Shown here one piece after another: positions 1-64,000 of a DNA stretch of 64,000 nucleotides. The stretch is from NCBI GenBank assembly GCA_030697165.1, contig JAUYQQ010000004.1, positions 124,001-188,000 on the forward strand, in the 5' to 3' direction. Numbering within the stretch: position 1 is the stretch's first letter; each line of letters begins with the position of its first letter. A model generated the notes under the pieces. It had not been told where the DNA came from. It saw nothing but the letters and a program-made list of their open reading frames with translations, and ran no database searches. Position numbers and translations under genes: made by a program. Source of the stretch: Acidobacteriota bacterium (GTDB lineage Bacteria > Acidobacteriota > Vicinamibacteria > Vicinamibacterales > UBA2999).

Positions 1-557
<557 letters not shown>

Positions 558-564
558 GACGTAG

Positions 565-584
565 GGGCGCACTTTAGTGCGCCC
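565..584. repeat. Short palindrome with CACT/AGTG core
   Basis: Perfect 9-bp arms GGGCGCACT and AGTGCGCCC separated by TT. The same layout (CACT, two bases, AGTG) recurs at 23266-23285 and 29852-29867, so this is a dispersed small element rather than a one-off terminator. Confidence 0.7.
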
Positions 585-595
585 GGGGCGACCAA

Positions 596-627
596 GGCCG
601 GGCCCTGATGAGGGGACCCGGCCTTTT
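596..627 (+). terminator. Rho-independent terminator after the radical SAM-like gene
   Basis: GGCCGGG at 596-602 pairs with CCCGGCC at 617-623 and is followed by TTTT. It sits between the plus-strand gene ending at 557 and the minus-strand gene ending at 628, so it ends the plus-strand transcript. Confidence 0.7.
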
Positions 628-1524
628 CTATTTGGCGATCCTGAAAACCTGCCCGACGAAGGCCGACACGTCACCCCTGCCGGTGGCGCCGTTGTAGGTC
701 AGCACCAGCCCGCCCGTGAAGCCGCCCTCGCGGTGCGCCATGAAATACACCGGCACCTCGACCCCCCACCCGTGGTCGCGGCCATCGCGGGTCAGGAACA
801 CCTCGGCGCCCACCTTGTCGCCAAGGTGCACCTGCGCCTGGACCTCGAACTGCTGCCAGCGCTCGGCCGCCGGGCGGCGGAACAGGCGATCGGCCGGGCA
901 GGCGGTCAAGCCGGTGTCCGCGACCGCGTGACACGACTCGCCCTCGGCGATCTGCCACGCTTCGCTCCAGCGATACGTCGCGGCAATGACGAGGTCGCGC
1001 GGGAGGATCAGGCCGCCGGTGGCCGTGACGGCATACCGTGCGTGCGCGTCACTGCGACGGTCGAGGGTCATGTCGTAATAGTCAAAGGCATCGCGGCCGG
1101 CCTCGACGCGGGCGGCCAGCAGCGGCGTCGCGCGGGTGCTGCCCGCACGGGTCCAGGTGGTCGCGCCCCAGGCCGACGACCCGTTGGTCAGCCGGCGAAG
1201 GCTCGTGGGCCGTCCGGACGCGAAGTTGCGATCGAAGGCGCCGGTGAAACCAACCTCGCCGGTCCAGCCCGGCCGCAACACGAATCCCAGTTTTCCCGAG
1301 GCGCGTTTGGCCTCGTCCATCACCTCGGCCGCCCACTCGATCGTCGGCACCGCCAGGGGACTCCTTAGAGATGGATCGATCATGGTGTCGATAGTGGTCG
1401 TAGACGACTCGGCCGGCGCGGGTGCAACACCAGGGGCTTGGGCGGCGGCGATCGCGGGGACCAAAGTCAGCAGTATCCCAAGGTGCCATGCTCGCTTCGT
1501 GTGCCCGCTGGTTGCCCGCATCAC
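628..1524 (-). CDS. Exported putative outer-membrane beta-barrel protein, family unknown
   Basis: The 298-residue protein starts with a basic N-terminus and a hydrophobic segment ending in AAAQ (about residues 10-29), a likely signal peptide. The mature part alternates polar and aromatic/hydrophobic residues (for example GEVGFTGAFDR, VIAATYRWSEA, FEVQAQVHLG) and ends FVGQVFRIAK, consistent with amphipathic beta strands of an outer-membrane barrel. There are two cysteines in a loop (about residues 196 and 207). I do not recognise a named family. The start could be either of the first two Met codons. It is monocistronic, divergent from the ADOP permease gene at 1776. Confidence 0.65.
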   Translation of the reverse strand: MMRATSGHTKRAWHLGILLTLVPAIAAAQAPGVAPAPAESSTTTIDTMIDPSLRSPLAVPTIEWAAEVMDEAKRASGKLGFVLRPGWTGEVGFTGAFDRNFASGRPTSLRRLTNGSSAWGATTWTRAGSTRATPLLAARVEAGRDAFDYYDMTLDRRSDAHARYAVTATGGLILPRDLVIAATYRWSEAWQIAEGESCHAVADTGLTACPADRLFRRPAAERWQQFEVQAQVHLGDKVGAEVFLTRDGRDHGWGVEVPVYFMAHREGGFTGGLVLTYNGATGRGDVSAFVGQVFRIAK

Positions 1525-1683
1525 CCGCCTTCAGGTCGTTAGACGGACCGGCGGTTCGGTTTCCCGCATGCGACTGCCTGTCCGGGGCCGGACACCGTCA
1601 CCCCGGTCTCGACCAGTGGGTCAGTCCACGCGACAGTTTTCAGGCCGAATTGGACCCTAAAGTCAGGCACGGGACGTGCTCTT

Positions 1684-1770
1684 GTCTATCCGGCTAAAGC
1701 CGGATGCTACAAGATGTGGCGTCCGCCTTCCTGACCACCGAAGCCTCTGGCGAAGGTGGTTAGGCGGACC
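1684..1770. repeat. Composite dispersed repeat upstream of the ADOP gene
   Basis: The block TCCGGCTAAAGCCGGAT (about 1689-1705) is a copy of the CTTTAG-centred palindrome found at 7916-7978. It is followed by GTCCGCC...AGGCGGAC arms enclosing CCACCGAAGCCTCTGGCGAA and GGTGG, a copy of the second dispersed element (other copies at 7858, 8507, 31132, 31911, 57709). It ends a few bases before the ATG of the next gene, so it probably lies in that gene's leader. Confidence 0.75.
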
Positions 1771-1775
1771 AATCC

Positions 1776-4280
1776 ATGGACACACTGATTCGCGACCTCG
1801 CCTTTGCTTTCCGCACGCTGAAGCGGCAACCGGCCTTTGCCCTGACCGCGGTGCTGACCATTGGCCTGGGCATCGGCGCCACCACGGCCATTTTCAGCGT
1901 TGTCAACGCGGTGGTGCTGCGGCCGCTTCCCTACAACGACGCGGCTCGCCTGGGGACTGTCTGGGCCGACCTGCGGAACCGCAACGTCGTTGATTTCCCG
2001 ATCTCTCCCGGCGACTTCTTCGACCTGCGCACGGTGCTGACGCAGTTCGACGGCGTCGCCGGGGTCAACACCTTCCGGCCGACCATTGGCGGCGACGGCC
2101 GTGGCGACGCGGAGCAGGTGAGCGGCGCCGGGGCCACCACCAACATCTTCACGCTGCTTGGCCACCGCATTCATGTCGGCCGTGGCTTCGTCGAGGAAGA
2201 TGGCACGCCGCAACCAGCACCGCCACCACCTGCGGCGGGCGCGGCGCCGGCGGCGCAGGCTGGGCCTGAAACGCCGCCCCTGCCGAACATTGCCGTGCTC
2301 AGCTTCGAATTCTGGCAGCGCCGCTACGGCGGCGACGACTCGATCGTCGGCACGACCATCGAACTCGGCAATGGCCGCGCCGACATCGTCGGCGTGCTGG
2401 CACCGGGGTTCGAGTTGCTGTTTCCACCGGGCACCGATGTGGAGCCGCGCCCCGACATCGTGGTGGCCAATCGCGTGAACTACGAGACCGGGTCGCGCAA
2501 CAACGTCTTCCTGCGCGTGATCGCCAGGCTGACGCCCGGCGTGAGCTTCGAGCAGGCGCAGTCGGAACTCGATCGGCTCTCGGCCGATCTGCGCGGACGC
2601 TTTCCGATCAAGGAAACCGCCAACGCCAATTTCCGGATTGAGCCGATGCACGCCGACCTGGTGGCCGACGTGCGGCCGCAGCTGGCGGCGTTGATGGGAG
2701 CGGTGGTGTTCGTGCTGCTGATCGCGTGCGCGAACGTCGCGAACCTCCTGCTGGTGCGCGCCTCGGCGCGCGAGCGGGAACTGGCGGTACGCGCCGCCAT
2801 GGGCGGCAGCCGGTGGCGCCTGGTTCGCCAGCTCGTGGCCGAAAGCCTGGTACTGGCCACGTTCGGCGGATTGGTCGGCCTGTGGCTGGCGCAGTTCGGG
2901 CTCGACGCGCTGATTCAGCTGGCGCCCGAAGCATTGCCGCGGGCCACCGCCGTCTCGCTCGACGGCACCGTGCTCGCGTTCACGGCGGCTGCGGCGTTGG
3001 TGGCGGCGCTCATCTTCGGCGTCGCGCCGGCGTGGCGGGCGTCGCGGCCTAACGTCATGGATGTGCTCCGTTCGAGCGGCCGCCTGGTGGGCGGCGGCTC
3101 GGGACGCTGGCTGCGCGACGGTGCGGTGGTCGCTGAAGTTGCGCTGGCGTTCGTGCTGCTGGTCGGCTCGGGCCTCATGATCCGCACGTTCATCGCACTG
3201 CAGAACACCCACCCGGGCTTCGATGCCAACGGTGTGCTGACGTTCATCATCCAGAACAATCGGGCCCAGGGCCCCGAGGCCCAGCAGACGTTCAAGCGGA
3301 CGACGCTCGAGCGGCTGAAGGCGCTACCCGGCGTCGTCGATGCCACGGTGGCTGGTCCCCTGCCGCTCGACGGCGTCAACTCGCTGGCTCGTTACGGCCC
3401 GCTCGAAGCGGCCACCGACCCGGCCAAGTTCCAGCAGGCGATCGTGCACTTCGTGCAGCCCGGCTACTTCGAGATGACGCGCACGCCGATGGCGGCGGGC
3501 CGCGCGTTCGGCGACGAAGACAACCGGCCCGAAGCGCGCGTGATGATCATCGACGACCTGCTGGCGGCGAAGCTGTTCCCGTCGGGCCAGGCCGTGGGCC
3601 AGCGGATGCTGGCGCGCGTCACGACCGACGAGCCGCAGACGTTCGAGGTGATTGGCGTGTCGCGGCACCAGCGGCACACGACCATGATGGACGATGGCCG
3701 TGAAGGCATGTTCTTCCCCGATGGCTACGCCAACTTCGGCCCGGCGTTCCGCTGGGCGGTACGGACCAACGGCGACCCGAACGCCCTGGCGGCGGCCGTG
3801 CGCAGCGCCATCGCGCAGCAGGATGCGCGGTTGCTGCTGACCGAGGTCAGGCCGTGGCAGGACTACCTGGACGAGGCGATTGCGCCGACCCGTTTCGCGC
3901 TGATCCTGATCGCGGTGTTTGCGGGCGTCGCCGCCGTCCTGGCCATGATCGGACTGTACGGCGTGCTGGCCACGACGGTGCGGCAGCGGACGACCGAGAT
4001 CGGCGTGCGCATGGCGTTCGGCGCGTCGGGCCACAGCATCCTCAAGCTGGTGATTGGCCAGGGGCTGCGGCTGAGCCTCGCCGGGATCGTGCTTGGCCTG
4101 GTGGCGGCCGCGGCGCTGACCCGCATCATGGCCAGCCTGTTGGTCGGGGTCACGGCCACCGACCCGGCCACCTACGCGACCATGGCAGTGCTGTTCACCA
4201 TAGTAGCGACGTTCGCTGCCTGGGTGCCCGCACGCCGAGCCGCGGCGCTGAACCCGAACGTGGCGCTGCGCGACGAATAG
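1776..4280 (+). CDS. ADOP-type ABC transporter permease (MacB/FtsX-like, duplicated)
   Basis: 834 residues with the architecture of acidobacterial duplicated orphan permeases. There is a transmembrane helix near residues 20-45 within an LKRQPAFALTAVLTIGLGIG-type N-terminus, a periplasmic MacB_PCD domain (about 50-290), and FtsX-type helices near 302-326, 350-372, 395-416 and 445-465. A second periplasmic domain (about 470-690) is followed by three helices near 706-732, 757-785 and 797-820. A Pro/Ala-rich spacer sits at about residues 148-170. No ATPase is encoded beside it, which is usual for this family. Likely role: envelope export or mechanotransmission, substrate unknown. It is monocistronic; the first Met fits the expected N-terminus. 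Confidence 0.93.
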   Translation: MDTLIRDLAFAFRTLKRQPAFALTAVLTIGLGIGATTAIFSVVNAVVLRPLPYNDAARLGTVWADLRNRNVVDFPISPGDFFDLRTVLTQFDGVAGVNTFRPTIGGDGRGDAEQVSGAGATTNIFTLLGHRIHVGRGFVEEDGTPQPAPPPPAAGAAPAAQAGPETPPLPNIAVLSFEFWQRRYGGDDSIVGTTIELGNGRADIVGVLAPGFELLFPPGTDVEPRPDIVVANRVNYETGSRNNVFLRVIARLTPGVSFEQAQSELDRLSADLRGRFPIKETANANFRIEPMHADLVADVRPQLAALMGAVVFVLLIACANVANLLLVRASARERELAVRAAMGGSRWRLVRQLVAESLVLATFGGLVGLWLAQFGLDALIQLAPEALPRATAVSLDGTVLAFTAAAALVAALIFGVAPAWRASRPNVMDVLRSSGRLVGGGSGRWLRDGAVVAEVALAFVLLVGSGLMIRTFIALQNTHPGFDANGVLTFIIQNNRAQGPEAQQTFKRTTLERLKALPGVVDATVAGPLPLDGVNSLARYGPLEAATDPAKFQQAIVHFVQPGYFEMTRTPMAAGRAFGDEDNRPEARVMIIDDLLAAKLFPSGQAVGQRMLARVTTDEPQTFEVIGVSRHQRHTTMMDDGREGMFFPDGYANFGPAFRWAVRTNGDPNALAAAVRSAIAQQDARLLLTEVRPWQDYLDEAIAPTRFALILIAVFAGVAAVLAMIGLYGVLATTVRQRTTEIGVRMAFGASGHSILKLVIGQGLRLSLAGIVLGLVAAAALTRIMASLLVGVTATDPATYATMAVLFTIVATFAAWVPARRAAALNPNVALRDE

Positions 4281-4397
4281 GGCTGGTCGGGCGGGTGAGG
4301 CGGGTGACGCCGACGACCCCGACCAGCCCGACCAGCCCCGACCCGCCCTACCAGCCCTACCAGCCCTACCAGCCCTACCAGCCCTACCAGCCCCAAG
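4280..4397. repeat. 9-nt tandem array with inverted arms after the ADOP gene
   Basis: Five units of CTACCAGCC (4348-4392) preceded by degenerate CGACCAGCC units from about 4318. GGCTGGTCGGG at 4280-4290 is the exact inverse of CCCGACCAGCC at 4318-4328 and at 4327-4337, so the transcript can fold just after the stop codon at 4278-4280. Confidence 0.85.
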
Positions 4398-4412
4398 CTA
4401 TGATGACGGCGC

Positions 4413-4703
4413 ATGAGCGATTCGGCCTCCCGCCTCGTCACCCTGTCCGCCGCCCGTTGGCGACTGTCGGTCCTCGTCACGGCGGCGATGACCCTCATTT
4501 ACGTCGCCTTCATCCTGCTGATCGCCTTCAACAAGGAACTGCTCGGCACGGTGCTCGTCCCGGGGCTGAGCGTCGGCATCCTGCTCGGGGTGTTCGTGAT
4601 CCTCTCGGCCATGGCGCTGATCCTGGTCTACGTGCGCTGGACCAACACGCACTATGACGATGCGGTAGCGTCCATTCGCAAGGCCCACATGGAGGGCCGC
4701 TGA
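4413..4703 (+). CDS. DUF485 family membrane protein (symporter partner)
   Basis: 96 residues with two hydrophobic helices (about 20-43 and 52-76) and charged ends, as in the YjcH/DUF485 family normally encoded directly before acetate-type sodium:solute symporters. It is probably an accessory inner-membrane subunit of the transporter. Its TGA overlaps the ATG of the next gene (TGATG), so the two are translationally coupled, which supports the pairing. Confidence 0.85.
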
Positions 4704-6241
4704 TGCAGACCGGAGAGCCCAACGTGGTGGCCATGGCGGGCTTCGCCATTTTCATTGTCTTGTCGCTCGGCATCACGTGGCTGGCGGCTCGACACACGCA
4801 CAGCACGAAAGACTTTTACACCGCCGGCGGTTCGGTCACGGCCTGGCAAAACGGCATGGCGCTGGCCGGCGACTACATGAGCGCCGCCAGCTTCCTGGGC
4901 ATTGCCGGGCTGGTGGCGTTGTCGGGCTTCGACGGCTTGATCTACTCGATCGGCTTCCTGGTCGGTTGGCCGGTGGTGGCGTGCCTGATCGCCGAGCCGT
5001 TGCGGAACCTTGGCCGGTACACCTTCACCGATGTGGTCGCGTTCCGGTTGCGGCAAACGCCGGTGCGGGTGGCCGCCTCGGCCGGCAGCCTGGCGGTCGT
5101 CGCCTTCTATCTGATCGCGCAAATGGTCGGCGCCGGCAACCTGATTCGGCTGCTGTTCGGTCTCAGCTACGAAGTGGCGGTGGTGATCGTCGGCCTGGTC
5201 ATGCTCGCGTACGTGCTGTTCGGCGGGATGATCGCCACGACGTGGGTGCAAATCGTCAAGGCGGCGCTGCTGCTGTCGGGCGCCTTCATGCTGGCCGGCA
5301 TGGTGCTGGCGCAGTTTGCGTTCAATCCGCTGGCGCTGTTCTCGGAAGCTGCCCGGCAGTACGGTGAGGGCGTGCTGGCACCGGGCCGGCTGGTCTCGGA
5401 TCCGGTGGACGCCATTTCACTGGGTCTGGCCCTGATGTTCGGAACCGCCGGTCTGCCGCACATCCTGATGCGGTTCTACACCGTGCCGGATGCCCGCACC
5501 GCGCGCGTCTCGGTGGCTTATGCGACCGGGATCATCGGCGTCTTCTACCTGCTGACCTTTATCCTCGGCTTCGGCGCCATGGTGCTGGTCGGCCAGACCG
5601 ACATCCGCGCCGTGGACGCAGGTGGCAACATGGCGGCGCCGTTGCTCGCCGAGGTGGTGGGCGGACAGGCGTTCCTGGGGTTCATTGCCGCCGTCGCCTT
5701 CGCCACCATCCTGGCGGTGGTCGCCGGCCTCACGCTGGCCGGGGCCGCCACGCTGTCGCACGACATCTACGTGCACGTGTTCCGCCACGGCCGCGCCACC
5801 GAGAAGGAACAACTGCTGGTTGCGCGCAGCGCCACCATTCTGCTCGCCACGGTGTCGATCGCCCTGGGCATCGCGTTCAAGGGCCAGAACGTGGCGTACA
5901 TGGTGGGCCTGGCCTTCGCCATTGCCGCCAGCGCCAACTTCCCCGCGTTGATCCTGTCGATGTTCTGGAAGCCGTTCACGACGCGCGGCGCCCAGGCGTC
6001 GATCCTGTTTGGCACGTTCGCCACGCTGGCCCTGATTTACCTGTCGCCGACCATCCAGGTCGACCTGCTGCAAAACGCCACCGCGTATTTCCCGTACCGC
6101 AACCCGGGCTTGTTTACCATTCCGCTGTCGTTCGTCATCGGGATTGTGGTGTCGCTGGCGGCGCCCGAGCCGGCCGCCTCGGCCGGCTTCGCGAAGCTCG
6201 AGCAGCAGATCCATTTCGGAGCGGACCAAGACGCGGGATAA
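4703..6241 (+). CDS. actP: Sodium:solute symporter, ActP-like monocarboxylate/acetate permease
   Basis: 512 residues with about 13 hydrophobic helices and the solute:sodium symporter N-terminal signature ([20 protein letters not shown], followed by [14 protein letters not shown]). It most resembles ActP/MctP permeases that take up acetate or other short monocarboxylates with Na+ or H+ across the inner membrane. The preceding DUF485 gene, coupled through TGATG, is the usual partner. Length is slightly below E. coli ActP (549), with the missing part mainly at the N-terminus. Acetate rather than another carboxylate is an inference. Confidence 0.88.
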
Positions 6242-6288
6242 TGGAACCTGGCATGCCCGCCCGCCGTCTGTAAACTCTGAGCTTCTGT

Positions 6289-6858
6289 TTGACCGCGCTT
6301 CAGCTGCACAACCCCCGCATCCGCTATTCCCTGTTCGCGATCTGGCTGCTCGTCGTCGCGGGCGCCCTGTACCTGTATTTCTTCCAGCGGGAAGTGGTGC
6401 AGGCGGAGATGCGCGACGCGATGTCGGCGTCGTTCTGGGCCGCGGCCATCGCCTACCTGGTGATCGGTGCCTTGCGGGCCTTCACGCTGGTGCCGGCGAC
6501 CTTCCCGTTGCTGGTCGCCATGCCGTTCTTCGATCCGTGGGTCCTGCTGGCGCTGACGCTCCCGTGCATCGCGATCTCGTCTTCGATCTGCTACTTCTTC
6601 GCAGAAGCCCTCCACATGGACGAGCTCTTCGAGCGGAAGTACCCGAAACAGATTCGCCAGCTCAAGGACCTGCTGCAGTCGTACCAGCTGCCGATCATCA
6701 TCGGCTGGAGCTTCATGCTGTTCCTGCCGACCGACCTGATCTGCTACGTGTGCGGCTCGCTCAAGATCAACTTCAAGAAGTTCCTGTTCGGCGTGGTCGT
6801 GGGCGAAGGCACGGTCTACGGGATTTACATCTTCCTCGGCGACTGGGTGCTGCGCTAG
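6289..6858 (+). CDS. DedA/VTT-type (TVP38-like) membrane protein
   Basis: 189 residues, start codon TTG at 6289; no ATG fits the frame near the predicted first helix and the Shine-Dalgarno sequence is weak. Hydrophobic helices lie near residues 12-33, 45-66, 70-88, 92-105, 132-155 and 162-185, with a re-entrant-like ALRAFTLVPATFPLLVAMPF segment as in SNARE-associated/VTT proteins thought to be lipid scramblases. Its TAG overlaps the stop of the convergent gene by 4 nt: both stops sit in one CTAG. Family call is moderate; function is inferred. Confidence 0.7.
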   Translation: MTALQLHNPRIRYSLFAIWLLVVAGALYLYFFQREVVQAEMRDAMSASFWAAAIAYLVIGALRAFTLVPATFPLLVAMPFFDPWVLLALTLPCIAISSSICYFFAEALHMDELFERKYPKQIRQLKDLLQSYQLPIIIGWSFMLFLPTDLICYVCGSLKINFKKFLFGVVVGEGTVYGIYIFLGDWVLR

Positions 6859-8558
6859 CGGCGCCGGGCCGGGCGCGTGTTCTCGGTGGGATACTCCTCG
6901 CCAGCCAGGTAACGGACGCGATCGGCGGGATCGAAGATCCTCGCCTGCCCGCCGATGTTGAACCGGGGCGGCCAGTCGAGTGCGCCGAGGTCGGCGTGGC
7001 CGCGGAAACGATCGCGGAACTCCGCTTCTTCGCGGCGCTCCACCAGGATGTACGGCACGCGGCCGTTCGCCGACAGCCACTGCACGGCGCGATCCAGCCA
7101 GGCCGGTTCGAGCGAGTCCCACAGCACCGCCTCCCGGCCGGCATGAAACCGCACGCTGCCGCTCTGCCACACGGCAATCAGCACGGCGTTTGGCGGCAGC
7201 CGTTCGGCCACCAGGTTCGCGGTCTCGCGATACCGTCCCTCGAGGGCCTGCAGCGCCAGCACGTCGCGCGCGCCGGCCACCCGCATGCCCAGCAGCGCCA
7301 ACATCACCGTGCCGATGGCCACGACGCCGCGCATGCGGGCCCCATCGGCAACCCGTACGGCCACGCTACACGCCACCACGAGCAGCAGCACGATGGCAGG
7401 AATCAGGAACCGCAAGTACCACCACTCCGGGTGCGGACGGTACGGCAGGTAGATACCAAACACCACGGCCGCGGCGGCGAGCAGCCACAGCGCCACGCGT
7501 CGCGACTCGCCGGCGAGCAATAACGGCGCCGCGAGGGCAATCAGCGGAAACACTGTTTGCGTCTGGTAGAAGGCGCGGCCGTAACTAGATAGATTCGAGG
7601 CGACGTTCGACAGGCTGAAGAGTTGGTCGACCCGGCCATAACCGCTGCCAACCGGGCTGCCGTACAGCACCTGGTTCAACCACAACCACGCGGCCACGCC
7701 CGGGAGCGCGCCGACCACCATCAGCCCAGTGGATCGCCACGGTATCGGCTGTCCCGGCCGCCACTGCATCGCGGCCACGATCACGGCAAGCGGTGCGAGA
7801 TTCGGGCGGACCAGGATGGCGATGCCAACCAGGACGCCGGCCAGCAACGAGGTCCGGCTTCCACCTTCGCCAAGGCTACGGTGGACAGGAAAGCCGGACA
7901 CCACATCGAAGCCGGTCCGGCTAAAGCCGGACACTACATCAGGCTCCGACTTCAATGTGGCGTCCGGCTTTAGCCGGACCGTGGCGACAGCCAGCGCCGC
8001 AAGCCACAGCGCGGCCGTCGCGATGTCGTTCATCGGCTGCACTGCCTGGAACAGCACGATCGGACTCGACGCCGTCAGGGCCGCGGCCGACACGCCCGCC
8101 AGGCCGCCGGCCAGGCGATTGGCCAGCACGAAGGCGCACCACACCAGCACGAAGGCGGCGATCGGCGTCACCGCGAAAATCGCGTCGCGGCCGCCGATGG
8201 CGTAGAACGGCGCCATCAGCACCGAGAACCCGGGCGCACAGACCGGCGAAGCGGCGTCTGGTCGAACCGGTGACGGAATGAAGCCGCCAGGCGCCAGCGT
8301 GCGGGAGGCCTCGGGCCACGGCGCCTCGACCGCGAGCGCACTCGCCGGCTGCCACTGCCCGGTGCCGAAAGCTTCGGCCATCAACCCATAGCAGGACGAG
8401 TCGGAACCGCCGACGGCGCCGGTCCCACGCGTCACGCCGAACGTGGCGAGCCCCAGCGCAGCTGCGAGCGCCAACGCCACGGGGAGCCAGGAGCCTGGCG
8501 CGCCGGCTTGTCCGCCGAAGCCTTGGCTAAGGTGGAAGCCTTGGCGAAGGCGGCTCAT
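6855..8558 (-). CDS. Multi-pass membrane glycosyltransferase-like protein (GT39/ArnT-like fold)
   Basis: 567 residues. The ATG at 8558 is chosen because it overlaps the TGA of the upstream glycosyltransferase (ATGA) and because the longer in-frame extension to 8861 merely reads that gene in another frame. About ten transmembrane helices and a first luminal loop with GGSDSSCYGLMAEA follow the pattern of polyprenyl-phosphate-sugar-dependent transferases; the C-terminal 120 residues are soluble. Residues about 3-20 (RLRQGFHLSQGFGGQAG) and about 191-234 (containing PDVVSGFSRTGFDVVSG) are encoded by dispersed repeats and are probably not ancestral protein. With the GT2 gene it likely makes a lipid-linked sugar and transfers it at the envelope. 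Confidence 0.75.
   Translation of the reverse strand: MSRLRQGFHLSQGFGGQAGAPGSWLPVALALAAALGLATFGVTRGTGAVGGSDSSCYGLMAEAFGTGQWQPASALAVEAPWPEASRTLAPGGFIPSPVRPDAASPVCAPGFSVLMAPFYAIGGRDAIFAVTPIAAFVLVWCAFVLANRLAGGLAGVSAAALTASSPIVLFQAVQPMNDIATAALWLAALAVATVRLKPDATLKSEPDVVSGFSRTGFDVVSGFPVHRSLGEGGSRTSLLAGVLVGIAILVRPNLAPLAVIVAAMQWRPGQPIPWRSTGLMVVGALPGVAAWLWLNQVLYGSPVGSGYGRVDQLFSLSNVASNLSSYGRAFYQTQTVFPLIALAAPLLLAGESRRVALWLLAAAAVVFGIYLPYRPHPEWWYLRFLIPAIVLLLVVACSVAVRVADGARMRGVVAIGTVMLALLGMRVAGARDVLALQALEGRYRETANLVAERLPPNAVLIAVWQSGSVRFHAGREAVLWDSLEPAWLDRAVQWLSANGRVPYILVERREEAEFRDRFRGHADLGALDWPPRFNIGGQARIFDPADRVRYLAGEEYPTENTRPARRR
7856..7982. repeat. In-frame cluster of dispersed palindromes inside the membrane transferase gene
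   Basis: Contains one element read on the minus strand as CTGTCCACCGTAGCC/TTGGCGAAGGTGGAAG, and three copies of a CCGGCTTTAGCCGG-type palindrome: partial at about 7892, full at 7917-7934 and 7963-7979. The last two are in inverted orientation with flanking ACTACATC / GATGTGG-like tails. The cluster adds roughly 43 codons without breaking the frame. Confidence 0.85.
8507..8552. repeat. Dispersed CCGCCGAAGCCTTGGC-type element at a gene's N-terminus
   Basis: CTTGTCCGCCGAAGCCTTGG followed by a second, partly overlapping AAGCCTTGGCGAAGGCGG. It lies directly downstream of the start codon at 8558 and encodes the first residues after Met of the membrane transferase. Same element as at 1733, 7858, 31132, 31911 and 57709. 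Confidence 0.8.
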
Positions 8559-9253
8559 CGTGACAAGCGGTACTTGATCAGGACCTGGATGGCCCGCACG
8601 CCGTCGCGCCAGCCAATCTTCTTGCCCTGGGCGCGGCTGCGCGGTTCGAAGCGCACCGGCAGTTCGAGAATCGGGTGGCCGTCGCGCAGCAGCTTGGCCG
8701 AGATCTCCGGCTCGATGTCGAAGCGATTGCACTCGAGCCGCAGCCCGCGCGCGACCTCGGTGGTCATCACCTTGTAGCAGGTTTCCATGTCGGTGAGCCG
8801 GCCGCCAAACAGCACGTTGGTAATGCCGGTCAGCACCTGGTTGGCAAACACCGACAGCCACGGCGCGTCGGGACGCCCGGCCAGGAACCGCGACCCATAG
8901 ACCACCTTCGTGCGGCCGTCCAGGATCGGCTGCACCAGCACCGCCAGTTGCGCCGGATCGAGTTCCAGGTCCGCGTCCTGGATGGCGACGATGGTGCCTG
9001 AGGCCTCGGTGAAGCCGGTGCGTATGGCGCTGCCCTTGCCGCCGTTCTTCGCCGCATGGATGATTCGCAACTCGGGCCGGACCGGCAACCGGTCGAGCAC
9101 CTCGCGGGTGCCGTCGGTCGAGCCGTCGTTGACGACCAGGATCTCGCGCGGTGCCGGCAACTCGATCACCAGCAGCCGCTCGATGACTTCGGCCACCGTC
9201 CGCGCTTCGTTGTAGACGGGAACGACGATTGAGATGAGGGGCGGCAAGAGCAA
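8555..9253 (-). CDS. Family 2 glycosyltransferase, dolichyl-phosphate-mannose synthase-like
   Basis: 232 residues with a complete GT-A domain: LISIVVPVYNEARTVAEVI at the N-terminus, EILVVNDGSTDGTRE (nucleotide binding), AAKNGGKGSAIRTG, the DADLELDP metal-binding DxD-type motif, and a C-terminal GRLTDMETCYKVM plus basic KIGWRDGVRA segment, as in DPM1-like enzymes. No C-terminal helices, so a cytosolic enzyme that charges undecaprenyl phosphate with a sugar is likely. It starts with TTG at 9253, inside a 7-nt tandem array and without a Shine-Dalgarno. Its TGA overlaps the start of the membrane transferase gene. Confidence 0.9.
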   Translation of the reverse strand: MLLPPLISIVVPVYNEARTVAEVIERLLVIELPAPREILVVNDGSTDGTREVLDRLPVRPELRIIHAAKNGGKGSAIRTGFTEASGTIVAIQDADLELDPAQLAVLVQPILDGRTKVVYGSRFLAGRPDAPWLSVFANQVLTGITNVLFGGRLTDMETCYKVMTTEVARGLRLECNRFDIEPEISAKLLRDGHPILELPVRFEPRSRAQGKKIGWRDGVRAIQVLIKYRLSR

Positions 9254-9282
9254 GTCAGAAGTCAGAGGTTAGAAGTCAGAAG
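9252..9282. repeat. 7-nt tandem array (AAGTCAG) spanning a stop and a start codon
   Basis: Units AAGTCAG, AAGTCAG, AGGTTAG, AAGTCAG then AAG. On the minus strand the array contains the TGA of the acyltransferase (9276-9278), and its far end supplies two of the three bases of the TTG start of the glycosyltransferase (9251-9253), so it fills the whole intergenic gap. Confidence 0.9.
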
Positions 9283-10034
9283 AAGCCAATCGCCGCATCG
9301 TCTTCCTCTACGACCTTGGCGTTCGCCTTGCGCTCTATCTTACGTGCGGGAATGCCTGCGTAGATAGCAGATCCTTCAAGTGTCGAGCCCTTGAGCACCA
9401 CGCTGAGGGCGCCGATATGGCACTTCTCGCCGACCTCGACGTTGATGCCCACCATGCTGCCCAGGCCCACTGTTACCAAGCGCCCCAGGCGCACCGGGCC
9501 GGTCTTGACCATGCCGGCCTCCACCGTATGCCCCGACAGGTGCACGCTCTCGCCAATGACCACACCGTCGCCGAACTCCAGCATGTTGTGATCCGAAATC
9601 GACAGGCTGTTGATGTGGACACCGCGGCCAATCTTTGCCCCGTTCCATCGCAAGTACAGCGTCCACAGCGCAGACGCACGGAAAAAGGTCCCCACGAAGA
9701 CGCGGACGATGTGGATCGAGACCATGTAGCGGACCCAGTCGAGCAGGGGCCATTCGAGATCGCGGAGTTTCCAGGCCCCGTTCGGCGCCGTCCGCCAGCC
9801 GCACACCCGCGTCGACAGCGCCGACAACGCCACCAGCACGATCGCGAACAACAAATAGGCCGGCACGAGGGTGGTCGCGACAATGGCCGGGCGAATCAGC
9901 GGCGGAATCGACCAGCCCTGGGTCCACGTCCAGAAGTAGAACGCGGGTAACACCGACAACCCGAACACCAGGCTCTGCACCACGAACATGGTGAGCACGG
10001 TCCAGGAAACGCGGCCAGCCTGCGCAGGAGTCAC
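9276..10034 (-). CDS. Left-handed beta-helix acyltransferase-like membrane protein (Pls/PosA tail type)
   Basis: 252 residues. Two hydrophobic segments (about 13-35 and 45-70) precede a region like the C-terminal part of Pls/PosA-type NRPS proteins (LRWNGAKIGRGVHINSLSIS), followed by hexapeptide repeats (VVIGESVHLSG, RLGRLVTVGLGSMVGINVEVG, CHIGALSVVLKGS) ending in AIYAGIPARKI. Such domains form a left-handed beta helix and usually transfer acyl groups; the substrate is unknown. It is the first gene of a minus-strand trio with the two glycosyltransferases, suggesting envelope glycoconjugate assembly. Confidence 0.75.
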   Translation of the reverse strand: MTPAQAGRVSWTVLTMFVVQSLVFGLSVLPAFYFWTWTQGWSIPPLIRPAIVATTLVPAYLLFAIVLVALSALSTRVCGWRTAPNGAWKLRDLEWPLLDWVRYMVSIHIVRVFVGTFFRASALWTLYLRWNGAKIGRGVHINSLSISDHNMLEFGDGVVIGESVHLSGHTVEAGMVKTGPVRLGRLVTVGLGSMVGINVEVGEKCHIGALSVVLKGSTLEGSAIYAGIPARKIERKANAKVVEEDDAAIGFF

Positions 10035-10059
10035 CGCGAGAAGCTACCATAGGGAAGGC

Positions 10060-10100
10060 GGATTTGGTGATTTGGTGATCTCACGAGTTGGTGATTTGAA
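10060..10100. repeat. Degenerate GATTTGGT tandem array at the start of the hydrolase gene
   Basis: GATTTGGT, GATTTGGT, GATCTCAC, GAGTTGGT, GATTTG in a row, about 8-nt units. The candidate start codons of the next gene (TTG 10072, GTG 10075, TTG 10096) all lie inside it. Confidence 0.75.
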
Positions 10101-10812
10101 AGCGCTTGCAAAAGAGCCACTCGTTCTCGTGCCCGGCATCGACGGCACCGGCCTGCTGTTCTACAAACAAGTGCCGCGGCTGGAACGGCGCTATGCCGTG
10201 ACCACCGTCCGCCTGCGCGACGAGGTGCGGGCCATGGGCGAATTGGTGGCCGACCTGCACCAGTCGGTGTTGGCGGCCTCAGACCGCCCGGTGACGCTGC
10301 TCGGCGAGTCGTTCGGCGGCGCCCTGGCGCTCAGCTATGCCCTGGCGCATCCGGAGCGCATTGGCCGGCTGGTCATCCTCAACTCGTTCGCGCACTTCGG
10401 TTCGCCGGCGCGCCTGTGGCTGGGGTATCACCTGCTACGCGCCACGCCGTGGGGCATGATGCGCCTGGTGCGGCAACTGAACGGCCGGCGGATGCACTCG
10501 CCGGGCACCGGCACCGAAGAGATCCGCCGGTTTCTCCAGCTGATGCAATCGACGACGCGCGAAGGCTATCTCTCACGGCTGCACATCCTGCGCGACTACG
10601 ACCTTCGCGAGCAGCTGGCGTCGCTCCAGTCGCCCGTGCTGTACCTGGCTGCCGACCGCGACGTGGTCGTGCCGTCGGTGGCTCAGGCGCGGCTGATGGC
10701 CTCGCTTACGCCGCGCGCGAGCCTGCGCGTGCTCGAAGGCCATGGCCACAGTTGCCTGATTGCACCCGACCTGGACCTGTCGGCGATTCTTGATGAATGG
10801 ACGCCGAAATGA
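10072..10812 (+). CDS. Alpha/beta hydrolase
   Basis: About 246 residues from the TTG at 10072; the true start is uncertain (TTG 10096 is also plausible) and the ATG at 9988 would run antisense through the start of the acyltransferase gene. The fold signatures are clear: PLVLVPGIDGTG (oxyanion region), the nucleophile elbow LLGESFGGALAL (Ser within GESFG), the late Asp in LYLAADRDVVVP and the His in LEGHGHSCL. Likely an esterase, thioesterase or acyl-transferring hydrolase of the cytosol. It overlaps the CoA-transferase gene by 16 nt, so the two are co-translated, which hints at an acyl-CoA-related substrate. Confidence 0.85.
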   Translation: MVISRVGDLKALAKEPLVLVPGIDGTGLLFYKQVPRLERRYAVTTVRLRDEVRAMGELVADLHQSVLAASDRPVTLLGESFGGALALSYALAHPERIGRLVILNSFAHFGSPARLWLGYHLLRATPWGMMRLVRQLNGRRMHSPGTGTEEIRRFLQLMQSTTREGYLSRLHILRDYDLREQLASLQSPVLYLAADRDVVVPSVAQARLMASLTPRASLRVLEGHGHSCLIAPDLDLSAILDEWTPK

Positions 10813-11594
10813 CGATCGTCAGCATGGCGCAAAACGTCCCCGGGCCGGTGGCCGTCGCCCGCCTCATGGCGGCAGGCGCGTCGGCCATCAAGATCGAGGC
10901 ACCGTGGGGCGATCCGCTCCACGGGTTCTGCCGGCCCTGGTACGACGAGCTGCACGCTGGCGTAACCATCGCGCGCCTGGACCTGAAGTCGGCCGACGGC
11001 ATGCGGGCGCTGATGGACTTGCTCGGCTCCGCCGACGTGTTCATCGCGAGCCACCGTCCGAGCGCGCTCGGCCGTCTCGGCCTCGATGCCCCAGCGCTCG
11101 CCATGCGATTCCCCCTGCTCCGTCACCTGAACATCGTCGGCAACACGGCGCATCCGGAAGAGCCGGGGCATGACGTGACCTACCAGGCACAGGCCGGACT
11201 GCTGCAGGGAGGCCTGCCGAAGACGCTGCTCGCCGATCTGCTGGGCGCCGAGCGCGCGCATGCCGCGGTGCTCGAGATGATGCATAAGGGCCCGGGAGGC
11301 AGCCGCGTGGTCGGACTGTTCGACGCGCTGAAGGACCTCACCGCGCCGTTGCGCCACGGATTGACGGCGCCAGGTGGCGTGCTTGGCGGGGCCAACCCGG
11401 CCTATGGGGTGTACGCGGCCAGGGACGGCGCGATTGCAGTCGGCGCGCTCGAGCCGCACTTTCGTGAGAGGCTCTATGCCGCGCTGGGGCTTGCCGACGG
11501 CTCGCCCCTGGCCACAGTTTTCGCGACGCGGACGGCCGCCGAATGGGAGCAGTGGGCCACGGAACGCGACATTCCGCTCAAGGCCACTGATTAA
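10797..11594 (+). CDS. Short CoA-transferase family III (CaiB/BaiF-like) protein
   Basis: 265 residues, against about 360-400 for most family III CoA-transferases. It keeps the N-terminal Rossmann half (ASAIKIEAPWGDPL, LDLKSADGMRALMDLLGSAD, HLNIVGNTAHPEEPGHDVTY) and the C-terminal small domain (YAARDGAIAVGALEPHF), but the middle is shortened. The catalytic Asp normally found in the central region may be the one in the GHDVTYQAQAG-like segment; this needs alignment. Overlaps the hydrolase gene by 16 nt. Probable acyl-CoA racemase or CoA-transferase; activity uncertain given the length. Confidence 0.75.
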   Translation: MDAEMTIVSMAQNVPGPVAVARLMAAGASAIKIEAPWGDPLHGFCRPWYDELHAGVTIARLDLKSADGMRALMDLLGSADVFIASHRPSALGRLGLDAPALAMRFPLLRHLNIVGNTAHPEEPGHDVTYQAQAGLLQGGLPKTLLADLLGAERAHAAVLEMMHKGPGGSRVVGLFDALKDLTAPLRHGLTAPGGVLGGANPAYGVYAARDGAIAVGALEPHFRERLYAALGLADGSPLATVFATRTAAEWEQWATERDIPLKATD

Positions 11595-11596
11595 AT

Positions 11597-11770
11597 GCGG
11601 CCACAGATTAGACACAAATTAGACACAGACCAATCACTTTCAAACACACAGACCAATCACTTTCCAACGCACAAACCAATCACTTTCCAACGCACAGACC
11701 AATCACTCTCACAGACCAATCACTCTCCACCACACAGACCAATCACTCTCGAACACACAGTCCAATTACT
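11597..11770. repeat. About 22-nt degenerate tandem array before the decarboxylase gene
   Basis: Begins GCGGCCACAGATTAGACACA and continues with seven copies of ACAGACCAATCACT(T/C)TC-type units. The whole 180-nt stretch happens to be open in the downstream frame, but its translation is low-complexity (many NHF/THKPIT-type words) and is not taken as coding. The opening words GGCCACAG and ACACAGAT are shared with the array at 55585-55620. Confidence 0.9.
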
Positions 11771-11774
11771 CATC

Positions 11775-13163
11775 ATGAATGCAGACAATCCGCTCGCGGC
11801 AGCCTATGGTCACGCCACACGCTACATGGACGAGGTCGCGGAGCGGCATGTGGGCTCGCGCGCGGAGCGTGCTGACCTGCTCATGGCGCTCGGCGGGCCG
11901 CTGCCCGCCGGCGCGACCGATTCGGTCGAGGTGATCAATCACTTGGCGAAGACCGCCGACCCCGGCATTGTTGCCACCATTGGGCCGCGCTACTTCGGCT
12001 TCGTGACCGGTGGCGCGGTGCCGGTCACGGTGGCCGCCGACTGGCTGGTCAGTTCGTGGGATCAGAACGCCTGCCTGTACGTGCTCTCACCAGCGGCCTC
12101 GGTGATGGAAGACATCGTCTCTGGCTGGATCGTCGAGCTGCTCGGGCTGCCGGCATCCGCCGGGGTCGGCTTCGTCACCGGTTGCCACATGGCCAACTTC
12201 ACGTGCCTGGCCGCGGCGCGGCACGAAGTGTTGCATCGCGCCGGCTGGAACGTCGAAACCCAGGGCCTGCAGCGCGCGCCCAAGGTGCGGGTGCTCGTCG
12301 GAGGTGAGGTCCACGTGTCGGCGGTCGGTGCGCTGCGGTATCTCGGGTTTGGCAGCGACGAACTCGAGTTCGTGCCGGTTGACGGCCAGGGCCGCATGCG
12401 TGCGAATGCGTTGCGGGCGCAGCTGGGCACGGGCGACGGCCCGATGATCGTGTGCGCGCAGGCGGGCAACGTCAGCACCGGCGCCAGCGATCCGATCGCG
12501 GAGATCGTCGAGATGGCGCACGCGCGCGGCGCGTGGGTCCACGTCGATGGCGCATTCGGGTTGTGGGCCGCCGCGGTACCCGAGTTGCGATCGCAGGTGC
12601 GCGGCATTGAATCCGCGGATTCGTGGGCCACCGACGCGCACAAATGGCTGAACGTGCCCTACGATTCGGGCCTCGCGATTGTGGCCGACACGGCGCCCCT
12701 GCGCGCGGCCATGGGCATGAAGGCCTCGTATCTGCAGCGGGGAGACGACGAAGAACGCATTGGCATGGATTGGACGCCCGAGTCATCGAGGCGCGCGCGC
12801 GTGGTGCCGCTCTACGCGCTGTTCCGGGCGCTTGGCCGCGCCGGCATCGAGGGGCTCGTCCGCCGCAACTGCGCGCTCTCGCGGCGCATGGCGGACCGGT
12901 TGTCGGCGGCACCCGGCATCACCATCCTGAACGAGGTGGTGCTGAACCAGGTGCTGGTGCGGTTTGGAGACGATCGCACGACCCAGGATGTGATTGCGCG
13001 GGTGCAGGCCGACGGCACGTGCTGGGCCGGCGGCGCGTTCTGGCAGGGACAGCAGGCGATGCGGATTGCGGTGTCGAACTGGTCGACGACCGAAGCCGAC
13101 ATCGACCGTTCGGCCGATGCCATGCTGGCCTGTTACCGCGCGGCGCTCGCTACTTTTTCTTAG
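11775..13163 (+). CDS. Pyridoxal-phosphate-dependent group II decarboxylase-like protein
   Basis: 462 residues from the ATG at 11775, chosen because everything upstream in frame is tandem repeat. It carries the aromatic amino acid/glutamate decarboxylase fold: N-terminal substrate-domain region with PRYFGFVTGGAVPV, GFVTGCHMANFTCLAAARH (cofactor phosphate), HVDGAFGLWA (Asp contacting the pyridine N) and the PLP lysine in SWATDAHKWLNVPYDSG. The substrate cannot be told; members range from tyrosine and tryptophan decarboxylases to aminotransferase-like enzymes. Its last 14 nt overlap the convergent gene's end. Confidence 0.88.
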   Translation: MNADNPLAAAYGHATRYMDEVAERHVGSRAERADLLMALGGPLPAGATDSVEVINHLAKTADPGIVATIGPRYFGFVTGGAVPVTVAADWLVSSWDQNACLYVLSPAASVMEDIVSGWIVELLGLPASAGVGFVTGCHMANFTCLAAARHEVLHRAGWNVETQGLQRAPKVRVLVGGEVHVSAVGALRYLGFGSDELEFVPVDGQGRMRANALRAQLGTGDGPMIVCAQAGNVSTGASDPIAEIVEMAHARGAWVHVDGAFGLWAAAVPELRSQVRGIESADSWATDAHKWLNVPYDSGLAIVADTAPLRAAMGMKASYLQRGDDEERIGMDWTPESSRRARVVPLYALFRALGRAGIEGLVRRNCALSRRMADRLSAAPGITILNEVVLNQVLVRFGDDRTTQDVIARVQADGTCWAGGAFWQGQQAMRIAVSNWSTTEADIDRSADAMLACYRAALATFS

Positions 13164-13872
13164 CCGGCGCTTTCTTGGCCGGCGCTTTGGGGGCCGGCGC
13201 CTTCTTCGCTGCGGGTGCGGGTGTGAATTCCAGCATCACGTTGCTGATGGTGGCGATGGGCCGCCCCGTGGCGGTGAAGTTGTCGGTGGCGTCGGGCCTC
13301 ACGACCGACAGCTTTTCGCCCATCACCGACACCTGGTCGACGACCGCGGCCGGCAGTTCGACGGTGATGAACTCGGAGCCGATCGGCGCCACCGCCTTCA
13401 TCCCGCCCGGTCCGGCGCCCCCGCTGATGCGGTCGAACAGGTCTTTTTCAGTGCGAAACTCGCTTTGCACCGTCGCCCGATCGATCAGCGTGTTGTCCAT
13501 CGACATCACGCCGATGGTCGCGGTGTGTTTGCGATAAGCCTGCTGCTGCTTGACGAGCTCGGCCGAATAGGTGTGGCGGTTGTGCAGCTCGAACATCAGC
13601 TTCACCGGCCCGCGGTGCGGCGGGATGGTGATGAGAATGCCGTCCTTCGGGTCGCTCGCCGTGAGCACGTCACAATAGCGGCGGCCCGTGGCCACGCCCT
13701 GCCCCAGCTCGGAGGGGCACTTCAACTCGGCCTGGATGCGCGAAATTACCGGCGCCGCCGCCTTCCGGGTGGTCTTGGCCGGCGCTTTCTTCGGGGTGGT
13801 CTTGGTGGTCTGTGCGTCGAGCGACGGGATGAACATGAGGCTTGCACACAGAAGAGCCAGCATCACACGCAT
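13150..13872 (-). CDS. Exported protein with lysine/alanine-rich ends, function unknown
   Basis: 240 residues. Signal peptide (LALLCASLMFIPSLDA, cleavage near AQ), then a basic TPKKAPAKTTRKAAAPV stretch, a globular middle (about 45-215), and a C-terminal PAPAAKKAPAPKAPAKKA-type tail. The tail is encoded by degenerate 15-nt repeats of GCCGGCGCTTTCTTG on the plus strand. The middle has ITIPPHRGPVKLMFELHNRH and may bind a polymer or peptidoglycan, but I do not recognise a family. Convergent with, and overlapping by 14 nt, the decarboxylase gene. Confidence 0.65.
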   Translation of the reverse strand: MRVMLALLCASLMFIPSLDAQTTKTTPKKAPAKTTRKAAAPVISRIQAELKCPSELGQGVATGRRYCDVLTASDPKDGILITIPPHRGPVKLMFELHNRHTYSAELVKQQQAYRKHTATIGVMSMDNTLIDRATVQSEFRTEKDLFDRISGGAGPGGMKAVAPIGSEFITVELPAAVVDQVSVMGEKLSVVRPDATDNFTATGRPIATISNVMLEFTPAPAAKKAPAPKAPAKKAPAKKK

Positions 13873-14066
13873 TCCGTAAGTATAGCGTCCGTTCGGCAGT
13901 TCGTTTGCTTAGGCTCGGGCTAGCCTGTTGCCCCGACTGACTGTTGGTCACCTCGCGTGCTTTCCTGTCTCTCTCTGTCAGGTCAGCCGCCGAGTAGCGA
14001 GTGCTGGCAAGCTTGTTCCACTCCAACTTCTCGTAGGGCGCAACCGGTTTTCCGGAGGATAGGTCA

Positions 14067-16913
14067 ATGAGTAGAGTTCGATTGTGGTTCGCAGCGATCA
14101 GTTTGATGGCCCTCGCGACGGCGCCTGTCGCCGCCCAAGTCCAGACCGGGTCGATCCTGGTCCGGGTCACCGATGAGCAGGGGTCCGCCGTGCCCGGTGT
14201 CATCGTTACGTTGGCCAGCCCCGTGCTGGTGGCCGGGACCATGAGCGGCGTCACCGACGCCGGCGGCGTCAACCGCTTTCCGTCGTTGCAGCCGGGCATC
14301 TACTCCGTGAAGGTCGAACTGCAGGGCTTTCGTACCGTCATCCGCGAGAACGTGTCGGTGCAGGTCGGCGCAACGGTGCCGCTGGACCTGTCCCTGACGG
14401 TCGCGGCCGTCGCCGAAACGGTCACGGTCACTGGCGCCTCGCCGGTCGTCGATACCACCAGCGCCAACACCAGCGTCAACCTGGGCGAGCAGTTGTTGCA
14501 GGCCACCCCGGGCGGCCGCGACATCTGGTCGCTGGTGGAATACAAGGTGCCGAGCCTGCTGATCACCCGGCCGGACGTCGGCGGGACGTCGGGTGGTCTG
14601 CAGGGCGTGTTCAACGCACGCGGCACCACCAGCGCGCAGAACTCCAGCTACCTGAACGGCATCAATGTCGGCGACCCGGCGGCGATCGGTGCCGCCGGTT
14701 TCTATTACGACTTCGACGCGTTCGACGACATCCAGGTCTCGACCGGCGCGCACGACATCACGGTGCCGACAAGCGGCGTGTTCCTGAACATGGTGACCAA
14801 GAGCGGCGGCGACCGCTGGACCGGCCGGCTGACGGGCGCCTGGCTGGGCGATGCCACGCAGGGGCAGAACATCGACGACGAGCTGCTGCGGTTCGGGTTC
14901 CGGCCTGAATCCAACAGCGTGGACTTTGTCTCGGACGTCAACGTCAGCGGCGGCGGCCCGCTGGTCGCCAACAAGCTGCGCATGTTCGCCTCGTTCCGCG
15001 ACTGGCGCGTGCACGTCAACACGCCGGCGGCGTTTTCGTCGCTCGTGCTCGACAAGACCGACATCACGTCTGGGCTCGTCAACCTGAACTATCAGATCAG
15101 CGACAAGAGCCGTCTCACCGGCCTGTACTCGCGGCAGTACTACAAGAAACCCAACCGTTTCCTGGCCGGCGCCAACACGCTGGTGCAGGATTCGACCAGC
15201 AACGAAGACGACGTGTTCGACATCTACCAGGTGCTGCTGAACTCGGTAGTCACGCAGCAGTTCTTCATCGACGCGCGCGTCGGCTTGAACAAGATTTTCT
15301 TCCCCACCTACCTGAACGGCGCCGACCAGACGCTGCTGGACACGGCGACGGGGATCCGCACCCGCAACTTCACCACCGGCACCGAGCGGTGGCGCGACCG
15401 CTACCAGGCCAACGCCACCGGCCAGTACTACCTGGACGAGTTCGCCGGCGGCCGGCACGAGTTCAAGTTCGGCGCCGACTACTCGCACATGCAGGTCGAG
15501 AACCGCGTCTCGCGTTTCGATGATGTGGAACTGACCTACAGCAGCGCCACCGGGCGGTCGCAGAACGTGACCCTGTTCGGCACCCCGTTCTTTTCCAAGA
15601 CCGGTCTGAACATCCTGGCCCTCTACGCGCAGGACAGCGTGTCGTTCAAACGGTTGACGCTGACCGCCGGCGTGCGATGGGAACACCTGAACGGCTACCT
15701 CCCGGAGCAGAGCAGCCCGGCCAGCCGGTTCTTCCCGGACCTCACCCGGTCATTCGCCGAACTGCCGGATGTGGTCGACTGGAAGACGGCCGGGCCGCGC
15801 CTCAGTGCCGCGTACGACGTCCGGGGCGACGGGCGCACCGGCCTGAAGTTCGCGGTAGGCCGCTACTACTACGTGATCGCGGCGGGCGGCGGTATTCTCG
15901 ACACGATCAACCCCAACGGGAACTACTCCGAGAACTATCCCTGGAACGATCTGAACGGCGACCTCCGCTTCCAGCCGGGCGAGCAGACCGGCACACCGGT
16001 CATCTCGCGAGTCAACACCTCGACGGTGTCGGTGGACCCGAACTACTCGCGGCCGTACACCGACGAGATCACCGGCGGCCTCGATCACGAACTGTTCCCG
16101 TCACTGCGGCTGAGTGTGATCGCCACTCATCGCACGGAACGCAATCCCCAGGCCACGTCGAACCCGGCGGCGCCGTACGACACGTTCCTGACCACCCGGA
16201 ACGACAACGGCCGCGACGGGGTGGCCGGCACGGCCGACGATGGCACGTTCCAGTTCTACAACCGCACGTCCACGGCGGTGAATCAGACCTTCTTCACCAA
16301 CGACCGGAGCTTCCGCCAGACCTACAACGGCATCGAGATCTCCGGCACCAAGCGCATGTCGGGTCGCTGGCAAATGCTCGCTGGCTACACCTACTCGCAA
16401 ACGCGGATTGAGGGCGTCAGCGTGAACGTCAACCCGAACGCGCTGATCAACGCGGCGGGTCCGGTCACCGGCCAGATTGGCGACCGCCCCCACCAGTTCA
16501 AGGTGAGCGGCACCTACATCCTGCCGTGGTACGACATCGGCATCGCCGGCAACCTCAACGCGCAGAGTGGCGCCGCCATCACCCGGCAGATCAGCACCGC
16601 GCAGACCGTCGGCGGCAACACCACCGTCAATGTCGAGCCGCTCGGCTCGTACCGGCTGCCGTTCCGGAAGAATGGCGACCTGCGCGTGTTCAAGACCGCG
16701 CGCTTCGGCGCGCGCAGCCTGGAGATCTCGGTGGACGTCCACAACGTCAGCAACTCGAACACCCACTGGGATGCCCGCACGCTGGGTAACACCATCAACC
16801 TGCGGCAGAACGGTGATCCGGCCGGGGCCATCAACACGGTGCCGCAGTTCGCCTCGCCGGCGCAGGTCTACGGGCCGCGGAACGTCCGCTTCAACGCGGC
16901 TCTGCGCTTCTAG
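14067..16913 (+). CDS. TonB-dependent receptor, Oar-like with carboxypeptidase-regulatory domain
   Basis: 948 residues. A signal peptide (about 1-25) is followed by a carboxypeptidase D regulatory-like beta-sandwich (GSILVRVTDEQGSAVPGVIV to GFRTVIRENV, about 28-112), a plug region (TPGGRDIWSLVEYKVPSL, GVFNARGTTSAQNSSYLNG), and a long barrel with repeated aromatic strands ending in FNAALRF; a terminal Phe is typical of outer-membrane barrels. This architecture is abundant in Acidobacteriota and is thought to import polymer or peptide products. The Shine-Dalgarno CCGGAGG at 14052-14058 has good spacing to the ATG. Monocistronic; substrate unknown. Confidence 0.93.
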   Translation: MSRVRLWFAAISLMALATAPVAAQVQTGSILVRVTDEQGSAVPGVIVTLASPVLVAGTMSGVTDAGGVNRFPSLQPGIYSVKVELQGFRTVIRENVSVQVGATVPLDLSLTVAAVAETVTVTGASPVVDTTSANTSVNLGEQLLQATPGGRDIWSLVEYKVPSLLITRPDVGGTSGGLQGVFNARGTTSAQNSSYLNGINVGDPAAIGAAGFYYDFDAFDDIQVSTGAHDITVPTSGVFLNMVTKSGGDRWTGRLTGAWLGDATQGQNIDDELLRFGFRPESNSVDFVSDVNVSGGGPLVANKLRMFASFRDWRVHVNTPAAFSSLVLDKTDITSGLVNLNYQISDKSRLTGLYSRQYYKKPNRFLAGANTLVQDSTSNEDDVFDIYQVLLNSVVTQQFFIDARVGLNKIFFPTYLNGADQTLLDTATGIRTRNFTTGTERWRDRYQANATGQYYLDEFAGGRHEFKFGADYSHMQVENRVSRFDDVELTYSSATGRSQNVTLFGTPFFSKTGLNILALYAQDSVSFKRLTLTAGVRWEHLNGYLPEQSSPASRFFPDLTRSFAELPDVVDWKTAGPRLSAAYDVRGDGRTGLKFAVGRYYYVIAAGGGILDTINPNGNYSENYPWNDLNGDLRFQPGEQTGTPVISRVNTSTVSVDPNYSRPYTDEITGGLDHELFPSLRLSVIATHRTERNPQATSNPAAPYDTFLTTRNDNGRDGVAGTADDGTFQFYNRTSTAVNQTFFTNDRSFRQTYNGIEISGTKRMSGRWQMLAGYTYSQTRIEGVSVNVNPNALINAAGPVTGQIGDRPHQFKVSGTYILPWYDIGIAGNLNAQSGAAITRQISTAQTVGGNTTVNVEPLGSYRLPFRKNGDLRVFKTARFGARSLEISVDVHNVSNSNTHWDARTLGNTINLRQNGDPAGAINTVPQFASPAQVYGPRNVRFNAALRF

Positions 16914-16931
16914 CAGATCACGAGAAAGTCA

Positions 16932-17003
16932 CAGGAGGTCAAGAGTTCAGGAGAAGTTCATTCTTCTGATCTCTTGATCTCCTGTTTCCGTCTTCCTGAA
17001 CTC
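16932..17003. repeat. Nested inverted repeats between the TonB receptor and folE
   Basis: CAGGAGGTCAAGAG (16932-16945) pairs with CTCTTGATCTCCTG (16971-16984, one G-T pair), and GAGTTCAGGA (16943-16952) is the exact inverse of TCCTGAACTC (16994-17003). The words are built from the same AGTTCAGGAG vocabulary. They lie between convergent genes and may act as a bidirectional transcript end. Confidence 0.75.
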
Positions 17004-17009
17004 GCGACG

Positions 17010-17660
17010 CTAGTCGCCGAAGTCGTGTGAGTGGGTCGGACCAGACGAGGCGATCCCGCCGCGCAGCTTCAGCAACTCCAGGAACTCCATGCGCGTCCGT
17101 GAGTGATCGCGGAAGGCGCCCAGCATGGCGCTGGTGATGGTGTAGGAGTTCTGCTTTTCCACGCCGCGCATCGACATGCACAGGTGCGTGCCTTCGCAGA
17201 CCACGGCGACGCCGAGTGGCTTGATCTTCTCGGTGATGGTCTCGGCGATCTGGTTGGTCATCCGCTCCTGCAGCTGCAGCCGCCGCGCGAAGATATCGAC
17301 CAGGCGCGGAATCTTGCTGAGGCCGATCACCCGGCCGTTCGGGATGTAGGCCACGTGGCACTTGCCAAAGAACGGCAGCAAATGGTGTTCGCACATGCTG
17401 TAGAAGTCGATGTCGCGGACGATCACCATCTCGCTATAATCGACGCTGAACAGCGCCCCGTTCAGCGTCTCGTCGATATCGGTCTGGTACCCGCTTGTGA
17501 GAAACCTCAGCGCCCTGTCCACCCGCCGCGGCGTCTTGACCAGCCCTTCGCGGGTCGGGTCTTCGCCCAGTTCAATCAGCAGCCGGTGGATGAGATCCTG
17601 CATCGGGTCATTGTACATCTCGGTCGCCGGCATCTCGGGGGTCGCGGTCTCTGGGGCCAT
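17010..17660 (-). CDS. folE: GTP cyclohydrolase I
   Basis: 216 residues; converts GTP to 7,8-dihydroneopterin triphosphate, the first step of folate/pterin synthesis, in the cytosol. Conserved parts are intact: [20 protein letters not shown], the Zn-binding [20 protein letters not shown], the catalytic region [20 protein letters not shown], and the second Zn cysteine in CEGTHLCM. The start at 17660 has GGAGGT directly against the ATG, too close to be ideal; ATG 17618 or 17603 would also give a normal FolE. If a shorter form is made, the opposite-strand gene has more room for its own start. Confidence 0.95.
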
Positions 17661-18357
17661 ACCTCCGTTGGATGCACATTTTGCGGTCCAGGTTCCCGCC
17701 GACGATCCCGACGCGCTTTATCGGGATCGCGAGAACCTGGCCAGCGCCCAGAAAGCCGCCGACCTCTGGTCCGCCCGGCTCACGGCCAACCCGTACGACT
17801 TCACCGCGGCCTATCGGCTCGCCCAGGCCCGCTATTGGCTGGGGACCAACGGCCTGCCCGAACCGCAGCGCAAGGCGGCGCTCGAATCCGGCATCGCCGC
17901 CGCGCGGGCGGCGATGGCCATTGATGCGAAGCGGCCCGAGGGCCACTTCTGGATGGCCGCCAACATGGGCGCGCTCGCCGAGTCGTTCGGCCTGCGCCAG
18001 GGCATGAAATACCGCGGCGCCATCCGCGAAGCGCTGGAGACGACGTTAAAGCTCGAACCCGCCTTCCTGCAGGGATCAGCGGACCGCGCGCTGGGCCGGT
18101 GGTACTTCAAGGTGCCGGGCCTCTTCGGCGGCAGCAACAAGAAGTCCGAAGAGCATCTCCGCAAGTCCCTGACCTACGGCCCCAACAGCGTGATCTCACA
18201 CCTCTTCCTCGCCGACACGCTGGCTGACATGGGACGCAAGGAGGAGGCGCGGAAGCAGTACCAGGCGGCGATCGATGCCCCGCTCGATCCCGACTGGACG
18301 CCGGAGGATCGGCGCTTCAAGGAGCAGGCGAAGCAGCTGCTGCAGAAGCTACGCTGA
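17590..18357 (+). CDS. TatT-like (TRAP transporter-associated) TPR-type exported protein
   Basis: Up to 255 residues. The conserved body begins at [20 protein letters not shown] and continues with [39 protein letters not shown], and [20 protein letters not shown], the hallmarks of the TatT family of helical-repeat proteins. These work with TRAP-like transporters or lipoproteins in the periplasm. The start is unclear: ATG 17590 gives a plausible signal peptide (basic start, hydrophobic core, ends near VSGA) but lies antisense to the folE N-terminus; TTG 17668 gives no signal. The 3' end overlaps the PIN toxin gene by 9 nt. Confidence 0.75.
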
Positions 18358-18774
18358 CTTGAACGGATCGATCACTCGCACCGACCCATACGCCTGCCCG
18401 TGTGAGAGGTCTTCCGAATACACGACCTCCGCGCCCGAGACGTGCGCGGCCTGAATCACGAGGGCGTCCCAGAACGAGATCTGGTATCGCGCTTCGAGGT
18501 CGAGCGCCTCGAGAATCGCCTCGCCCCCGTTTACGACGACGTGCCACGTCAGGTAGTCGGCGACGATTTCGCGAGTGGTCTTGGTATCGAGCGGCGTGCG
18601 CGCCTTCTTGCGAAGGTTGACGGTCAGTTCCTGCAGCACCTGCGTGCTCACCACACCAGACCGGTCGCGCCAGAGCTCCTCGACCAGCGTCCTCGCGCGC
18701 GAGTGCTTCACCCCGGCTGCTGAGTCATGCGCGTACATCAGGATGTTCGTGTCGACGAAGAACCTATCGCTCAT
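18349..18774 (-). CDS. vapC: PIN-domain ribonuclease toxin (VapC-like)
   Basis: 141 residues with the four-acid PIN active site: FVDTNILMYAHD at the N-terminus, Glu in STQVLQELTVNL, Asp in SFWDALVIQAA and Asp in VVYSEDLSHG. VapC toxins cut tRNA or rRNA and are held inactive by the neighbouring antitoxin. The start overlaps the end of the antitoxin gene by 11 nt, the usual arrangement. It is full length with all catalytic acids, so probably active. It sits at the edge of an accessory region with another toxin-like gene. Confidence 0.9.
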   Translation of the reverse strand: MSDRFFVDTNILMYAHDSAAGVKHSRARTLVEELWRDRSGVVSTQVLQELTVNLRKKARTPLDTKTTREIVADYLTWHVVVNGGEAILEALDLEARYQISFWDALVIQAAHVSGAEVVYSEDLSHGQAYGSVRVIDPFKSA

Positions 18775-18997
18775 GCAGCTCGTCTCGCGACTTGGGAGGA
18801 GTGAAGCCGAGGTCGAACCCCTCGCGCAATCGCGCCAAGGCGCGCCGCCGCGCCTTGTCGAATGCCTTCCGTTCGCGGATCAGCGCCTCGAGCCGTTCCG
18901 TCAGGAGTGCGCTAATCGATTGCCCTTCTTCGGCCGCCAGGACCCGGGCCTCGCGGATGAGGTCGGCGTCGAGCTTGAGGGTGACGTTGGTCTTCAT
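18764..18997 (-). CDS. Ribbon-helix-helix-type antitoxin of the PIN toxin
   Basis: 77 residues. The N-terminus NVTLKLDADLIREARVLAAE has the beta strand and first helix of an Arc/CopG-like DNA-binding fold (VapB or DUF6364-type), followed by SISALLTERLEALI as the second helix and a basic C-terminal part (KARRRALARLREGFDLG) that should block the toxin. It is upstream of and overlaps vapC. The pair probably represses its own promoter, which must lie in the 110 nt upstream (18998-19110); I see no clear operator there. Confidence 0.85.
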   Translation of the reverse strand: MKTNVTLKLDADLIREARVLAAEEGQSISALLTERLEALIRERKAFDKARRRALARLREGFDLGFTPPKSRDELHER

Positions 18998-19110
18998 GTG
19001 AGGGTTGACTCGCTCCAGCCAAGATGAGCACGTATGTCACGTGCAGCACCATTCTACGTGCGAACCACGGGTTGGTCAACGGGGTTACCGCGGGATGCTA
19101 CACTGCCGTC

Positions 19111-19341
19111 ATGTCCCGGTCGCCGGCGTGTTCGAACGAGGAATTCCGCCGCTTCGTCGACCAGTACCGCGCACGGTGCTTGTGGTTCCTGCGGGAAGAC
19201 TACTATCCGCAAACGCCGGCGGAGCGCGAGGAGGTGCTGCGCCAGATCGCGCAGCACGGCGACCGCGCCGCGTTTCTGCGCGTCGCCCAGTTCCGCACAT
19301 GGCTCTCACAGTCTTCCAGCGCGACGTCTGCCAGCTCCTAG
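19111..19341 (+). CDS. Small protein paired with the AbiEii-like gene
   Basis: 76 residues from the ATG at 19111 (an earlier ATG at 19024 would overlap the antitoxin promoter region). The sequence is compact and helical, rich in Arg and aromatics (EEFRRFVDQYRARCLWFLRE), with a Ser/Thr/Ala end after FRTWLSQ. It overlaps the nucleotidyltransferase gene by 43 nt, so the two are co-translated. In type IV AbiE systems the partner is AbiEi, a much larger winged-helix antitoxin; this is far smaller and shows no helix-turn-helix that I can see. It may be an antitoxin of a different kind. Function unknown. Confidence 0.7.
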   Translation: MSRSPACSNEEFRRFVDQYRARCLWFLREDYYPQTPAEREEVLRQIAQHGDRAAFLRVAQFRTWLSQSSSATSASS

Positions 19342-20111
19342 CCGGCCGGCGCCGGGCGGGCGGCGAAAGCTATGTGGCCGGCGGCATCGCCTTGAATGTG
19401 GCGCTCGAGGCTCATCGTCTGTCGCGCGATCTCGACTTGTTCCACGATTCCACCGAGGCCGTGGCACGATCGTGGGACGCGGATCGGCTGCTGCTCGAAG
19501 GCCACGGCTATGCCGTCGCCGCGATCCGCGAACGCCCGGGCTTCGTGCAGGCCACGGCCTCGCGGGACCACCACCAACTGCTCATCGAGTGGGTCCACGA
19601 CAGCGCCTACCGTTTCTTTCCGCTCGTGGAGCACCAGGAACTGGGTCTGACGCTGCATCCCTTCGACCTGGCGACGAACAAGGTGCTGGCGCTGATCGGG
19701 CGACTCGAAGTGCGCGACTGGATCGATGTGATCGCCTGCGACGAGCGCCTGCAGCCGCTGGGATACCTGGCGTGGGCGGCGTGTGGCAAGGATCCCGGCT
19801 TCTCGCCGCTTGGTGTGATCGACCACGCCCGTCGCTCATCGCAGTACTCGGCGGAGGAAGTTGCGTCCCTGGCCTTCGAGGGGCCGCCACCTGACGCGGC
19901 CGACCTGTCGCGACGCTGGCGCCACGCCCTCGATGCCGCGCCGCCCCTGATTGGAAGACTGCCAGCCACCGAAGTCGGCAAAGCTGTGCTGACGCCCTCG
20001 GGGGAGTTGTTTCGCGGTGGCGTCGCGGACCTCGACCGGTGCATCAAGACTGGCGAGATTGTGTTTCACGCTGGCCGCCTGGGCGGAGCGCTTCCCCGGA
20101 TCGCCGGCTGA
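19299..20111 (+). CDS. AbiEii/AbiGii-family nucleotidyltransferase (toxin-like)
   Basis: 270 residues from the ATG at 19299; the longer frame to 19005 only reads the preceding gene out of frame. It has the minimal nucleotidyltransferase signature: GGESYVAGGIALNVAL (G-G motif) and HRLSRDLDLFHDSTE (D-x-D metal ligands), then a third likely acid in HHQLLIEWVHDSA, and the family-typical LATNKVLALIGRLEVRDWID segment. AbiEii toxins transfer nucleotides to target RNA or GTP. The partner is the overlapping 76-residue gene rather than a standard AbiEi. The C-terminus ends in a Gly/Leu-rich stretch. Probably phage defence or a toxin-antitoxin function; inferred. Confidence 0.85.
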   Translation: MALTVFQRDVCQLLAGRRRAGGESYVAGGIALNVALEAHRLSRDLDLFHDSTEAVARSWDADRLLLEGHGYAVAAIRERPGFVQATASRDHHQLLIEWVHDSAYRFFPLVEHQELGLTLHPFDLATNKVLALIGRLEVRDWIDVIACDERLQPLGYLAWAACGKDPGFSPLGVIDHARRSSQYSAEEVASLAFEGPPPDAADLSRRWRHALDAAPPLIGRLPATEVGKAVLTPSGELFRGGVADLDRCIKTGEIVFHAGRLGGALPRIAG

Positions 20112-20220
20112 GGGTTCCAGATGCCTGCCGTTCCCAGACGACGGACCGGTTGTGTCCCATGAACGGGCGGGGCGGTGACGCGACACGGGCACGACGATGA
20201 CTGTGTCCGGTCACGGATGC

Positions 20221-20730
20221 TCACCGCCATCGCCGCGAGCGAGTCTTCGATGCCGTTGCGCAGCAGCTTGGCCGCCTTGCCTGTCGATCAGGCTGCCATC
20301 GTCGAGCGACCATGTGGCTCTGGCTCGTCAGAAACAACGCGCGCCCGTGCACGACCGGAAACGCGTCATACGGAATGCCGTATGGTGCCACCCAGGCCAG
20401 GTGCCCGTCGCTCAACTGGATGCCGAATGTAGTGCCACCATGTGCCACGATTCGAATCGACTCGATCGACGAATGTGATGTCGAACTACAGGTGAAATAG
20501 TTGGTGACGAGCGGTGTGTCGGAGGCGTGAGGCTCGACGTCGTCAAGAAGGGGCCGTTCCCAGGCGACGTCACCTGACCGCAAATCGATAGCACATACTC
20601 GCGGGTCTCTCGTCCCAGACTGTGTATGAGGGACCAAGAACTGATAGTCGCGAAATGTGTGCCCGATGCCCCAGGGATGCCATGGCAAAGAGATGCTTCG
20701 GCGAGGCTGCCCAGTGTCGGAATCAAACTT
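20221..20730 (-). pseudogene. Decayed fragment of a PQQ-type beta-propeller protein
   Basis: The minus-strand frame gives propeller-like words: FDSDTGQPRRSISLPWHPWG, VCAIDLRSGDVAWERPLLDD, FGIQLSDGHLAWVAPYG and VVHGRALFLTSQSHMVA, with the D-G-x-x-x-W pattern of quinoprotein blades. It has no signal peptide or proper start; the recognisable part begins abruptly at about 20730. Near 20312 the meaning shifts frame (LDDGSLIDRQ follows in another frame), and a further shift gives GKAAKLLRNGIEDSLAAM, so at least two small indels have accumulated. Nothing recognisable fills 20112-20220. This is a remnant, or a sequencing-error-damaged piece. Confidence 0.65.
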
Positions 20731-21209
20731 GGGAGAACGTCCGCTACTTCGACGAGAGAGCGCCGGAGATACTCGGCGCCGGTTCACGATCGCGTCCGGA
20801 CCTCGTGTTGGCGCTTGGCAACAAGATCATCGAAGTCAAGAACATCACCTCTTGGTCTGCGAGCGATGGCCTGCAATTCCAGAACCGCGTCTTGGCAATC
20901 TTGAATAGCGCGCCGCAACTAGACCGACGGGATCTGGACGCAGTCAAGGCACTCCTAGAGTCCCGGCTCGGTTACTTCGTGCGAGCACCCATACCGATTC
21001 GCCACCTCCAGCGCATGGAAGGCGCCCTTGAAAGGCGTCAATCCATCAAGACCCGTGTTCTTGAGGCTCGACCGCATGAGCTAGCGCATTTTGCGCTGGT
21101 CACGCGATCCTCAGACGACGAATTTGGCAGACTTTGCACGATGTTTTCAACCAAGTTGGCGTGGAAATTGCCGACTGGCTGGAAACAGTGCAAAAACTGC
21201 AGGCTCTGA
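20682..21209 (+). CDS. Putative PD-(D/E)XK nuclease-fold fragment
   Basis: About 175 residues from the ATG at 20682. The first 16 or so codons are antisense to the propeller remnant and look like chance reading; sensible protein begins at about 20730 (ENVRYFDERAPEILGAGSRS). RPDLVLALGNKIIEVKNIT has the D...ExK pattern of restriction-endonuclease-fold nucleases and resembles C-terminal toxin domains; a basic helical region and PHELAHFALVTRSSDDEF follow. There is no credible Shine-Dalgarno or native N-terminus, so it may be the truncated tail of a larger toxin. The base composition is visibly less GC-rich than its neighbours, consistent with transfer. Its stop lies 6 nt from the convergent dehydrogenase gene. 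Confidence 0.5.
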   Translation: MAKRCFGEAAQCRNQTWENVRYFDERAPEILGAGSRSRPDLVLALGNKIIEVKNITSWSASDGLQFQNRVLAILNSAPQLDRRDLDAVKALLESRLGYFVRAPIPIRHLQRMEGALERRQSIKTRVLEARPHELAHFALVTRSSDDEFGRLCTMFSTKLAWKLPTGWKQCKNCRL

Positions 21210-21215
21210 CCTGCC

Positions 21216-22073
21216 TTACTTCGCCGCGTACTCGTAGAAGCCCTTGCCGGACTTCTTGCCGAAGTGGCCGGCCAGCACCATGCGCTTCAGCAGTGGTGGC
21301 GGCGCGAAACGGGCTTCGCGGAACTCGTCGAACATGATGTTCGCGATGTAATACGTCGTATCGAGGCCGACGTAGTCGAGCAGCGTGAACGGGCCCATCG
21401 GGTAGCCGCAGCCGAGCTTCATGCCGTTGTCGATATCCTCGACCGTCGCCAGGCCTTCCTCGAAGCAGCGGATCGCGTCGAGGAGATACGGCACGAGCAG
21501 GCGGTTGACGATGAAGCCGCCGCGGTCGGGGGCCGTCACCGGCTCCTTGCCGATCGCGCGGGCAAACGTCATCAGCGCATCGTAAGTTTCCTGGCTGGTC
21601 GCGAGCGCGCGAATCACTTCCACCAGCTTCATCAGCGGCACTGGGTTGAAGAAGTGCAGGCCGGCCACCTTGTCGGGCCGCGTGGTGCCGGCGCCAAGCT
21701 CGGTGATGCACAGCGACGAGGTGTTGGACGCGATCACGCAGTGCGTGCCGACCACCGCCTCGATCTGGGCGTAGGTCTTCTTCTTGACCTCGACGTTCTC
21801 GACGATGGCCTCGATGACGAGGTCGCAGTCCTTGAGGTCTTCGAACCTGGTGGTGCCGGTGAGGTTGGCGAACACGGTCGCCTTCTGCTCCGGCGTGACC
21901 TTGCCCTTCTCGATGCCGCCGGTCAGGAACTTGTCGATGCGGCCAATGCCCTTCTTGACGACGTCCTCGTTCACGTCGAGGACGAAGGTCTTGAACCCGG
22001 CCGCGGCCGACACCTGCGCGATGCCCGCGCCCATGAGGCCACACCCAATCACGCCAACGGTCTTGATTTCCAT
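21216..22073 (-). CDS. 3-hydroxyacyl-CoA (3-hydroxybutyryl-CoA) dehydrogenase
   Basis: 285 residues; oxidises 3-hydroxyacyl-CoA to 3-ketoacyl-CoA with NAD in the cytosol. The N-terminal Rossmann fold has GVIGCGLMGAGIAQVSAAAG, and the family signature HFFNPVPLMKLVEVIRAL is intact. The C-terminal domain has GGFIVNRLLVPYLLDAIRCF and GCGYPMGPFTLLDYVGLDT. Length equals typical single-domain Hbd/PaaH. The ATG overlaps the stop of the thiolase gene (TAATG), so the two catalyse consecutive steps and are co-translated: butanoate or fatty-acid metabolism, or storage polymer turnover. Confidence 0.95.
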   Translation of the reverse strand: MEIKTVGVIGCGLMGAGIAQVSAAAGFKTFVLDVNEDVVKKGIGRIDKFLTGGIEKGKVTPEQKATVFANLTGTTRFEDLKDCDLVIEAIVENVEVKKKTYAQIEAVVGTHCVIASNTSSLCITELGAGTTRPDKVAGLHFFNPVPLMKLVEVIRALATSQETYDALMTFARAIGKEPVTAPDRGGFIVNRLLVPYLLDAIRCFEEGLATVEDIDNGMKLGCGYPMGPFTLLDYVGLDTTYYIANIMFDEFREARFAPPPLLKRMVLAGHFGKKSGKGFYEYAAK

Positions 22074-23254
22074 TACAGCGCCTCCACGATCATCGCAATG
22101 CCTTGACCGCCGCCAATACAGGCCGAGGCCACACCGTATTTCTTGCCGCGCCGGCGCAGCTCGAGCAGCAGCGTCAGCAGAATGCGCGCCCCGCTGGCGC
22201 CCAGCGGATGCCCAATGGCAATGGCGCCGCCATTCACGTTCACCTTGTCCCGGCTGAGGCCGAGCTCCTTTTCGCAGGCGAGGTATTGCGCCGCGAAGGC
22301 TTCGTTGATCTCGATCAAGTCGAGCTGCCCAAATGTCATCCTGGCGTGTTCGAGCGCCTTACGGATGGCCGGCGCCGGGCCCATCCCCATCATCGTCGGC
22401 TCGACGCCGACCGTCGCCCACGACACGATGCGGCCAAGCGGCTTGAGCGCGTGCTTCGCGACCGCCTCTTCACCGGCAATCACCAGGGCCGCCGCGCCGT
22501 CGACAATGCCGCTGGCGTTGCCGGCGGTGACGACGCCGTCTTTCTTGAAGACAGTGGGCAGCTTGGCCAGGATCTCCATGGTCGTCTCGGGACGCAGGTA
22601 ATCGTCCTGCGCGATCACGGTCACGCCCTTGCGGCCCGGGATCTCGACCGGCACCACTTCGTCGGTCATGATCCCGGACGTCCACGCCTTGTGCGCCAGT
22701 TGCTGGCTGCGCAGGGCGTAGGCATCGGCGTCTTCGCGCGTGATGCCGTACTTCACGGCGCAGTTCTCGGCGGTGATGGCCATGGAGCAACCCGCGTAGG
22801 GATCGGTCAACCCTTCCCACAGCCAGTCTTCGAGCTTGCCTTGCCCCAGCTTGAAGCCCGAGCGCGCGCCGCGAATCACGTGCGGCACCTGGCTCATGTT
22901 CTCCATGCCGCCGGCGAGCACGACGCCCGCTTCTTCCAACTGGATCTGCTGCGCGCCGCTCAGCACCGCCTGGATGCCCGAGCCGCACAAGCGGTTCACC
23001 GTCAGCGCCGGCACTTCGATCGGCACGCCCGCCTTGAGGCCGACATGACGCGCGCCGTAGTGCGCGTCGACACTGCTCTGCTGGACGTTGCCGAACACGA
23101 CGTGGTCGATCCACTCGGGCCTGGTGCCGGTGCGCTCGAGCGCGCCCTTCGACGCAATCGCGCCAAGCTCAATCGCCGACACGTCCTTGAGCGCGCCGAC
23201 GTGCTGCGTCATGGGTGTCCGGGCGCCGCCGAGAATGAAAACTGATTTGGACAT
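22073..23254 (-). CDS. Thiolase (acetyl-CoA C-acetyltransferase family)
   Basis: 393 residues, normal length. The nucleophilic Cys is in LTVNRLCGSGIQAVLSGAQQ, the catalytic His in GGAIAIGHPLGASGARILLT and the second Cys in ASACIGGGQGIAMIVE. It condenses two acetyl-CoA or cleaves 3-ketoacyl-CoA. It precedes and overlaps the 3-hydroxyacyl-CoA dehydrogenase gene by 1 nt; the dehydrogenase at 23329 lies upstream behind a 74-nt repeat-containing gap, so it may or may not share the transcript. Confidence 0.95.
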   Translation of the reverse strand: MSKSVFILGGARTPMTQHVGALKDVSAIELGAIASKGALERTGTRPEWIDHVVFGNVQQSSVDAHYGARHVGLKAGVPIEVPALTVNRLCGSGIQAVLSGAQQIQLEEAGVVLAGGMENMSQVPHVIRGARSGFKLGQGKLEDWLWEGLTDPYAGCSMAITAENCAVKYGITREDADAYALRSQQLAHKAWTSGIMTDEVVPVEIPGRKGVTVIAQDDYLRPETTMEILAKLPTVFKKDGVVTAGNASGIVDGAAALVIAGEEAVAKHALKPLGRIVSWATVGVEPTMMGMGPAPAIRKALEHARMTFGQLDLIEINEAFAAQYLACEKELGLSRDKVNVNGGAIAIGHPLGASGARILLTLLLELRRRGKKYGVASACIGGGQGIAMIVEAL

Positions 23255-23265
23255 ATTGTTCCCAC

Positions 23266-23325
23266 GGCAGCACTAAAGTGCTGCCCTCCTGGCAAACCTG
23301 GCGACCTGTGCCGCCCTCCTGGCAA
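23266..23325. repeat. Palindrome GGCAGCACT-AA-AGTGCTGCC with a duplicated tail
   Basis: Perfect 9-bp arms at 23266-23274 and 23277-23285, followed by GCCCTCCTGGCAA twice (from about 23282 and 23310). The palindrome and tail (AGTGCTGCCCTYCTGGCA) are found again at 29852-29876, so about 26 bp are shared between the two loci. Confidence 0.8.
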
Positions 23326-23328
23326 GCT

Positions 23329-24378
23329 TCACTTCGAAATTCTTTTCGAGATCCAATCCCCTACCTCGCGCGTGCCGAGCGGGCCGCCGATGTCGGACGT
23401 GGTGTGATTCTGCGCGATGGCGGCCTCGACGGCCCGCTCGATCGCCTTCGCTTCGTCACCGGCGCCCAGCGTTTCGAGCATCAGGGCTGACGACAGAATC
23501 GCGCCGATCGGGTTGGCCACGTTCTTTCCCGCGAGCGGCGGGGCCGAGCCGTGCACGGGCTCGAACAACGAGGTCTTGCCCGGGTGAAGGTTGCCCGAGG
23601 CCGCCATGCCCAGGCCGCCCTGCAGCGCCCCGCCGATGTCGGTGACGATGTCGCCGAACAGGTTGTTAGTGACGATCACCTGGTACTGACCTGGGTCCTT
23701 CACGAGGAACATGGCGAGGGCGTCGATGTACTGATGCGTGGCGGTGATGCCCTGGTACTCCGCCGCCACTTCCTTGTAGACGCGCTGCCACAGGGCGTGG
23801 CCCTGCTGCATGGCGTTGCTCTTGTCGGCCATGCACACCTTCGTCAGGCCGTTGGCCTTCGCGTACTCAAACGCGTGGCGGATGATGCGGTTCACGCCCT
23901 TGAAGGTGTTGATCTCTTCCTGGATGGCGACTTCGTCTGGCGTACCGGCCTTGAACCGGCCGCCGACGCTGACATAGACGCCTTCGGTGTTCTCGCGGAA
24001 GACGACGAAGTTGATGTCCTTGCGCCCGCGATCCTTCAATGGGCACAGGCGATCGGCGAGCAGCCGCACGGGGCGGTAGTTCACATACAGATCGAGTTCG
24101 AACCGCGTGCCGAGCAGGATGTCGCGCGCGTGCTGGTTGCCGGGCACCCGCGGGTCGCCCAGCGCCCCGACGAAGATCGCCTGGAACTCGTCGCGCAGCA
24201 TCTGGTAGCCGTTGGCCGGCAGCGTCTCGCCGGTCTTCAGGTAGTGGTCCGCGCTCCACGGCAGGTGCACGAGATCGAACCGCCGGCCGAACGCGGCCGC
24301 GGTCGCCTGCAGCACTTTCACCGCCTCCGCGGTGACGTCCTGGCCAATGCCGTCGCCCGGAATGACCGCCACTCTCAT
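23329..24378 (-). CDS. Isocitrate/isopropylmalate dehydrogenase family protein (LeuB/tartrate dehydrogenase-like)
   Basis: 349 residues; NAD-dependent oxidative decarboxylase of a 2-hydroxyacid. Conserved elements: VAVIPGDGIGQDVTAEAVKV, the substrate segment with NFVVFRENTEGVYVSVGGR, MADKSNAMQQGHALW, and the metal/cofactor region VTNNLFGDIVTDIGGALQGG to LFEPVHGSAPPLAGKNVANP. Overall it is nearest to 3-isopropylmalate or tartrate dehydrogenases, not the large isocitrate enzyme. No leuA, leuC or leuD is nearby, so leucine synthesis is only one option. Next to thiolase and hydroxyacyl-CoA dehydrogenase genes, a carboxylic-acid catabolic role is also possible. Confidence 0.88.
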   Translation of the reverse strand: MRVAVIPGDGIGQDVTAEAVKVLQATAAAFGRRFDLVHLPWSADHYLKTGETLPANGYQMLRDEFQAIFVGALGDPRVPGNQHARDILLGTRFELDLYVNYRPVRLLADRLCPLKDRGRKDINFVVFRENTEGVYVSVGGRFKAGTPDEVAIQEEINTFKGVNRIIRHAFEYAKANGLTKVCMADKSNAMQQGHALWQRVYKEVAAEYQGITATHQYIDALAMFLVKDPGQYQVIVTNNLFGDIVTDIGGALQGGLGMAASGNLHPGKTSLFEPVHGSAPPLAGKNVANPIGAILSSALMLETLGAGDEAKAIERAVEAAIAQNHTTSDIGGPLGTREVGDWISKRISK

Positions 24379-24678
24379 GCGTGAACGTCCTCGGCCGGGT
24401 GAGTTATGGGGAGCATGAGAAAAAAGATACTATCAAACGAACGTTCAAAAAACCCCTGTATTTACGGGCCAAAACCGAAAACCAGGCCAGGGTCTGGCCC
24501 ATAACCCGTGCATTTCGTCCCATATTCCTTCGGATTCGCACCACATTCGGCCTCGTCCGTGGGCTACCATCGAGGAGTCCCGGTGACCCGGGGCCGTTGG
24601 CGGCGGTAACCCCGGCGCCGGTGAGTTTCCTCATTCTTTCTGTTGCGTTGTTGTTTGCTTTCCAAAGGAGGAAAGGTA
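24379..24678. promoter_or_regulatory. Divergent, locally AT-rich regulatory region
   Basis: A 300-nt gap between the divergent dehydrogenase and TonB receptor genes. It holds an AT-rich stretch (about 24415-24470) with the perfect 8-bp palindrome GAACGTTC, a GGCCAGGGTCTGGCC partial palindrome (about 24484-24498), and a strong Shine-Dalgarno AAAGGAGG at 24663-24670 for the receptor. I cannot place convincing -35/-10 boxes. Confidence 0.5.
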
Positions 24679-27657
24679 ATGTTCGCAAAACCTTTCGCAG
24701 TAATCATGTTGCTTTGCACGTTGGTCGCGCCCGCCTGGGCGCAGGATCAGCGTGGTTCGATTGAAGGCGTCGTCAAGGACGCCTCGGGTGCCGTCCTTCC
24801 GGGCGCTACCGTTGAAGCCACCGCTAACGGCGTCGTCAGCGCGACGGTGACCGACGCGGTCGGCCTGTACCGCTTCCCCTCGCTCCCCCCCGGCAACTAC
24901 CGCGTCAGCGCCAACCTCCAGGGCTTCGTGGCCCGGGAAGTCGTTGAAGTGCGCGTCGGCCTCGGCCAGATGAAGAAGGTGGACTTCGCGTTGCCGCTCG
25001 CCGGCGTCGCCGAGACGGTGACCGTGACCGCCCAGACCCCGCTGGTCGACGTGCGCAGCACGTCGCGGCAGGCCAACATCCGCGCCGAGCAGGTCGAACT
25101 GCTGCCGAAGGGCCGCGACTTCACCACGATGGTGACGCAGGCGCCCGGCGCCAACCAGGAAAACAAGCTGGGCGGCATCTCGATCGACGGCGCCAGCGCC
25201 GGCGAGAACCGCTACATCATCGACGGCATCGAGACCACGAACCTGGTCAGCGGCACGTCGGGCAAGCGACTGATTTCCGACTTTGTCGAAGAAGTCCAGG
25301 TCAAGTCGAGCGGCTACACCGCGGAGTTTGGCGGCGCCACGGGCGGCGTGATCAACGCCATGACCAAGAGCGGCACCAACGAGATGCACGGCAGCGGCAT
25401 CTTCAACTACCAGAGCAGCTCGCTGTCCGGGGACCGGACCCCGACCCTGCGCCGCAACCTGGTGAACGACGACATCGCGGAGTACATCACCTACCCAAAG
25501 GACGATGAAAAGCGGACTGAGCCCGGCTTCACCCTGGGCGGCCCGCTCGTCCGCGACCGCGCCTGGTTCTTCGGCGCCTACCTGCCGGTCATGGAAACGA
25601 CCACGCGCAACGTCAGCCCGACGAGCGCCGGCAACCCCGCGGCGGGCACGGCCTCGGTCGAGCAGAAGACGCCGGCGCAGAACATCACCGCCAACGTCAC
25701 CGCGCAACTGAGCAACAGCCTGCGCGGCCGCGTGTCATACAACAACAGCTGGCGTGAAACCAACGGCCTGTTGCCGGCACTGACCGGAACCGATCCGGCC
25801 GGGACCAACTACACCAAGACCTCGAAGTTCCCGAACTACTCGGTGTCGGGCAACCTCGACTGGGTGGCGTCGCCCCGGTTCTTCCTCGGCATGCGCGGCG
25901 GCTACTACTTTGCCGACCAGAACGATTCGAACGTGGTCGAACAGCCGCGCGTCATCTTCTCGACCGGCAACAACATCGGCCTGCTCGACACGCCGGTGAG
26001 CCTGCAGCGGGCGAGCGGGTTCCAGAACATCCCCACCAACACCAAGGTGACGCGCGACCAGCAGACGCGTCTCTACTTCCAGGCCGACGGCACGCTCTAC
26101 GCCAATGCAGGCGGCGCGCACCAGATCAAGTTCGGCGTGCAGGCCGACCAGGTCGGCAATAACGTGCTGAGCGGCGAATCGGCGAACCTCGTCCGGATCC
26201 GCTGGAATACCGCCCTTGGCGGTCTCCGTGGCCCGTATGGCTACTACCAGGTGCGCAGCAACGGTGTGGTCCCCAAACAGGGTTTCATCACCGAGGGCGA
26301 CGTCACGACCACCAACATCGGCCTGTTCATCCAGGATTCCTGGACCATCAACAACAAGCTGACCATCAACGCCGGCGTGCGCACCGAGCGCGAGCGGGTG
26401 CCGACCTACTCGACTCAGGAAGGCGTGCCGGACTACGGCGTCGAGTTCAACTTCGCCGACAAGCTGGCGCCGCGCGTCGGCTTCGCCTACGACATCAAGG
26501 GCGACGGCAAGTGGAAGGCCTACGGTTCGTGGGGTGTCTTCTACGACATCTTCAAGCTGGAACTCCCCCGCGGTTCGTTCGGCGGCGACAAGTGGCTCGA
26601 GTACTACTACACCCTCGACACGCCTGACTGGACCAACCTGACGGCCGGCGCCCAGTGCCCCCCGGCCTGCTCGGGCACGCTCATCCGCGGACCCGTCGAC
26701 TTCCGGTTCGTCTCGCTTGACGCCGATCACCAGGATCCGGACCTGAAGCCCATGAAGCTGCAGGAAGCCTCGGCCGGCATTGAACACCAGCTGAACGACA
26801 TCATGGCGGTCAGCGTCCGCTACGTGCACAAGCAGGTCGATCGCGCCATTGAAGATACGGGCGCCCTCGACGCCGCCGGCAACGAGATCTACATCATCGC
26901 CAACCCGGGCTTCAACCTGGCCTCACTCGCGTTCACCAACCCGAACGTGGCGAACCCGAAGGCGGTCCGCGACTTCGACAGCGTCGAGTTCGCGTTCGAC
27001 AAGCGTTACGCCAACAACTGGTACCTGCGCGCCGGCTACACCTGGAGCCGCCTCTATGGCAACTACTCCGGTCTGTCGCAGTCTGACGAGAACGGCCGCA
27101 CCAGCCCGAACGTGGGCCGGCTGTGGGACTACCCGCTGATGATGTTCCAGGACGGCGGCAAAGCAGCCCTGGGTCCGCTGGCGACCGATCGCCCGCATCA
27201 GTTCAAGAGCCAGTTCATCTACATGTTCGGCTTCGGCACGAGCGTGGGCGTGAACGAATACATCGCGAGCGGCCTGCCGGTCACGCGCGAAATCGGCATC
27301 TACGCGCCGAACAACCTGCCGGTCCAGTACCTGGGCCGCGGCAGCGACGGCCGCACGCCGATGTTCTCGCAGACCGACCTGCTCGTGCAGCACAGCTTCA
27401 ACGTGGGCGGCTCAAAGGAAGTGCAGCTGAGCCTGAACGTGCTCAACCTGTTCAACCAGGACACCGCGGTTGGGAAGCACTCGACCTACCACAAGACCAA
27501 CGGCGTGACGCCGGACGAGGCCTTGTTCTACACCGGCCGGCAGAACCTGGCCGACCTGATCGTCAGCCAGAACATCGTGAAGGATCCGCGTTTCCTGATG
27601 GACAACGCGTTCCAGACGCCGATGCAGGCCCGGATCGGCGTGCGCTTCCTCTTCTAA
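24679..27657 (+). CDS. TonB-dependent receptor, Oar-like with carboxypeptidase-regulatory domain
   Basis: 992 residues from the ATG at 24679, 8 nt after AAAGGAGG; the frame is open 36 nt further up, but that part is leader. Signal peptide (AVIMLLCTLVAPAWA), regulatory beta-sandwich (GSIEGVVKDASGAVLPGATV to GFVAREVVEVRVG), plug (LLPKGRDFTTMVTQAPGANQ, FGGATGGVINAMTKSGTNEM) and a long barrel ending in RIGVRFLF. Paralogous to the receptor at 14067 but not a recent duplicate. Followed by a very strong terminator, so highly expressed and monocistronic. It probably imports peptide or glycan products; the substrate is unknown. Confidence 0.94.
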   Translation: MFAKPFAVIMLLCTLVAPAWAQDQRGSIEGVVKDASGAVLPGATVEATANGVVSATVTDAVGLYRFPSLPPGNYRVSANLQGFVAREVVEVRVGLGQMKKVDFALPLAGVAETVTVTAQTPLVDVRSTSRQANIRAEQVELLPKGRDFTTMVTQAPGANQENKLGGISIDGASAGENRYIIDGIETTNLVSGTSGKRLISDFVEEVQVKSSGYTAEFGGATGGVINAMTKSGTNEMHGSGIFNYQSSSLSGDRTPTLRRNLVNDDIAEYITYPKDDEKRTEPGFTLGGPLVRDRAWFFGAYLPVMETTTRNVSPTSAGNPAAGTASVEQKTPAQNITANVTAQLSNSLRGRVSYNNSWRETNGLLPALTGTDPAGTNYTKTSKFPNYSVSGNLDWVASPRFFLGMRGGYYFADQNDSNVVEQPRVIFSTGNNIGLLDTPVSLQRASGFQNIPTNTKVTRDQQTRLYFQADGTLYANAGGAHQIKFGVQADQVGNNVLSGESANLVRIRWNTALGGLRGPYGYYQVRSNGVVPKQGFITEGDVTTTNIGLFIQDSWTINNKLTINAGVRTERERVPTYSTQEGVPDYGVEFNFADKLAPRVGFAYDIKGDGKWKAYGSWGVFYDIFKLELPRGSFGGDKWLEYYYTLDTPDWTNLTAGAQCPPACSGTLIRGPVDFRFVSLDADHQDPDLKPMKLQEASAGIEHQLNDIMAVSVRYVHKQVDRAIEDTGALDAAGNEIYIIANPGFNLASLAFTNPNVANPKAVRDFDSVEFAFDKRYANNWYLRAGYTWSRLYGNYSGLSQSDENGRTSPNVGRLWDYPLMMFQDGGKAALGPLATDRPHQFKSQFIYMFGFGTSVGVNEYIASGLPVTREIGIYAPNNLPVQYLGRGSDGRTPMFSQTDLLVQHSFNVGGSKEVQLSLNVLNLFNQDTAVGKHSTYHKTNGVTPDEALFYTGRQNLADLIVSQNIVKDPRFLMDNAFQTPMQARIGVRFLF

Positions 27658-27681
27658 GCGCGCTCCGCGTCGGATATCATC

Positions 27682-27720
27682 ACTGCCCCGCGGGCTTCGG
27701 CCCGCGGGGCAGTTTCGTTT
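27682..27720 (+). terminator. Strong rho-independent terminator with UUCG tetraloop
   Basis: 14-bp perfect stem ACTGCCCCGCGGGC / GCCCGCGGGGCAGT (27682-27695 with 27700-27713) capped by TTCG and followed by TTCGTTTT. C(UUCG)G is an exceptionally stable loop. Confidence 0.93.
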
Positions 27721-27744
27721 TGGGGGGATCGCCCAGGAGGCTCC

Positions 27745-28485
27745 ATGCGCCACATACTCGCCCTCGCACTTGCCGCACTGACGTTGACCGGCACCGCGGC
27801 TGCGCAGACAACCCCCGAACGCGACCGCGCCCGGCCCCACAACCGGCAGGGGTGGGAACTGATGTCGGCCGAGTCGTTTGAACGGGCCGCCCAATCGTTC
27901 CAGCAGGCGGTGGCCATCGACAACACCTTCGAGGACGCGTTCTACGGGCTCGGCCGGGCCCAGATTGCCCTGAAGCAATACGTCTCGGCGATCGCCACGC
28001 TAACCACTTGCCGCAAGCTCTATATCGCCCAGGCCGGGCGCCACTTCACCAACCAGCAAGATGCCCAGCGCTACCGCCAGGATCGCATCACCGAAATCGA
28101 CGAACAAGTCCGCCAGGTGCAGACGATGCCGCCGAGCCCGCAGCAGCAGAACCTGCTCCGTCAACTGAATAACCAGCGTCGTGACATTCAGAATGCGATC
28201 GCGCGCGGCAACGACATGAGCATCGACGCGTCGGTGCCGCCGTGGGTGTCGCTGTCACTGGGCAGCGCGTACTTCCGGTCAGGCAAGCTCGCCGACGCCG
28301 AACGGGAGTACAAGGCCGCCATCGCCGTTGACGGCAGGTTCGGCGAGGCGCACAGCAACCTCGCGGTCGTCTACTTCGAAACCAACCGCATCGCCGAAGC
28401 CGAGGCGTCGCTGAAGGCTGCGAAGAAGGCGGGCTTCAGGGTGAACCCGCAACTCGAACAGGCGATTCGGGACCGCAGGCCGTAG
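27745..28485 (+). CDS. Exported tetratricopeptide-repeat protein
   Basis: 246 residues. Signal peptide (ILALALAALTLTGTAAAQ), then TPR motifs at about 35-70 (NRQGWELMSAESFERAAQSF, FEDAFYGLGRAQIALKQYVS) and 175-240 (AYFRSGKLADAEREYKAAIA, EAHSNLAVVYFETNRIAEAE), separated by a Gln/Arg-rich helical linker (about 105-160, likely coiled coil). A periplasmic scaffold for protein interactions; partners unknown. CAGGAGG precedes the ATG with good spacing. Its position after the TonB receptor terminator makes it a separate transcript. Confidence 0.88.
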   Translation: MRHILALALAALTLTGTAAAQTTPERDRARPHNRQGWELMSAESFERAAQSFQQAVAIDNTFEDAFYGLGRAQIALKQYVSAIATLTTCRKLYIAQAGRHFTNQQDAQRYRQDRITEIDEQVRQVQTMPPSPQQQNLLRQLNNQRRDIQNAIARGNDMSIDASVPPWVSLSLGSAYFRSGKLADAEREYKAAIAVDGRFGEAHSNLAVVYFETNRIAEAEASLKAAKKAGFRVNPQLEQAIRDRRP

Positions 28486-28535
28486 GGCGAAATGCGCCCT
28501 TTCGTCTCCCTTCCCTGCCACTTCTTGTCGATGCC

Positions 28536-28558
28536 AGTGACGAGTTGTGTCACTTTTT
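28536..28558 (+). terminator. Candidate short terminator after the TPR gene
   Basis: AGTGAC and GTCACT (6 bp, 7-nt loop) followed directly by TTTT. Short stem, so only moderate confidence. Confidence 0.5.
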
Positions 28559-28603
28559 GAGTGCGCCACACGTCTATTTCTGTAGGAAACGCACATTTCT
28601 GTC

Positions 28604-28619
28604 TGGCGCGGTTCTTGTA
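28604..28619 (+). promoter_or_regulatory. Candidate sigma-54 (-24/-12) promoter
   Basis: TGGCGCG-GTTC-TTGTA has the TGGCRCG-N4-TTGCW layout with exact spacing and one deviation (T for C in the -12 box). It lies 27 nt before the ATG of the pseudo-receiver gene, the right distance for a start site between them. No bacterial enhancer-binding protein gene is in the window. Confidence 0.4.
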
Positions 28620-28645
28620 GATATGGGGACAGAGGGAGTGCGCAC

Positions 28646-29029
28646 ATGAGACCCGTCCAAACGCAGGCCGACAGCACAGCAATGCCGCGAGCCCTGATCG
28701 TTGGCGCAGGTCCCGAGGCGCTGGCTGGCATTCAGCCGATGCTCGGCACCACCCGCTACCGCGTCGACTTCATCGACAAGGACGACACCCCGTACCTGGC
28801 GATTCGCCGGCGGCGTCCCGATCTGGTGGTGTTGTGTTTTGCGCCGGACGACGAAGAGGCGTGCCAGGTGCTGCAGATGCTGCAGCTCGATCCGGCGACG
28901 CGCCGGCTGCCCATCCTCACCTACGTCAACGGCGAGGCCTACGCTATAATTTCGAGCCAATGGCCCCGGAAGACAACAAGCGCGATTCCAAGCGCATCGA
29001 ACTCCTGGGGGCGTTACACGGCGAGGTAA
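28646..29029 (+). CDS. Response-regulator receiver-like protein lacking the phosphoacceptor Asp
   Basis: 127 residues; GGGAG precedes the ATG by 7 nt. Residues about 13-100 read like a receiver domain (PRALIVGAGPEALAGIQPML ... YLAIRRRRPDLVVLCFAPDD ... DPATRRLPILTYV). Where canonical receivers have the acidic pair after the first strand there is GAG, and the phosphorylated Asp of the third strand is replaced by Cys (VVLCF). The domain probably cannot be phosphorylated and may act as a protein-docking module. The last 23 codons overlap the PilZ gene in another frame and look unconserved. Co-transcribed with the PilZ protein. Confidence 0.7.
   Translation: MRPVQTQADSTAMPRALIVGAGPEALAGIQPMLGTTRYRVDFIDKDDTPYLAIRRRRPDLVVLCFAPDDEEACQVLQMLQLDPATRRLPILTYVNGEAYAIISSQWPRKTTSAIPSASNSWGRYTAR
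28945..28950 (+). promoter_or_regulatory. TATAAT box 10 nt before the PilZ start codon
   Basis: A perfect -10 hexamer inside the end of the pseudo-receiver gene. The distance to the ATG at 28960 would give an almost leaderless mRNA, and there is no Shine-Dalgarno before that ATG. I find no -35 box at 17 nt, so this is tentative. Confidence 0.35.
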
Positions 29030-29295
29030 TGGTATTCCAGCCGACCGCCGTGCGCCAGATGAGCCACGGCGGCATGCAGGTGGAAACCGGCTTCCCCCTG
29101 CAGCTGGATTCGCTTCACGAGTTCCGCCTCACCCTCGGCGATCGCTCGGTCGTCGTCAAGGGCCGCGTCGCGCACTCGCGCATCAGCGACGTCGACCAGG
29201 ACATCATCACCTACCGCACCGGCGTCGAGTTCATCGAACTGTCGGACCGCGTCGCCGCCGCGATCGCGCACTTCGTCGACGAGCTCACCAAGTAA
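28960..29295 (+). CDS. PilZ domain protein (c-di-GMP receptor-like)
   Basis: 111 residues from the ATG at 28960. It has the PilZ start KRDSKRIELLGALHGEV (basic R-x3-R-like motif; here KRDSKR) and the second-half motif MSHGGMQVETGFPL (D/N-x-S-x-x-G-type, here MSHGG), followed by barrel strands (LHEFRLTLGDRSVVVKGRVA) and GVEFIELSDRVAAAIAHFV. PilZ domains bind c-di-GMP; the first motif is not exactly RxxxR, so binding is likely but not certain. It overlaps the pseudo-receiver gene by 70 nt. The stop lies at the edge of a tandem/inverted repeat. Confidence 0.85.
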   Translation: MAPEDNKRDSKRIELLGALHGEVMVFQPTAVRQMSHGGMQVETGFPLQLDSLHEFRLTLGDRSVVVKGRVAHSRISDVDQDIITYRTGVEFIELSDRVAAAIAHFVDELTK

Positions 29296-29431
29296 GTTGA
29301 AATTTGAAAGTTGGTAGTTGGTAGTTGAAGTTTGCAAGTGACAGTTTCAGTTCCTGAAACTGAAACTGAAACTTCCAACTTCAACTACCAACTTTCAACT
29401 CGTCAACTTTCAACTCTCAAGTTTCAAGTCC
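29291..29431. repeat. Large inverted repeat made of GTTGGTAGTTGAAAGTTT-type words
   Basis: GAAAGTTGGTAGTTG(GTAGTTG)AAGTT (29306-29332) is the inverse of the 20-mer at 29377-29396 apart from one extra 7-nt unit. Inside lies CAGTTTCAG / CTGAAACTG (29342-29350, 29354-29362). The outer ends contain the stop codons of both convergent genes (TAA 29293-29295 and TGA read on the minus strand at 29424-29426). Closely related words precede the anti-sigma gene at 57366-57443. Confidence 0.9.
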
Positions 29432-29828
29432 TGCCGAGGTGTTCGAGATAATCGCCCGAGTTAATGCGCTGCGCACGTCCGAGCGGCGCGTTGTAGAAGT
29501 ATGCCCACGCCTGTTCCGTCCGGCCGTCGTCCAGCGTCACGTCGGTGAGGATGCGGGTGTAGAGGCTGCGTGCCGGTTCGCTCGGCCGGTAGCCCTCGAT
29601 CTCGTCGAGCGCGGCCAGCACCGGGGCGGTGTCGAGCATCTCGTAGACCTCGCCCCAGACCCGGCCGGGGTCGTCGGTGGGAACCGCTGCGGGATAGATC
29701 CCTAGATCGAAGAGCGCGGCCCCAATGGAGCCACGCCCTGAGTAGTTGAGCTTCGGAGTGACGCGGAGCCGCCCGGGCCGATTGAACGGCGACATCAGCG
29801 TTCCGTAGAAAAAGACGTGGTCAGGCAC
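29424..29828 (-). CDS. Gamma-glutamylcyclotransferase/AIG2-like protein
   Basis: 134 residues from a GTG at 29828; the longer open frame to 30068 only reads the upstream gene out of frame. The fold signature VFFYGTLMSPFNRP (YGTL substrate loop) and the catalytic Glu in LAALDEIEGYRP are present, with GRVWGEVYEML and AWAYFYNAPLG strands. Such enzymes release 5-oxoproline from gamma-glutamyl amines or are cyclotransferases of unknown substrate. A GAGG at 29846-29843 is rather far from the GTG. It lies downstream of the membrane-anchored gene, separated by a dispersed palindrome. Confidence 0.85.
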   Translation of the reverse strand: MPDHVFFYGTLMSPFNRPGRLRVTPKLNYSGRGSIGAALFDLGIYPAAVPTDDPGRVWGEVYEMLDTAPVLAALDEIEGYRPSEPARSLYTRILTDVTLDDGRTEQAWAYFYNAPLGRAQRINSGDYLEHLGRT

Positions 29829-29850
29829 GTCCGCGCATATTACCTCGCGG

Positions 29851-29876
29851 GAGCACTGAAGTGCTGCCCTTCTGGC
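29851..29876. repeat. Copy of the AGCACT-GA-AGTGCT palindrome
   Basis: AGCACT and AGTGCT flank GA, followed by GCCCTTCTGGCA; matches the element at 23269-23296 almost base for base. Confidence 0.75.
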
Positions 29877-29877
29877 A

Positions 29878-30882
29878 CTACTGGATGGCGGCGGCTTTGC
29901 GGCCCTTGGCGAGGCCCTCGAGCACGTCGAGCACTTCCGCCGGCACCGTGAACGACAGGGCGACGTTCTTGCCTTCGCCCGACAGCAGCAGCGAGTCGGC
30001 CATCGCCTGCATGCCGGGCTGGCTACCCGCCTGCATCTTGGCCAGTGCCAGCACGCCCTTGAGCACATCGCGCAGGTTGGCGGCCGAGGTTTCGTCCTTG
30101 GCCTCGGCCTTGAGCACGCCGCTCACGCCCCCGTTGATGTGGCCGGCCGCCGAGAACCACGTGATGGCGGGCATCTGCGCGGCGATTTCGGTGGGCAGGC
30201 CCGACTGGTGGGCAATGGCGTCGAAACGGCCCACTGCCCAGGCGTTGGCGTTGTCGAGCTCGCTCACGAGGCGCATCATCTCGATGTTGCCCACGACGTT
30301 GCGGTTTTCGCGGCGCGCGTCAATCGAAGCTTTCACGCCGGTCACGCTGCCGAACGCGACCAGGTCGGCCGCGACGAACCCAAGGGCCATGCCCTCGTCT
30401 GCCGTGTCGCGCTTTTCCTCGTGGAACGCAATCAGGCGCTTGCCCTGGTACTCGGAAACCGTGGAGCCATGCTCGAGCGCCAGCGCCTCGATGCGCGACG
30501 CCTCGAACCGGCCGCGGACCAGCAGCAGGAATGCCTCGTTGGGCTTGTCGGCAATGTTGCCCTTGGGCATCACGGCGGCGACCACGGTGTCGATGTCTTC
30601 TTCGAAGTTGAGGCCGGTCTTCTCCTCGAACTCGTTCTTCTGGTTCTGCGAGGGCTCCATCTCGGTGAACCGCTTGCGCAGCTGTGAGTTCATCACGTCG
30701 CGCACGTTGGCGTAGGCAACGACCGCCGCATCGGCCGGCACGTACTCGAGCTCTTCCGGACCGGCGGCGCTCGTCAGGACCGAGACCGGCAAGCCCATGT
30801 AGGACGCGACAATGCCCGTCCCCAGGCCAATAGCCAGAATCGCGCCCGTAACCGCCACGAAGTATCGCGTCTTGTTCGACAT
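29878..30882 (-). CDS. Membrane-anchored protein of unknown function (DUF3352-like)
   Basis: 334 residues with an N-terminal signal anchor (about 8-30, VAVTGAILAIGLGTGIVASY) and a large extracytoplasmic domain. ELEYVPADAAVVAYANVRDV and the later AFLLLVRGRFEASRIEAL resemble the start of proteins that score model quality by a VPADAxVVA motif (DUF3352-like), a family of unknown role. The C-terminal third is Ala-rich and helical with KGVLALAKMQAGSQPGMQAM. A substrate cannot be proposed. It is transcribed after the VWFA operon but separated from it by 296 nt of hairpins. Confidence 0.65.
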   Translation of the reverse strand: MSNKTRYFVAVTGAILAIGLGTGIVASYMGLPVSVLTSAAGPEELEYVPADAAVVAYANVRDVMNSQLRKRFTEMEPSQNQKNEFEEKTGLNFEEDIDTVVAAVMPKGNIADKPNEAFLLLVRGRFEASRIEALALEHGSTVSEYQGKRLIAFHEEKRDTADEGMALGFVAADLVAFGSVTGVKASIDARRENRNVVGNIEMMRLVSELDNANAWAVGRFDAIAHQSGLPTEIAAQMPAITWFSAAGHINGGVSGVLKAEAKDETSAANLRDVLKGVLALAKMQAGSQPGMQAMADSLLLSGEGKNVALSFTVPAEVLDVLEGLAKGRKAAAIQ

Positions 30883-30956
30883 GCGGGTCTCCTGCTTGAG
30901 TATACGGACTCGCCGGGGGCGTTAGTTCCGCAATTCGTCACATTTCTGTCGTTTTA

Positions 30957-31130
30957 GGCGCTCTTTGGGGCGCCCTTCGGGCGTAGGGCTCGGCGCTCCG
31001 CGCCTGGTAGGGCTCGACCTTCGGTCTTCGTAGGGCTTGGCGCTCCCGCGCCTCGTGGGGAATCCCCCAGGACGGCCCATCGGGCCGACCCCAACGACGG
31101 CGGCGGAGCCGCCGAGCCCCAGGAGGGGCG
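30957..31130. repeat. Array of consecutive hairpins with a constant GTAGGGCT box
   Basis: The box GTAGGGCT occurs at 30983, 31007 and 31030 (spacing 24 and 23). Between the boxes lie different hairpins: GCCC-TTC-GGGC, GGCGC-TCC-GCGCC, GACC-TTC-GGTC and a GGCGC/GCGCC pair. They are followed by GGGG-AA-TCCCC, GGCCC-ATC-GGGCC and GGCGGC-GGA-GCCGCC. The constant box with changing but always self-complementary inserts is unusual. The array lies in the 3' region of the VWFA gene and upstream of the anchored-protein gene. Confidence 0.8.
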
Positions 31131-31131
31131 A

Positions 31132-31166
31132 CTTGTCCACCGAAGCGCTCGGCGCGAAGGTGGAAG
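31132..31166. repeat. Dispersed CCACCGAAG...GAAGGTGG element
   Basis: CTTGTCCACCGAAGCG followed by CTCGGCGCGAAGGTGGAAG; CCACC and GGTGG form the outer arms. Same family as at 1733, 7858, 8507, 31911 and 57709. Ends 12 nt before the stop codon of the VWFA gene. Confidence 0.85.
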
Positions 31167-31178
31167 CCCCGACCCCCC

Positions 31179-33173
31179 TCATTTTTCAAGAATCTCGAAC
31201 ACCCGGCTGACCCGGCCGACCGGCTGGCCGTCGACGGTCGCGACCACGCTGGCGGTATAGCGGCCCGGCGGAAGGCTCGAAGTGTCAATTTCCGCCGCAT
31301 TTATGATGACCGACGCCCCGTCGACGGTCTGGACGGCCATCAGGAACCTCCGTACTGGCTCGGCGGTGCCGGCAGGGATCACCTCGATGACCGCCCTGGC
31401 GCCTGCCAGGCGGTCCGCGTCGGCGGACATCAGTTCGATCAAGGCCGACACCGGCGTCCCCTGGGTGACCCGGGCGCGCGGTAGAAGCCTTCCACCCTCG
31501 CTGATCCCGACGACCAGATCGCTCAATTGCAGCTCGCCGGCGACTCGCAGGCCCGCAGCCAGTGGCACATCAACAACGCCGGCGCGGCCATCCGCATCCC
31601 TCGCGGCCACGCGCAGGCGGTATCGCCCGGGCAGGAGCTTCGCCGACGTCGTCATGACCAGTGGCCCAGGTGTGCCGGCCTCGAATGTTTGCTGGCCGGT
31701 GGCGACCACATTGCCGTCGTTGAAGACCGCGAATGCCCAATCGGCCGGTAACCGCGCCCGCTCGGCTGAGAGCTCCGCCGAGATCAACACCCGGAGCGTG
31801 CTCTCCTCGGTGCCACGGGTCGAATACGCGGTGGCGCTAATCGCGAGATCGCTGATGTCGGTCGGCTGGTTCAGGAGCGCCAGCAACGGATCGGCGGCCG
31901 GCGTCCCCGGCTTGCCCTCCGAAGCCTTGGCAACCGAGGGCTTGCCCTCCGAAGCCACGGCGAAGGAGGGCCGCGGGGCGACCTCGGGCCGCGAGCGCAC
32001 CGTCAGCCCCGGCCGCTTGACCGTAACCTCCAGCGAGCGAGGCGAGCCGGACGTGTCTTCGGGCCCGCTCTCGACCCCGAGCACGTAGAAGTTGTTGATC
32101 TCGGTCGTGATGCGATCGAAGACGCCGGTCGCGCGGCCCACCCCCATGAACAGCCGCCCGCCGGTCATGCCGGTCAGGGCGCCGAGGCCCGCGGTCGCCT
32201 CGCGGCCGCCAAAGGCAGAGGTGACGGTCCGCCGGTCGGTGACGTTCGAGTCGGGTTGGTCTAGGTGCACGGCGTAGAGGGTCAACTGCGCCTCGGCTGC
32301 CTTCTGCGAAAACCGTTGAAAGCGCGTCAGCAGGTCCTGGCCAAACTGCAGCCCGCCGGAAATGAGGATGACGTGTTTCGAGCCGCGCAGCGGGGCCAGC
32401 TTCGCGGCCAGGCTTTCAAGGACCGAGGTCGTGGTCTCAACGTGGGCGCGCCCAATCTGCAGCAACTCGCGCGCCTGCACGATGAGGTCGGGCGGACAAC
32501 GGTTCTGCAGTCCCCCGTTGGGGTCGGCGGGGATGCGATAGCACTCGCGCTCGATGACCTCGGCAATGACGCGAGAGTCGCCTCGCTCGTAGGCGAGCGC
32601 TTCATCCCAGGAAATATTGCGGTCACGATACATGTCCTGGCGCGGACGGGTGCCCGACATCAGGGGCAACGCCGCGCGCACGCGGTCGTGGTCGCGGGTC
32701 AAGTCCACACCGCCGACCGGCACACCGACCAGGCCGACCGCGTCGGCGGGTTGCAGTCCGTCGATGACGGCGGTGGCCGCCTCGAGCAGGGCGGCCTCGT
32801 TGCCTGGCGCGAGCGAATCGCGATCGACCACGATCACGACAATGCGGCCCTCGGCGCCCAACGCCCGGCCACGGCTCTCGCGCGCCGGTGCGGTCGTGCC
32901 ACCAGCGGCCACCACCATGCCGTCGCCGTGAAAGTCGGCGAAGACCACCTTCCGCGGCCGCCCGCCAACCGTGACCGAGAAGTCTTCAGGGCCGAGATTC
33001 CGCACCGGCACACCATCGCGATCGAGCGCGGTCGCCTCGAACGTGATGAGATCGATGCCGGTCCGAAACGCGGGCGCCGGCTGCTGGCCGCCCCCGGCCG
33101 CATGCGGAGCCGCGGCGATTGCCACGACCACGAGCCATGACAGGACGGCGATGCGCAAGACAGGCACACTCAT
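31179..33173 (-). CDS. Exported VWFA-type protein (acidobacterial VWFA-related family)
   Basis: 664 residues. Signal peptide (LRIAVLSWLVVVAIAAAPHA), a beta-sandwich with ITFEATALDRDGVPVRNLGP and FSVTVGGRPRKVVFADF (about 42-80), then a von Willebrand A-like domain (IVVIVVDRDSLAPGNEAALL, AAKLAPLRGSKHVILISGG, about 108-385). The MIDAS motif is not a canonical DxSxS (DRDSL is in its place). The C-terminal part (about 430-664) has beta-rich domains. Residues about 402-421 (SFAVASEGK, SVAKASEGK) come from a duplicated dispersed repeat. Last gene of the ABC-exporter operon; likely a periplasmic or surface adhesin-like protein. Confidence 0.85.
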   Translation of the reverse strand: MSVPVLRIAVLSWLVVVAIAAAPHAAGGGQQPAPAFRTGIDLITFEATALDRDGVPVRNLGPEDFSVTVGGRPRKVVFADFHGDGMVVAAGGTTAPARESRGRALGAEGRIVVIVVDRDSLAPGNEAALLEAATAVIDGLQPADAVGLVGVPVGGVDLTRDHDRVRAALPLMSGTRPRQDMYRDRNISWDEALAYERGDSRVIAEVIERECYRIPADPNGGLQNRCPPDLIVQARELLQIGRAHVETTTSVLESLAAKLAPLRGSKHVILISGGLQFGQDLLTRFQRFSQKAAEAQLTLYAVHLDQPDSNVTDRRTVTSAFGGREATAGLGALTGMTGGRLFMGVGRATGVFDRITTEINNFYVLGVESGPEDTSGSPRSLEVTVKRPGLTVRSRPEVAPRPSFAVASEGKPSVAKASEGKPGTPAADPLLALLNQPTDISDLAISATAYSTRGTEESTLRVLISAELSAERARLPADWAFAVFNDGNVVATGQQTFEAGTPGPLVMTTSAKLLPGRYRLRVAARDADGRAGVVDVPLAAGLRVAGELQLSDLVVGISEGGRLLPRARVTQGTPVSALIELMSADADRLAGARAVIEVIPAGTAEPVRRFLMAVQTVDGASVIINAAEIDTSSLPPGRYTASVVATVDGQPVGRVSRVFEILEK
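31911..31970. repeat. In-frame tandem pair of the 30-nt CCTCCGAAGCC element in the VWFA gene
   Basis: Two adjacent 30-nt copies (31911-31940, 31941-31970) of CTTGCCCTCCGAAGCC plus TTGGCAACCGAGGG or ACGGCGAAGGAGGG. 30 nt equals ten codons, so the frame is kept; the peptides are PSFAVASEGK and PSVAKASEGK. Confidence 0.9.
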
Positions 33174-33183
33174 GCGATCGACT

Positions 33184-34173
33184 CTACTGCTTTGGGACCA
33201 CGAGCGCCGCGGCGGTGCCGAACTGCTTGAAATCCGAGTACTTGGCGCGGGTCGTCGATCGCCCGACCGACGGGGTGATCTTCAGGGTGATGGGGCCGCT
33301 GTAGAACTCTGCCATCTCAGACGGCAGCCACAACCCCAGCACCGGGTGCGGGCGGTAAGTGACCTCGATATCCGCCGAGCTCTCGATCTTGTCCCAATAC
33401 ATGGTCGGCACCGCGGCCTCCCGCCGCCCTTGCGTAGCCGACGGGTTGAGCGGGGGCCGCTGGCTCGGGGCTGTCTGCACCGGCGACGTCATCTGGTCGG
33501 CAAAGTTCTTCATTTGCAGGCGCGTGCGCACGACGGTGCCATCATCGGGCTTGACCCACAGCGTTCCCGACACCGGCACGTCCACGCCGGCTGCGGTCAT
33601 GACCAGGGTCGGCGTGCGCGTTTCTTTGAACGCGATCTCCCACGTCTCTTCGCCGTTGATCTTCCTGGTGCCCTTGCGCGTGAACGCAAAGCGCGCGAGG
33701 TTATCCGGAATAAAGAAGAACATGGCGGACGTCGGCACGTTGAAGTTGCGGCTGACCGGCCCGACGTTGAACCGCGAACTCTCGTTGGCGATGCGCTGCA
33801 ACTCGGTGGCGTCGGTGGTGGTTGTCGCGGTAAACAACGACACCAGGCGGTCGCGTCGATCCGCGATGGCCGTGCCATTCACTTCCACCACGTCGCGAAA
33901 GCCCACCCAGCCCGTTCCATCACCGGTCTTGACGATCGCAAACTCCGCCACCAGGCGGCGCGGTGGCGTAGGCGCGGCGGCGCCCTCGAACATCACGGTC
34001 TGCGTGTATTCCTCGATTGCGACCACGAGGGCCGCCTTTTCGCCGTAGCTGCTGATGTAGGCGCCCATGCGCGCCAGCACGGGTGGCAGGCTTTGATCGG
34101 GAGGCGCCTGGGCTGACGCGGCAACTGCGGCCAGGGCGATGAGCGCGATGATCACGTGCGCGCGGTGTCCCAA
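33184..34173 (-). CDS. Exported protein of unknown function in the ABC operon
   Basis: 329 residues. Signal peptide (VIIALIALAAVAASAQA) and a mature part rich in beta strands: ALVVAIEEYTQTV, PRRLVAEFAIVKTGDGTGWV, GFRDVVEVNGTAIADRRDR, EETWEIAFKETRTPTLV, VSGTLWVKPDDGTVVRTRL. The last motif (a prosthetic-like WVKPDDGTVVR) suggests a lipoprotein-localisation-like or outer-membrane-associated fold, but I do not recognise a named family. It is 9 nt from the permease gene upstream and 10 nt from the VWFA gene downstream, so it belongs to the same operon. Function unknown. Confidence 0.7.
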   Translation of the reverse strand: MGHRAHVIIALIALAAVAASAQAPPDQSLPPVLARMGAYISSYGEKAALVVAIEEYTQTVMFEGAAAPTPPRRLVAEFAIVKTGDGTGWVGFRDVVEVNGTAIADRRDRLVSLFTATTTTDATELQRIANESSRFNVGPVSRNFNVPTSAMFFFIPDNLARFAFTRKGTRKINGEETWEIAFKETRTPTLVMTAAGVDVPVSGTLWVKPDDGTVVRTRLQMKNFADQMTSPVQTAPSQRPPLNPSATQGRREAAVPTMYWDKIESSADIEVTYRPHPVLGLWLPSEMAEFYSGPITLKITPSVGRSTTRAKYSDFKQFGTAAALVVPKQ

Positions 34174-34182
34174 AAGGCTTTC

Positions 34183-35022
34183 CTACTGCTCGAGAATGTA
34201 CTCTTTCCGCTCGACCACGCGCGTGGCCAGGTAGAGGAAGACGACCAGGTATGCAAACAGCCACGCCAGTGACACCGCCACCGGCGGGTTCTCCCGAAAC
34301 ATCCCCTGGAGGATGCTCGCCACGCCGTCCGACGGCATGGCGTGGGGCACCAGTGACTGCATGTAGAAGGCGATTGTGAACTGCTTCAGGTAGCCCGGCA
34401 GGGCCATCACCACCTGCTCCCAGCCAAAGGCGAACACCAGCCCGATGACCAGGGGCCGCTTGAAGTAGGCCCCGACGAAGGCAAACAGGGCCCCGTACAC
34501 CGCCAGCCCCAGGGCCAGCAGTCCGAGGTCGGTGACCAGCGAGCCAAATGTCGCGGGCAGCTCCGAGAAGGGCACCAGCAGGAAGAAGACGATCATTACC
34601 GACGGCAGCACCACCAGCAGGGTGCACGCCAGGTAGGCCAGGTACTTGCCCACCAGCACCGCGCCGCGCGGAATCGGGCGGGTGAACAGGTAGGTAATGG
34701 TCTTGTCTTCCACCTCGTCGGCCATCAGCGCCGTACCGTAGAACACGCCCAGCACAGGGACGATGAAGCGGAGGAACAGCATCCAGATCATCACGCCGAA
34801 AATGCCGAAGCCGGCGACGCGCTGGCCGTTGACGCGCAGCGCCGACATCCCGAACAGCTCGAGCACCTTGACGATCACCGCCAGCAGCACCGGGCCGCCG
34901 ACGACCAGCGCCATGAAGATGGTGCGGCGCGACCACAGCATTTCGCCGAGCGACAGGTCGAACACCCGGCGCGAGGCGGCCCAGAAACTCATGTGCTTGT
35001 GCTTCGGGATGGCCGTGGTCAT
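34183..35022 (-). CDS. ABC-2 type transporter permease
   Basis: 279 residues with six hydrophobic helices (about 33-52, 70-90, 120-147, 160-185, 190-208, 248-270), in the fold of ABC-2/NosY-like permeases; MADEVEDKTITYLFTRPIPR is the family-typical cytoplasmic segment. It should form the membrane part of an exporter with the ATPase encoded just upstream, whose last 4 nt overlap this gene's start (ATGA). A second, dissimilar permease gene in the operon makes a heteromeric transporter or two related transporters possible. Confidence 0.88.
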   Translation of the reverse strand: MTTAIPKHKHMSFWAASRRVFDLSLGEMLWSRRTIFMALVVGGPVLLAVIVKVLELFGMSALRVNGQRVAGFGIFGVMIWMLFLRFIVPVLGVFYGTALMADEVEDKTITYLFTRPIPRGAVLVGKYLAYLACTLLVVLPSVMIVFFLLVPFSELPATFGSLVTDLGLLALGLAVYGALFAFVGAYFKRPLVIGLVFAFGWEQVVMALPGYLKQFTIAFYMQSLVPHAMPSDGVASILQGMFRENPPVAVSLAWLFAYLVVFLYLATRVVERKEYILEQ

Positions 35023-35993
35023 TGCTTCACCAAGTACTTGAAGACGGCCTGCAGGTTGTCGTCGGGCGACTGCACTTCGTCAATGCGGCCGCACTCCCCC
35101 GACGCGGCAAGCTCGGTCAGCCGCGCATAGAAGCTGTCGGGCTTCGACGTCTCCACGATCACCGCGCCCGGCTCGAACTTCATGCTGAGCACATCGTCTT
35201 CCTGCATGAACTTGCGCGCCAGCGCGCGCGGGTCGGCGCCGCGCACGAACACGGTGTGCGGGTGCGTGTCGATCAGGTCGCGAATCTGGTGCACGTTGCC
35301 TTCGGCGAGGATGCGGCCGTTGTTGATCAGGAGGATGTTCGAGGTCATCGACTCGATCTCGTGCAGGATGTGGCTCGAGACGATGATGTGCTTGCCGGCG
35401 CGCGCCCAGTCCTTGATCAGGCGGATGGTCTTGCGCCGCATCAGCGGGTCCATGCCGGTGAGCGGTTCGTCGAGAATCAGCAACTCGGGGTCATGGACCA
35501 GCGCCTGGGCGAGCTTGACGCGCTGGCGCATGCCCTTGCTGTAGGCGCCAATCTTCTTGGCGCCCGCGTCGAGCAGGTCCACCTTGTCGAGAGCGGCCTT
35601 GGCCGCGGCCTCGGCTTCCGCGTCGCTGTAGCCGTTCAGGCGCACGAGCGCGTTGATCCATTCGAAGCCGGTCATGCGGTCGTAAAACGCGTCCTGCTCG
35701 GGACAGAAGCCAATGCGCGCGTAGACGTCGGGGTTGCCCCAGATCGGCTCGCCGAGCACGCGAATGGTGCCCTGGCTCGGCTTCAACTGCCCCGTCATCA
35801 ACTTCATGAACGTCGACTTGCCGGCGCCGTTCGGCCCGAGCAAGCCGGTGATGCCCGGCGGAATGGACACGGTGACGTCGTTGAGGCCGCTGACCTGCCC
35901 GTACCACTTGGACACGTGATCGGCCTGGACCAGCACCAATCCGGTTCCCGACTCCCGACTCCCGACTCCCGACGTGGCGAAGCTTGTCGTCAT
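35019..35993 (-). CDS. ABC transporter ATP-binding protein
   Basis: 324 residues. Walker A (GPNGAGKSTFMKL), signature-like YSKGMRQRVKLAQAL, Walker B (ELLILDEPLTGMDP) and the H-loop (HIIVSSHILHE) are all present; a C-terminal extension (about 235-324) is typical of ATPases paired with ABC-2 permeases. The ATG at 35993 overlaps the upstream TGA (ATGA), supporting this start. However, residues about 8-18 (SGVGSRESGTG) are encoded by a 7-nt tandem array, so the conserved domain only begins at about residue 20. A downstream GTG or TTG start (LVLVQADHV) is the alternative. Confidence 0.92.
   Translation of the reverse strand: MTTSFATSGVGSRESGTGLVLVQADHVSKWYGQVSGLNDVTVSIPPGITGLLGPNGAGKSTFMKLMTGQLKPSQGTIRVLGEPIWGNPDVYARIGFCPEQDAFYDRMTGFEWINALVRLNGYSDAEAEAAAKAALDKVDLLDAGAKKIGAYSKGMRQRVKLAQALVHDPELLILDEPLTGMDPLMRRKTIRLIKDWARAGKHIIVSSHILHEIESMTSNILLINNGRILAEGNVHQIRDLIDTHPHTVFVRGADPRALARKFMQEDDVLSMKFEPGAVIVETSKPDSFYARLTELAASGECGRIDEVQSPDDNLQAVFKYLVKQ
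35943..35973. repeat. 7-nt tandem array (GACTCCC) inside an ABC ATPase N-terminus
   Basis: GGTTCCC, GACTCCC x3, GAC. Three 7-nt units make 21 nt, so the frame repeats every seven residues. The same unit type occurs at 44044-44071 and 61666-61733. Confidence 0.9.
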
Positions 35994-36829
35994 GTGACGA
36001 TCTCCACCCCGCGGACGCGGCGGCTCAGGATGAAGAACGACGCGCCGATCAACACCAGCACGGTGATCCCGGCGATGGCCGGCGACAACTGGTAGCGCGG
36101 CGGCAACCGGAAGATCACGTCACCCAGTTGCTCGAGCGAGGCGGTCGGCGACAGCCACGCGAAATTGGTGCGGCCGGTGATGCCGCGCAAGGCGTTGAAG
36201 AGCGCGGTGGTGAAGAAGAACAACCCGGCAAACATCACCCCCACGAAGCGGCTGCTCTTCGACAGCGACGACAAGGCCAGCATGGTGGTTGACGCCAGCA
36301 GCACCTGCGCGAGCGAGAACAAGGTGATGGCCGGCAGCAGGTAGAGGTTGTTGCTGATGAAGGTCAGGCTGCCGGCGAAGATCGCCTGCGTCAGCAGCAG
36401 CATCATGGCCGGCAGGAACGTCACCGACACCAGGAACAGGAACAGGATGGCGAGCTTGCCGGCGATATACTCCGCGCTCGTCATCGGCTTCGACAGGTAG
36501 AGCTGCAAGGCATTGGCGCGGCGGTCGTTGGCGATCAAGCCGGCGCCGACGTAGATGGTCACGAAGAACACGAACGCGCCCTGCTGGTCGAGGAACTCGC
36601 GGAAGGTCTCGCCCTTGGGCGCGAGAAACGACGCCTGCTGGAACGTGGCCGAGACGTAAATCTGCACCGCGCGGACGACGAAGGGCGCCCAGGCAAACAG
36701 CATCAAACCCAGGAACTGGCGCTTGGAGATGACGCTCATGATGCCGGCACGGGTCATCACCCGCCAGGCCTGGCCGATGGTGGCGCGGGTGCCGCCGTAG
36801 CGCCGATAACCCTGATCGTGAATGGGCAT
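35990..36829 (-). CDS. ABC-2 type transporter permease (second)
   Basis: 279 residues; hydrophobic helices near 42-60, 88-106, 122-150, 160-185, 195-215 and 255-273, with ANDRRANALQLYLSKPMTSA as the cytoplasmic coupling segment of ABC-2 permeases. It begins 3 nt after the upstream ATPase gene and its TGA overlaps the next ATPase start (ATGA). Not closely similar to the permease at 34183, so each ATPase may have its own permease, or all four may form one complex. Substrate unknown. Confidence 0.87.
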   Translation of the reverse strand: MPIHDQGYRRYGGTRATIGQAWRVMTRAGIMSVISKRQFLGLMLFAWAPFVVRAVQIYVSATFQQASFLAPKGETFREFLDQQGAFVFFVTIYVGAGLIANDRRANALQLYLSKPMTSAEYIAGKLAILFLFLVSVTFLPAMMLLLTQAIFAGSLTFISNNLYLLPAITLFSLAQVLLASTTMLALSSLSKSSRFVGVMFAGLFFFTTALFNALRGITGRTNFAWLSPTASLEQLGDVIFRLPPRYQLSPAIAGITVLVLIGASFFILSRRVRGVEIVT

Positions 36830-36832
36830 GGG

Positions 36833-37807
36833 CTACTTGTCTCCCACCGCGCGCGCGAACACGTCTTCGAGGGTCGGCACGCTGGGACGCACGTGACGCA
36901 CCTGCACCCGCTCGCGGGCCGCCAGGTCGAACAGCACCTTGGGGTTGTCGCCGGCCACACCGGGCACGAACACCCGCATGACGTCTTCATCCGAGTCTTT
37001 GACGTCGAAGCCCTCGCTGCGCAGCACGCTGATGAACTGCGTCTCGTCGCCCTTGATCCGCAGCTCGTAGACGCGACCGGTGGTGCCCTTCAGGGCGTCG
37101 ATCGGTCCGTAGGTGGCGACCGTGCCCTTGTCCATGACGACGACGTGGTCGCAGGTGAACTCGACGTCGGGCAGCAGGTGCGACGACAGGATCAGGTTGA
37201 CGTTCTTGTTGTGGGCGAGATCGTGAATCAGCTCGAGCATCTCGTCGCGGCCCTTGGGGTCCATGCCGTTGGTGGGCTCGTCCAGGAACAGCAAATCGGG
37301 GTCGTGGACAATGGCCTGGGCCAGCTTGATGCGCTGCTTCATGCCGGTCGAGTAGGTCTCGATGTTGCGGTAGCGCGCCTCGCCGAGGCCGACGTAGTAC
37401 AGCACTTCGTGCGCGCGCTGCATGGCGTCGGTCGTTGGCAGGCCCGACAACTGGCCGCAGTAGGCGACAAACGACACTGCGTTCATGCCGGGGATGTGGG
37501 AATCGCTTTCCGGCATGTAGCCAATCCGCTCGCGAATCTCGAGCGGCTGCGTGGCCACGTCCATGTCGATCACCTTCATGCTGCCCTTGTCGGGCACCAG
37601 GAAGCCAAGCAGCGACTTGAGGAGGGTGCTCTTGCCGGCGCCGTTCGGGCCGAGCAGGCCGACCGCCCCCGGGGGGAACACCGCGGTGACGTCCGTGAGC
37701 GCCCACTGCTTGCCGTAGCGGACGCTGAGATTCTGGCACTGGACCACCGGTCCGGCGAACCGTGGCGCGTCTAAGGGATGGGCCTGGCCCGCACCCGTTT
37801 CGGTCAT
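36833..37807 (-). CDS. ABC transporter ATP-binding protein (first gene of the operon)
   Basis: 324 residues. Walker A (LLGPNGAGKSTLLKSLLG), Q-loop region IGYMPESDSHIPGM, signature YSTGMKQRIKLAQAI, Walker B DLLFLDEPTNGMDP and the H-loop LSSHLLPDVE. The C-terminal quarter resembles the regulatory tail of the second ATPase (35019), and the two share overall layout, suggesting an old duplication. It is the first of six tightly packed minus-strand genes ending with the VWFA gene. The start region MTETGAGQAHPLDAP is Pro/Gly rich; the conserved domain starts near residue 20. Confidence 0.92.
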   Translation of the reverse strand: MTETGAGQAHPLDAPRFAGPVVQCQNLSVRYGKQWALTDVTAVFPPGAVGLLGPNGAGKSTLLKSLLGFLVPDKGSMKVIDMDVATQPLEIRERIGYMPESDSHIPGMNAVSFVAYCGQLSGLPTTDAMQRAHEVLYYVGLGEARYRNIETYSTGMKQRIKLAQAIVHDPDLLFLDEPTNGMDPKGRDEMLELIHDLAHNKNVNLILSSHLLPDVEFTCDHVVVMDKGTVATYGPIDALKGTTGRVYELRIKGDETQFISVLRSEGFDVKDSDEDVMRVFVPGVAGDNPKVLFDLAARERVQVRHVRPSVPTLEDVFARAVGDK

Positions 37808-37833
37808 CTGCGTTGAGTATACGGCTCTAAGGG

Positions 37834-38406
37834 TTACAGCGTTCCCCGAAGTCCCAAGGCGTCAGCCTCGAGCCTCAGGAATCCAATCACGTTGGTGACG
37901 TGCTGTTCGAGGGGCAGCCCCATGAGCTCGGCCCCGCGAACCAGGTGATCGCGCGGCACCTGCCTGGCGAACGCCTTGTCCTTCATCCGCTTGATCACGG
38001 AGGCGGCCTCGAGGTCGAGCACGCTCTTGGACGGCCGCACCAGCGAGGCCGCGGTGACAAAGCCCGCCAATTCGTCGCAGGCCACCAGGGTCTTCTCGAC
38101 CGGCGACTCCGGCTGCACGCCGGTGATCTCCGAGGCGTGCGAGAGGATGGCCCGCATGACCCACTCCGGGTAGCCAAGTGACCGCAGGTGCTCGCAGCCC
38201 TTGTTGGGATGGTCGCCGAGCGTCGGATACTTCTCGTAGTCGAAGTCATGGAGCAGCGCGACGACGGCCCACTCCTCTTCGTTGGCACCCTGCTGGCGCG
38301 CGTACCCGCGCACGGCAGCCTCCACGGCGAGCGCGTGCTTGCGCAGGCTCTCGCCCTGGGTCCATTCGGTCAGCAATTGCCAGGCGGCTTCACGTGAGAG
38401 GGTCAT
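37834..38406 (-). CDS. HD-domain hydrolase-like protein
   Basis: 190 residues from the ATG at 38406, which overlaps the TGA of the NUDIX gene (ATGA); the longer frame up to 38847 only reads that gene out of frame. A compact HD domain: RKHALAVEAAVRGYARQQG (first His), VVALLHDFDYEKYP (HD), GDHPNKGCEHLRSLGYP (third His region) and LVACDELAGFV (Asp). Members are phosphohydrolases of nucleotides or unknown substrates. Co-translated with a NUDIX hydrolase, so nucleotide house-cleaning is a reasonable guess. Confidence 0.85.
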   Translation of the reverse strand: MTLSREAAWQLLTEWTQGESLRKHALAVEAAVRGYARQQGANEEEWAVVALLHDFDYEKYPTLGDHPNKGCEHLRSLGYPEWVMRAILSHASEITGVQPESPVEKTLVACDELAGFVTAASLVRPSKSVLDLEAASVIKRMKDKAFARQVPRDHLVRGAELMGLPLEQHVTNVIGFLRLEADALGLRGTL

Positions 38407-38837
38407 GCCGGAAAAGAATACTCCAAGCCCTTGCGAATGACCGCCGCGGCGTGCGCGTTGACCCCGTAGGCGTCGAGTTCGGCCCCGGTCACCCACTCCA
38501 CCGCTTCGGCATCCGAGCCGGCCACCGCGTCGCCACCGGGTGACGCGCACACGAAGTCGATGATCACGAAGTGGTAGCGGATGCGGCCATCGGGGTCGCG
38601 GTGCACCCGGTCGAACGTTTCGATGATCGGCCCCGGATAGACCTCGAGGCCGGTCTCTTCCTTCACCTCGCGGCGCATCCCGTCGATCAGCGATTCGCCG
38701 AGGTGCAAATGGCCGCCGGGCAACGACCACTCGCCCTGGCGTGGTCCATGGGCCCGCCTGACGATCAGCGCCCGGCCGTCGCGAACGACGACCGCGCCGA
38801 CGCCGACCACGGGTTGCGCAGGGTATTCTCTGGCCAT
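38403..38837 (-). CDS. NUDIX hydrolase
   Basis: 144 residues with a complete Nudix box ([15 protein letters not shown] followed by [11 protein letters not shown]), preceded by [20 protein letters not shown] and followed by [20 protein letters not shown]; overall close to MutT/ADP-ribose-type enzymes that hydrolyse nucleoside diphosphate derivatives. The ATG directly abuts the ATG of the divergent yjbQ gene (CATATG), leaving no untranslated space on either side, so each promoter must lie inside the other gene. Its end overlaps the HD gene. Confidence 0.92.
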
Positions 38838-39260
<423 letters not shown>

Positions 39261-40322
39261 TCACAGCGGGAGACTGGCTGCGGCATTGAGATCAGCTGGC
39301 GCAAGCCGCCCGGCGTCGAGCAAGCGGATCCCAGCGGCGGCGATCATCGCCGCATTGTCGGTGGACAGCGCGAGGCTCGGGATGTAAACCGGGATCTCGC
39401 TGCGCCCGGCTCTGGCCAAAGCCTCGTGCCGCAATCGCGAGTTCGCCGACACGCCGCCGGCGATCCCAATCGACTTGGCGCCGTGCCAGTGGGCGGCGGC
39501 AAATGCGCGATCAATCAGCGTGTCGACCACGCGATACTGAAAACTGGCCGCGAGGTCGGCGATTTCGTTGGGCGGCAACTGCTCGGTGCCGAGCGCCGCC
39601 TGCCGCTGCCGCACATGGCGCAGCACGGCCGTCTTGAGCCCGCTGAAACTGAAATCAAAGCGGCCATCCCGCTCAGGCGCGTTGCGGTCGGGATTGGTCA
39701 GGCGCGTGCCCGGAAAGCTGATCGCGGTGTCGCTTCCGTCGCGCGCCAGACGATCGAGAATCGGCCCGCCCGGATACCCCAGGCCGATCAATTTCGCCAC
39801 CTTGTCATACGCCTCCCCCGCCGCATCGTCCCTCGTCCGGCCAAGCAGTTCGTACTCCCCCTCCCGCTGTACGAGATAGAGGCTGGTGTGACCGCCCGAG
39901 ACCACGAGAATGATGGCCGGCAGCGGGATATGCCCGTGTTCGAGCCAGATCGACTCGATGTGGCCGGCGAGGTGGTTCACGGCCACGAGCGGCTTCTGCA
40001 GCGCCCACGCCGCCGACTTGGCGAACGACACGCCGACCAGCAGCGAGCCGACAAGACCTGGGCCCTGGGTCACGGCCAGGGCGTCGACGTCCTGCCATGT
40101 GGCGCCGCCATCAGAGAGCGCGCGCTCGACCACGCCACAGATATCGCGCACGTGCTGGCGCGACGCCAGCTCCGGCACGACCCCGCCCCACTCGCGGTGA
40201 ATGTCCACCTGTGAGGCAACGACGTTCGATCGCATCGCCCACGGCTTGACCGCATCCGCGGTCTGCTCGACCAGGGCAGCGGCGGTTTCGTCGCACGATG
40301 TCTCGATGCCGAGGACTAACAT
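39261..40322 (-). CDS. tsaD: tRNA N6-adenosine threonylcarbamoyltransferase (TsaD)
   Basis: 353 residues; transfers the threonylcarbamoyl group to A37 of ANN-decoding tRNAs, with TsaB and TsaE. Conserved motifs are intact: LVLGIETSCDETAAALVEQ, the metal-binding HxxxH (VVPELASRQHVRDICGV, AVNHLAGHIESIWLEHG), LVVSGGHTSLYLVQ, and the ATP-binding KSIGIAGGVSANSRLRHEA and STDNAAMIAAAG. No Shine-Dalgarno is possible, because a 14-nt tandem array runs right up to the ATG at 40322. Translation probably relies on coupling to mtnA or on readthrough of ribosomes. Confidence 0.97.
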   Translation of the reverse strand: MLVLGIETSCDETAAALVEQTADAVKPWAMRSNVVASQVDIHREWGGVVPELASRQHVRDICGVVERALSDGGATWQDVDALAVTQGPGLVGSLLVGVSFAKSAAWALQKPLVAVNHLAGHIESIWLEHGHIPLPAIILVVSGGHTSLYLVQREGEYELLGRTRDDAAGEAYDKVAKLIGLGYPGGPILDRLARDGSDTAISFPGTRLTNPDRNAPERDGRFDFSFSGLKTAVLRHVRQRQAALGTEQLPPNEIADLAASFQYRVVDTLIDRAFAAAHWHGAKSIGIAGGVSANSRLRHEALARAGRSEIPVYIPSLALSTDNAAMIAAAGIRLLDAGRLAPADLNAAASLPL

Positions 40323-40396
40323 GGTTCAATCACGCCGGTTCAAGCACGAGGGTTCAATCACGCCGGTTCAAGCACGAGGGTTCAAGCACGAAGGTT
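40323..40396. repeat. 14-nt tandem array from the mtnA stop codon to the tsaD start codon
   Basis: GGTTCAATCACGCC and GGTTCAAGCACGAG alternate, then GGTTCAAGCACGAA and a partial GGTTCTCGAG: five full 14-nt units and a remnant. The minus-strand TGA of mtnA (40382-40384) lies inside the array, and the other end abuts the ATG of tsaD with no spacer. Confidence 0.95.
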
Positions 40397-41413
40397 CTCG
40401 AGAAACGGTGGCTTGACGATACCCCTCTCAGTGATGATCGCGGTGATGTATTTGCTCGGCGTGACGTCGAACGAGGGGTTGCGCACTCGCGCCCCTTCGG
40501 GCGCCAGCTGCACCGATCCCACGTGGGTCACCTCGCGCGCATCGCGCTCCTCGATGGGGATGGCATTGCCGTCGGGCGTGGCCAGGTCGATGGTGGACCA
40601 CGGGGCCGCCACGTAGAACGGAATGCCATGCTCTTTCGCGAGCACGGCCACCGAGTAGGTGCCGATTTTGTTCGCGGTGTCGCCGTTGGCGGCAATGCGA
40701 TCGGCGCCGACCACCACCAGGTTAATGTCACCTGAACGCATGATGGCGCCGGCCATGTTGTCGGTGATGACGGTGGTATCGATGCCGTCCTTCACCAGCT
40801 CCCACGCCGTGAGCCGCGCGCCCTGCAGGAAAGGCCGCGTCTCGTCGGCCAGCACGCGCACCTTGCGGCCGGCTTCGACCGCGCCACGGATCACGCCGAG
40901 CGCCGTGCCGTAGCCGGCGGTGGCCAGTGCCCCGGCGTTGCAGTGGGTGAGGATGCACGCCTCTTCCGGCACCAGCGTCGCCCCGAACGCGCCAATCGCC
41001 CGGCAACTCGCCACATCGTCATCATGAATGGCATCGGCGGCGGTCCGAAGCCGCGCCTTCAGCTGGTCCACCGATTCGCCGGCCAGGGCGCCCTCGGCGA
41101 ACGACTGCTTCATTCGCTCGATCGCCCAGAACAGGTTGACGGCCGTCGGGCGGGTGGCGGCCAGCAGGTCGCAGTTGCGCTGGAACTCGGTGGTGAACTG
41201 CTTGGTGCCGGTGGCCTTGCTGCGCGCGGCGCCGAGCGCCAGGCCCATGGCCGCGCACACGCCGATCGCCGGCGCGCCGCGAATGACCATGGTCTTGATG
41301 GCCTTGGCCACGTCGTTCACGCTGCGGCAGGTCACGTACACCTCCGTGGCCGGCAGCTTGCGTTGATCGATCATGACGATGTCGGGGTCTTGCCACGCGA
41401 TTGTTGGGAGCAT
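40382..41413 (-). CDS. mtnA: S-methyl-5-thioribose-1-phosphate isomerase
   Basis: 343 residues; isomerises methylthioribose-1-phosphate to the ribulose form in methionine salvage. Conserved: [40 protein letters not shown], the catalytic Cys in [20 protein letters not shown] and the catalytic Asp in [20 protein letters not shown]. Full length. Only the last few codons (ENLRA-stop) fall in the 14-nt array shared with the upstream leader of tsaD. Other methionine-salvage genes are not in the window. Confidence 0.96.
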
Positions 41414-41429
41414 CTGTTACAGGATCATA

Positions 41430-41489
41430 CCGGGAAGGCACAGCTTGCCGGGAGGGCAAATCTTGTCGGGAGGGCACTCCTGGTCGGGA
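41430..41489. repeat. 18-nt tandem array starting at the stop codon of the PQQ gene
   Basis: CCGGGAAGGCACAGCTTG, CCGGGAGGGCAAATCTTG, TCGGGAGGGCACTCCTGG, then TCGGGA; three degenerate 18-nt units. It ends exactly against the minus-strand TAG of the gene at 41490 (0 nt gap). Confidence 0.9.
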
Positions 41490-42797
41490 CTACTGCGAGA
41501 TTCGAAACAGGTGGGTCTGGCTGCGCAGGTATAACTCGCCTCCGACGATCACCGGGGAGGCAATGAACGACTGGTTGGCCAGCGTATTGGTCGCGAGCAC
41601 CTCCAGCGTGTCGCCCATCTTCACGACCACCACGTCTTCGTCTTCGGTCGCCAGGTAGATCTTGCCGTCGGCGCCAACCGGCGACGCCTTGAAGCTATAG
41701 GGCTTCGGCAGGCGTGCCTGCTGATACGCCGGCACGCCGGTCGTGGCGTTGAAGTTGCTGACCAGGCCGTTGTCGGTGAGCACGTAAAGACGGTTGTCGT
41801 GCAGCAGCGGCGACGGAGTATACGAGGCCCCGCGCGCCGTTGACCACGCCAACGCCGCGGCGGTGAGCTTGCCGGTCTGGCCCAGGGGGATGGCCATCAG
41901 CATCTTCAGCGTGTGGCCACTCATTGCGAAGACGAGATTACGGTACTGCACCGGTTGCGGGATGGTGTTCTCGCCCAGGCCCGGCACTTCCCAGATCAGT
42001 TTGCCGGTCTCGAAGTCGTAGCTGCGAACGGTCAGCCCGCTCATGATGATCTGACGCCGGCCCGCATGCTGGGCGACGTACGGGGCGGCCCAGTTGTAGG
42101 GTTCGGTGCGGGCGGTGCGCCAGATTTCGCGGCCGGTCGCCGGATCGAGCATCACCAGAAACCCGAGGTCGAGGTGATCGAAGTGCAGCAGCAGGCGGTT
42201 GTCATGCAGCGTCAGCGGCGTGCCTTCGCCGAAAGCCATGTCCATCCGCATCTTCACGCCGAAGTCCTTCTTCCACAGGAGGGTGCCCTCCAGGTCGTAG
42301 GCATACAGCCCACGCGAGCCGAAAAACGCGAAGACGCGCGTGCCATCGGTCACCGGCGAGTTCGAAGCGAAGCTGCCGTAGGTGCGGTGATAGCCCTCGT
42401 GCGGGGTGGCCACCGTCGCGGTCCGCTGCCAGGCCACCTGGCCCGACGGCCGGTCGACGGCGATCACCTCGAACCGGTGTTCGAGGCCCGAGTCAGCGCC
42501 GCCGCCGGCCCGGCTCCGTCCCTCGGGAGCGGTTCGCTTGCCGGTCGGAATCGCCGTGGTGAAGTACAGCCGGTTGCCGGTCACGACCGGCGTCGAATGA
42601 CCGCGGCCAGGTATCGCCAGCTTCCACTTGATGTTGGTCTGGTCGTTCCAGGTGAGCGGTGCGTCACCGTGGGCCATCCCCGTGTTGAAGGGGCCGCGCC
42701 ATTGCCGCCACTCCTCGAGCGCGGGTTTGACCTGTGCCGACACCGAGGCCAGGAGCGTCACAGCCACCGCGGCCGTCGCCGCCCAGAGTTGAAGCAT
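41490..42797 (-). CDS. Exported PQQ-like beta-propeller (quinoprotein/BamB-like) protein
   Basis: 435 residues. A signal peptide (AATAAVAVTLLASVSAQ) is followed by blades of an eight-bladed type propeller, with words such as EWRQWRGPFNTGMAHGDAPL, WNDQTNIKWKLAIPGRGHST, YAYDLEGTLLWKKDFG, FETGKLIWEVPGLG and KIYLATEDEDVVVVK. It may be a periplasmic dehydrogenase-like or scaffolding protein; no clear PQQ-binding tryptophan-docking motif can be claimed. A decayed fragment of a similar propeller gene lies at 20221. Monocistronic. Confidence 0.87.
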   Translation of the reverse strand: MLQLWAATAAVAVTLLASVSAQVKPALEEWRQWRGPFNTGMAHGDAPLTWNDQTNIKWKLAIPGRGHSTPVVTGNRLYFTTAIPTGKRTAPEGRSRAGGGADSGLEHRFEVIAVDRPSGQVAWQRTATVATPHEGYHRTYGSFASNSPVTDGTRVFAFFGSRGLYAYDLEGTLLWKKDFGVKMRMDMAFGEGTPLTLHDNRLLLHFDHLDLGFLVMLDPATGREIWRTARTEPYNWAAPYVAQHAGRRQIIMSGLTVRSYDFETGKLIWEVPGLGENTIPQPVQYRNLVFAMSGHTLKMLMAIPLGQTGKLTAAALAWSTARGASYTPSPLLHDNRLYVLTDNGLVSNFNATTGVPAYQQARLPKPYSFKASPVGADGKIYLATEDEDVVVVKMGDTLEVLATNTLANQSFIASPVIVGGELYLRSQTHLFRISQ

Positions 42798-42830
42798 GCC
42801 CGATGTTAAACCGATTGGACCGAACAGGCG

Positions 42831-43223
42831 CTACAGGAGACGCCGATCAAACGGCAGAGGCAACAGGTCTTTCATTTGCAGTGTCGTCGTCACGGCCGTC
42901 ACGTTGGCGAGCACCACTTCGATGTCGCCACAGAACTCCCACAGGATCTGCCGGCAGGCGCCGCACGGCGGCGTGGGCGAGTCAGTGTCGGCGACGACCA
43001 CGATGCGGGTAAAGGCCCGGTGGCCGTCGGAGAGCGCCTTGAACATGGCCACTCGCTCGGCGCACACCGTGAGGCCGTAGGTGGCGTTCTCGATGTTGCA
43101 GCCGGTGATGAGCTGGCCATCGGTGGTCTCGAGCGCCGCGCCGACCTTGAAGCCCGAGTAGTCGGCCACGGCCCGCTCGCGTGCGGCCCGGGCGGCCGCG
43201 ATCAGGACCTCAGAGGCGGCCAA
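42831..43223 (-). CDS. cdd: Cytidine deaminase
   Basis: 130 residues; deaminates cytidine and deoxycytidine to (deoxy)uridine. Zn motif complete: TVCAERVAMFKAL (C-A-E) and SPTPPCGACRQILWEF (P-C-x-x-C); N-terminal YSGFKVGAALETTDGQLITG is typical of the homotetrameric class. Its start at 43223 lies 14 nt inside the end of the purine nucleoside phosphorylase gene (overlap 43210-43223). It is the last gene of a four-gene nucleoside salvage operon. Confidence 0.96.
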   Translation of the reverse strand: MAASEVLIAAARAARERAVADYSGFKVGAALETTDGQLITGCNIENATYGLTVCAERVAMFKALSDGHRAFTRIVVVADTDSPTPPCGACRQILWEFCGDIEVVLANVTAVTTTLQMKDLLPLPFDRRLL

Positions 43224-44082
43224 TGATCCCCTCCAGCAGCCCGATGAACTGCCCTTTCACCTGGCGCGCCGTCTCCATGACCTCGTCGTGGTGCAGCGGC
43301 TCTGGAAACACGCCGGCCGCAGGGTTGGTAATGCACGAGATGCCGAGCACCTCCAGGCCCATGTGGCGCGCGACGATGGCCTCGGGCGCGGTGGACATGC
43401 CGACGGCATCCGCGCCAAGGGTCCGGAAGGCGCGGATCTCGGCCGGCGTCTCGTAGCTCGGCCCGAGCACGGCGATGTAGACCCCGTGCTGCACCGCCAC
43501 GCCCTGCTCCTTCGCCGCCTCGTCTGCGAGCGCTCGCAAGCGCGGTGAATAGACGTGGGACATGTCCGGAAAGCGCACGCCGTAGCGCTCGTCGTTGGGC
43601 CCGATCAACGGGTTGTCGCCCATCAGGTTGATGTGATCGTCGATCACCATCAGGGCGCCTCGTGAGCAGTTGGGCGCAATCCCGCCGGCCGCGTTGGTGA
43701 GGATCACCCGCGGCACGCCCAGCCGCCCCATCACCCGCACGGCAAAAGTCACCGTGGTCATCGGGTGACCTTCGTAGACGTGGACGCGGCCCGACAGCGC
43801 CAGCACGCGCTTGCCGCGCAGCGTGCCGCCGACCAGCTTGCCGGCATGGCCAATGACCTTCGAGGCCGGCCAGTGCGGGATGTCGCCATACGGAATGGTG
43901 AACGAATCGCCCAGGTGGTTCGCGAAGTCGCCGAGGCCGGAGCCGAGCACCACTGCGACGTCCGCGCCGCCGCAGCCGTGGCCCCGCAGCCACTCGGCCG
44001 CCTCCGTCGCACGATCGAAATCCGAGCCCAACCCGCTTCCCCCAATCCCTGATTCCTGATCCCCGATCCCTGAAAGGCTCAC
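43210..44082 (-). CDS. Purine nucleoside phosphorylase (family 2)
   Basis: 290 residues from a GTG at 44082 that overlaps the transporter's stop (GTGA). Phosphorolyses purine nucleosides to base and ribose-1-phosphate. Motifs: DVAVVLGSGLGDFANHLG, GRVHVYEGHPMTTVTFAVRV, VILTNAAGGIAPNCSRGALM and AEIRAFRTLGADAVGMSTAP (PNP family 2 signature), FEPLHHDEVM-like end. Residues about 3-16 (LSGIGDQESGIGGSG) are encoded by a 7-nt tandem array; the conserved enzyme begins near residue 20. Without that array the N-terminus would be ordinary. Confidence 0.94.
   Translation of the reverse strand: MSLSGIGDQESGIGGSGLGSDFDRATEAAEWLRGHGCGGADVAVVLGSGLGDFANHLGDSFTIPYGDIPHWPASKVIGHAGKLVGGTLRGKRVLALSGRVHVYEGHPMTTVTFAVRVMGRLGVPRVILTNAAGGIAPNCSRGALMVIDDHINLMGDNPLIGPNDERYGVRFPDMSHVYSPRLRALADEAAKEQGVAVQHGVYIAVLGPSYETPAEIRAFRTLGADAVGMSTAPEAIVARHMGLEVLGISCITNPAAGVFPEPLHHDEVMETARQVKGQFIGLLEGIIGRL
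44044..44071. repeat. 7-nt tandem array (GATCCCT) in the purine phosphorylase N-terminus
   Basis: AATCCCT, GATTCCT, GATCCCC, GATCCCT. Same 7-nt family as at 35943 and 61666; translated as SGIGDQESG on the minus strand, alongside SGVGSRESG at the ABC ATPase. Confidence 0.9.
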
Positions 44083-45341
44083 AGCAGGAAGCCTACGATG
44101 ATGGCGGTCAGGAAGTTGGCGAGCGTGCCCGCGAGCATCGCCCGCAGGCCCAGCCGCGCCAGGTCGCCGCGGCGGGTCGGCGCCAGCGCGCCGATGCCGC
44201 CAATCTGCATGCCGATCGACGCGAAGTTGGCGAAGCCGCACAGCGCGAACGTCGCGATGGTGAACGAGCGCGGGTCAAGGGTCTCCTTCAGGCCGCCAAG
44301 CTGCGCGAAGGCGATGAACTCGTTCAGCACCATGCGCGTGCCCAGCAGGTTGCCCACCGTCGCCGCATCCTGCCACGGCACGCCGAGGCTCCAGGCGACC
44401 GGCGCGAACACCCAGCCGAAGATGATCTGCAGCGACAGGCCCTCGAATCCGACCAGCCCGCCGGCGGCGCCGAGAATGGCGTTGAGCAGCGCAATCAGCG
44501 CCACGAATGAGATCAGCATGGCGCCGACGTTGAGCGCGAGGTGCAGGCCTTCGGAGGTGCCGCGGCCGGCCGCATCGATGATGTTGACGTCGGTGTTCAC
44601 CACCTCGAGCTTGACGGTGCCACGCGTCTCGGGCGTTTCGGTCTCGGGCACGAACATCTTCGCCATCAACAGCGTGCCCGGCGCCGTCATGATCACGGCC
44701 GTCAGCAGGTGCTTGGCGTCGATGCCGAACGCGATGTAGGCGGCCATGATGCCGCCCGAGATGTGGGCCATGCCCGACGTCATCACCGTCATCAGTTCCG
44801 ACTGTGTCAGGCGGGGCAGGAACGGCCGGATGGTCAGCGGCGCTTCGGTCTGGCCCATGAAGATGCTGGCGGCGACGTTCAGCGACTCGGCGCCGCTGGC
44901 GCCCATCAGCTTGTTCATCACGACCGCGAACAGGCGGACGATCATCTGCATCAGGCCGACATAGTAGAGAATGGCGAACAACGCGGCGATGAAGATGATG
45001 GTGGGCAGGATCTGGAAGGCGAACACGACGCCGTAACGCGCACCTTCCTCGCCGAGCGCACCGGTCATCACCCGGCTCCACACCGACGCGTCGCCGATGG
45101 CCCCGAACACGAAACCCGACCCGACGACCGCGAACTCCAGCAGCTGGCGCATCTTCTCGCCCAGCACTTCGAACACCCGCTGGCCGATCGTGGTCTTGAG
45201 GACGATCAAGGCGAACAGCACCTGGAGGCCGAGCCCCCACCCGACAATCCGCAGGCTGATGGCCCGGCGATTGGTTGACAAGGCATAGGCGAGACCGAGG
45301 ATGCCGAAAAGACCGATCAGCGGTTGCAGTGTGCTCAGCAC
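44079..45341 (-). CDS. Concentrative nucleoside transporter (NupC/CNT family)
   Basis: 420 residues, about ten helices. CNT signatures: MTVMTSGMAHISGGIMAAYI, IFMGQTEAPLTIRPFL and GTRMVLNEFIAFAQLGGL, ending in FALCGFANFASIGMQIGGIG. Na+- or H+-coupled uptake of nucleosides at the inner membrane. The start follows the phosphorylase gene by 16 nt, and the stop overlaps the purine phosphorylase start (GTGA). Supplies substrates to the three enzymes of the operon. Confidence 0.94.
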   Translation of the reverse strand: MLSTLQPLIGLFGILGLAYALSTNRRAISLRIVGWGLGLQVLFALIVLKTTIGQRVFEVLGEKMRQLLEFAVVGSGFVFGAIGDASVWSRVMTGALGEEGARYGVVFAFQILPTIIFIAALFAILYYVGLMQMIVRLFAVVMNKLMGASGAESLNVAASIFMGQTEAPLTIRPFLPRLTQSELMTVMTSGMAHISGGIMAAYIAFGIDAKHLLTAVIMTAPGTLLMAKMFVPETETPETRGTVKLEVVNTDVNIIDAAGRGTSEGLHLALNVGAMLISFVALIALLNAILGAAGGLVGFEGLSLQIIFGWVFAPVAWSLGVPWQDAATVGNLLGTRMVLNEFIAFAQLGGLKETLDPRSFTIATFALCGFANFASIGMQIGGIGALAPTRRGDLARLGLRAMLAGTLANFLTAIIVGFLL

Positions 45342-45357
45342 AGGTCCCTCACTACCG

Positions 45358-46695
45358 TTACGCGTTGGCGACGAACATCGTCTCGCCGCTGTCGTGCACC
45401 CAGCCCAGCACGAGCGGCGGCGCGGCGGGCGGCTGGTCGCCGATCACCAGGGCCTGCGTGACCAGCGACAAGGCCGCCGACAGCCGCGAGGCATCGTTGT
45501 AGCGCAGTTCCATCACCGGCTCGCCGGCGGTCACCGCATCCAGGGGCTTCTTGAGCAGCAGGATTCCGGCGGTCAGATCCACCTGGTCATCCTTCTTGTC
45601 GCGGCCGGCGCCGAGCGCCACGGCGGCGCGGCCGACGAGCAGCGCATCGAGCGCGGTCACGAAACCGCGTCGCGGGGCCGTCACCACGTGGGTCAGGGAG
45701 GCCGACGGCAGCCGGCCGGGGTCGTCCACCACCGTTGGGTCGCCGCCCTGCCGCTCCACCATCAGGCGGAACCTGGCCAGCGCCGCGCCCGACGCCAGGG
45801 TGTCGCGCACCAGGGCCGCCGCGTCCTCGTCGGTGGCGGCTTTCTGGGCCAGCCGCACCATGCGGGTCCCCAGACGCACGACCAATTCGGTCAGGTCGGC
45901 GGGGCCCTGGCCGCGCAGCACCTGGACGCACTCGGCAATCTCGAGGGCATTGCCCACGGCGTGGCCGAGCGGCACATCCATCTGGGTAATCAGGCACTCG
46001 GTGCGCACGCCGGCGGCGGTGCCGATCGACACCATCGAGCGCGCCAGCGCGCGCGCGTCCGCCACCCGCTTCATGAAGGCGCCGCGGCCGCACTTCACGT
46101 CGAGGACGAGCGCATCGCTGCCTTCCGCCAGTTTCTTGCTCATCACGGACGCGGCGATCAGCGGCAGGCTGTCGACGGTGCCGGTCACATCGCGCAGCGC
46201 GTAGAGCGCCTTGTCGGCGGGAGCGATGGTGGCGGTCTGGCTGATCAGGCAGCAGCCGATGTCGGCGAGTTGCGCCTGGTACTCGTCGAGCGTCAGCGAG
46301 ACGCGGAAGCCGGGAATGGCCTCCAGCTTGTCGAGGGTGCCGCCGGTGTGGCCGAGGCCCCGGCCCGACATCTTGGGCACCGTGATGCCGCACGCGGCGG
46401 CCAGCGGCGCCAGCACGATCGACACCTTGTCGCCGACGCCGCCGGTGCTGTGCTTGCCGACCTTGATGCCCGGAATGTGCGCCAGGTTGACGCGGTCGCC
46501 CGAGCGGGCCATCGCGTCGGTCAGCCAGGCGGTCTCGACCGCGTTCATCCCCTTGAGGACAATCGCCATCAGCAGGGCCGACGCCTGGTAATCGGGCCAC
46601 GATCCGTCGGTCACCCCGGTCACAAAGGCGTCGATCGCCTCGCGCGACAGCGCGTCGCCGTCCCGCTTGGCGCGAATAATGTCGACGGCTCGCAT
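45358..46695 (-). CDS. deoA: Thymidine/pyrimidine-nucleoside phosphorylase
   Basis: 445 residues from the ATG at 46695 (the frame is open to 46749 but conserved sequence starts at RAVDIIRAKRDG). Family motif KVGKHSTGGVGDKVSIVLAP (phosphate binding), KMSGRGLGHTGGTLDKLEAI, CCLISQTATIAPADKALYAL and SIPLIAASVMSKK-like DSLPLIAASVMSKKLAEG. Phosphorolysis of thymidine or other pyrimidine nucleosides. First gene of the salvage operon with nupC-type transporter, purine phosphorylase and cytidine deaminase. Divergent from the HEAT gene, 32 nt between starts. Confidence 0.94.
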   Translation of the reverse strand: MRAVDIIRAKRDGDALSREAIDAFVTGVTDGSWPDYQASALLMAIVLKGMNAVETAWLTDAMARSGDRVNLAHIPGIKVGKHSTGGVGDKVSIVLAPLAAACGITVPKMSGRGLGHTGGTLDKLEAIPGFRVSLTLDEYQAQLADIGCCLISQTATIAPADKALYALRDVTGTVDSLPLIAASVMSKKLAEGSDALVLDVKCGRGAFMKRVADARALARSMVSIGTAAGVRTECLITQMDVPLGHAVGNALEIAECVQVLRGQGPADLTELVVRLGTRMVRLAQKAATDEDAAALVRDTLASGAALARFRLMVERQGGDPTVVDDPGRLPSASLTHVVTAPRRGFVTALDALLVGRAAVALGAGRDKKDDQVDLTAGILLLKKPLDAVTAGEPVMELRYNDASRLSAALSLVTQALVIGDQPPAAPPLVLGWVHDSGETMFVANA

Positions 46696-46727
46696 GGGGC
46701 GGTCGGCAGTATATCTTAGACACACGC

Positions 46728-48941
46728 ATGGCCCAGCGCGCGGCCGCACCGGCCGACCTCACCCGCAACGCCGTCAACCTGGCGCGCGCGATGACGCTCG
46801 CGTTGCGCAGCTGGGGGTTTTATCCGCCCGAGCACCCGGCCGTGGTCGCCGCGGTGGAGCGCCTCACTGTGGCGGCGGCCGACGCGGCCGGCGGCGGCCT
46901 GATGCAACTGGCGGTCACGCCTCACCAGCTGCTGCTCGACGGCGTTGCGCTCGAGTCTTCGGAACTGGCCGTGGTGGAGTGCGCCGAGCTGCTGCACGAC
47001 CGCGACATCCTGCAGGTCTCGATCATGATGGCGCCGCCGGAGGCGGTGATTCGATCGCTCCTGAACGTGTTGTCACTCGATCGCGCGACCCGCCGCTCGC
47101 GTGGCGGCCCGGCCGCGATCTGGGCGGACGAGGATCAGAACGCCATCCTGCTCGAGCAGATCGACTACCAGGAGATTCTCGAGCGCGAACTGGACGAGGG
47201 ACCGGCGCGCCGCGACTCCAGCTGGAAGGCCATTGTCCGGTCGATCATCATGGGCCGGTCGACGTTCACGGCCGACGAACAGCAGCGCCTGCTCGAGATC
47301 TCGCGCGATGTCGGCGCCATTGGCGAGCTGGCCAAGGACAGCCGCGAGCCCTTCACCACGCCTGACGGCTCGCCGCTCGTGACCACCCAGGCCGCCACCG
47401 TGCTGGCCGTGTACCGCCACATCGCCAAGACCGTGGCCGCCCTCGAGCCCGAGCGGGTGCAGGAAGTGATCGATTCGCTGGCGCTGGCCGCCTCGAACCT
47501 CGACCCCTCCACCGCGCTCGAGCTCATGTTGCAGGAGGAAAGCGCCGGCGAGGGGGTGCAGATCGTCGGGGCGCTGAAGCAGGCGTTCGACGACCAGCAG
47601 GTGGCCATGCTGCTGGCACGCGCCATGTCGGCGCCGGGCCACCCCACCAACCGGCTGGCGAAGGTGCTCGACACGCTGGCCCCGGACCTCGAACGCAAGC
47701 GCCGCGTGCTGACCCTCGCCAAGCGCTTGATCTCGGAACGCGATTTTGGCAGCAAGCGGCCAATCGACGACATCCGCCAGTCGCTCGACGAGCTGCTGCT
47801 GAAGTACGACGAATCCACCTACGTGTCGACCGACTACCGCCAGTCGATGGACTCGGCGGCCGAGCGGGCCGCTGACCTGGCGGCGCGCGGCCTGCCGCCA
47901 GAGATGCCCGAGTGGCTGTCGACGCTCGGCCACGAGAGCGTGCGCCGCCTGTCGGGCCAGTTGCTGATCGACCTGCTGCGCAACGAATCGCAGGCCGAGC
48001 GGATGGCGGAAACGGCCCGCGACATGGCGGCCTTTGTCGAAGAACTGCTGCTGGCCGGCGCCTATGCCGAGGCGGTCCCGGTGGTGACGGAATTGACCGC
48101 GGCGACGACCCGACCGCCCGCGCTGGCACCCGACGCGTGCCGGCGCGCCCTCGATGGCCTCGGCACGTCCAGCGCGCTGGTGGAATCGGCGGCCGGGCTC
48201 GCCGACCTCTCGGCCGAGGAGTGCAGCAGCCTGGGAGCGGTCGTGCTCGCCATCGGCGCGCCGGCCGTGCCGGCGGTGATCGGCGCATTCCAGAAAGAAA
48301 CCGGTGGGGTCGCGACCGAGCGCGCGGCGGCGCTGCTGGCCAAGATTGGGCCGCCGGCCATTCCGGGCCTCGCGGCCGCGATCGACGACCGGCGCTGGTT
48401 CGTGCAGCGCGAACTGGCGCGCCTGTTGGGACAAATCGGCACGGCGGCGGCGGTACCGCCGCTGCAAGCGTTGTTACGGCGCACCGACGTGCGGGTCTTG
48501 CAGGAAGCGGTATCGTCGCTCGCGCGCATCGACGACGCGGCCGCCGGCCGTGCGCTGCACATGGTGTTGAAGGCGACCGCGGGTGAGGCCCGCGCCGCGG
48601 TCATCTCCGCCCTCGTGAACCTCAAGGATCCACGGGTCGTGCCGATGCTGGCGCGCGTGCTCGACGACAGCGATCCGTTCGGCGACGACCTGTCGATGGT
48701 GGTCGAGACGCTCGACGCGCTGGCGTCGTTTCGTGACGACCGCGCGCTGTCGCAGATTGCCGCCATGGCGCGGCGCCGCCGGTGGCTGGCCTGGGGCAAG
48801 ACGCGGCGGTTGCGCGAGGCATCGCTGCGCGCGCTGTCGCGCATCGGCACGCCCAAGGCCCGTGACACCCTGACCGACCTCGCCCGCAACGGCGACTTTT
48901 TCCTGCGGCGCATGGCCGCCGCGCCACGGTCGCCCGCATGA
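46728..48941 (+). CDS. HEAT-repeat protein of the HD-GYP cassette (copy 1)
   Basis: 737 residues, no signal peptide or membrane helix. An N-terminal module (about 1-130) contains ALRSWGFYPPEHPAVVAAVE and LAVTPHQLLLDGVALES, a pattern repeated in all four proteins of the cassette. A central helical region (about 130-470) with LLEQIDYQEILERELDEG aligns with the paralogue at 50309. The C-terminal third is HEAT-like (GAPAVPAVIGAFQKE, RAAALLAKIGPPAIPGLAAA, RELARLLGQIGTAAAVPPLQ, VLQEAVSSLARIDDA). Probably a cytosolic scaffold or adaptor. Its TGA overlaps the start of the HD-GYP gene (ATGA). Divergent from deoA by 32 nt. Confidence 0.8.
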   Translation: MAQRAAAPADLTRNAVNLARAMTLALRSWGFYPPEHPAVVAAVERLTVAAADAAGGGLMQLAVTPHQLLLDGVALESSELAVVECAELLHDRDILQVSIMMAPPEAVIRSLLNVLSLDRATRRSRGGPAAIWADEDQNAILLEQIDYQEILERELDEGPARRDSSWKAIVRSIIMGRSTFTADEQQRLLEISRDVGAIGELAKDSREPFTTPDGSPLVTTQAATVLAVYRHIAKTVAALEPERVQEVIDSLALAASNLDPSTALELMLQEESAGEGVQIVGALKQAFDDQQVAMLLARAMSAPGHPTNRLAKVLDTLAPDLERKRRVLTLAKRLISERDFGSKRPIDDIRQSLDELLLKYDESTYVSTDYRQSMDSAAERAADLAARGLPPEMPEWLSTLGHESVRRLSGQLLIDLLRNESQAERMAETARDMAAFVEELLLAGAYAEAVPVVTELTAATTRPPALAPDACRRALDGLGTSSALVESAAGLADLSAEECSSLGAVVLAIGAPAVPAVIGAFQKETGGVATERAAALLAKIGPPAIPGLAAAIDDRRWFVQRELARLLGQIGTAAAVPPLQALLRRTDVRVLQEAVSSLARIDDAAAGRALHMVLKATAGEARAAVISALVNLKDPRVVPMLARVLDDSDPFGDDLSMVVETLDALASFRDDRALSQIAAMARRRRWLAWGKTRRLREASLRALSRIGTPKARDTLTDLARNGDFFLRRMAAAPRSPA

Positions 48942-50290
48942 TCACGCCGCAAGAAGACCTGGTCCGCCGCGTCGGCGCGGCGCTGCGGGCGACGGAGCTC
49001 TACGCCCCCACCCATCCCCTGGTCGATCGCGCGGCCACGGCGCTGCACGCCCTGTTGAAGCCGACGCTGGCCGAGACGCCGGCCGTGATCGTGGCCTTCC
49101 TGGAAGACGATGTCGTGGTCAACGACTTCCGGCTACCGCGCGGTTCGGGCTCGCTGGCCGGGTTGCTGCGCGACATGCGCGACCGCAAGATCGAGAAGAT
49201 CACGTTCGGCCGCGAGGTCGAAGTCACCGACATTCGGGCGCTGATGGACGAGCTGGCCGACCGCACCTCGCGCACCGCCGTCAGCGATCGCCTGACCTCG
49301 CGTGGCGTTCGCCGCATCCAGGTGTCGAAGGTGGTGGTCGAAGAACCCGACGACTCGGAAGTGGGACTGGCAGCGGCCAAGCAGATGTATACGAAGGCGG
49401 TGTCAACCGCCGAGACCATCTGGACGGCCGCGAAGGCCGGGCAGCAACCCGATCCGGCCGACGCGCGCGGCATTATCGACAGCCTGTCGAAGCTGGTCTA
49501 CCAGGACCGCACGTCGCTGCTCGCCCTCACCGCGCTCAAGCGGCACGACAACTACACCTTCACGCACATGGTGAACGTGGCGGCGCTGTCGATGGCGATG
49601 GCGCGCTCGCTCGACCTCGAGGGTCCGATGCTGCGCGAGTTCGGCTTCGCGGCGCTGATGCATGACATCGGCAAGGTCCACACGCCGCTCGAGATCCTGA
49701 ACAAGCCCGACAAGCTGACCAACGAAGAGTTCACCATCATGAAGCTGCACGTGGTGAACGGCGCGCACATCCTGCGGCGCACGCCCGAAACGCCGGCGCT
49801 GGCGCCGGTCGTCGCCTTCGAGCATCACCTGAAGCAGGATCTCAGCGGCTACCCCGAGAACATCGGCGCGCGGACGCTGAACCTGTGCACCATGGTGGTC
49901 AGCATCGTCGATGTGTTCGACGCGCTGCGCAGCAATCGCGTCTATCGGGCCGGACTGGCGACCGATCGCATCAAGCACATCATGGGCCAGCAGGACAGCC
50001 CGGCGTTCCATCCGTCGCTGCTGCGGCGGTTCGTCAACCTGATGGGGCTGTTCCCGATTGGCACGGTGGTCCGGCTCAGCACCGAGGAAGTGGGGGTGGT
50101 CACGCAGACCCATCCGGACGACCCCTTCCGGCCACAAGTGAAGCTGGTGCTCGATCGCCTGGGCGCGCCGTATGAAACGCCGCTCCTGACCAACACCTGG
50201 GATCGCGACAGCCGCGGCGAGTTCCATCGTGCGGTGGTTGAAGCCGTCGATGGCCCCCAGGTAGGCATTGACCCGCTGGCGTACTTATAA
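48938..50290 (+). CDS. HD-GYP domain protein of the cassette (copy 1)
   Basis: 450 residues. The N-terminal module (about 1-130) has RATELYAPTHPLVDRAATAL, VVVNDFRLPRGSGSLAGLL and KIEKITFGREVEVTDIRALM. The HD-GYP domain (about 170-380) has YTFTHMVNVAALSMAMA, AALMHDIGKVHTPLEILNKP, HVVNGAHILRRTPE and AFEHHLKQDLSGYPENIG. The GYP motif reads D-L-S-G-Y-P where DGxGYP is usual, a variant that may still be active. HD-GYP enzymes degrade c-di-GMP. C-terminal part (about 380-450) is a beta-rich tail shared with copy 2. Translationally coupled to the HEAT gene. Confidence 0.9.
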   Translation: MITPQEDLVRRVGAALRATELYAPTHPLVDRAATALHALLKPTLAETPAVIVAFLEDDVVVNDFRLPRGSGSLAGLLRDMRDRKIEKITFGREVEVTDIRALMDELADRTSRTAVSDRLTSRGVRRIQVSKVVVEEPDDSEVGLAAAKQMYTKAVSTAETIWTAAKAGQQPDPADARGIIDSLSKLVYQDRTSLLALTALKRHDNYTFTHMVNVAALSMAMARSLDLEGPMLREFGFAALMHDIGKVHTPLEILNKPDKLTNEEFTIMKLHVVNGAHILRRTPETPALAPVVAFEHHLKQDLSGYPENIGARTLNLCTMVVSIVDVFDALRSNRVYRAGLATDRIKHIMGQQDSPAFHPSLLRRFVNLMGLFPIGTVVRLSTEEVGVVTQTHPDDPFRPQVKLVLDRLGAPYETPLLTNTWDRDSRGEFHRAVVEAVDGPQVGIDPLAYL

Positions 50291-50308
50291 TTCCTGGTTA
50301 CCTCAGCC

Positions 50309-52588
50309 ATGCCGTCCTCATCCACTCCGTCGCCGGAACCGCTCTCGCCCGACACTGCCGGGCGCCTGTCGGAGTTCGCCAAGGCCTGCAAGGCGGCGAC
50401 GCGCGTGGTGTCGATGTACCCGCCCAGCCATCCGACGATCCAGGGGGCGTTGTCGCGCATTACCGAGGCCGGCAAGCAGGCGGTCTATCACGGCCCGCTG
50501 CCGATCACCGTGTTGCCCGACGCGTTGCTGGTGGGTGGCCGCGGCTTCGCCAAACCGGATCCAGCCGCCGCCGAACTGGCCTCGCTGCTCCACCTGCAGA
50601 TGATCGGCGAAGTCACCTTGCTCAGCACGCTCGAACCCGACGAGTGGCATGCCTTCCTGATGCTGCTCGCCAAGTCGCCCGAGGACGCCCGGGCCATTGG
50701 CGGCGTGGCCGCGGCGTGGGCGGCCAACGGCAACCAGTCGATCACGCTCAAAGAAATCGACTATGCCGAGGTCTTGCGCGAGCGCGCCGGCAACGGCGAG
50801 TCGGCGTCGTGGGACCGCATCCTGGCCACGCTCAGCGAAGAGCAGGAAGAGTCGGGCGTCCTCGAACCGGGCATGGCCGGCATGCTCGAGATGGCGAAGG
50901 ACTCGCAGCGGCTGGCGCAATTCGCCGAGAAGCTGCAGGCGCACGGCCGCGCCAGCGGCGACGACTCGGTCCAGCAGCGCAAGTCGCTGCTGGAACTGAT
51001 GCACGGGCTGGCCAACTACGCCGCCGAACGGCAGCCCGGCGAACTGGACGCCGTGCTCGATCGCATGGCCGGCGCCGCGGCGCAGATGTCGCCGGACATG
51101 CTGCTGACGCTCATCACCGATCCGCCCCCGCTGCAGCCGCCCGGCTCGACCGCACCGCGCATGGACCTGGGCGGCGAGCTGCAGGCCCGCCTCACCGACG
51201 AGATGCTGACCAGGTTTCTCGTCGAAAACGTGGTCAAGGACCGCGGCGCCAGCAACCGGCTGGCGGCAGCATTCCAGACGTTGGTGCCCGACCCCGAACG
51301 CCAACAAAGCATCCTCGCCGCTGCGACCGAACAGGCCGCGGCCATGTTCGGCGACGATCCGCAGTTCGAAAGCGTGTGGAACAGCTCGACGCAGATGCTG
51401 ACCACGTATTCCGACTCGCAGTTCGTGTCGGAAGATTACGCCCGCGAGTTGACCTCGGCGCGCACCATGGCGCTCGAGGTGGACAAGATCGGCGACGACC
51501 CGCCGGTGCGCATCCGCGCCTGGATGTCCACGGTTAGCGACGAAGAGGTCCGTGGCCTTGACCAGCGATTGTTGCTGGATCTGCTGACCATCGAGGCGCG
51601 CCACGATGCCTGGGCCGGAGTGCTGGATCTCACCGTCGGCAGCATCGAACAGCTGGTGCTCGTCGGCGATCTGGCGCTCGCCGCCCAACTGGTCGATGCC
51701 GTCGTCGCCGCCGCGAAGCGGACCGAGTCGGCCAATGCGGCGTACGCCGCGGCTGGCGTCACGCGCCTGGTCGATGGTGCCCTGGTCCGGCACCTGGCGT
51801 TGTTCCTGCGCCAGGCCACCGACGGCGAAGTGGGCATCGCGACGCAGATCTGCAACACCATTGGCCCCGACCTGGTCGAGCCCCTGGCCGATGCGCTGGC
51901 CGCCGAAGACAACGCCCGCACGGTGCGCCTCCTGCGCGACATCCTGATCGGGTTCGGCAGCGCCGCCCGCCAGTACGCCGACGAGTTGCGCACGTCGCCG
52001 AACCCGGCGGTGCGCCGCGCCGCAGTGGACCTGCTGCGCGCCCTGGGGGGTGAAGCCGCGCTGCCCGACTTGCGCAACCTCCTGGACGATGGCGATCCGC
52101 AGGTGCAACGAGAGGCGCTGCGGGCGATCGTGCAGATTGGCACGAACGAGGCGTTCCAGGCACTCGAGCACGCCCTGAAGAACGGCCAGCCGCACACGCG
52201 AGAGGCGATCCTGCAGGCGCTCGGGTCGCTGCGCGACGAGCGCGCGGCGCCGCTGTTCGTCCACTTGCTCACGCACACCGGCTACACCGGCGCGCTCGAG
52301 GGCGACTACATCTCGAACATCGAGTCGCTCGGACGCGTCGCCAACGATGAACGCTCGGTCGCGACGCTGAAGGACATCCTCTATCGCGGCGAGTGGTACG
52401 CGCCTGGGCGCACCACCCGCATCCGGACGGCGGCTGCGCGCGCCCTGCGCGCGATCAGCCTGCCGAGCGCCGAGCGCACGTTGAGCGAAGCGGCCGACGG
52501 CGGTTCGCGCGGCGTCAAGCGCGCGGTCAGGACGGCGCTGGCCGAACCCGCGCCGATGCGGTCCGCGGCACGGAGGACCCAGGCGTGA
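50309..52588 (+). CDS. HEAT-repeat protein of the HD-GYP cassette (copy 2)
   Basis: 759 residues, paralogous to the protein at 46728: KAATRVVSMYPPSHPTIQGA and ITVLPDALLVGGRGFAKPDP match the shared N-terminal module, and LKEIDYAEVLRERAGNGESA matches copy 1's LLEQIDYQEIL region. The middle is helical; the C-terminal part (about 540-745) has HEAT units (VRRAAVDLLRALGGEAALPD, VQREALRAIVQIGTNEAFQA, TREAILQALGSLRDERAAPL). Soluble, cytoplasmic. It starts 18 nt after the first HD-GYP gene and its TGA overlaps the GTG of the second (GTGA), repeating the same cassette arrangement. Confidence 0.8.
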   Translation: MPSSSTPSPEPLSPDTAGRLSEFAKACKAATRVVSMYPPSHPTIQGALSRITEAGKQAVYHGPLPITVLPDALLVGGRGFAKPDPAAAELASLLHLQMIGEVTLLSTLEPDEWHAFLMLLAKSPEDARAIGGVAAAWAANGNQSITLKEIDYAEVLRERAGNGESASWDRILATLSEEQEESGVLEPGMAGMLEMAKDSQRLAQFAEKLQAHGRASGDDSVQQRKSLLELMHGLANYAAERQPGELDAVLDRMAGAAAQMSPDMLLTLITDPPPLQPPGSTAPRMDLGGELQARLTDEMLTRFLVENVVKDRGASNRLAAAFQTLVPDPERQQSILAAATEQAAAMFGDDPQFESVWNSSTQMLTTYSDSQFVSEDYARELTSARTMALEVDKIGDDPPVRIRAWMSTVSDEEVRGLDQRLLLDLLTIEARHDAWAGVLDLTVGSIEQLVLVGDLALAAQLVDAVVAAAKRTESANAAYAAAGVTRLVDGALVRHLALFLRQATDGEVGIATQICNTIGPDLVEPLADALAAEDNARTVRLLRDILIGFGSAARQYADELRTSPNPAVRRAAVDLLRALGGEAALPDLRNLLDDGDPQVQREALRAIVQIGTNEAFQALEHALKNGQPHTREAILQALGSLRDERAAPLFVHLLTHTGYTGALEGDYISNIESLGRVANDERSVATLKDILYRGEWYAPGRTTRIRTAAARALRAISLPSAERTLSEAADGGSRGVKRAVRTALAEPAPMRSAARRTQA

Positions 52589-53982
52589 TCGATCCAGTCA
52601 CCCGCCTGCGGATGGCCGACGAGTTCATGCGCCGGCTGGGCGCCGCGTTGCGCGGCGCCCAGCTGTACGCGCCCTCGCATCCGCTGGTGCAGCGGGCATT
52701 CGACGGCCTCAACGAATCGATCACGCAGTTGCTGAGCGACCAACCGTCGGTGGCGATCGGCATCATCGGCCAGGAAGTGATTGTCGGCGACATGCCGTTG
52801 CCGCGCGCCGCCGAGTCGATGGGCGAGATGATCCGGCGACTGAAGTCGCTCGGCATCGAACGCATCGTGTTCGACCGTGGCGTGACCCCCGACGAACTGC
52901 AGACGCTGGCGCAAACCATTGCCCACCCCGAGCGGCGGCCCGGCGCGTCGGGACCAGGCGTCGAACCCAACGATCCGCTGGCCGTGCTCGGGACGCTGAC
53001 GCACATTCGGGTGGGGCGCATCCAGGCCGAGCAGAAAGTCGAGAAGTCGGCAGCCGACGTCGCGACGATCCGGCGTCTCTATGCGGACGCCTCGAATGTG
53101 GCCGGCCAGGTGTGGGAGATGGCCAAGACCGAGGACACGCCCGACCCGAAGGCCGCTCGCGCCCTGATCGATTCACTGGCGCAGGCCGTGTCAGCCAACC
53201 GGACCGCGCTGATTGCCCTGACCGCACTCAAGAATTACGACAACTACACGTTCACGCACATGGTGAACGTGTCGATTCTGACCATGTCGCAGGCGCGCGC
53301 GCTCGGCATGGAAGGCTCGATGCTGCGCGAATTGGGCCTGGCAGCGCTGATGCACGATATCGGCAAGGTGCGCACGCCGACCGAGATCCTGAACAAGCCC
53401 GAGAAACTGACCGACGCCGAGTTCAACATCATGCGCATGCACGTGGTGGACGGCGCGGAGATTCTCCGGCGCACGCCGGAAATGCCGGCGATTGCCCCGG
53501 TGATCGCGTTCGAACACCACTTGCGCCTCGACGGCACGGGCTATCCCTTCGGCGTCTCGCGGGCCGGCCTCAACCTGGGCACCATGCTGTGCAGCATTGC
53601 CGACGTCTACGACGCCATGCGATCGCAGCGCGCGTATCAGCAGGCCTTCCCGTCGGACCGCATTCTCGAAGTGATGAAGCGCAACGACGGCCAGCAGTTC
53701 GACCAGCACCTGGTCCGCCGCTTCACGCAGCTGCTCGGCATCTACCCGCCCGGCAACCTGGTGCGCCTCGACACCGGCGCCCTCGCCGTGGTCATGGCCG
53801 TGCACGCGCCGGATCCCTACAAGCCACGCGTCCGCGTCATCCAGTTGCCGTCGCGACAGGCCCTGGAGGTTCCGTACGACATCAACCTGTGGGAAGCCAC
53901 CGCAGACGGTCCCGGGCCCAAGAGCGTGCTGGCACCATTGGATCCCGCCGAGTACGGGATCGATCCGCTGAACTACTTGTAG
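52585..53982 (+). CDS. HD-GYP domain protein of the cassette (copy 2)
   Basis: 465 residues from a GTG at 52585 overlapping the upstream TGA; the longer frame to 52393 only reads the HEAT gene out of frame. Shared N-terminal module: RGAQLYAPSHPLVQRAFDGL, EVIVGDMPLPRAAESMGEMI, RLKSLGIERIVFDRGVTPDE. The HD-GYP domain has YTFTHMVNVSILTMSQARAL, AALMHDIGKVRTPTEILNKP and the canonical FEHHLRLDGTGYPFGV. Closely similar to copy 1 throughout, clearly a duplication. Likely a c-di-GMP phosphodiesterase; copy 1 carries DLSGYP instead. Confidence 0.92.
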   Translation: MIDPVTRLRMADEFMRRLGAALRGAQLYAPSHPLVQRAFDGLNESITQLLSDQPSVAIGIIGQEVIVGDMPLPRAAESMGEMIRRLKSLGIERIVFDRGVTPDELQTLAQTIAHPERRPGASGPGVEPNDPLAVLGTLTHIRVGRIQAEQKVEKSAADVATIRRLYADASNVAGQVWEMAKTEDTPDPKAARALIDSLAQAVSANRTALIALTALKNYDNYTFTHMVNVSILTMSQARALGMEGSMLRELGLAALMHDIGKVRTPTEILNKPEKLTDAEFNIMRMHVVDGAEILRRTPEMPAIAPVIAFEHHLRLDGTGYPFGVSRAGLNLGTMLCSIADVYDAMRSQRAYQQAFPSDRILEVMKRNDGQQFDQHLVRRFTQLLGIYPPGNLVRLDTGALAVVMAVHAPDPYKPRVRVIQLPSRQALEVPYDINLWEATADGPGPKSVLAPLDPAEYGIDPLNYL

Positions 53983-54013
53983 CGGTGGGCGCCGGAGCAA
54001 CTAACATGACGGT

Positions 54014-55582
54014 ATGACGTTGTGGAAGACGGTGGGCCTCGCGGCCGTCATTGGCGCGGGACTGCTCACCGCCACCGGGATCGGCCAGGAACCACAGGCG
54101 CCCGCCTTCACCCGGATGCTGATGCAGGAGGCCTCGCTGCCGCCGATCGATCGCGGCCTGCGTGACCAGGACCCGCCGCGCCCGGCGCGCGGCCGCGACG
54201 ACGCCGACCGGCTGCGCGAACGCGGCGACGCCGACCTCCCGTACGTCCGCGGCTCGGTGATCGTCAAGTTCAAGCCCGACGCCACGGCCGGCGGCATCAC
54301 GGCCGCGACCAGCCAGGTCGCCGGTGACACGGTCGACCGATCCGGCTCCGCCAACTTCGACCTCATCGGCATTCCCCACGACGCCGATCCCGAAGCCGCC
54401 GCCGCGGTGCTGCGCGCGCGGCCCGACGTCGAGTACGCCCAGCCGCGCTATCGCAACTACGCGATGAGCAGGCCCAACGACCCGCTGTACGCCAACCAGT
54501 GGAACTTCCCCGCCCTCGACATGGAGCGCGCGTGGGACATCCAGCCTGGCGCGACCTCCGACATCATCGTGGCCGTGCTCGACAGTGGCGTGGCCTTCCA
54601 TTCGGGCACGTTCCGCTACAACTCGCGATTCCCGTTCCGCATGACCCAGGGCGGCCCCCTCTACCCCGCCCTAGGGATTGTTGACGTCCCGTTCGCGGCG
54701 GCGCCGGAACTGGGCGCGAGCGGCTCGACGCGCTTCGTGGCCCCGCGCGACTTCATCTGGGACGACGATTTCCCGGTCGATCTCGATTCGCACGGCACGC
54801 ACGTCACGGGCACGGTTGGCCAGCTCACCAACAACGGCATCGGCGTCGCCGGCATGGCCTACAACGTCCGGATCATGCCGGTGAAGATCATCCAGTCGCT
54901 GTGGGATGAGATCTTCTCGAGTCCGAACGAGGGCACCGACGATGTGGTGGCGCGAGGGATTCGCTATGCGGCCGACAACGGCGCGAAGGTGATCAACCTG
55001 AGCATTGGCCGCTCGTCAGGCGGACCCGCGCCGGTGGTCACCGACGCCATGCGCTACGCGGTGGGCCGGGGCGTGTTCATCGCCGTGGCGTCAGGCAACA
55101 CCCGCGACCGCGGTAACCAGCCCAACCGGTTGGCGCAGCCGGCGCCCGACATCAACGGGATGGTGGCGGTCGGCGCGGTCGGCCGCACGCTCGACGCGGC
55201 CTACTACTCGACCTCGGGCACGTTCGTGGAACTGTCGGCGCCCGGCGGCGACCAGCGCGCCGGCGGCACGAGCGCCGGCATCCTGCAACAGACCCTCGAC
55301 CTCGACCTGCTCGAAACCTTCGAGCGGCCGCCGTCGCAGTACGGGCCGCCACGGGCCGACTCGTTTTCCTACTACTACTACCAGGGCACGTCCATGGCGA
55401 CGCCGCACGTGTCGGGCTTTGCCGCGCTGCTGATGCAGCAGGGCGTGACCAACCCGGCGGCGATCGAGGCGGCCATGAAGCTGTATGCCACCGACAAGGG
55501 CGCCGCGGGCCGCGACGACCTGTTCGGCCACGGCCTCATCAACCCACGCGCCACGCTGCGCGGCCTCGGCCTCGCGCGATAA
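54014..55582 (+). CDS. Secreted subtilisin-family (S8) serine peptidase
   Basis: 522 residues. Signal peptide (about 1-24, VGLAAVIGAGLLTATGIG), a propeptide-like region (about 75-155, VIVKFKPDATAGG ... ARPDVEYAQPRYRNYAM) and the catalytic domain with Asp in IIVAVLDSGVAF (about 190), His in DSHGTHVTGTVGQL (about 258) and Ser in GTSMATPHVSGFAALL (about 458). All three catalytic residues are present. There are insertions after the Asp motif (NSRFPFRMTQGG) and a long loop before the Ser. Exported protease for nutrient acquisition or envelope maturation. Confidence 0.94.
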   Translation: MTLWKTVGLAAVIGAGLLTATGIGQEPQAPAFTRMLMQEASLPPIDRGLRDQDPPRPARGRDDADRLRERGDADLPYVRGSVIVKFKPDATAGGITAATSQVAGDTVDRSGSANFDLIGIPHDADPEAAAAVLRARPDVEYAQPRYRNYAMSRPNDPLYANQWNFPALDMERAWDIQPGATSDIIVAVLDSGVAFHSGTFRYNSRFPFRMTQGGPLYPALGIVDVPFAAAPELGASGSTRFVAPRDFIWDDDFPVDLDSHGTHVTGTVGQLTNNGIGVAGMAYNVRIMPVKIIQSLWDEIFSSPNEGTDDVVARGIRYAADNGAKVINLSIGRSSGGPAPVVTDAMRYAVGRGVFIAVASGNTRDRGNQPNRLAQPAPDINGMVAVGAVGRTLDAAYYSTSGTFVELSAPGGDQRAGGTSAGILQQTLDLDLLETFERPPSQYGPPRADSFSYYYYQGTSMATPHVSGFAALLMQQGVTNPAAIEAAMKLYATDKGAAGRDDLFGHGLINPRATLRGLGLAR

Positions 55583-55584
55583 CG

Positions 55585-55620
55585 GCCACAGGATGACACA
55601 GATGACGCAGATCACACAGG
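55585..55620. repeat. 9-nt tandem array (ACACAGATG) at a gene start
   Basis: GGCCACAGG, ATGACACAG, ATGACGCAG, ATCACACAG, GTGG. The units encode MTQMTQITQV at the N-terminus of the next gene. The GGCCACAG and ACACAGAT words match the beginning of the array at 11597. Confidence 0.85.
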
Positions 55621-56282
55621 TGGGGCGCCTCGGTGTTCTGGCGATGGTTGCGACCTTGTCGATGGCCTTGCCGGCCACGGCGCAAACCACCGTGCGGCGA
55701 TCCGCGCCCTCGCGCAGCATCGAGATGGGCGGCTACGCCATGGTCGGGCAGTTCACCTTCGCGGCCACCGACAGCTTCGACGCCATCCTGGGCACGCCTT
55801 CAGGAACCATCCTGGGCGGCGGCGCCACCGCCGGCCTGCCGTGGGGCGGGCTGTTCGTGGACATCGGCGCCTGGCAGTTCGCGGCTGAAGGCGAGCGCGT
55901 GCTGATCCTCGACGGCCAGGTCTACCCGCTCGGCATCCCGGTCAACGTCTCGGTCGTGCCGCTCGAGATCAGCGCCGGCTGGAAGTTTCGATTTCGCCGC
56001 CTGCCCAAGTTGATTCCCTATGCGGCCGGGGGCTACACCTCGATGGGCTACAAAGAGACCTCCTCGTTTTCGGGCGCGGGCGAAGACGTCCACGAGCGGT
56101 TTGGCGGATACCACCTGCGCGGCGGCGCCGAGTTCAAGATCACGCGCTGGCTGGGCGTGGCAGGCGAGGTCGCCTGGACCACAATACCTGACGCCATCGG
56201 CGAGGGTGGCGTGTCGAAGGCGTTTGGCGAAGACAACCTCGGAGGGACCAGCCTCCGGGCGCGCATCACGGTGGGCCGGTGA
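55593..56282 (+). CDS. Exported outer-membrane beta-barrel protein
   Basis: 229 residues. Start ATG 55593 or 55602, both within a 9-nt tandem array (MTQMTQITQ). Signal peptide (VLAMVATLSMALPATAQ), then strands with YAMVGQFTFAATDSFDAILG, TAGLPWGGLFVDIGAWQFAA, AGWKFRFRRLPKLIPYAAGG and the C-terminal RWLGVAGEVAWTTIPDAIGE ... GTSLRARITVGR typical of small porin-like (OmpA/OmpW-type) barrels. No recognised function. Its TGA overlaps the next gene's GTG (GTGA), unusual for an outer-membrane protein and a DNA-repair-like protein. Confidence 0.78.
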   Translation: MTQMTQITQVGRLGVLAMVATLSMALPATAQTTVRRSAPSRSIEMGGYAMVGQFTFAATDSFDAILGTPSGTILGGGATAGLPWGGLFVDIGAWQFAAEGERVLILDGQVYPLGIPVNVSVVPLEISAGWKFRFRRLPKLIPYAAGGYTSMGYKETSSFSGAGEDVHERFGGYHLRGGAEFKITRWLGVAGEVAWTTIPDAIGEGGVSKAFGEDNLGGTSLRARITVGR

Positions 56283-56578
56283 CCGCGTTCGAGCGCAAGG
56301 TCCTGCTGATCGTGTCGCGCATCCCGCCGGGGCGGGTGACCACCTACGGCGACGTGGCCCGCCTGGCCGGCAAGCCCCGCGCCGCCCGAGCCGTGGGCAA
56401 CATCATGCGCACCGCCGACCGGCCCGGCCTGCCCTACCACCGGGTCGTCGCCGCTGGGGGCCGGCTGGGCGGCTACTCCAGTTTGTCCCTCAAACGGTCC
56501 CTGCTATCGGCGGAGGGCCTGACCGTCGCCCCGGGACGAGTGGTAGGCTTTTCGGGAATTCATTGGAAGGGTGCCTAG
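56279..56578 (+). CDS. Alkyltransferase-like (ATL) DNA-binding protein, MGMT family
   Basis: 99 residues, start GTG overlapping the preceding TGA. The O6-alkylguanine-DNA alkyltransferase C-terminal domain: LLIVSRIPPGRVTTYGDVAR (helix-turn-helix region), GKPRAARAVGNIMRTA (Arg finger) and LPYHRVVAAGGRLGGYSS. The active-site PCHR is PYHR here, so the acceptor Cys is absent. ATL proteins bind alkylated DNA and hand it to nucleotide excision repair without transferring the alkyl group; most have Trp at this position, Tyr is less common. The stop codon TAG is the first unit of a GGTGCC array. Confidence 0.92.
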   Translation: MTAFERKVLLIVSRIPPGRVTTYGDVARLAGKPRAARAVGNIMRTADRPGLPYHRVVAAGGRLGGYSSLSLKRSLLSAEGLTVAPGRVVGFSGIHWKGA

Positions 56579-56646
56579 GGTGCCTAGGGTGCCTGGGGTG
56601 CCTGGGGTGCCTGGGGTGCCTGGGGTGCCTAAGGTGCCTGAGGTGC
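56570..56646. repeat. 9-nt tandem array GGTGCCTRG from the ATL stop codon
   Basis: Units from 56570: GGTGCCTAG x2, GGTGCCTGG x4, GGTGCCTAA, GGTGCCTGA, GGTGC. The first unit provides the last two sense codons and the TAG of the ATL gene. The inverse array lies at 56725-56778. Confidence 0.95.
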
Positions 56647-56724
56647 AAAGACGAAGAATGCGAACCAATTAGGCCTTTCAGACGTCTCTGTTGGCGTGCG
56701 CACCAATCCCAGGCCCACCCCCGC

Positions 56725-56778
56725 GCACCCTAGGCACCCTAGGCACCTTAGGCACCTTAGGCACCTTAGGCACCCTAT
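56725..56778. repeat. 9-nt tandem array GCACCYTAG, inverse of the preceding array
   Basis: GCACCCTAG x2, GCACCTTAG x3, GCACCCTAT. It is the reverse complement type of the 56570 array (CTAGGCACC words), so about 50 nt can pair across a 78-nt loop, directly upstream of the sigma factor gene. Confidence 0.95.
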
Positions 56779-56792
56779 CAACCTCCTCCCCC

Positions 56793-57380
56793 ATGTCCCC
56801 GTCTAACCCTACAAGTGACGTGAACAGCGCCGATCTCGAGTTGGTCGAGCGCATTCGGAGTGGGGATGGGTCGGCGTTCGAGGCCCTGTACCGCCAGCAC
56901 GCCACGCGGCTCTACAATCTGGCGAGCCGGATGACCGGCGCCAAGGGCGAGGCCGACGACCTGCTGCAGGATATTTTCCTGCTGGCCTACCGGAAGATTG
57001 CGAGCTTTCGGGGCGAGTCGTCCCTCGGCACGTGGCTTTACCGGTTGGCGATGAACCACTGCCTGGACGTGCTGCGCAACCGGCAAACGCGCATGGGCCA
57101 GCACACCGACTCGCTGGACGAGCCCGACGCCGTGCCGGTCGCGTCGCCGGTGCCGATCCTGAGCGCGGTCAGCCGCATCGACCTGGAACGGGCGATCGCG
57201 TCGCTGCCGCCGGCCTGCCGGGCCGCCTTCCTCCTTCACGACGTGGAAGGGTTCGGGCATCATGAGGTCGGCACCATGCTCGGCGTGTCGGAAGGCACGT
57301 CGAAGTCGCAGGTGCACAAGGCGCGGATGCGTATTCGCTCCTACCTTGCGAACGGACTGCGGAAGAGAGTTGAAAGTTGA
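56793..57380 (+). CDS. ECF-type RNA polymerase sigma factor
   Basis: 195 residues from the ATG at 56793 (frame open further up, through the 9-nt array translated as repeated TLG, which is not credible coding). Sigma region 2: LVERIRSGDGSAFEALYRQH and ARLYNLASRMTGAKGEADDL with DDLLQDIFLLAYRKIASFRG; region 4: AIASLPPACRAAFLLHDVEG and HHEVGTMLGVSEGTSKSQVH. No Shine-Dalgarno before the ATG. Followed by an anti-sigma gene with a zinc motif and a DUF4097 gene: a self-contained envelope-signal unit. Its stop lies in another array. Confidence 0.92.
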   Translation: MSPSNPTSDVNSADLELVERIRSGDGSAFEALYRQHATRLYNLASRMTGAKGEADDLLQDIFLLAYRKIASFRGESSLGTWLYRLAMNHCLDVLRNRQTRMGQHTDSLDEPDAVPVASPVPILSAVSRIDLERAIASLPPACRAAFLLHDVEGFGHHEVGTMLGVSEGTSKSQVHKARMRIRSYLANGLRKRVES

Positions 57381-57443
57381 AGAGTTGATAGTTGGTAGTT
57401 TTAGTTGGTAGTTTCAGTTTCAGTTTCAGTTTCAGTTTCAGTT
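57366..57443. repeat. GTTGAAAGTTGATAGTTGGTAG / TTTCAG array between sigma and anti-sigma genes
   Basis: Starts in the last codons of the sigma gene (the TGA at 57378-57380 is part of GTTGAAAGTTGAAG), passes GTTGATAGTTGGTAGTTTTAG, then TTTCAG repeated six times up to two bases before the ATG at 57444. No Shine-Dalgarno remains. The same vocabulary makes up the inverted repeat at 29291-29431. Confidence 0.93.
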
Positions 57444-58193
57444 ATGACCTGTAGTGACCTCAATGCCGCCCTGGTCGATTTCGTCGATGGGCGTCTCGAT
57501 CCCGCGACCCAGCGGAACGTCGAGCGGCATCTTGAGGCCTGCGACCTCTGCGGCGCGCTCGTCACCGACTTGCGCACCATCCGTGCGGCGGCCTTCATGC
57601 TCGACCGTCACGAGCCGGCGCCCGGTTCATGGACGCGCCTGCAGGCCGCCGTGGCCGCGGAACCGGCCCCGAAAGGCCGGCTGCTCGCCATGCCAGAGCT
57701 TGGGCGCCGAAGCCTTGGCGGAGGCGGCGCGAACTGGCCCGTGTGGCTGGGCGCCGCCGCGGCGCTGGTGCTGGCGACCGTGATCGGCCTGCTGCCGCTG
57801 ATGTCGCGTGACAACGCGCCAGCCGACAACGCGGCCGAGGCCACCGGGCGCGCGATCAGCGTCGAGTCGGTGGCCGCAGAATTCGAAGCGGCCGAGAAGC
57901 ACTACCAGAAGGCGATTGACGACCTGCAGACCATTGCCAACCAGGACAACGGCGAACTCGACCCGCAGGTGGCGTCGGTCCTGCAGAAGAACTTGACGGT
58001 GATCGACCAGGCGATCAGCGAGAGCCGCGCCGCGCTCAAGTCGCAGCCGGCCAGCACCAACGCGCAGGACGGCCTGTTCGACGCCCTCCGCACCAAGGTG
58101 GCGCTGCTGCAGACCACGGTCGAGTTGATCAACGAAATGCGTAAGGGCAATCAAGCCGAGGCAGGGCGCCGCATCCAGACCCTGTCGCAGTAA
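57444..58193 (+). CDS. Anti-sigma factor with zinc-binding motif and one membrane helix
   Basis: 249 residues from the ATG at 57444; the frame is open to 57405 but only through the TTTCAG array (SVSVSV). The N-terminal zinc motif HLEACDLCGALV (H-x3-C-x2-C) is that of ZAS anti-sigma factors. One transmembrane helix at about 100-122 (WLGAAAALVLATVIGLLPLM). The C-terminal extracytoplasmic part (about 125-249) is helical, with coiled-coil-like heptads (FEAAEKHYQKAIDDLQTIAN, ALRTKVALLQTTVELINEM). It holds the ECF sigma inactive until an envelope signal releases it. Residues about 90-97 (RRSLGGGG) come from a dispersed element. Confidence 0.9.
   Translation: MTCSDLNAALVDFVDGRLDPATQRNVERHLEACDLCGALVTDLRTIRAAAFMLDRHEPAPGSWTRLQAAVAAEPAPKGRLLAMPELGRRSLGGGGANWPVWLGAAAALVLATVIGLLPLMSRDNAPADNAAEATGRAISVESVAAEFEAAEKHYQKAIDDLQTIANQDNGELDPQVASVLQKNLTVIDQAISESRAALKSQPASTNAQDGLFDALRTKVALLQTTVELINEMRKGNQAEAGRRIQTLSQ
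57709..57731. repeat. Degenerate in-frame copy of the CCGAAGCCTTGGCGGAGG element
   Basis: GGGCGCCGAAGCC followed by TTGGCGGAGGCGGC; sits between the zinc domain and the membrane helix of the anti-sigma protein. Confidence 0.6.
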
Positions 58194-58201
58194 CGGACGT
58201 T

Positions 58202-59263
58202 ATGCCGAACCGATTCTTCCCACGCCTGATTGTCGCCCTCGCCTTGGTCGCGAGCGCCTCGCCGGCCAGTGCCGCGGTCACCCTGCGCGGCCTGCTGCTG
58301 GACGAAGGCGGCCCGCGTCCGAGCTGGTTCGAGCGCTACCAGGATTCGCGCCAGGGCCCCGAAACGGTTGACAAGACCTCGCAGACCTTCAAGGTCGACG
58401 AGGGCGCGGCGCTCGACCTCACCGGCATCGCCGGCGACGTCCGAGTCACCGGCAGCAGCGGTAACGAGATTCGCGTCGAGGCCACCAGGCGGGTCCGCCA
58501 TCGCAGCGCAGACGAGGCCAAGCGGCTGTTGAGCGAGTTGCGGGTGGAGATGAACAACTTCAACGGCCGTGTCGAAGTGCGCTCGGTCTACCCGCGCCGC
58601 GGCAACGGGGACCGCGGCTTTTCGGGCCGAATCGACTACGTGATTGCCGTCCCCACGGGCGCTTCGGTCGCCGTCAAGTCCATCTCCGGTGACGTGATCG
58701 TCTCGGGCGTGCGCGGTGAAGTGCGGGCCGAGACGATCAGCGGCGATGTCAGCGTCGACTCCGCCCCCAACCTGGCGCTCGCCAAAACGGTGTCGGGCGA
58801 CGTGACCGCCCGCGACGCCGGCGGCGCGTCGACGATGGTGCTCAGCACGGTCAGCGGCTCGGTGATCGCCTCCGGGCTCAAAGTGCGGACGCTCCAGGCC
58901 GGCTCGGTCAGCGGCAATGTCCGGCTGTCGGGGACGCAGGTCGAGCGGGTCGAGGCCAAGTCGGTGTCGGGCAACATCGACTTCGATGCCCCGCTCATCA
59001 AGGCCGGCCGGTACGCCTTCACCTCCCACTCCGGCAACGTCCGTATCGTCCTCTCGGGCAACACCGGTTTCGAACTGGACGCCGACACGTTCAGCGGCAG
59101 CGTGCGGTCGGACGTGCCGGTGACCCTGCGGACCATGGGCCGCAACGACCGTGACCAACGGCGGGGCGCCAGCAACCGCGCCATCCGCGGCGCCTACGGC
59201 GACGCCAGCGCCCTGGTTGCGGTTCGCAGCCATAGCGGTTCGGTCGTGATTACCAAGAAGTAA
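58202..59263 (+). CDS. Exported DUF4097-type beta-repeat protein
   Basis: 353 residues. Signal peptide (about 1-24, LIVALALVASASPASAA) and a C-terminal parallel beta-helix-like repeat region (about 75-350) of DUF4097 type: VDEGAALDLTGIAGDVRVTG, VKSISGDVIVSGVRGEVRAE, ISGDVSVDSAPNLALAKTVS, GDVTARDAGGASTMVLSTVS, NIDFDAPLIKAGRYAFTSHSG. These 20-residue SGDV repeats form a stacked solenoid. The gene follows the anti-sigma gene by 8 nt, so its product may be sensed by or regulated through the ECF system. Periplasmic or outer-membrane-associated; function unknown. Confidence 0.85.
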   Translation: MPNRFFPRLIVALALVASASPASAAVTLRGLLLDEGGPRPSWFERYQDSRQGPETVDKTSQTFKVDEGAALDLTGIAGDVRVTGSSGNEIRVEATRRVRHRSADEAKRLLSELRVEMNNFNGRVEVRSVYPRRGNGDRGFSGRIDYVIAVPTGASVAVKSISGDVIVSGVRGEVRAETISGDVSVDSAPNLALAKTVSGDVTARDAGGASTMVLSTVSGSVIASGLKVRTLQAGSVSGNVRLSGTQVERVEAKSVSGNIDFDAPLIKAGRYAFTSHSGNVRIVLSGNTGFELDADTFSGSVRSDVPVTLRTMGRNDRDQRRGASNRAIRGAYGDASALVAVRSHSGSVVITKK

Positions 59264-59274
59264 CCCTTCGACTC

Positions 59275-59301
59275 GTAACCGGACGCTAAGCGTCCGGTTA
59301 C
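59275..59301. repeat. 13-bp perfect palindrome after the DUF4097 gene
   Basis: GTAACCGGACGCT and AGCGTCCGGTTAC around a single A. Core GCTAAGC recalls the CTTTAG-centred elements elsewhere. No T-run follows, so it is a palindrome of unclear function rather than a clear terminator. From 59302 to 59400 there are more GGGCAGGCCC/GGGCCTGC words but nothing coding. Confidence 0.8.
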
Positions 59302-59473
59302 TCGCTCAGGGCAGGCCCTTGCCCTACTTGGGGCCTGCAGCTGCCCTCCAGATGGCCTGCCATGAGCGAGATGGGTGTCCAGCCGGGCTGGACGCCTATC
59401 GAGTCGAATGGCACTCTTCTGGCATAATGAACCCCGAAGGCGGTCCCCCGGATCGCCGCCAGGAGGAGAACGC

Positions 59474-59920
59474 ATGAAGGTCAGGATTCTTGTCGCAATG
59501 CTTGCGGCCGTGTTGACAGCGGGCGTCGTGTCCGCGCAAACCACCCCGCAAGGCCAGGTGCCCGCGGGCGAGGCGAGCCTCGGGTCGGTAAGCCTGCCCC
59601 GGAGCGTAATGGCCGACGGCAAGGCGCTGAAGGCCGGGACCTACCAGGTCCGCCTGACCGCGCAGGCCGTGACGCCGGTCGTGCCCGGACAGACCATGGA
59701 GCGCTGGGTCGAGTTCGTCCAGGGGGGCAAGGTGGCCGGCCGCGAGGTCGTCAGCATCATCCCCGCGGCCGAAGCCAAGGACCTGCAGCCCGGCCCCGAC
59801 GCGCCCGCCTCGACGCGGACGGGCACAAGGGTGGAAATGCTGAAGGGGAACGAGTACCTGCGCGTCTGGATCAACCGCGCCGGTGTCGGCTACCTCATTC
59901 ACATGCCGCCCGCGATGTAA
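59474..59920 (+). CDS. Small exported protein, family unknown
   Basis: 148 residues from the ATG at 59474; a strong AGGAGGAG (59461-59468) precedes it by 5 nt. Signal peptide (RILVAMLAAVLTAGVVSAQ). The mature part has SLGSVSLPRSVMADGKALKAGTYQVRL-type strands (immunoglobulin-like or lipocalin-like), a WVEFVQGGKVAGREVVSI segment and a C-terminal LRVWINRAGVGYLIHMPP. Similar small proteins are frequent in Acidobacteriota; role unknown. Upstream CATAAT (59422-59427) is a possible -10 box. Followed by a strong terminator. Confidence 0.75.
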   Translation: MKVRILVAMLAAVLTAGVVSAQTTPQGQVPAGEASLGSVSLPRSVMADGKALKAGTYQVRLTAQAVTPVVPGQTMERWVEFVQGGKVAGREVVSIIPAAEAKDLQPGPDAPASTRTGTRVEMLKGNEYLRVWINRAGVGYLIHMPPAM

Positions 59921-59940
59921 CACCGCGAGCCGTACACGAC

Positions 59941-59977
59941 AAAGCCGGGGACCGCACGACGCGGTACCCGGCTTTTT
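59941..59977. terminator. Bidirectional-looking rho-independent terminator
   Basis: AAAGCCGGGGACCGC pairs with GCGGTACCCGGCTTT around ACGAC, with TTTTT after and AAA before. It serves the exported-protein gene and probably the minus-strand rng gene, which ends at 59992. Confidence 0.88.
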
Positions 59978-59991
59978 CTATTGGTGGCCCG

Positions 59992-61647
59992 TCACCCGCC
60001 GATCGACATGACGTCGAACTGCTCGTGATGCAGGTGCACGTCGGGCTTGACGATGACGTCGCGGCGCAGCAGTTCCTTGAGGTCGCGCAGCACGCCCTTC
60101 TCTTCCTCCTGCAGCGCGCGGGCGATGTCGGGATTGACCCGCAGCAGCACACCCGGGCCGTCCAGGTCCGAGCCCACCTTCTTCACTTCCGACAGGATCT
60201 CGTAGCAGACCGTGGCACTCGACTTGATGGTGCCGGCGCCCGAGCAATACGGGCACGGCTCGGTCAGCACGCGCTCGAGGCTCTGCTTCACGCGCTTGCG
60301 CGTGACGATCACCAGGCCGAAGTCCGAGACCTGCAGGGCCTTTGACGGCGCGCGGTCCTTGCGCAGCTCCTGCTCGACCGCCCCGAACACCTTCAGGCGG
60401 TTCTTCTTCTCCTCCATGTCGATGAAGTCGCAGACGATGATGCCGCCGAGGTCGCGCAGCCGGATCTGGCGGACGATTTCCTTGGCCGCTTCGAGGTTGG
60501 TCTTGATGATGGTGTCTTCGAGCCGGCCGGCGGTCTTCTTGCCGACATAGCGGCCGGTGTTGACGTCGATCGCGACCAGCGCCTCGGTCTGATTGATCAC
60601 GATCGAGCCGCCCGACTTGAGCCACACCTTGCTGCGCAGTGCCTTGTCGAGTTCGGCCTGGACCCCGTATTCGTCGAAGATCGGGAAGTCCTTGTCATAG
60701 AGCTTCACGCGCGGCGCCAGGCCCGGCATGATGCGACCGATGAACTCGAGCGCCCGCTGGTGTTCACCGGCATGATCGATGCGAATCGCCGAGTAGTCGT
60801 CGGTGAGCAGGTCGCGCAGCAGCTTGGCGACGAGGCTGGGCTCCTGGTAGACGGTCACCGGCGAGCGCTTCTGCTCGCCGCGCTGCCGCATGTCGACCCA
60901 GATCTTGTAGAAGTAGTTGAGGTCGGCGAGGATGTCGTCCTTGGAGCGGTTCGACGCCGCCGTGCGGATGATCACGCCACCGCTGAAGTGGTGCTGCTCA
61001 CGGAACTCCTTGACGATGCCGCGCAGGCGCGTGCGCTCCTCACGGCTGTCGATCTTGCGGGAGATGCCGATGTGGTCGACAGTCGGCATGAACACGAGGA
61101 AGCGCCCCGGCAGCGTGACGTGGCAGGTCAGGCGCGCGCCCTTGGTGCCGAGCGGCTCCTTGGCCACCTGGACGATCACGTCCTGGCCCTCTTTCAGGAG
61201 CTCTTCGATCTTGGGCTCCGGCGCCCGTTCCTTGCCCTCTTCGCGGTCACCACGTCCGCCACGGCCACGGCCGCGGCGCTCGGGCGCGGCCGTACCCTCG
61301 GCCCCGGCCTCGGCACCATTGGCACCCGCACCCTCGGCACCCTCGCCCTTGGAACCATTGGCACCCCTGGCACCTTTGGCACCTTCGTCGTCGTCGTCGT
61401 CCTTGTCGTACTCGTCGAGGTTGGCGATGACGTCCGAGACATACAGGAAGCCGTCGCGCTCGAGGCCGATGTCGACGAATGACGACTGCATGCCGGGCAG
61501 GACCTTCGACACCCGGCCCTTGTAGACGTTGCCGACGACGCCGCGATTCTGCTCGCGCTCGACAAACAGCTCAGCGAGCTGATCGTCCTCGAGAATGGCG
61601 ACACGGGTTTCGTGGCCATTCGAGGCGATGATCATTTCTTTGTTCAT
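59992..61647 (-). CDS. rng: Ribonuclease E/G family endoribonuclease
   Basis: 551 residues. S1 domain (VGNVYKGRVSKVLPGMQSSF, FVDIGLERDGFLYVSDV), catalytic acids in VAIDVNTGRYVG (about 359) and IIVCDFIDMEEK (about 406), and the Zn-link Cys in EPCPYCSGAGT (about 464). Processes and degrades RNA. Unusually, the S1 domain is split by about 60 low-complexity residues (about 82-143: acidic, then Gly/Ala repeats GAKGARGANG, then Arg/Gly), encoded by GGTGCC-type repeats. Family S1 inserts are usually short. Downstream of mrdA-rodA in a cell-elongation cluster. Confidence 0.94.
   Translation of the reverse strand: MNKEMIIASNGHETRVAILEDDQLAELFVEREQNRGVVGNVYKGRVSKVLPGMQSSFVDIGLERDGFLYVSDVIANLDEYDKDDDDDEGAKGARGANGSKGEGAEGAGANGAEAGAEGTAAPERRGRGRGGRGDREEGKERAPEPKIEELLKEGQDVIVQVAKEPLGTKGARLTCHVTLPGRFLVFMPTVDHIGISRKIDSREERTRLRGIVKEFREQHHFSGGVIIRTAASNRSKDDILADLNYFYKIWVDMRQRGEQKRSPVTVYQEPSLVAKLLRDLLTDDYSAIRIDHAGEHQRALEFIGRIMPGLAPRVKLYDKDFPIFDEYGVQAELDKALRSKVWLKSGGSIVINQTEALVAIDVNTGRYVGKKTAGRLEDTIIKTNLEAAKEIVRQIRLRDLGGIIVCDFIDMEEKKNRLKVFGAVEQELRKDRAPSKALQVSDFGLVIVTRKRVKQSLERVLTEPCPYCSGAGTIKSSATVCYEILSEVKKVGSDLDGPGVLLRVNPDIARALQEEEKGVLRDLKELLRRDVIVKPDVHLHHEQFDVMSIGG
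61287..61390. repeat. GGTGCC-type 9-nt repeats inside the rng coding region
   Basis: On the plus strand GGCACCATT, GGCACCCGC, GGCACCCTC, GGCACCCCT, GGCACCTTT occur in close order, encoding Gly-Ala-x triplets of the S1-domain insert. Same core as the noncoding arrays at 56570 and 56725. Confidence 0.85.
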
Positions 61648-61665
61648 GGAAAGTGCCCTGTCAGA

Positions 61666-61733
61666 ATCGGGAACCGGGAACCGGGAACCGGGAGACGACG
61701 TACACGACTCCCGACTCCCGACTCCCGACTCCC
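61666..61733. repeat. Paired 7-nt arrays ACCGGGA and GACTCCC between rodA and rng
   Basis: ATCGGGA then ACCGGGA x3 (61666-61693), 12 nt, then GACTCCC x4 (61706-61733). The arms are near-inverse (TCCCGGT/GGGAGTC). Fills most of the gap between the rodA stop (61747) and the rng start (61647). Confidence 0.93.
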
Positions 61734-61746
61734 GCCATAGTCGGCA

Positions 61747-62832
61747 TCAGTTCGTAAACCGCCGCATCCGCACGTTGAGGATGAGGCCGAACCCGGCGAG
61801 CGTCGCGATCAGGGAGGAGCCGCCGTAACTCATGAGCGGCAGCGTGAGCCCCTTGACCGGCGCCAGACCCGCCGACATGGTGATGTTGTAGACAACCTGG
61901 AACGTGAACGACGAGAGCACGCCCAGGACGAGATAAGCGCCGAGTCGGTCCTTGGCCAGCCGGGCCGCATCGAGCGCGCGCATGATAACGAACAGGTACA
62001 ACCCGAGTGCGACGAGCACGCCGACCAGCCCCTGCTCCTCGGCGAGCACCGAGAAGATGAAGTCGTTGTGCGCGACGGGAAGGAAGCGCAGCTGCCCCTG
62101 CGTGCCTCCCATGTAGCCTTTGCCCCACACGCCGCCGGAGCCGACGGTGATGCGGGCCTGGATTTGCTGATACCCGGCGCCACGGGGGTCCTGGGCCGGG
62201 TCGAGGAAGGTGGAAATGCGTTCCCGCTGGTAGTCCTGCAGGCCGAACTTGTAGGCGATGGGCGCCGCCAGCACGGCCAGCAGCACCATGGTGTAGATGT
62301 ACTTCATTGGCATGCCGGCCACGAAGACGACGACCAGCAGGATCGGCAACAACGTGACCGCGGTGCCCAGGTCGGGTTGGCGGGCAATGGCCAGGAACGG
62401 AATGGCGGTGAGGGCAACGGCCAGGGCCAGATCGGTATTGGTCAGGGCCGGCCGCCGCTCTTCGCCGAGCATCTTCGCCAGCATCAACGCCAGCGTGGCC
62501 TTCGCGAATTCCGACGGCTGGAGGTTGAACACGCCCAGGTCAATCCAGCGGCGCGACCCGCCGCGCACCGCCCCGAAAAACAGCACGCCGACGAGCGCCA
62601 CCATCATCGCCAGATAGAAGAAGTGCGACTTGTCGGCCAGCGAGCGATAGTCGAACGACAGGCACAGCACCATGGCCACGGCGCCCAGCCCCAGCGCGTA
62701 GACCTGCGTCCAGTAGACCGGACCGGCGCCGCCGGTGGTGCTGTAGATCATGGCCAGGCCCATCGCGCAGATGGCGAGCACGGCGCCGATCAGCGCCCAG
62801 TCGATGTGATAGTAGAGCCGGCGCTCGAACAC
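61747..62832 (-). CDS. rodA: SEDS-family peptidoglycan polymerase RodA
   Basis: 361 residues, about ten helices. SEDS signatures: LDWALIGAVLAICAMGLAMI, RWIDLGVFNLQPSEFAKATL, KPDLGTAVTLLPILLVVVFV-like QPDLGTAVTLLPILLV, and C-terminal LTLPLMSYGGSSLIATLAG. Polymerises lipid II with PBP2 during cell elongation, inner membrane. Start is GTG at 62832, overlapping the TAG of mrdA (TAGTG). The small size compared to FtsW and its pairing with a PBP2 gene identify it as RodA. Confidence 0.95.
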   Translation of the reverse strand: MFERRLYYHIDWALIGAVLAICAMGLAMIYSTTGGAGPVYWTQVYALGLGAVAMVLCLSFDYRSLADKSHFFYLAMMVALVGVLFFGAVRGGSRRWIDLGVFNLQPSEFAKATLALMLAKMLGEERRPALTNTDLALAVALTAIPFLAIARQPDLGTAVTLLPILLVVVFVAGMPMKYIYTMVLLAVLAAPIAYKFGLQDYQRERISTFLDPAQDPRGAGYQQIQARITVGSGGVWGKGYMGGTQGQLRFLPVAHNDFIFSVLAEEQGLVGVLVALGLYLFVIMRALDAARLAKDRLGAYLVLGVLSSFTFQVVYNITMSAGLAPVKGLTLPLMSYGGSSLIATLAGFGLILNVRMRRFTN

Positions 62833-64000
62833 TAGCGCCCTCCCCCGGCCGGACCGGTCATCGCCGTGGTGCGGACCGGTGCCGCCGGCACAGGCACAGG
62901 CACAGGAACGGGTACCGGCGCCGCCGCCGGGGGCGGCGCGAGCACCGGCAACGGCTCGCCGTCACGCTGCGCGTAATAGGTCTGGATGATGTGCTTCGCG
63001 ATCGGCGACGCCAACGACCCGTGCTCGCCGTGCTCGGTGAAGATGACGCCCGCCAGCTCGGGATTGTCCTTCGGCGTCATGAACACGAACCAGCCGTGGT
63101 CGCGCAGGTCGCGGTCGGTGCCGCGGGCGCGCTTCTTGCCCTGGAGGGAAATCACCTGCGCCGTGCCGGTCTTGCCGGACACGTCGCGGCCCGGGATCAT
63201 CGCGCGCCGCGCCGTGCCGGCGCCGTTGACCGCCAGCCACAAGCCGTCACGCACCGCGGAGATGGTCTCGGGTTTCATGAGGAACGGCGCGTATGGGCTC
63301 GGCGGCGCGGCCACCGGCTGCCAGCCATTACCGTCATCAAACGCCTTGACCAGGCGCGGCACCACGCGCGTGCCACCGTTGGCAATGCTGGCCATCATCA
63401 CCGCCAGCCCCATCGGCGTTACGTCCACCATGCCCTGGCCGATCGCGACCGAAATGGTGTCACCGGCGTACCACCGCTCGTTGAAGCGCTTGCGCTTCCA
63501 CTCCTGCGACGGGACGATGCTATCCGCCTCGTTGGGCAGGTCGATGCCGCTCTTGCCGTGCAGCCCCAGCTTCTCGCCCCACTTGTGGATGCGGTCGATG
63601 CCGAGCATGTCGCCAACCGTATAGAAGTAGGTGTTGCACGACTTTTCGAGCGCACGCCGCATGTCCATGAATCCGTGCTTGCCGAGACACTGGAAGAAGC
63701 GGCCGTAAAACGTGCCGCCGCCCGCGCAAAAGATCTGCCGCTCGGGCGAAATCACACCCTCCTCGACCGCCGCCGTCGCAATCAGGATCTTGAACAGCGA
63801 CCCCGGCGAATAGCGGCCCTGGATCGCGCGATTCTGCAGCGGCCGCAACTTGTCGGTATTGAGCTGGTTCCACGTCGCACGGTCGATGCCGGTCGCAAAA
63901 TCGTTGGGGTCGAAGGCGGGCAGGCTGGTCAGGGTCAGCACGTCGCCGGACTTGGGCTCGAGCACTATCGCCGCGCCCCAGTAGCCGGCGGCGCGGAAGG
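62832..64000 (-). CDS. mrdA: Penicillin-binding protein 2 (5' end outside window)
   Basis: The frame is open to the right edge (it reads through FRAAGYWGAAIVLEPKSGDV), so the N-terminus and dimerisation domain are missing. The transpeptidase domain is complete: Ser-x-x-Lys in YSPGSLFKILIA (near 63796), Ser-x-Asn in SCNTYFYTVGDML (near 63637) and Lys-Thr-Gly in VSGKTGTAQVISLQ (near 63172). The C-terminus is Pro/Val-rich (a repeated PVPVP tail). Crosslinks peptidoglycan for cell elongation together with RodA, encoded directly downstream with a 1-nt overlap. Confidence 0.96.
   Translation of the reverse strand, partial: FRAAGYWGAAIVLEPKSGDVLTLTSLPAFDPNDFATGIDRATWNQLNTDKLRPLQNRAIQGRYSPGSLFKILIATAAVEEGVISPERQIFCAGGGTFYGRFFQCLGKHGFMDMRRALEKSCNTYFYTVGDMLGIDRIHKWGEKLGLHGKSGIDLPNEADSIVPSQEWKRKRFNERWYAGDTISVAIGQGMVDVTPMGLAVMMASIANGGTRVVPRLVKAFDDGNGWQPVAAPPSPYAPFLMKPETISAVRDGLWLAVNGAGTARRAMIPGRDVSGKTGTAQVISLQGKKRARGTDRDLRDHGWFVFMTPKDNPELAGVIFTEHGEHGSLASPIAKHIIQTYYAQRDGEPLPVLAPPPAAAPVPVPVPVPVPAAPVRTTAMTGPAGGGR

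Follow-up and report, generated by a model that had tools for sequence, protein, structure and literature searches.

Four consecutive genes in the window, a 64,000-nucleotide stretch of an Acidobacteriota genome (contig JAUYQQ010000004.1), encode HEAT-repeat and HD-GYP proteins in alternation, which raises the question of whether each HEAT/HD-GYP pair works as one signalling unit built on a shared N-terminal module. The original prediction proposed such a unit and named three outcomes that would refute it: the module proving to be an annotated domain with a known role, the adjacency not being conserved in relatives, or the module similarity being insignificant by profile comparison.

Gene arrangement and domain composition

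The order HEAT, HD-GYP, HEAT, HD-GYP, initially read from sequence alone, was confirmed by gene coordinates and Pfam domains, and both predicted gene overlaps, ATGA at 48938 and GTGA at 52585, were located. The features of the locus are as follows.

46728..48941, + strand: HEAT-1 (UP1), 737 aa; N-terminal module, central helical region, C-terminal HEAT repeats
46764..47102, + strand: UP1 N-terminal module (FYPPEHP); module alignment, own-genome profile match E 3.5e-22
48321..48930, + strand: UP1 HEAT-repeat region; Pfam HEAT_2 3.9e-16, HEAT_PBS 5.5e-10 (start set by the Pfam match, end approximate)
48938..48941, + strand: ATGA overlap of UP1 stop and HD-GYP-1 start; read in sequence
48938..50290, + strand: HD-GYP-1, 450 aa; module, linker, HD-GYP domain, C-terminal region
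48947..49279, + strand: HD-GYP-1 N-terminal module (YAPTHP); module alignment, own-genome match E 3.3e-26
49535..49963, + strand: HD-GYP-1 HD-GYP domain (DLSGYP; R at the PmGH K317 position); Pfam HD_5 1.4e-17
50309..52588, + strand: HEAT-2 (UP2), 759 aa; module, helical region, HEAT repeats
50360..50698, + strand: UP2 N-terminal module (MYPPSHP); module alignment, own-genome match E 4.3e-28
51524..52561, + strand: UP2 HEAT superhelix (model residues 406-751); structure matches, Z 11-15
52585..52588, + strand: GTGA overlap of UP2 stop and HD-GYP-2 start; read in sequence
52585..53982, + strand: HD-GYP-2 (GTG start), 465 aa; module, linker helices, HD-GYP domain, C-terminal beta region
52612..52947, + strand: HD-GYP-2 N-terminal module (YAPSHP); module alignment, own-genome match E 7.5e-33
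53251..53712, + strand: HD-GYP-2 HD-GYP domain (DGTGYP; Q at the PmGH K317 position); Pfam HD_5 1.4e-23

The claim that no GGDEF protein is adjacent held for the window, which contains no GGDEF gene; the nearest one on the contig starts 3.4 kb past the window end. UP1 and UP2 are HEAT-repeat proteins, since HEAT_2/HEAT_PBS passed the Pfam cut-off in both (HEAT_2, 59.5 and 89.1 bits vs 27.7) and the superhelix was modelled in UP2. They resemble each other at a level of 27% identity across residues 21-752 of HEAT-2, and the central region predicted to be common to the HEAT proteins was therefore confirmed but too narrow, the similarity being nearly full-length. Pfam did not recognise HEAT repeats in some first-gene proteins (L239, L298 and the L246 fusion). 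The superhelix of UP2 (residues 406-751) matched HEAT scaffolds such as the PP2A A subunit, importins and alphaRep (VIA Z 11-15); however, the partners of these scaffolds are unrelated and they have no aligned counterpart of the module. In both HD-GYP proteins HD_5/HD exceeded the Pfam cut-off (HD_5, 64.4 and 84.0 bits vs 27.2). Response_reg had no Pfam match at E ≤ 1 in the four proteins, so that the HD-GYP domains are not preceded by REC, unlike those of RpfG-type response regulators. RpfG carries a REC domain.

The shared N-terminal module

The module spans approximately 110 residues and is common to all four proteins (UP1, HD-GYP-1, UP2 and HD-GYP-2). When separate N-terminal alignments of the HD-GYP and HEAT proteins were compared, hhalign returned a probability of 99.5 and an E of 3e-23 over 109 columns, against probabilities of at most 1.4 in seven control region pairs; chance resemblance among the modules was rejected on these values. 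Only HEAT rows longer than 460 residues and HD rows longer than 340 entered these alignments, identical rows were removed, and the partial HEAT proteins (L078, L090, L104, L105, L155), L126 and a second HEAT frame from L123 were set aside. Because iterated HD and HEAT profiles absorbed each other's modules, they were not used as proof of module homology and we relied on the separate alignments and on module-free profiles. Within this one genome, HEAT-2 as a single query retrieved the start of HD-GYP-2 at E 9e-4, and a profile search (E ≤ 0.01) found the module limited to these four genes. The predicted Y-x-P-x-H-P motif was confirmed in all four proteins and generalises to YPxxHP in the module alignment, whereas the predicted LP-R turn held only in part, being clear only in the two HD-GYP proteins.

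The sole Pfam match at E ≤ 1 touching any N-terminal module of the four proteins was DUF3391, on HD-GYP-2 only (residues 81-189, E 0.2, 12.6 bits vs a cut-off of 27.8); as this cut-off is unmet, HD-GYP-1 and HD-GYP-2 are not DUF3391-HD-GYP proteins. When all 58 module rows were compared with Pfam, none of 25 among the 28 families returned matched more than one member, and the best E was 0.002. A known annotated domain was rejected as the identity of the module, since no Pfam model covers it. A PDB profile search with the module gave octarellin V.1, a designed protein, at E 2.4e-6 over 39 columns, which we take as spurious, and 14 other matches at E ≥ 0.12. Each module is predicted by the structural model to fold as a compact domain. 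Structure searches barely probed it, as the lists were filled by HD and HEAT domains, and a new fold is not claimed. By Pfam and by hhalign, two of the three refuting outcomes, a known domain and insignificant similarity, were not met.

Distribution and pairing across phyla

Module matches were detected in 65 of 199 Acidobacteriota genomes (no match in the other 134), 98 of 188 Myxococcota, 78 of 198 Desulfobacterota and 97 of 148 Nitrospirota; these tallies are possibly low, as only part of the candidates was scored in many genomes. Restriction to Acidobacteriota, suggested when 5 of 20 locus-derived genomes matched, was overturned by the phylum samples. The five matching records are titled Geothrix, Myxococcales, Alphaproteobacteria, Acidimicrobiia and Cyanobacteria, and several of these titles look wrong; the protein of the record titled Cyanobacteria (L128) is 82% identical to HD-GYP-2. 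The Myxococcota sample was checked by MYXO-CTERM, found in 6 of 8 genomes of the group, 0 of 4 Acidobacteriota and 0 of 14 controls.

In the fetched loci, a module-bearing HD-GYP gene lies directly after a module-HEAT gene in 147 of 157 cases, compared to 3 of 58 for module-less HD-GYP genes. This count used catalytic and HEAT profiles without the module and included only frames over thresholds, so that decayed Myxococcota partners were partly missed (13 vs 17). The pair is present in 58/60 Acidobacteriota loci (picked by match to HD-GYP-2), 17/20 Myxococcota loci (including one fusion and one with an undetected HEAT region), 20/20 Nitrospirota loci and 12/20 Desulfobacterota loci; in the remaining 8/20 Desulfobacterota loci, and in most of another set of single module genes, the module-HEAT gene has no HD-GYP partner. 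Of 71 pairs in one set, 47 have overlapping genes, 33 of them by 4 bases; in a second set the genes overlap in 28 of 39. All fetched loci were selected by module or HD-GYP-2 match; two-hit places were favoured in Myxococcota, and long and single frames were added on purpose in Desulfobacterota. Some named loci repeat first-set genomes (L127 is the same contig as L068), the L149 contig is possibly a binning error, and start codons were assigned by rule. The HEAT/HD-GYP adjacency is thus kept among relatives and also in three other phyla, and the remaining refuting outcome was not met.

Active site and known relatives

Both window enzymes carry the seven metal ligands of PmGH (H189, H221, D222, H250, H276, H277 and D305) and K225, together with D183, R314 and the GYP triad. 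The metal ligands plus the lysine are intact in 94/100 family members and in 32/32 members of a second set, both outside Myxococcota, and the GYP triad in 88/100 (altered in 12/100) and 32/32; only 2 of 17 Myxococcota partners keep all ligands. The glutamate of HHExxDGxGYP is replaced by leucine in both window enzymes and is kept in 0/100, 0/32 and 0/15 readable Myxococcota members, compared with 47 of 49 generic HD-GYPs, the remaining two having no readable motif. As this glutamate is absent from the metal ligands listed for PmGH (PMC4159591), the family label was retained: by domain, ligands and GYP, HD-GYP-1 and HD-GYP-2 belong to the HD-GYP phosphodiesterase family with the HHE glutamate missing, and their hydrolysis of c-di-GMP is inferred. 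The effect of the missing glutamate on the proposed catalysis is not known. At the PmGH E185 position the window enzymes have tyrosine (Y221-T-F), as do 91/100 family members, with glutamate in 1/100. Lacking a carboxylate there, they fall outside the trinuclear (E/D-T-G) subgroup; the Y/F class is predicted to be binuclear (PMC4159591).

The top structural match was Bd1817 of Bdellovibrio (3tm8/3tmb; Z 24.1, rmsd 3.1, 224 residues including linker helices), an unconventional HD-GYP described as catalytically inactive and lacking the GYP tyrosine (PMC4159591). Only Bd1817 residues 78-308 align, leaving its N-terminal part unaligned. PmGH (Persephonella marina, 4mcw), a GAF-HD-GYP c-di-GMP phosphodiesterase, has the same HD-GYP fold (VIA Z 18.1, rmsd 3.7, 183 residues) but differs in its GAF front end, in E185 and HHE (Y and HHL here) and in K317 (R or Q here), and no HEAT partner is described in the relevant sections of PMC4159591. 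PmxA of Myxococcus xanthus (Cache-HAMP-HD-GYP), with a membrane sensor architecture (PMC4877007), degrades cGAMP and c-di-GMP in vitro (PMC8844925); it shares the HD-GYP domain, and the relevant passages describe neither module nor HEAT partner. Xanthomonas RpfG likewise works via partner proteins (PMC4159591, PMC4877007), but these are GGDEF and PilZ proteins and not a HEAT protein with a homologous module.

Duplication and divergence of the cassettes

The HD-GYP and HEAT trees show the same cassette split. Partner cassette types agreed in 16/16 double loci and 13/13 single loci of the window's order, with no partner swap in 29 loci. The two cassettes stem from a single ancient event that duplicated the entire pair; the basic unit is the single pair, and the predicted duplication, while confirmed, is confined to the window's order.

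The enzymes of the two cassettes differ at the PmGH K317 position (R in 18/18 cassette-1 enzymes; Q in 26/27 cassette-2 enzymes and N in one) and in motif, D[LR][ST]GYP in cassette 1 compared with DG[TS]GYP in cassette 2. In PmGH, K317 is a guanine contact (PMC4159591).

Fusions and neighbouring genes

One natural fusion joins HEAT and HD-GYP in a single 1,182-codon frame; its genome (G326) is one of the two checked Myxococcota genomes without MYXO-CTERM. We also found GGDEF-STAND-module-module-HEAT proteins (STAND ATPase) and a PilZ-kinase-module-HEAT protein, and through their GGDEF and PilZ domains these fusions link the module to c-di-GMP. The deoA/nucleoside cluster beside the cassettes is kept only within the window's order, and the ECF/zf-HC2/DUF4097 neighbours recur in locus L106. 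As neighbours vary outside this order, conserved neighbours were rejected as a pointer to the client, which cannot be identified from them. Among 20 of 47 neighbours scanned with Pfam, MshEN occurred twice, and there was one instance each of GGDEF, STAS, a histidine kinase and a plain HD domain, the latter two adjoining lone module-HEAT genes.

Proposed model and alternative explanations

Gene order, shared module, pairing in four phyla, active-site conservation, matched inheritance and natural fusions are shown. On balance, and by a modest margin, we favour the view that each cassette is a so far undescribed unit of two proteins acting as a cyclic-dinucleotide phosphodiesterase, in which the module holds the proteins together and the HEAT protein serves as adaptor; complex formation, activity, substrate and client are inferred. 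The first gene would encode the adaptor (module, helical spacer and HEAT superhelix), and the second, overlapping it in most loci, a putative HD-GYP phosphodiesterase with the same module in front. Most likely, the homologous modules would join both proteins into a hetero-dimer or oligomer with pseudo-symmetry; a client or sensor may be bound by the HEAT array, and the enzyme's HD-GYP domain would degrade c-di-GMP or a related dinucleotide near this client, or only bind it where the site has decayed. Catalysis cannot be the universal role, because so few Myxococcota partners keep all ligands. The window would hold two such units from the whole-pair duplication, their enzymes having diverged in the nucleotide pocket. 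None of the three refuting outcomes was met, and the original interpretation is supported overall: the HEAT protein as partner or scaffold, still an inference, gains support from near-exclusive pairing, matched inheritance, overlaps and one fusion, while hetero-oligomer formation or common ligand binding by the module remains an inference without interaction or binding data. Linked genes can be co-inherited without physical contact.

A bolder reading, which we consider less probable than its negation, makes the module-HEAT protein the hub of an undescribed c-di-GMP complex in at least four phyla, with the same module docking the HD-GYP phosphodiesterase, a GGDEF-STAND ATPase cyclase and a PilZ-Ser/Thr kinase receptor/kinase as partners or fusions, and with the duplicated pair of the window's order split by dinucleotide preference.

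Several other explanations can be weighed against the two-protein unit. One, which we consider rather less likely, is that each protein uses the module on its own to sense a ligand or a surface; the two would then respond to the same cue and be co-expressed by the operon without forming a complex. Its predicted compact fold, the module-HEAT proteins without HD-GYP partner, and sensor domains that can precede HD-GYP, such as GAF in PmGH (PMC4159591), agree with this; however, the near-exclusive pairing, the 4-base overlaps and the HEAT-HD-GYP fusion exceed what shared sensing needs, and a sensing domain should also occur on other outputs, none of which was found in the module profile search of the own genome. 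Ordinary local duplication and chance adjacency, with the module as a weak sequence resemblance, could be invoked since HEAT and HD-GYP are both common domains, but are contradicted by the cross-phylum pairing, the hhalign score and the restriction of the module to four genes of its genome, and can practically be set aside.

Two further alternatives concern the enzyme. In one, the HD-GYP partner would serve above all as a receptor for nucleotides or as a structural pseudo-enzyme, and catalysis would be secondary. This is suggested by the persistence of the Myxococcota pair despite ligand loss, by the altered GYP triads and by the HHE glutamate missing from every member read, but is unlikely given the near-complete retention of ligands outside Myxococcota. 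More open, though we lean against it, is the reading in which the HD-GYP members are not mainly c-di-GMP enzymes, one or both using 3',3'-cGAMP or another nucleotide with the cassettes splitting substrates; the substrate is inferred. The contrasts between cassettes at the K317 position and in the GYP motif favour it, as does a glutamine near the active site that confers cGAMP selectivity on PmxA (review, PMC8177086). The own genome also holds a GGDEF with GHxxGS replacing GHxxGD, which we take to be of the cGAMP-synthase (Hypr) type. Against it, the PmxA glutamine and the cassette-2 glutamine are not established as the same position, alanine at PmGH R314 or K317 does not much reduce activity (PMC4159591), and all five module-fused GGDEF domains read have the ordinary GHxxGD.

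Significance

A recurring HEAT partner bearing the enzyme's own front-end module was not found described in the literature searched, and within that literature the claim that no system with such a layout is known was upheld. HD-GYP enzymes are already known; it is the HEAT partner with a homologous module that is apparently undescribed. The module has no Pfam model, yet it matched between one third and two thirds of the genomes sampled from four large phyla, and most of the fetched loci carry it within a HEAT/HD-GYP pair. It gives a well-defined entry point, open to experiment, into the cyclic-dinucleotide signalling of poorly studied groups, and is a clear example of an enzyme and its adaptor that have evolved jointly. 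The Myxococcota, in which the pair is retained while the active site decays, are a natural setting in which to ask whether complex formation or catalysis is what matters.

The four-gene block and its shared module

The gene reading of the window confirmed the original prediction that HEAT and HD-GYP genes alternate and are joined by 4-nt overlaps, ATGA at 48938 between UP1 and HD-GYP-1 (cassette 1) and GTGA at 52585 between UP2 and HD-GYP-2 (cassette 2).

Genes of the block
46728-53982, +, block of four genes in the order HEAT-1, HD-GYP-1, HEAT-2, HD-GYP-2
First gene, +, HEAT-1 (UP1), 737 aa
Second gene, +, HD-GYP-1, 450 aa
Third gene, +, HEAT-2 (UP2), 759 aa
Fourth gene, +, HD-GYP-2, 465 aa, GTG start

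Pfam recognised the HD domain of both HD-GYP proteins, and HEAT repeats in only the C-terminal part of UP1 and UP2. Also upheld was the predicted N-terminal module related in all four proteins. When the N-termini of HD-GYP proteins (99 rows) and of HEAT proteins (97 rows) were aligned separately and the two alignments compared profile to profile, they matched over 109 columns (probability 99.5, E 3e-23), while seven control pairs of other regions gave probabilities of 1.4 or less; the likeness is real. The module consensus is YPxxHP, then LxxRGIxxLxFxxG, then ELxxF. AlphaFold2 models of HD-GYP-2 (mean pLDDT 87, pTM 0.63) and UP2 (mean pLDDT 86, pTM 0.49) predict the same order of elements in both modules, i.e., two helices, beta hairpin, helix, strand, helix, with block pLDDT of at least 80. 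The N-terminal regions were searched against Pfam, as originally proposed, and no family exceeded its cut-off in any of the four modules; among the families shown for 58 module members, none matched more than one. Within the window's whole genome, the four block genes are the only matches of the module profile at E<=0.01. HD-GYP proteins also have a conserved C-terminal beta region after the HD domain (residues ~385-450; YPxGTxVxLxTGExAVV and RPxV), for which members of 361-391 residues are too short.

A pyrimidine-nucleoside phosphorylase gene diverges from UP1, with 32 bp between them, assuming the chosen ATG start. The nucleoside salvage cluster (42831-46749; deoA type phosphorylase, nucleoside transporter, PNP, cytidine deaminase), divergent from the cassette, is its neighbour at most loci within the window's order, not elsewhere. 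Genes for an ECF sigma factor, zf-HC2 and DUF4097 are found close to the pair in the window (56691-59263) and in L106, from a genome outside the window's class. At L109, L110 and L113 the pair stands amid rhamnose-use genes, with RhaA Pfam-confirmed in L109 only and the others read by eye. On the same contig, 3.4 kb past the window end, L316 (4865-5917, -) encodes a GGDEF protein beside a gene read by eye as mreB; it has GHQAGS, in contrast to GHxxGD in all six other readable GGDEFs of this genome. A GHxxGS-type signature is a mark of cGAMP-making Hypr enzymes.

HEAT/HD-GYP pairing across phyla

The module was found (E<=0.001) in 65/199 Acidobacteriota, 98/188 Myxococcota (phylum of sample checked), 78/198 Desulfobacterota and 97/148 Nitrospirota genomes. 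Acidobacteriota loci were picked by match to HD-GYP-2, in most cases full-length, and a HEAT-type gene stands immediately 5' of the HD-GYP gene in 58 of these 60; L070 is cut by a contig edge and L126 encodes an HD-GYP without module. The genes overlap in 47 of 71 pairs, by 4 bases in 33 of these, and in 28/39 pairs of the named set. The adjacency, whose conservation in relatives had been left to be checked, is kept in Acidobacteriota and three further phyla. Nitrospirota have the pair in 20/20 fetched loci (the enzyme's module is undetected in L285, an unbroken HEAT frame in L286), Desulfobacterota in 12/20. An HD-GYP-type partner is present in 17/20 Myxococcota loci, including one fusion and one with the HEAT region undetected; none was found at L251, L252 and L255.

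Pairs were also counted with module-free profiles, one from the catalytic region only and one from the HEAT region only. A module-HEAT gene precedes 147 of 157 module-bearing HD-GYP genes in the fetched loci, and only 3/58 module-less ones (L144, cut short; L256; L285); these counts take in the window itself and some genomes twice. The ten exceptions among the module-bearing genes are contig edges (L070, L149, L155, L104), HEAT genes split into two frames (L078, L139, L286), a fusion (L246) and a preceding module gene not scored as HEAT (L247, L248). The basic unit is thus the HEAT/HD-GYP pair.

The lone module-HEAT gene of L211 (1329-4303, -) overlaps, on its upstream side, a 226-aa gene whose product has a plain HD domain, possibly another partner type. 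In five Desulfobacterota loci (L287, L291, L292, L293, L303) a separate HEAT-type frame lies on the opposite strand just past the pair.

Active site of the HD-GYP members

Residues were mapped on PmGH, the Persephonella marina HD-GYP phosphodiesterase (PMC4159591). The seven metal ligands common to both HD-GYP subgroups, and K225, are present in HD-GYP-1 and HD-GYP-2 and intact in 94/100 family members (GYP in 88/100); these ligands and K225 are intact in all 32 Nitrospirota and Desulfobacterota members. Where PmGH has E185, 91/100 members have Y, a residue class placed in a probably binuclear group by PMC4159591. The E of HHExxDGxGYP occurs in 0/100 and 0/32 family members and in 47/49 generic HD-GYPs, the motif being unreadable in the other two. 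At the PmGH K317 position, cassette-1 enzymes have R (18/18; D[LR][ST]GYP) and cassette-2 enzymes Q (26/27, N in one; DG[TS]GYP). PmGH lost little activity when R314 or K317 was replaced by alanine (PMC4159591). A glutamine near the site sets the cGAMP preference of Myxococcus xanthus PmxA (review, PMC8177086), although it is not established that it occupies the same position as the cassette-2 Q. The enzyme is HD-GYP by every ligand feature tested, without the consensus E and with a HEAT protein as partner; its catalytic activity is inferred. Only 2/17 Myxococcota partners keep all ligands; pairing therefore outlives catalysis there.

Inheritance of the two cassettes

Quick, midpoint-rooted trees of 49 HD-GYP and 49 HEAT proteins each divide into cassette-1 and cassette-2 groups (SH-aLRT 98 and 98; 99 and 100). 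Double loci hold one cassette of each type (16/16), and single-cassette loci of the window's order have partners of the same type (13/13; 2 type 1, 11 type 2), so no partner swap was seen in these 16 double and 13 single loci; four further single loci are outgroups. Because tree groups and partner types agree at double and single loci, a single duplication most likely copied the whole pair, with whole pairs lost later.

Fusions of the module with other domains

In one Myxococcota-sample genome, an unbroken 1,182-codon frame encodes a module and a weak HEAT-like region (E 4e-4) followed by a second module and an HD domain. Its third-position G+C is even from ~codon 120 onward; Pfam confirmed the HD part, not the HEAT part. 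In Desulfobacterota, four proteins of three genomes have the order GGDEF-AAA_16(STAND)-module-module-HEAT.

GGDEF-STAND ATPase-double module-HEAT proteins
L299, L300, L301, L216; ~1,430 aa; L216 cut at contig end

Two lie in tandem in L299. The Acidobacteriota protein, GGDEF-AAA_16-module-module, is the one truncated by a contig end. The five module-fused GGDEF domains have (A/G)GDEF in four and AGDNF in one (L301). L219 (2308-7199; Acidobacteriota) has a PilZ-Ser/Thr kinase-module-HEAT frame, its HEAT_2 below the Pfam cut-off, and the next gene encodes a module plus decayed HD region. The HD, GGDEF and PilZ fusions tie the module to breaking, making and sensing c-di-GMP.

Proposed role of the pair

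The originally suggested role of the HEAT protein as partner or scaffold of the HD-GYP enzyme is backed by pairing, co-inheritance and fusion; the complex itself is inferred. The homologous modules would join the two proteins as a hetero-oligomer, with the HEAT protein as adaptor and the HD-GYP protein as effector. Rival explanations of the module pair overlap one another in part, and linkage alone may be enough to keep partners together. We lean modestly towards the hetero-oligomer as the most economical reading, with complex formation, activity and client all inferred. The HD-GYP enzyme class is already known; the module is not in Pfam, and no description of the pairing or the module fusions was found in the literature searched. 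A bolder, still tentative reading is that the module may be the basis of a signalling hub.
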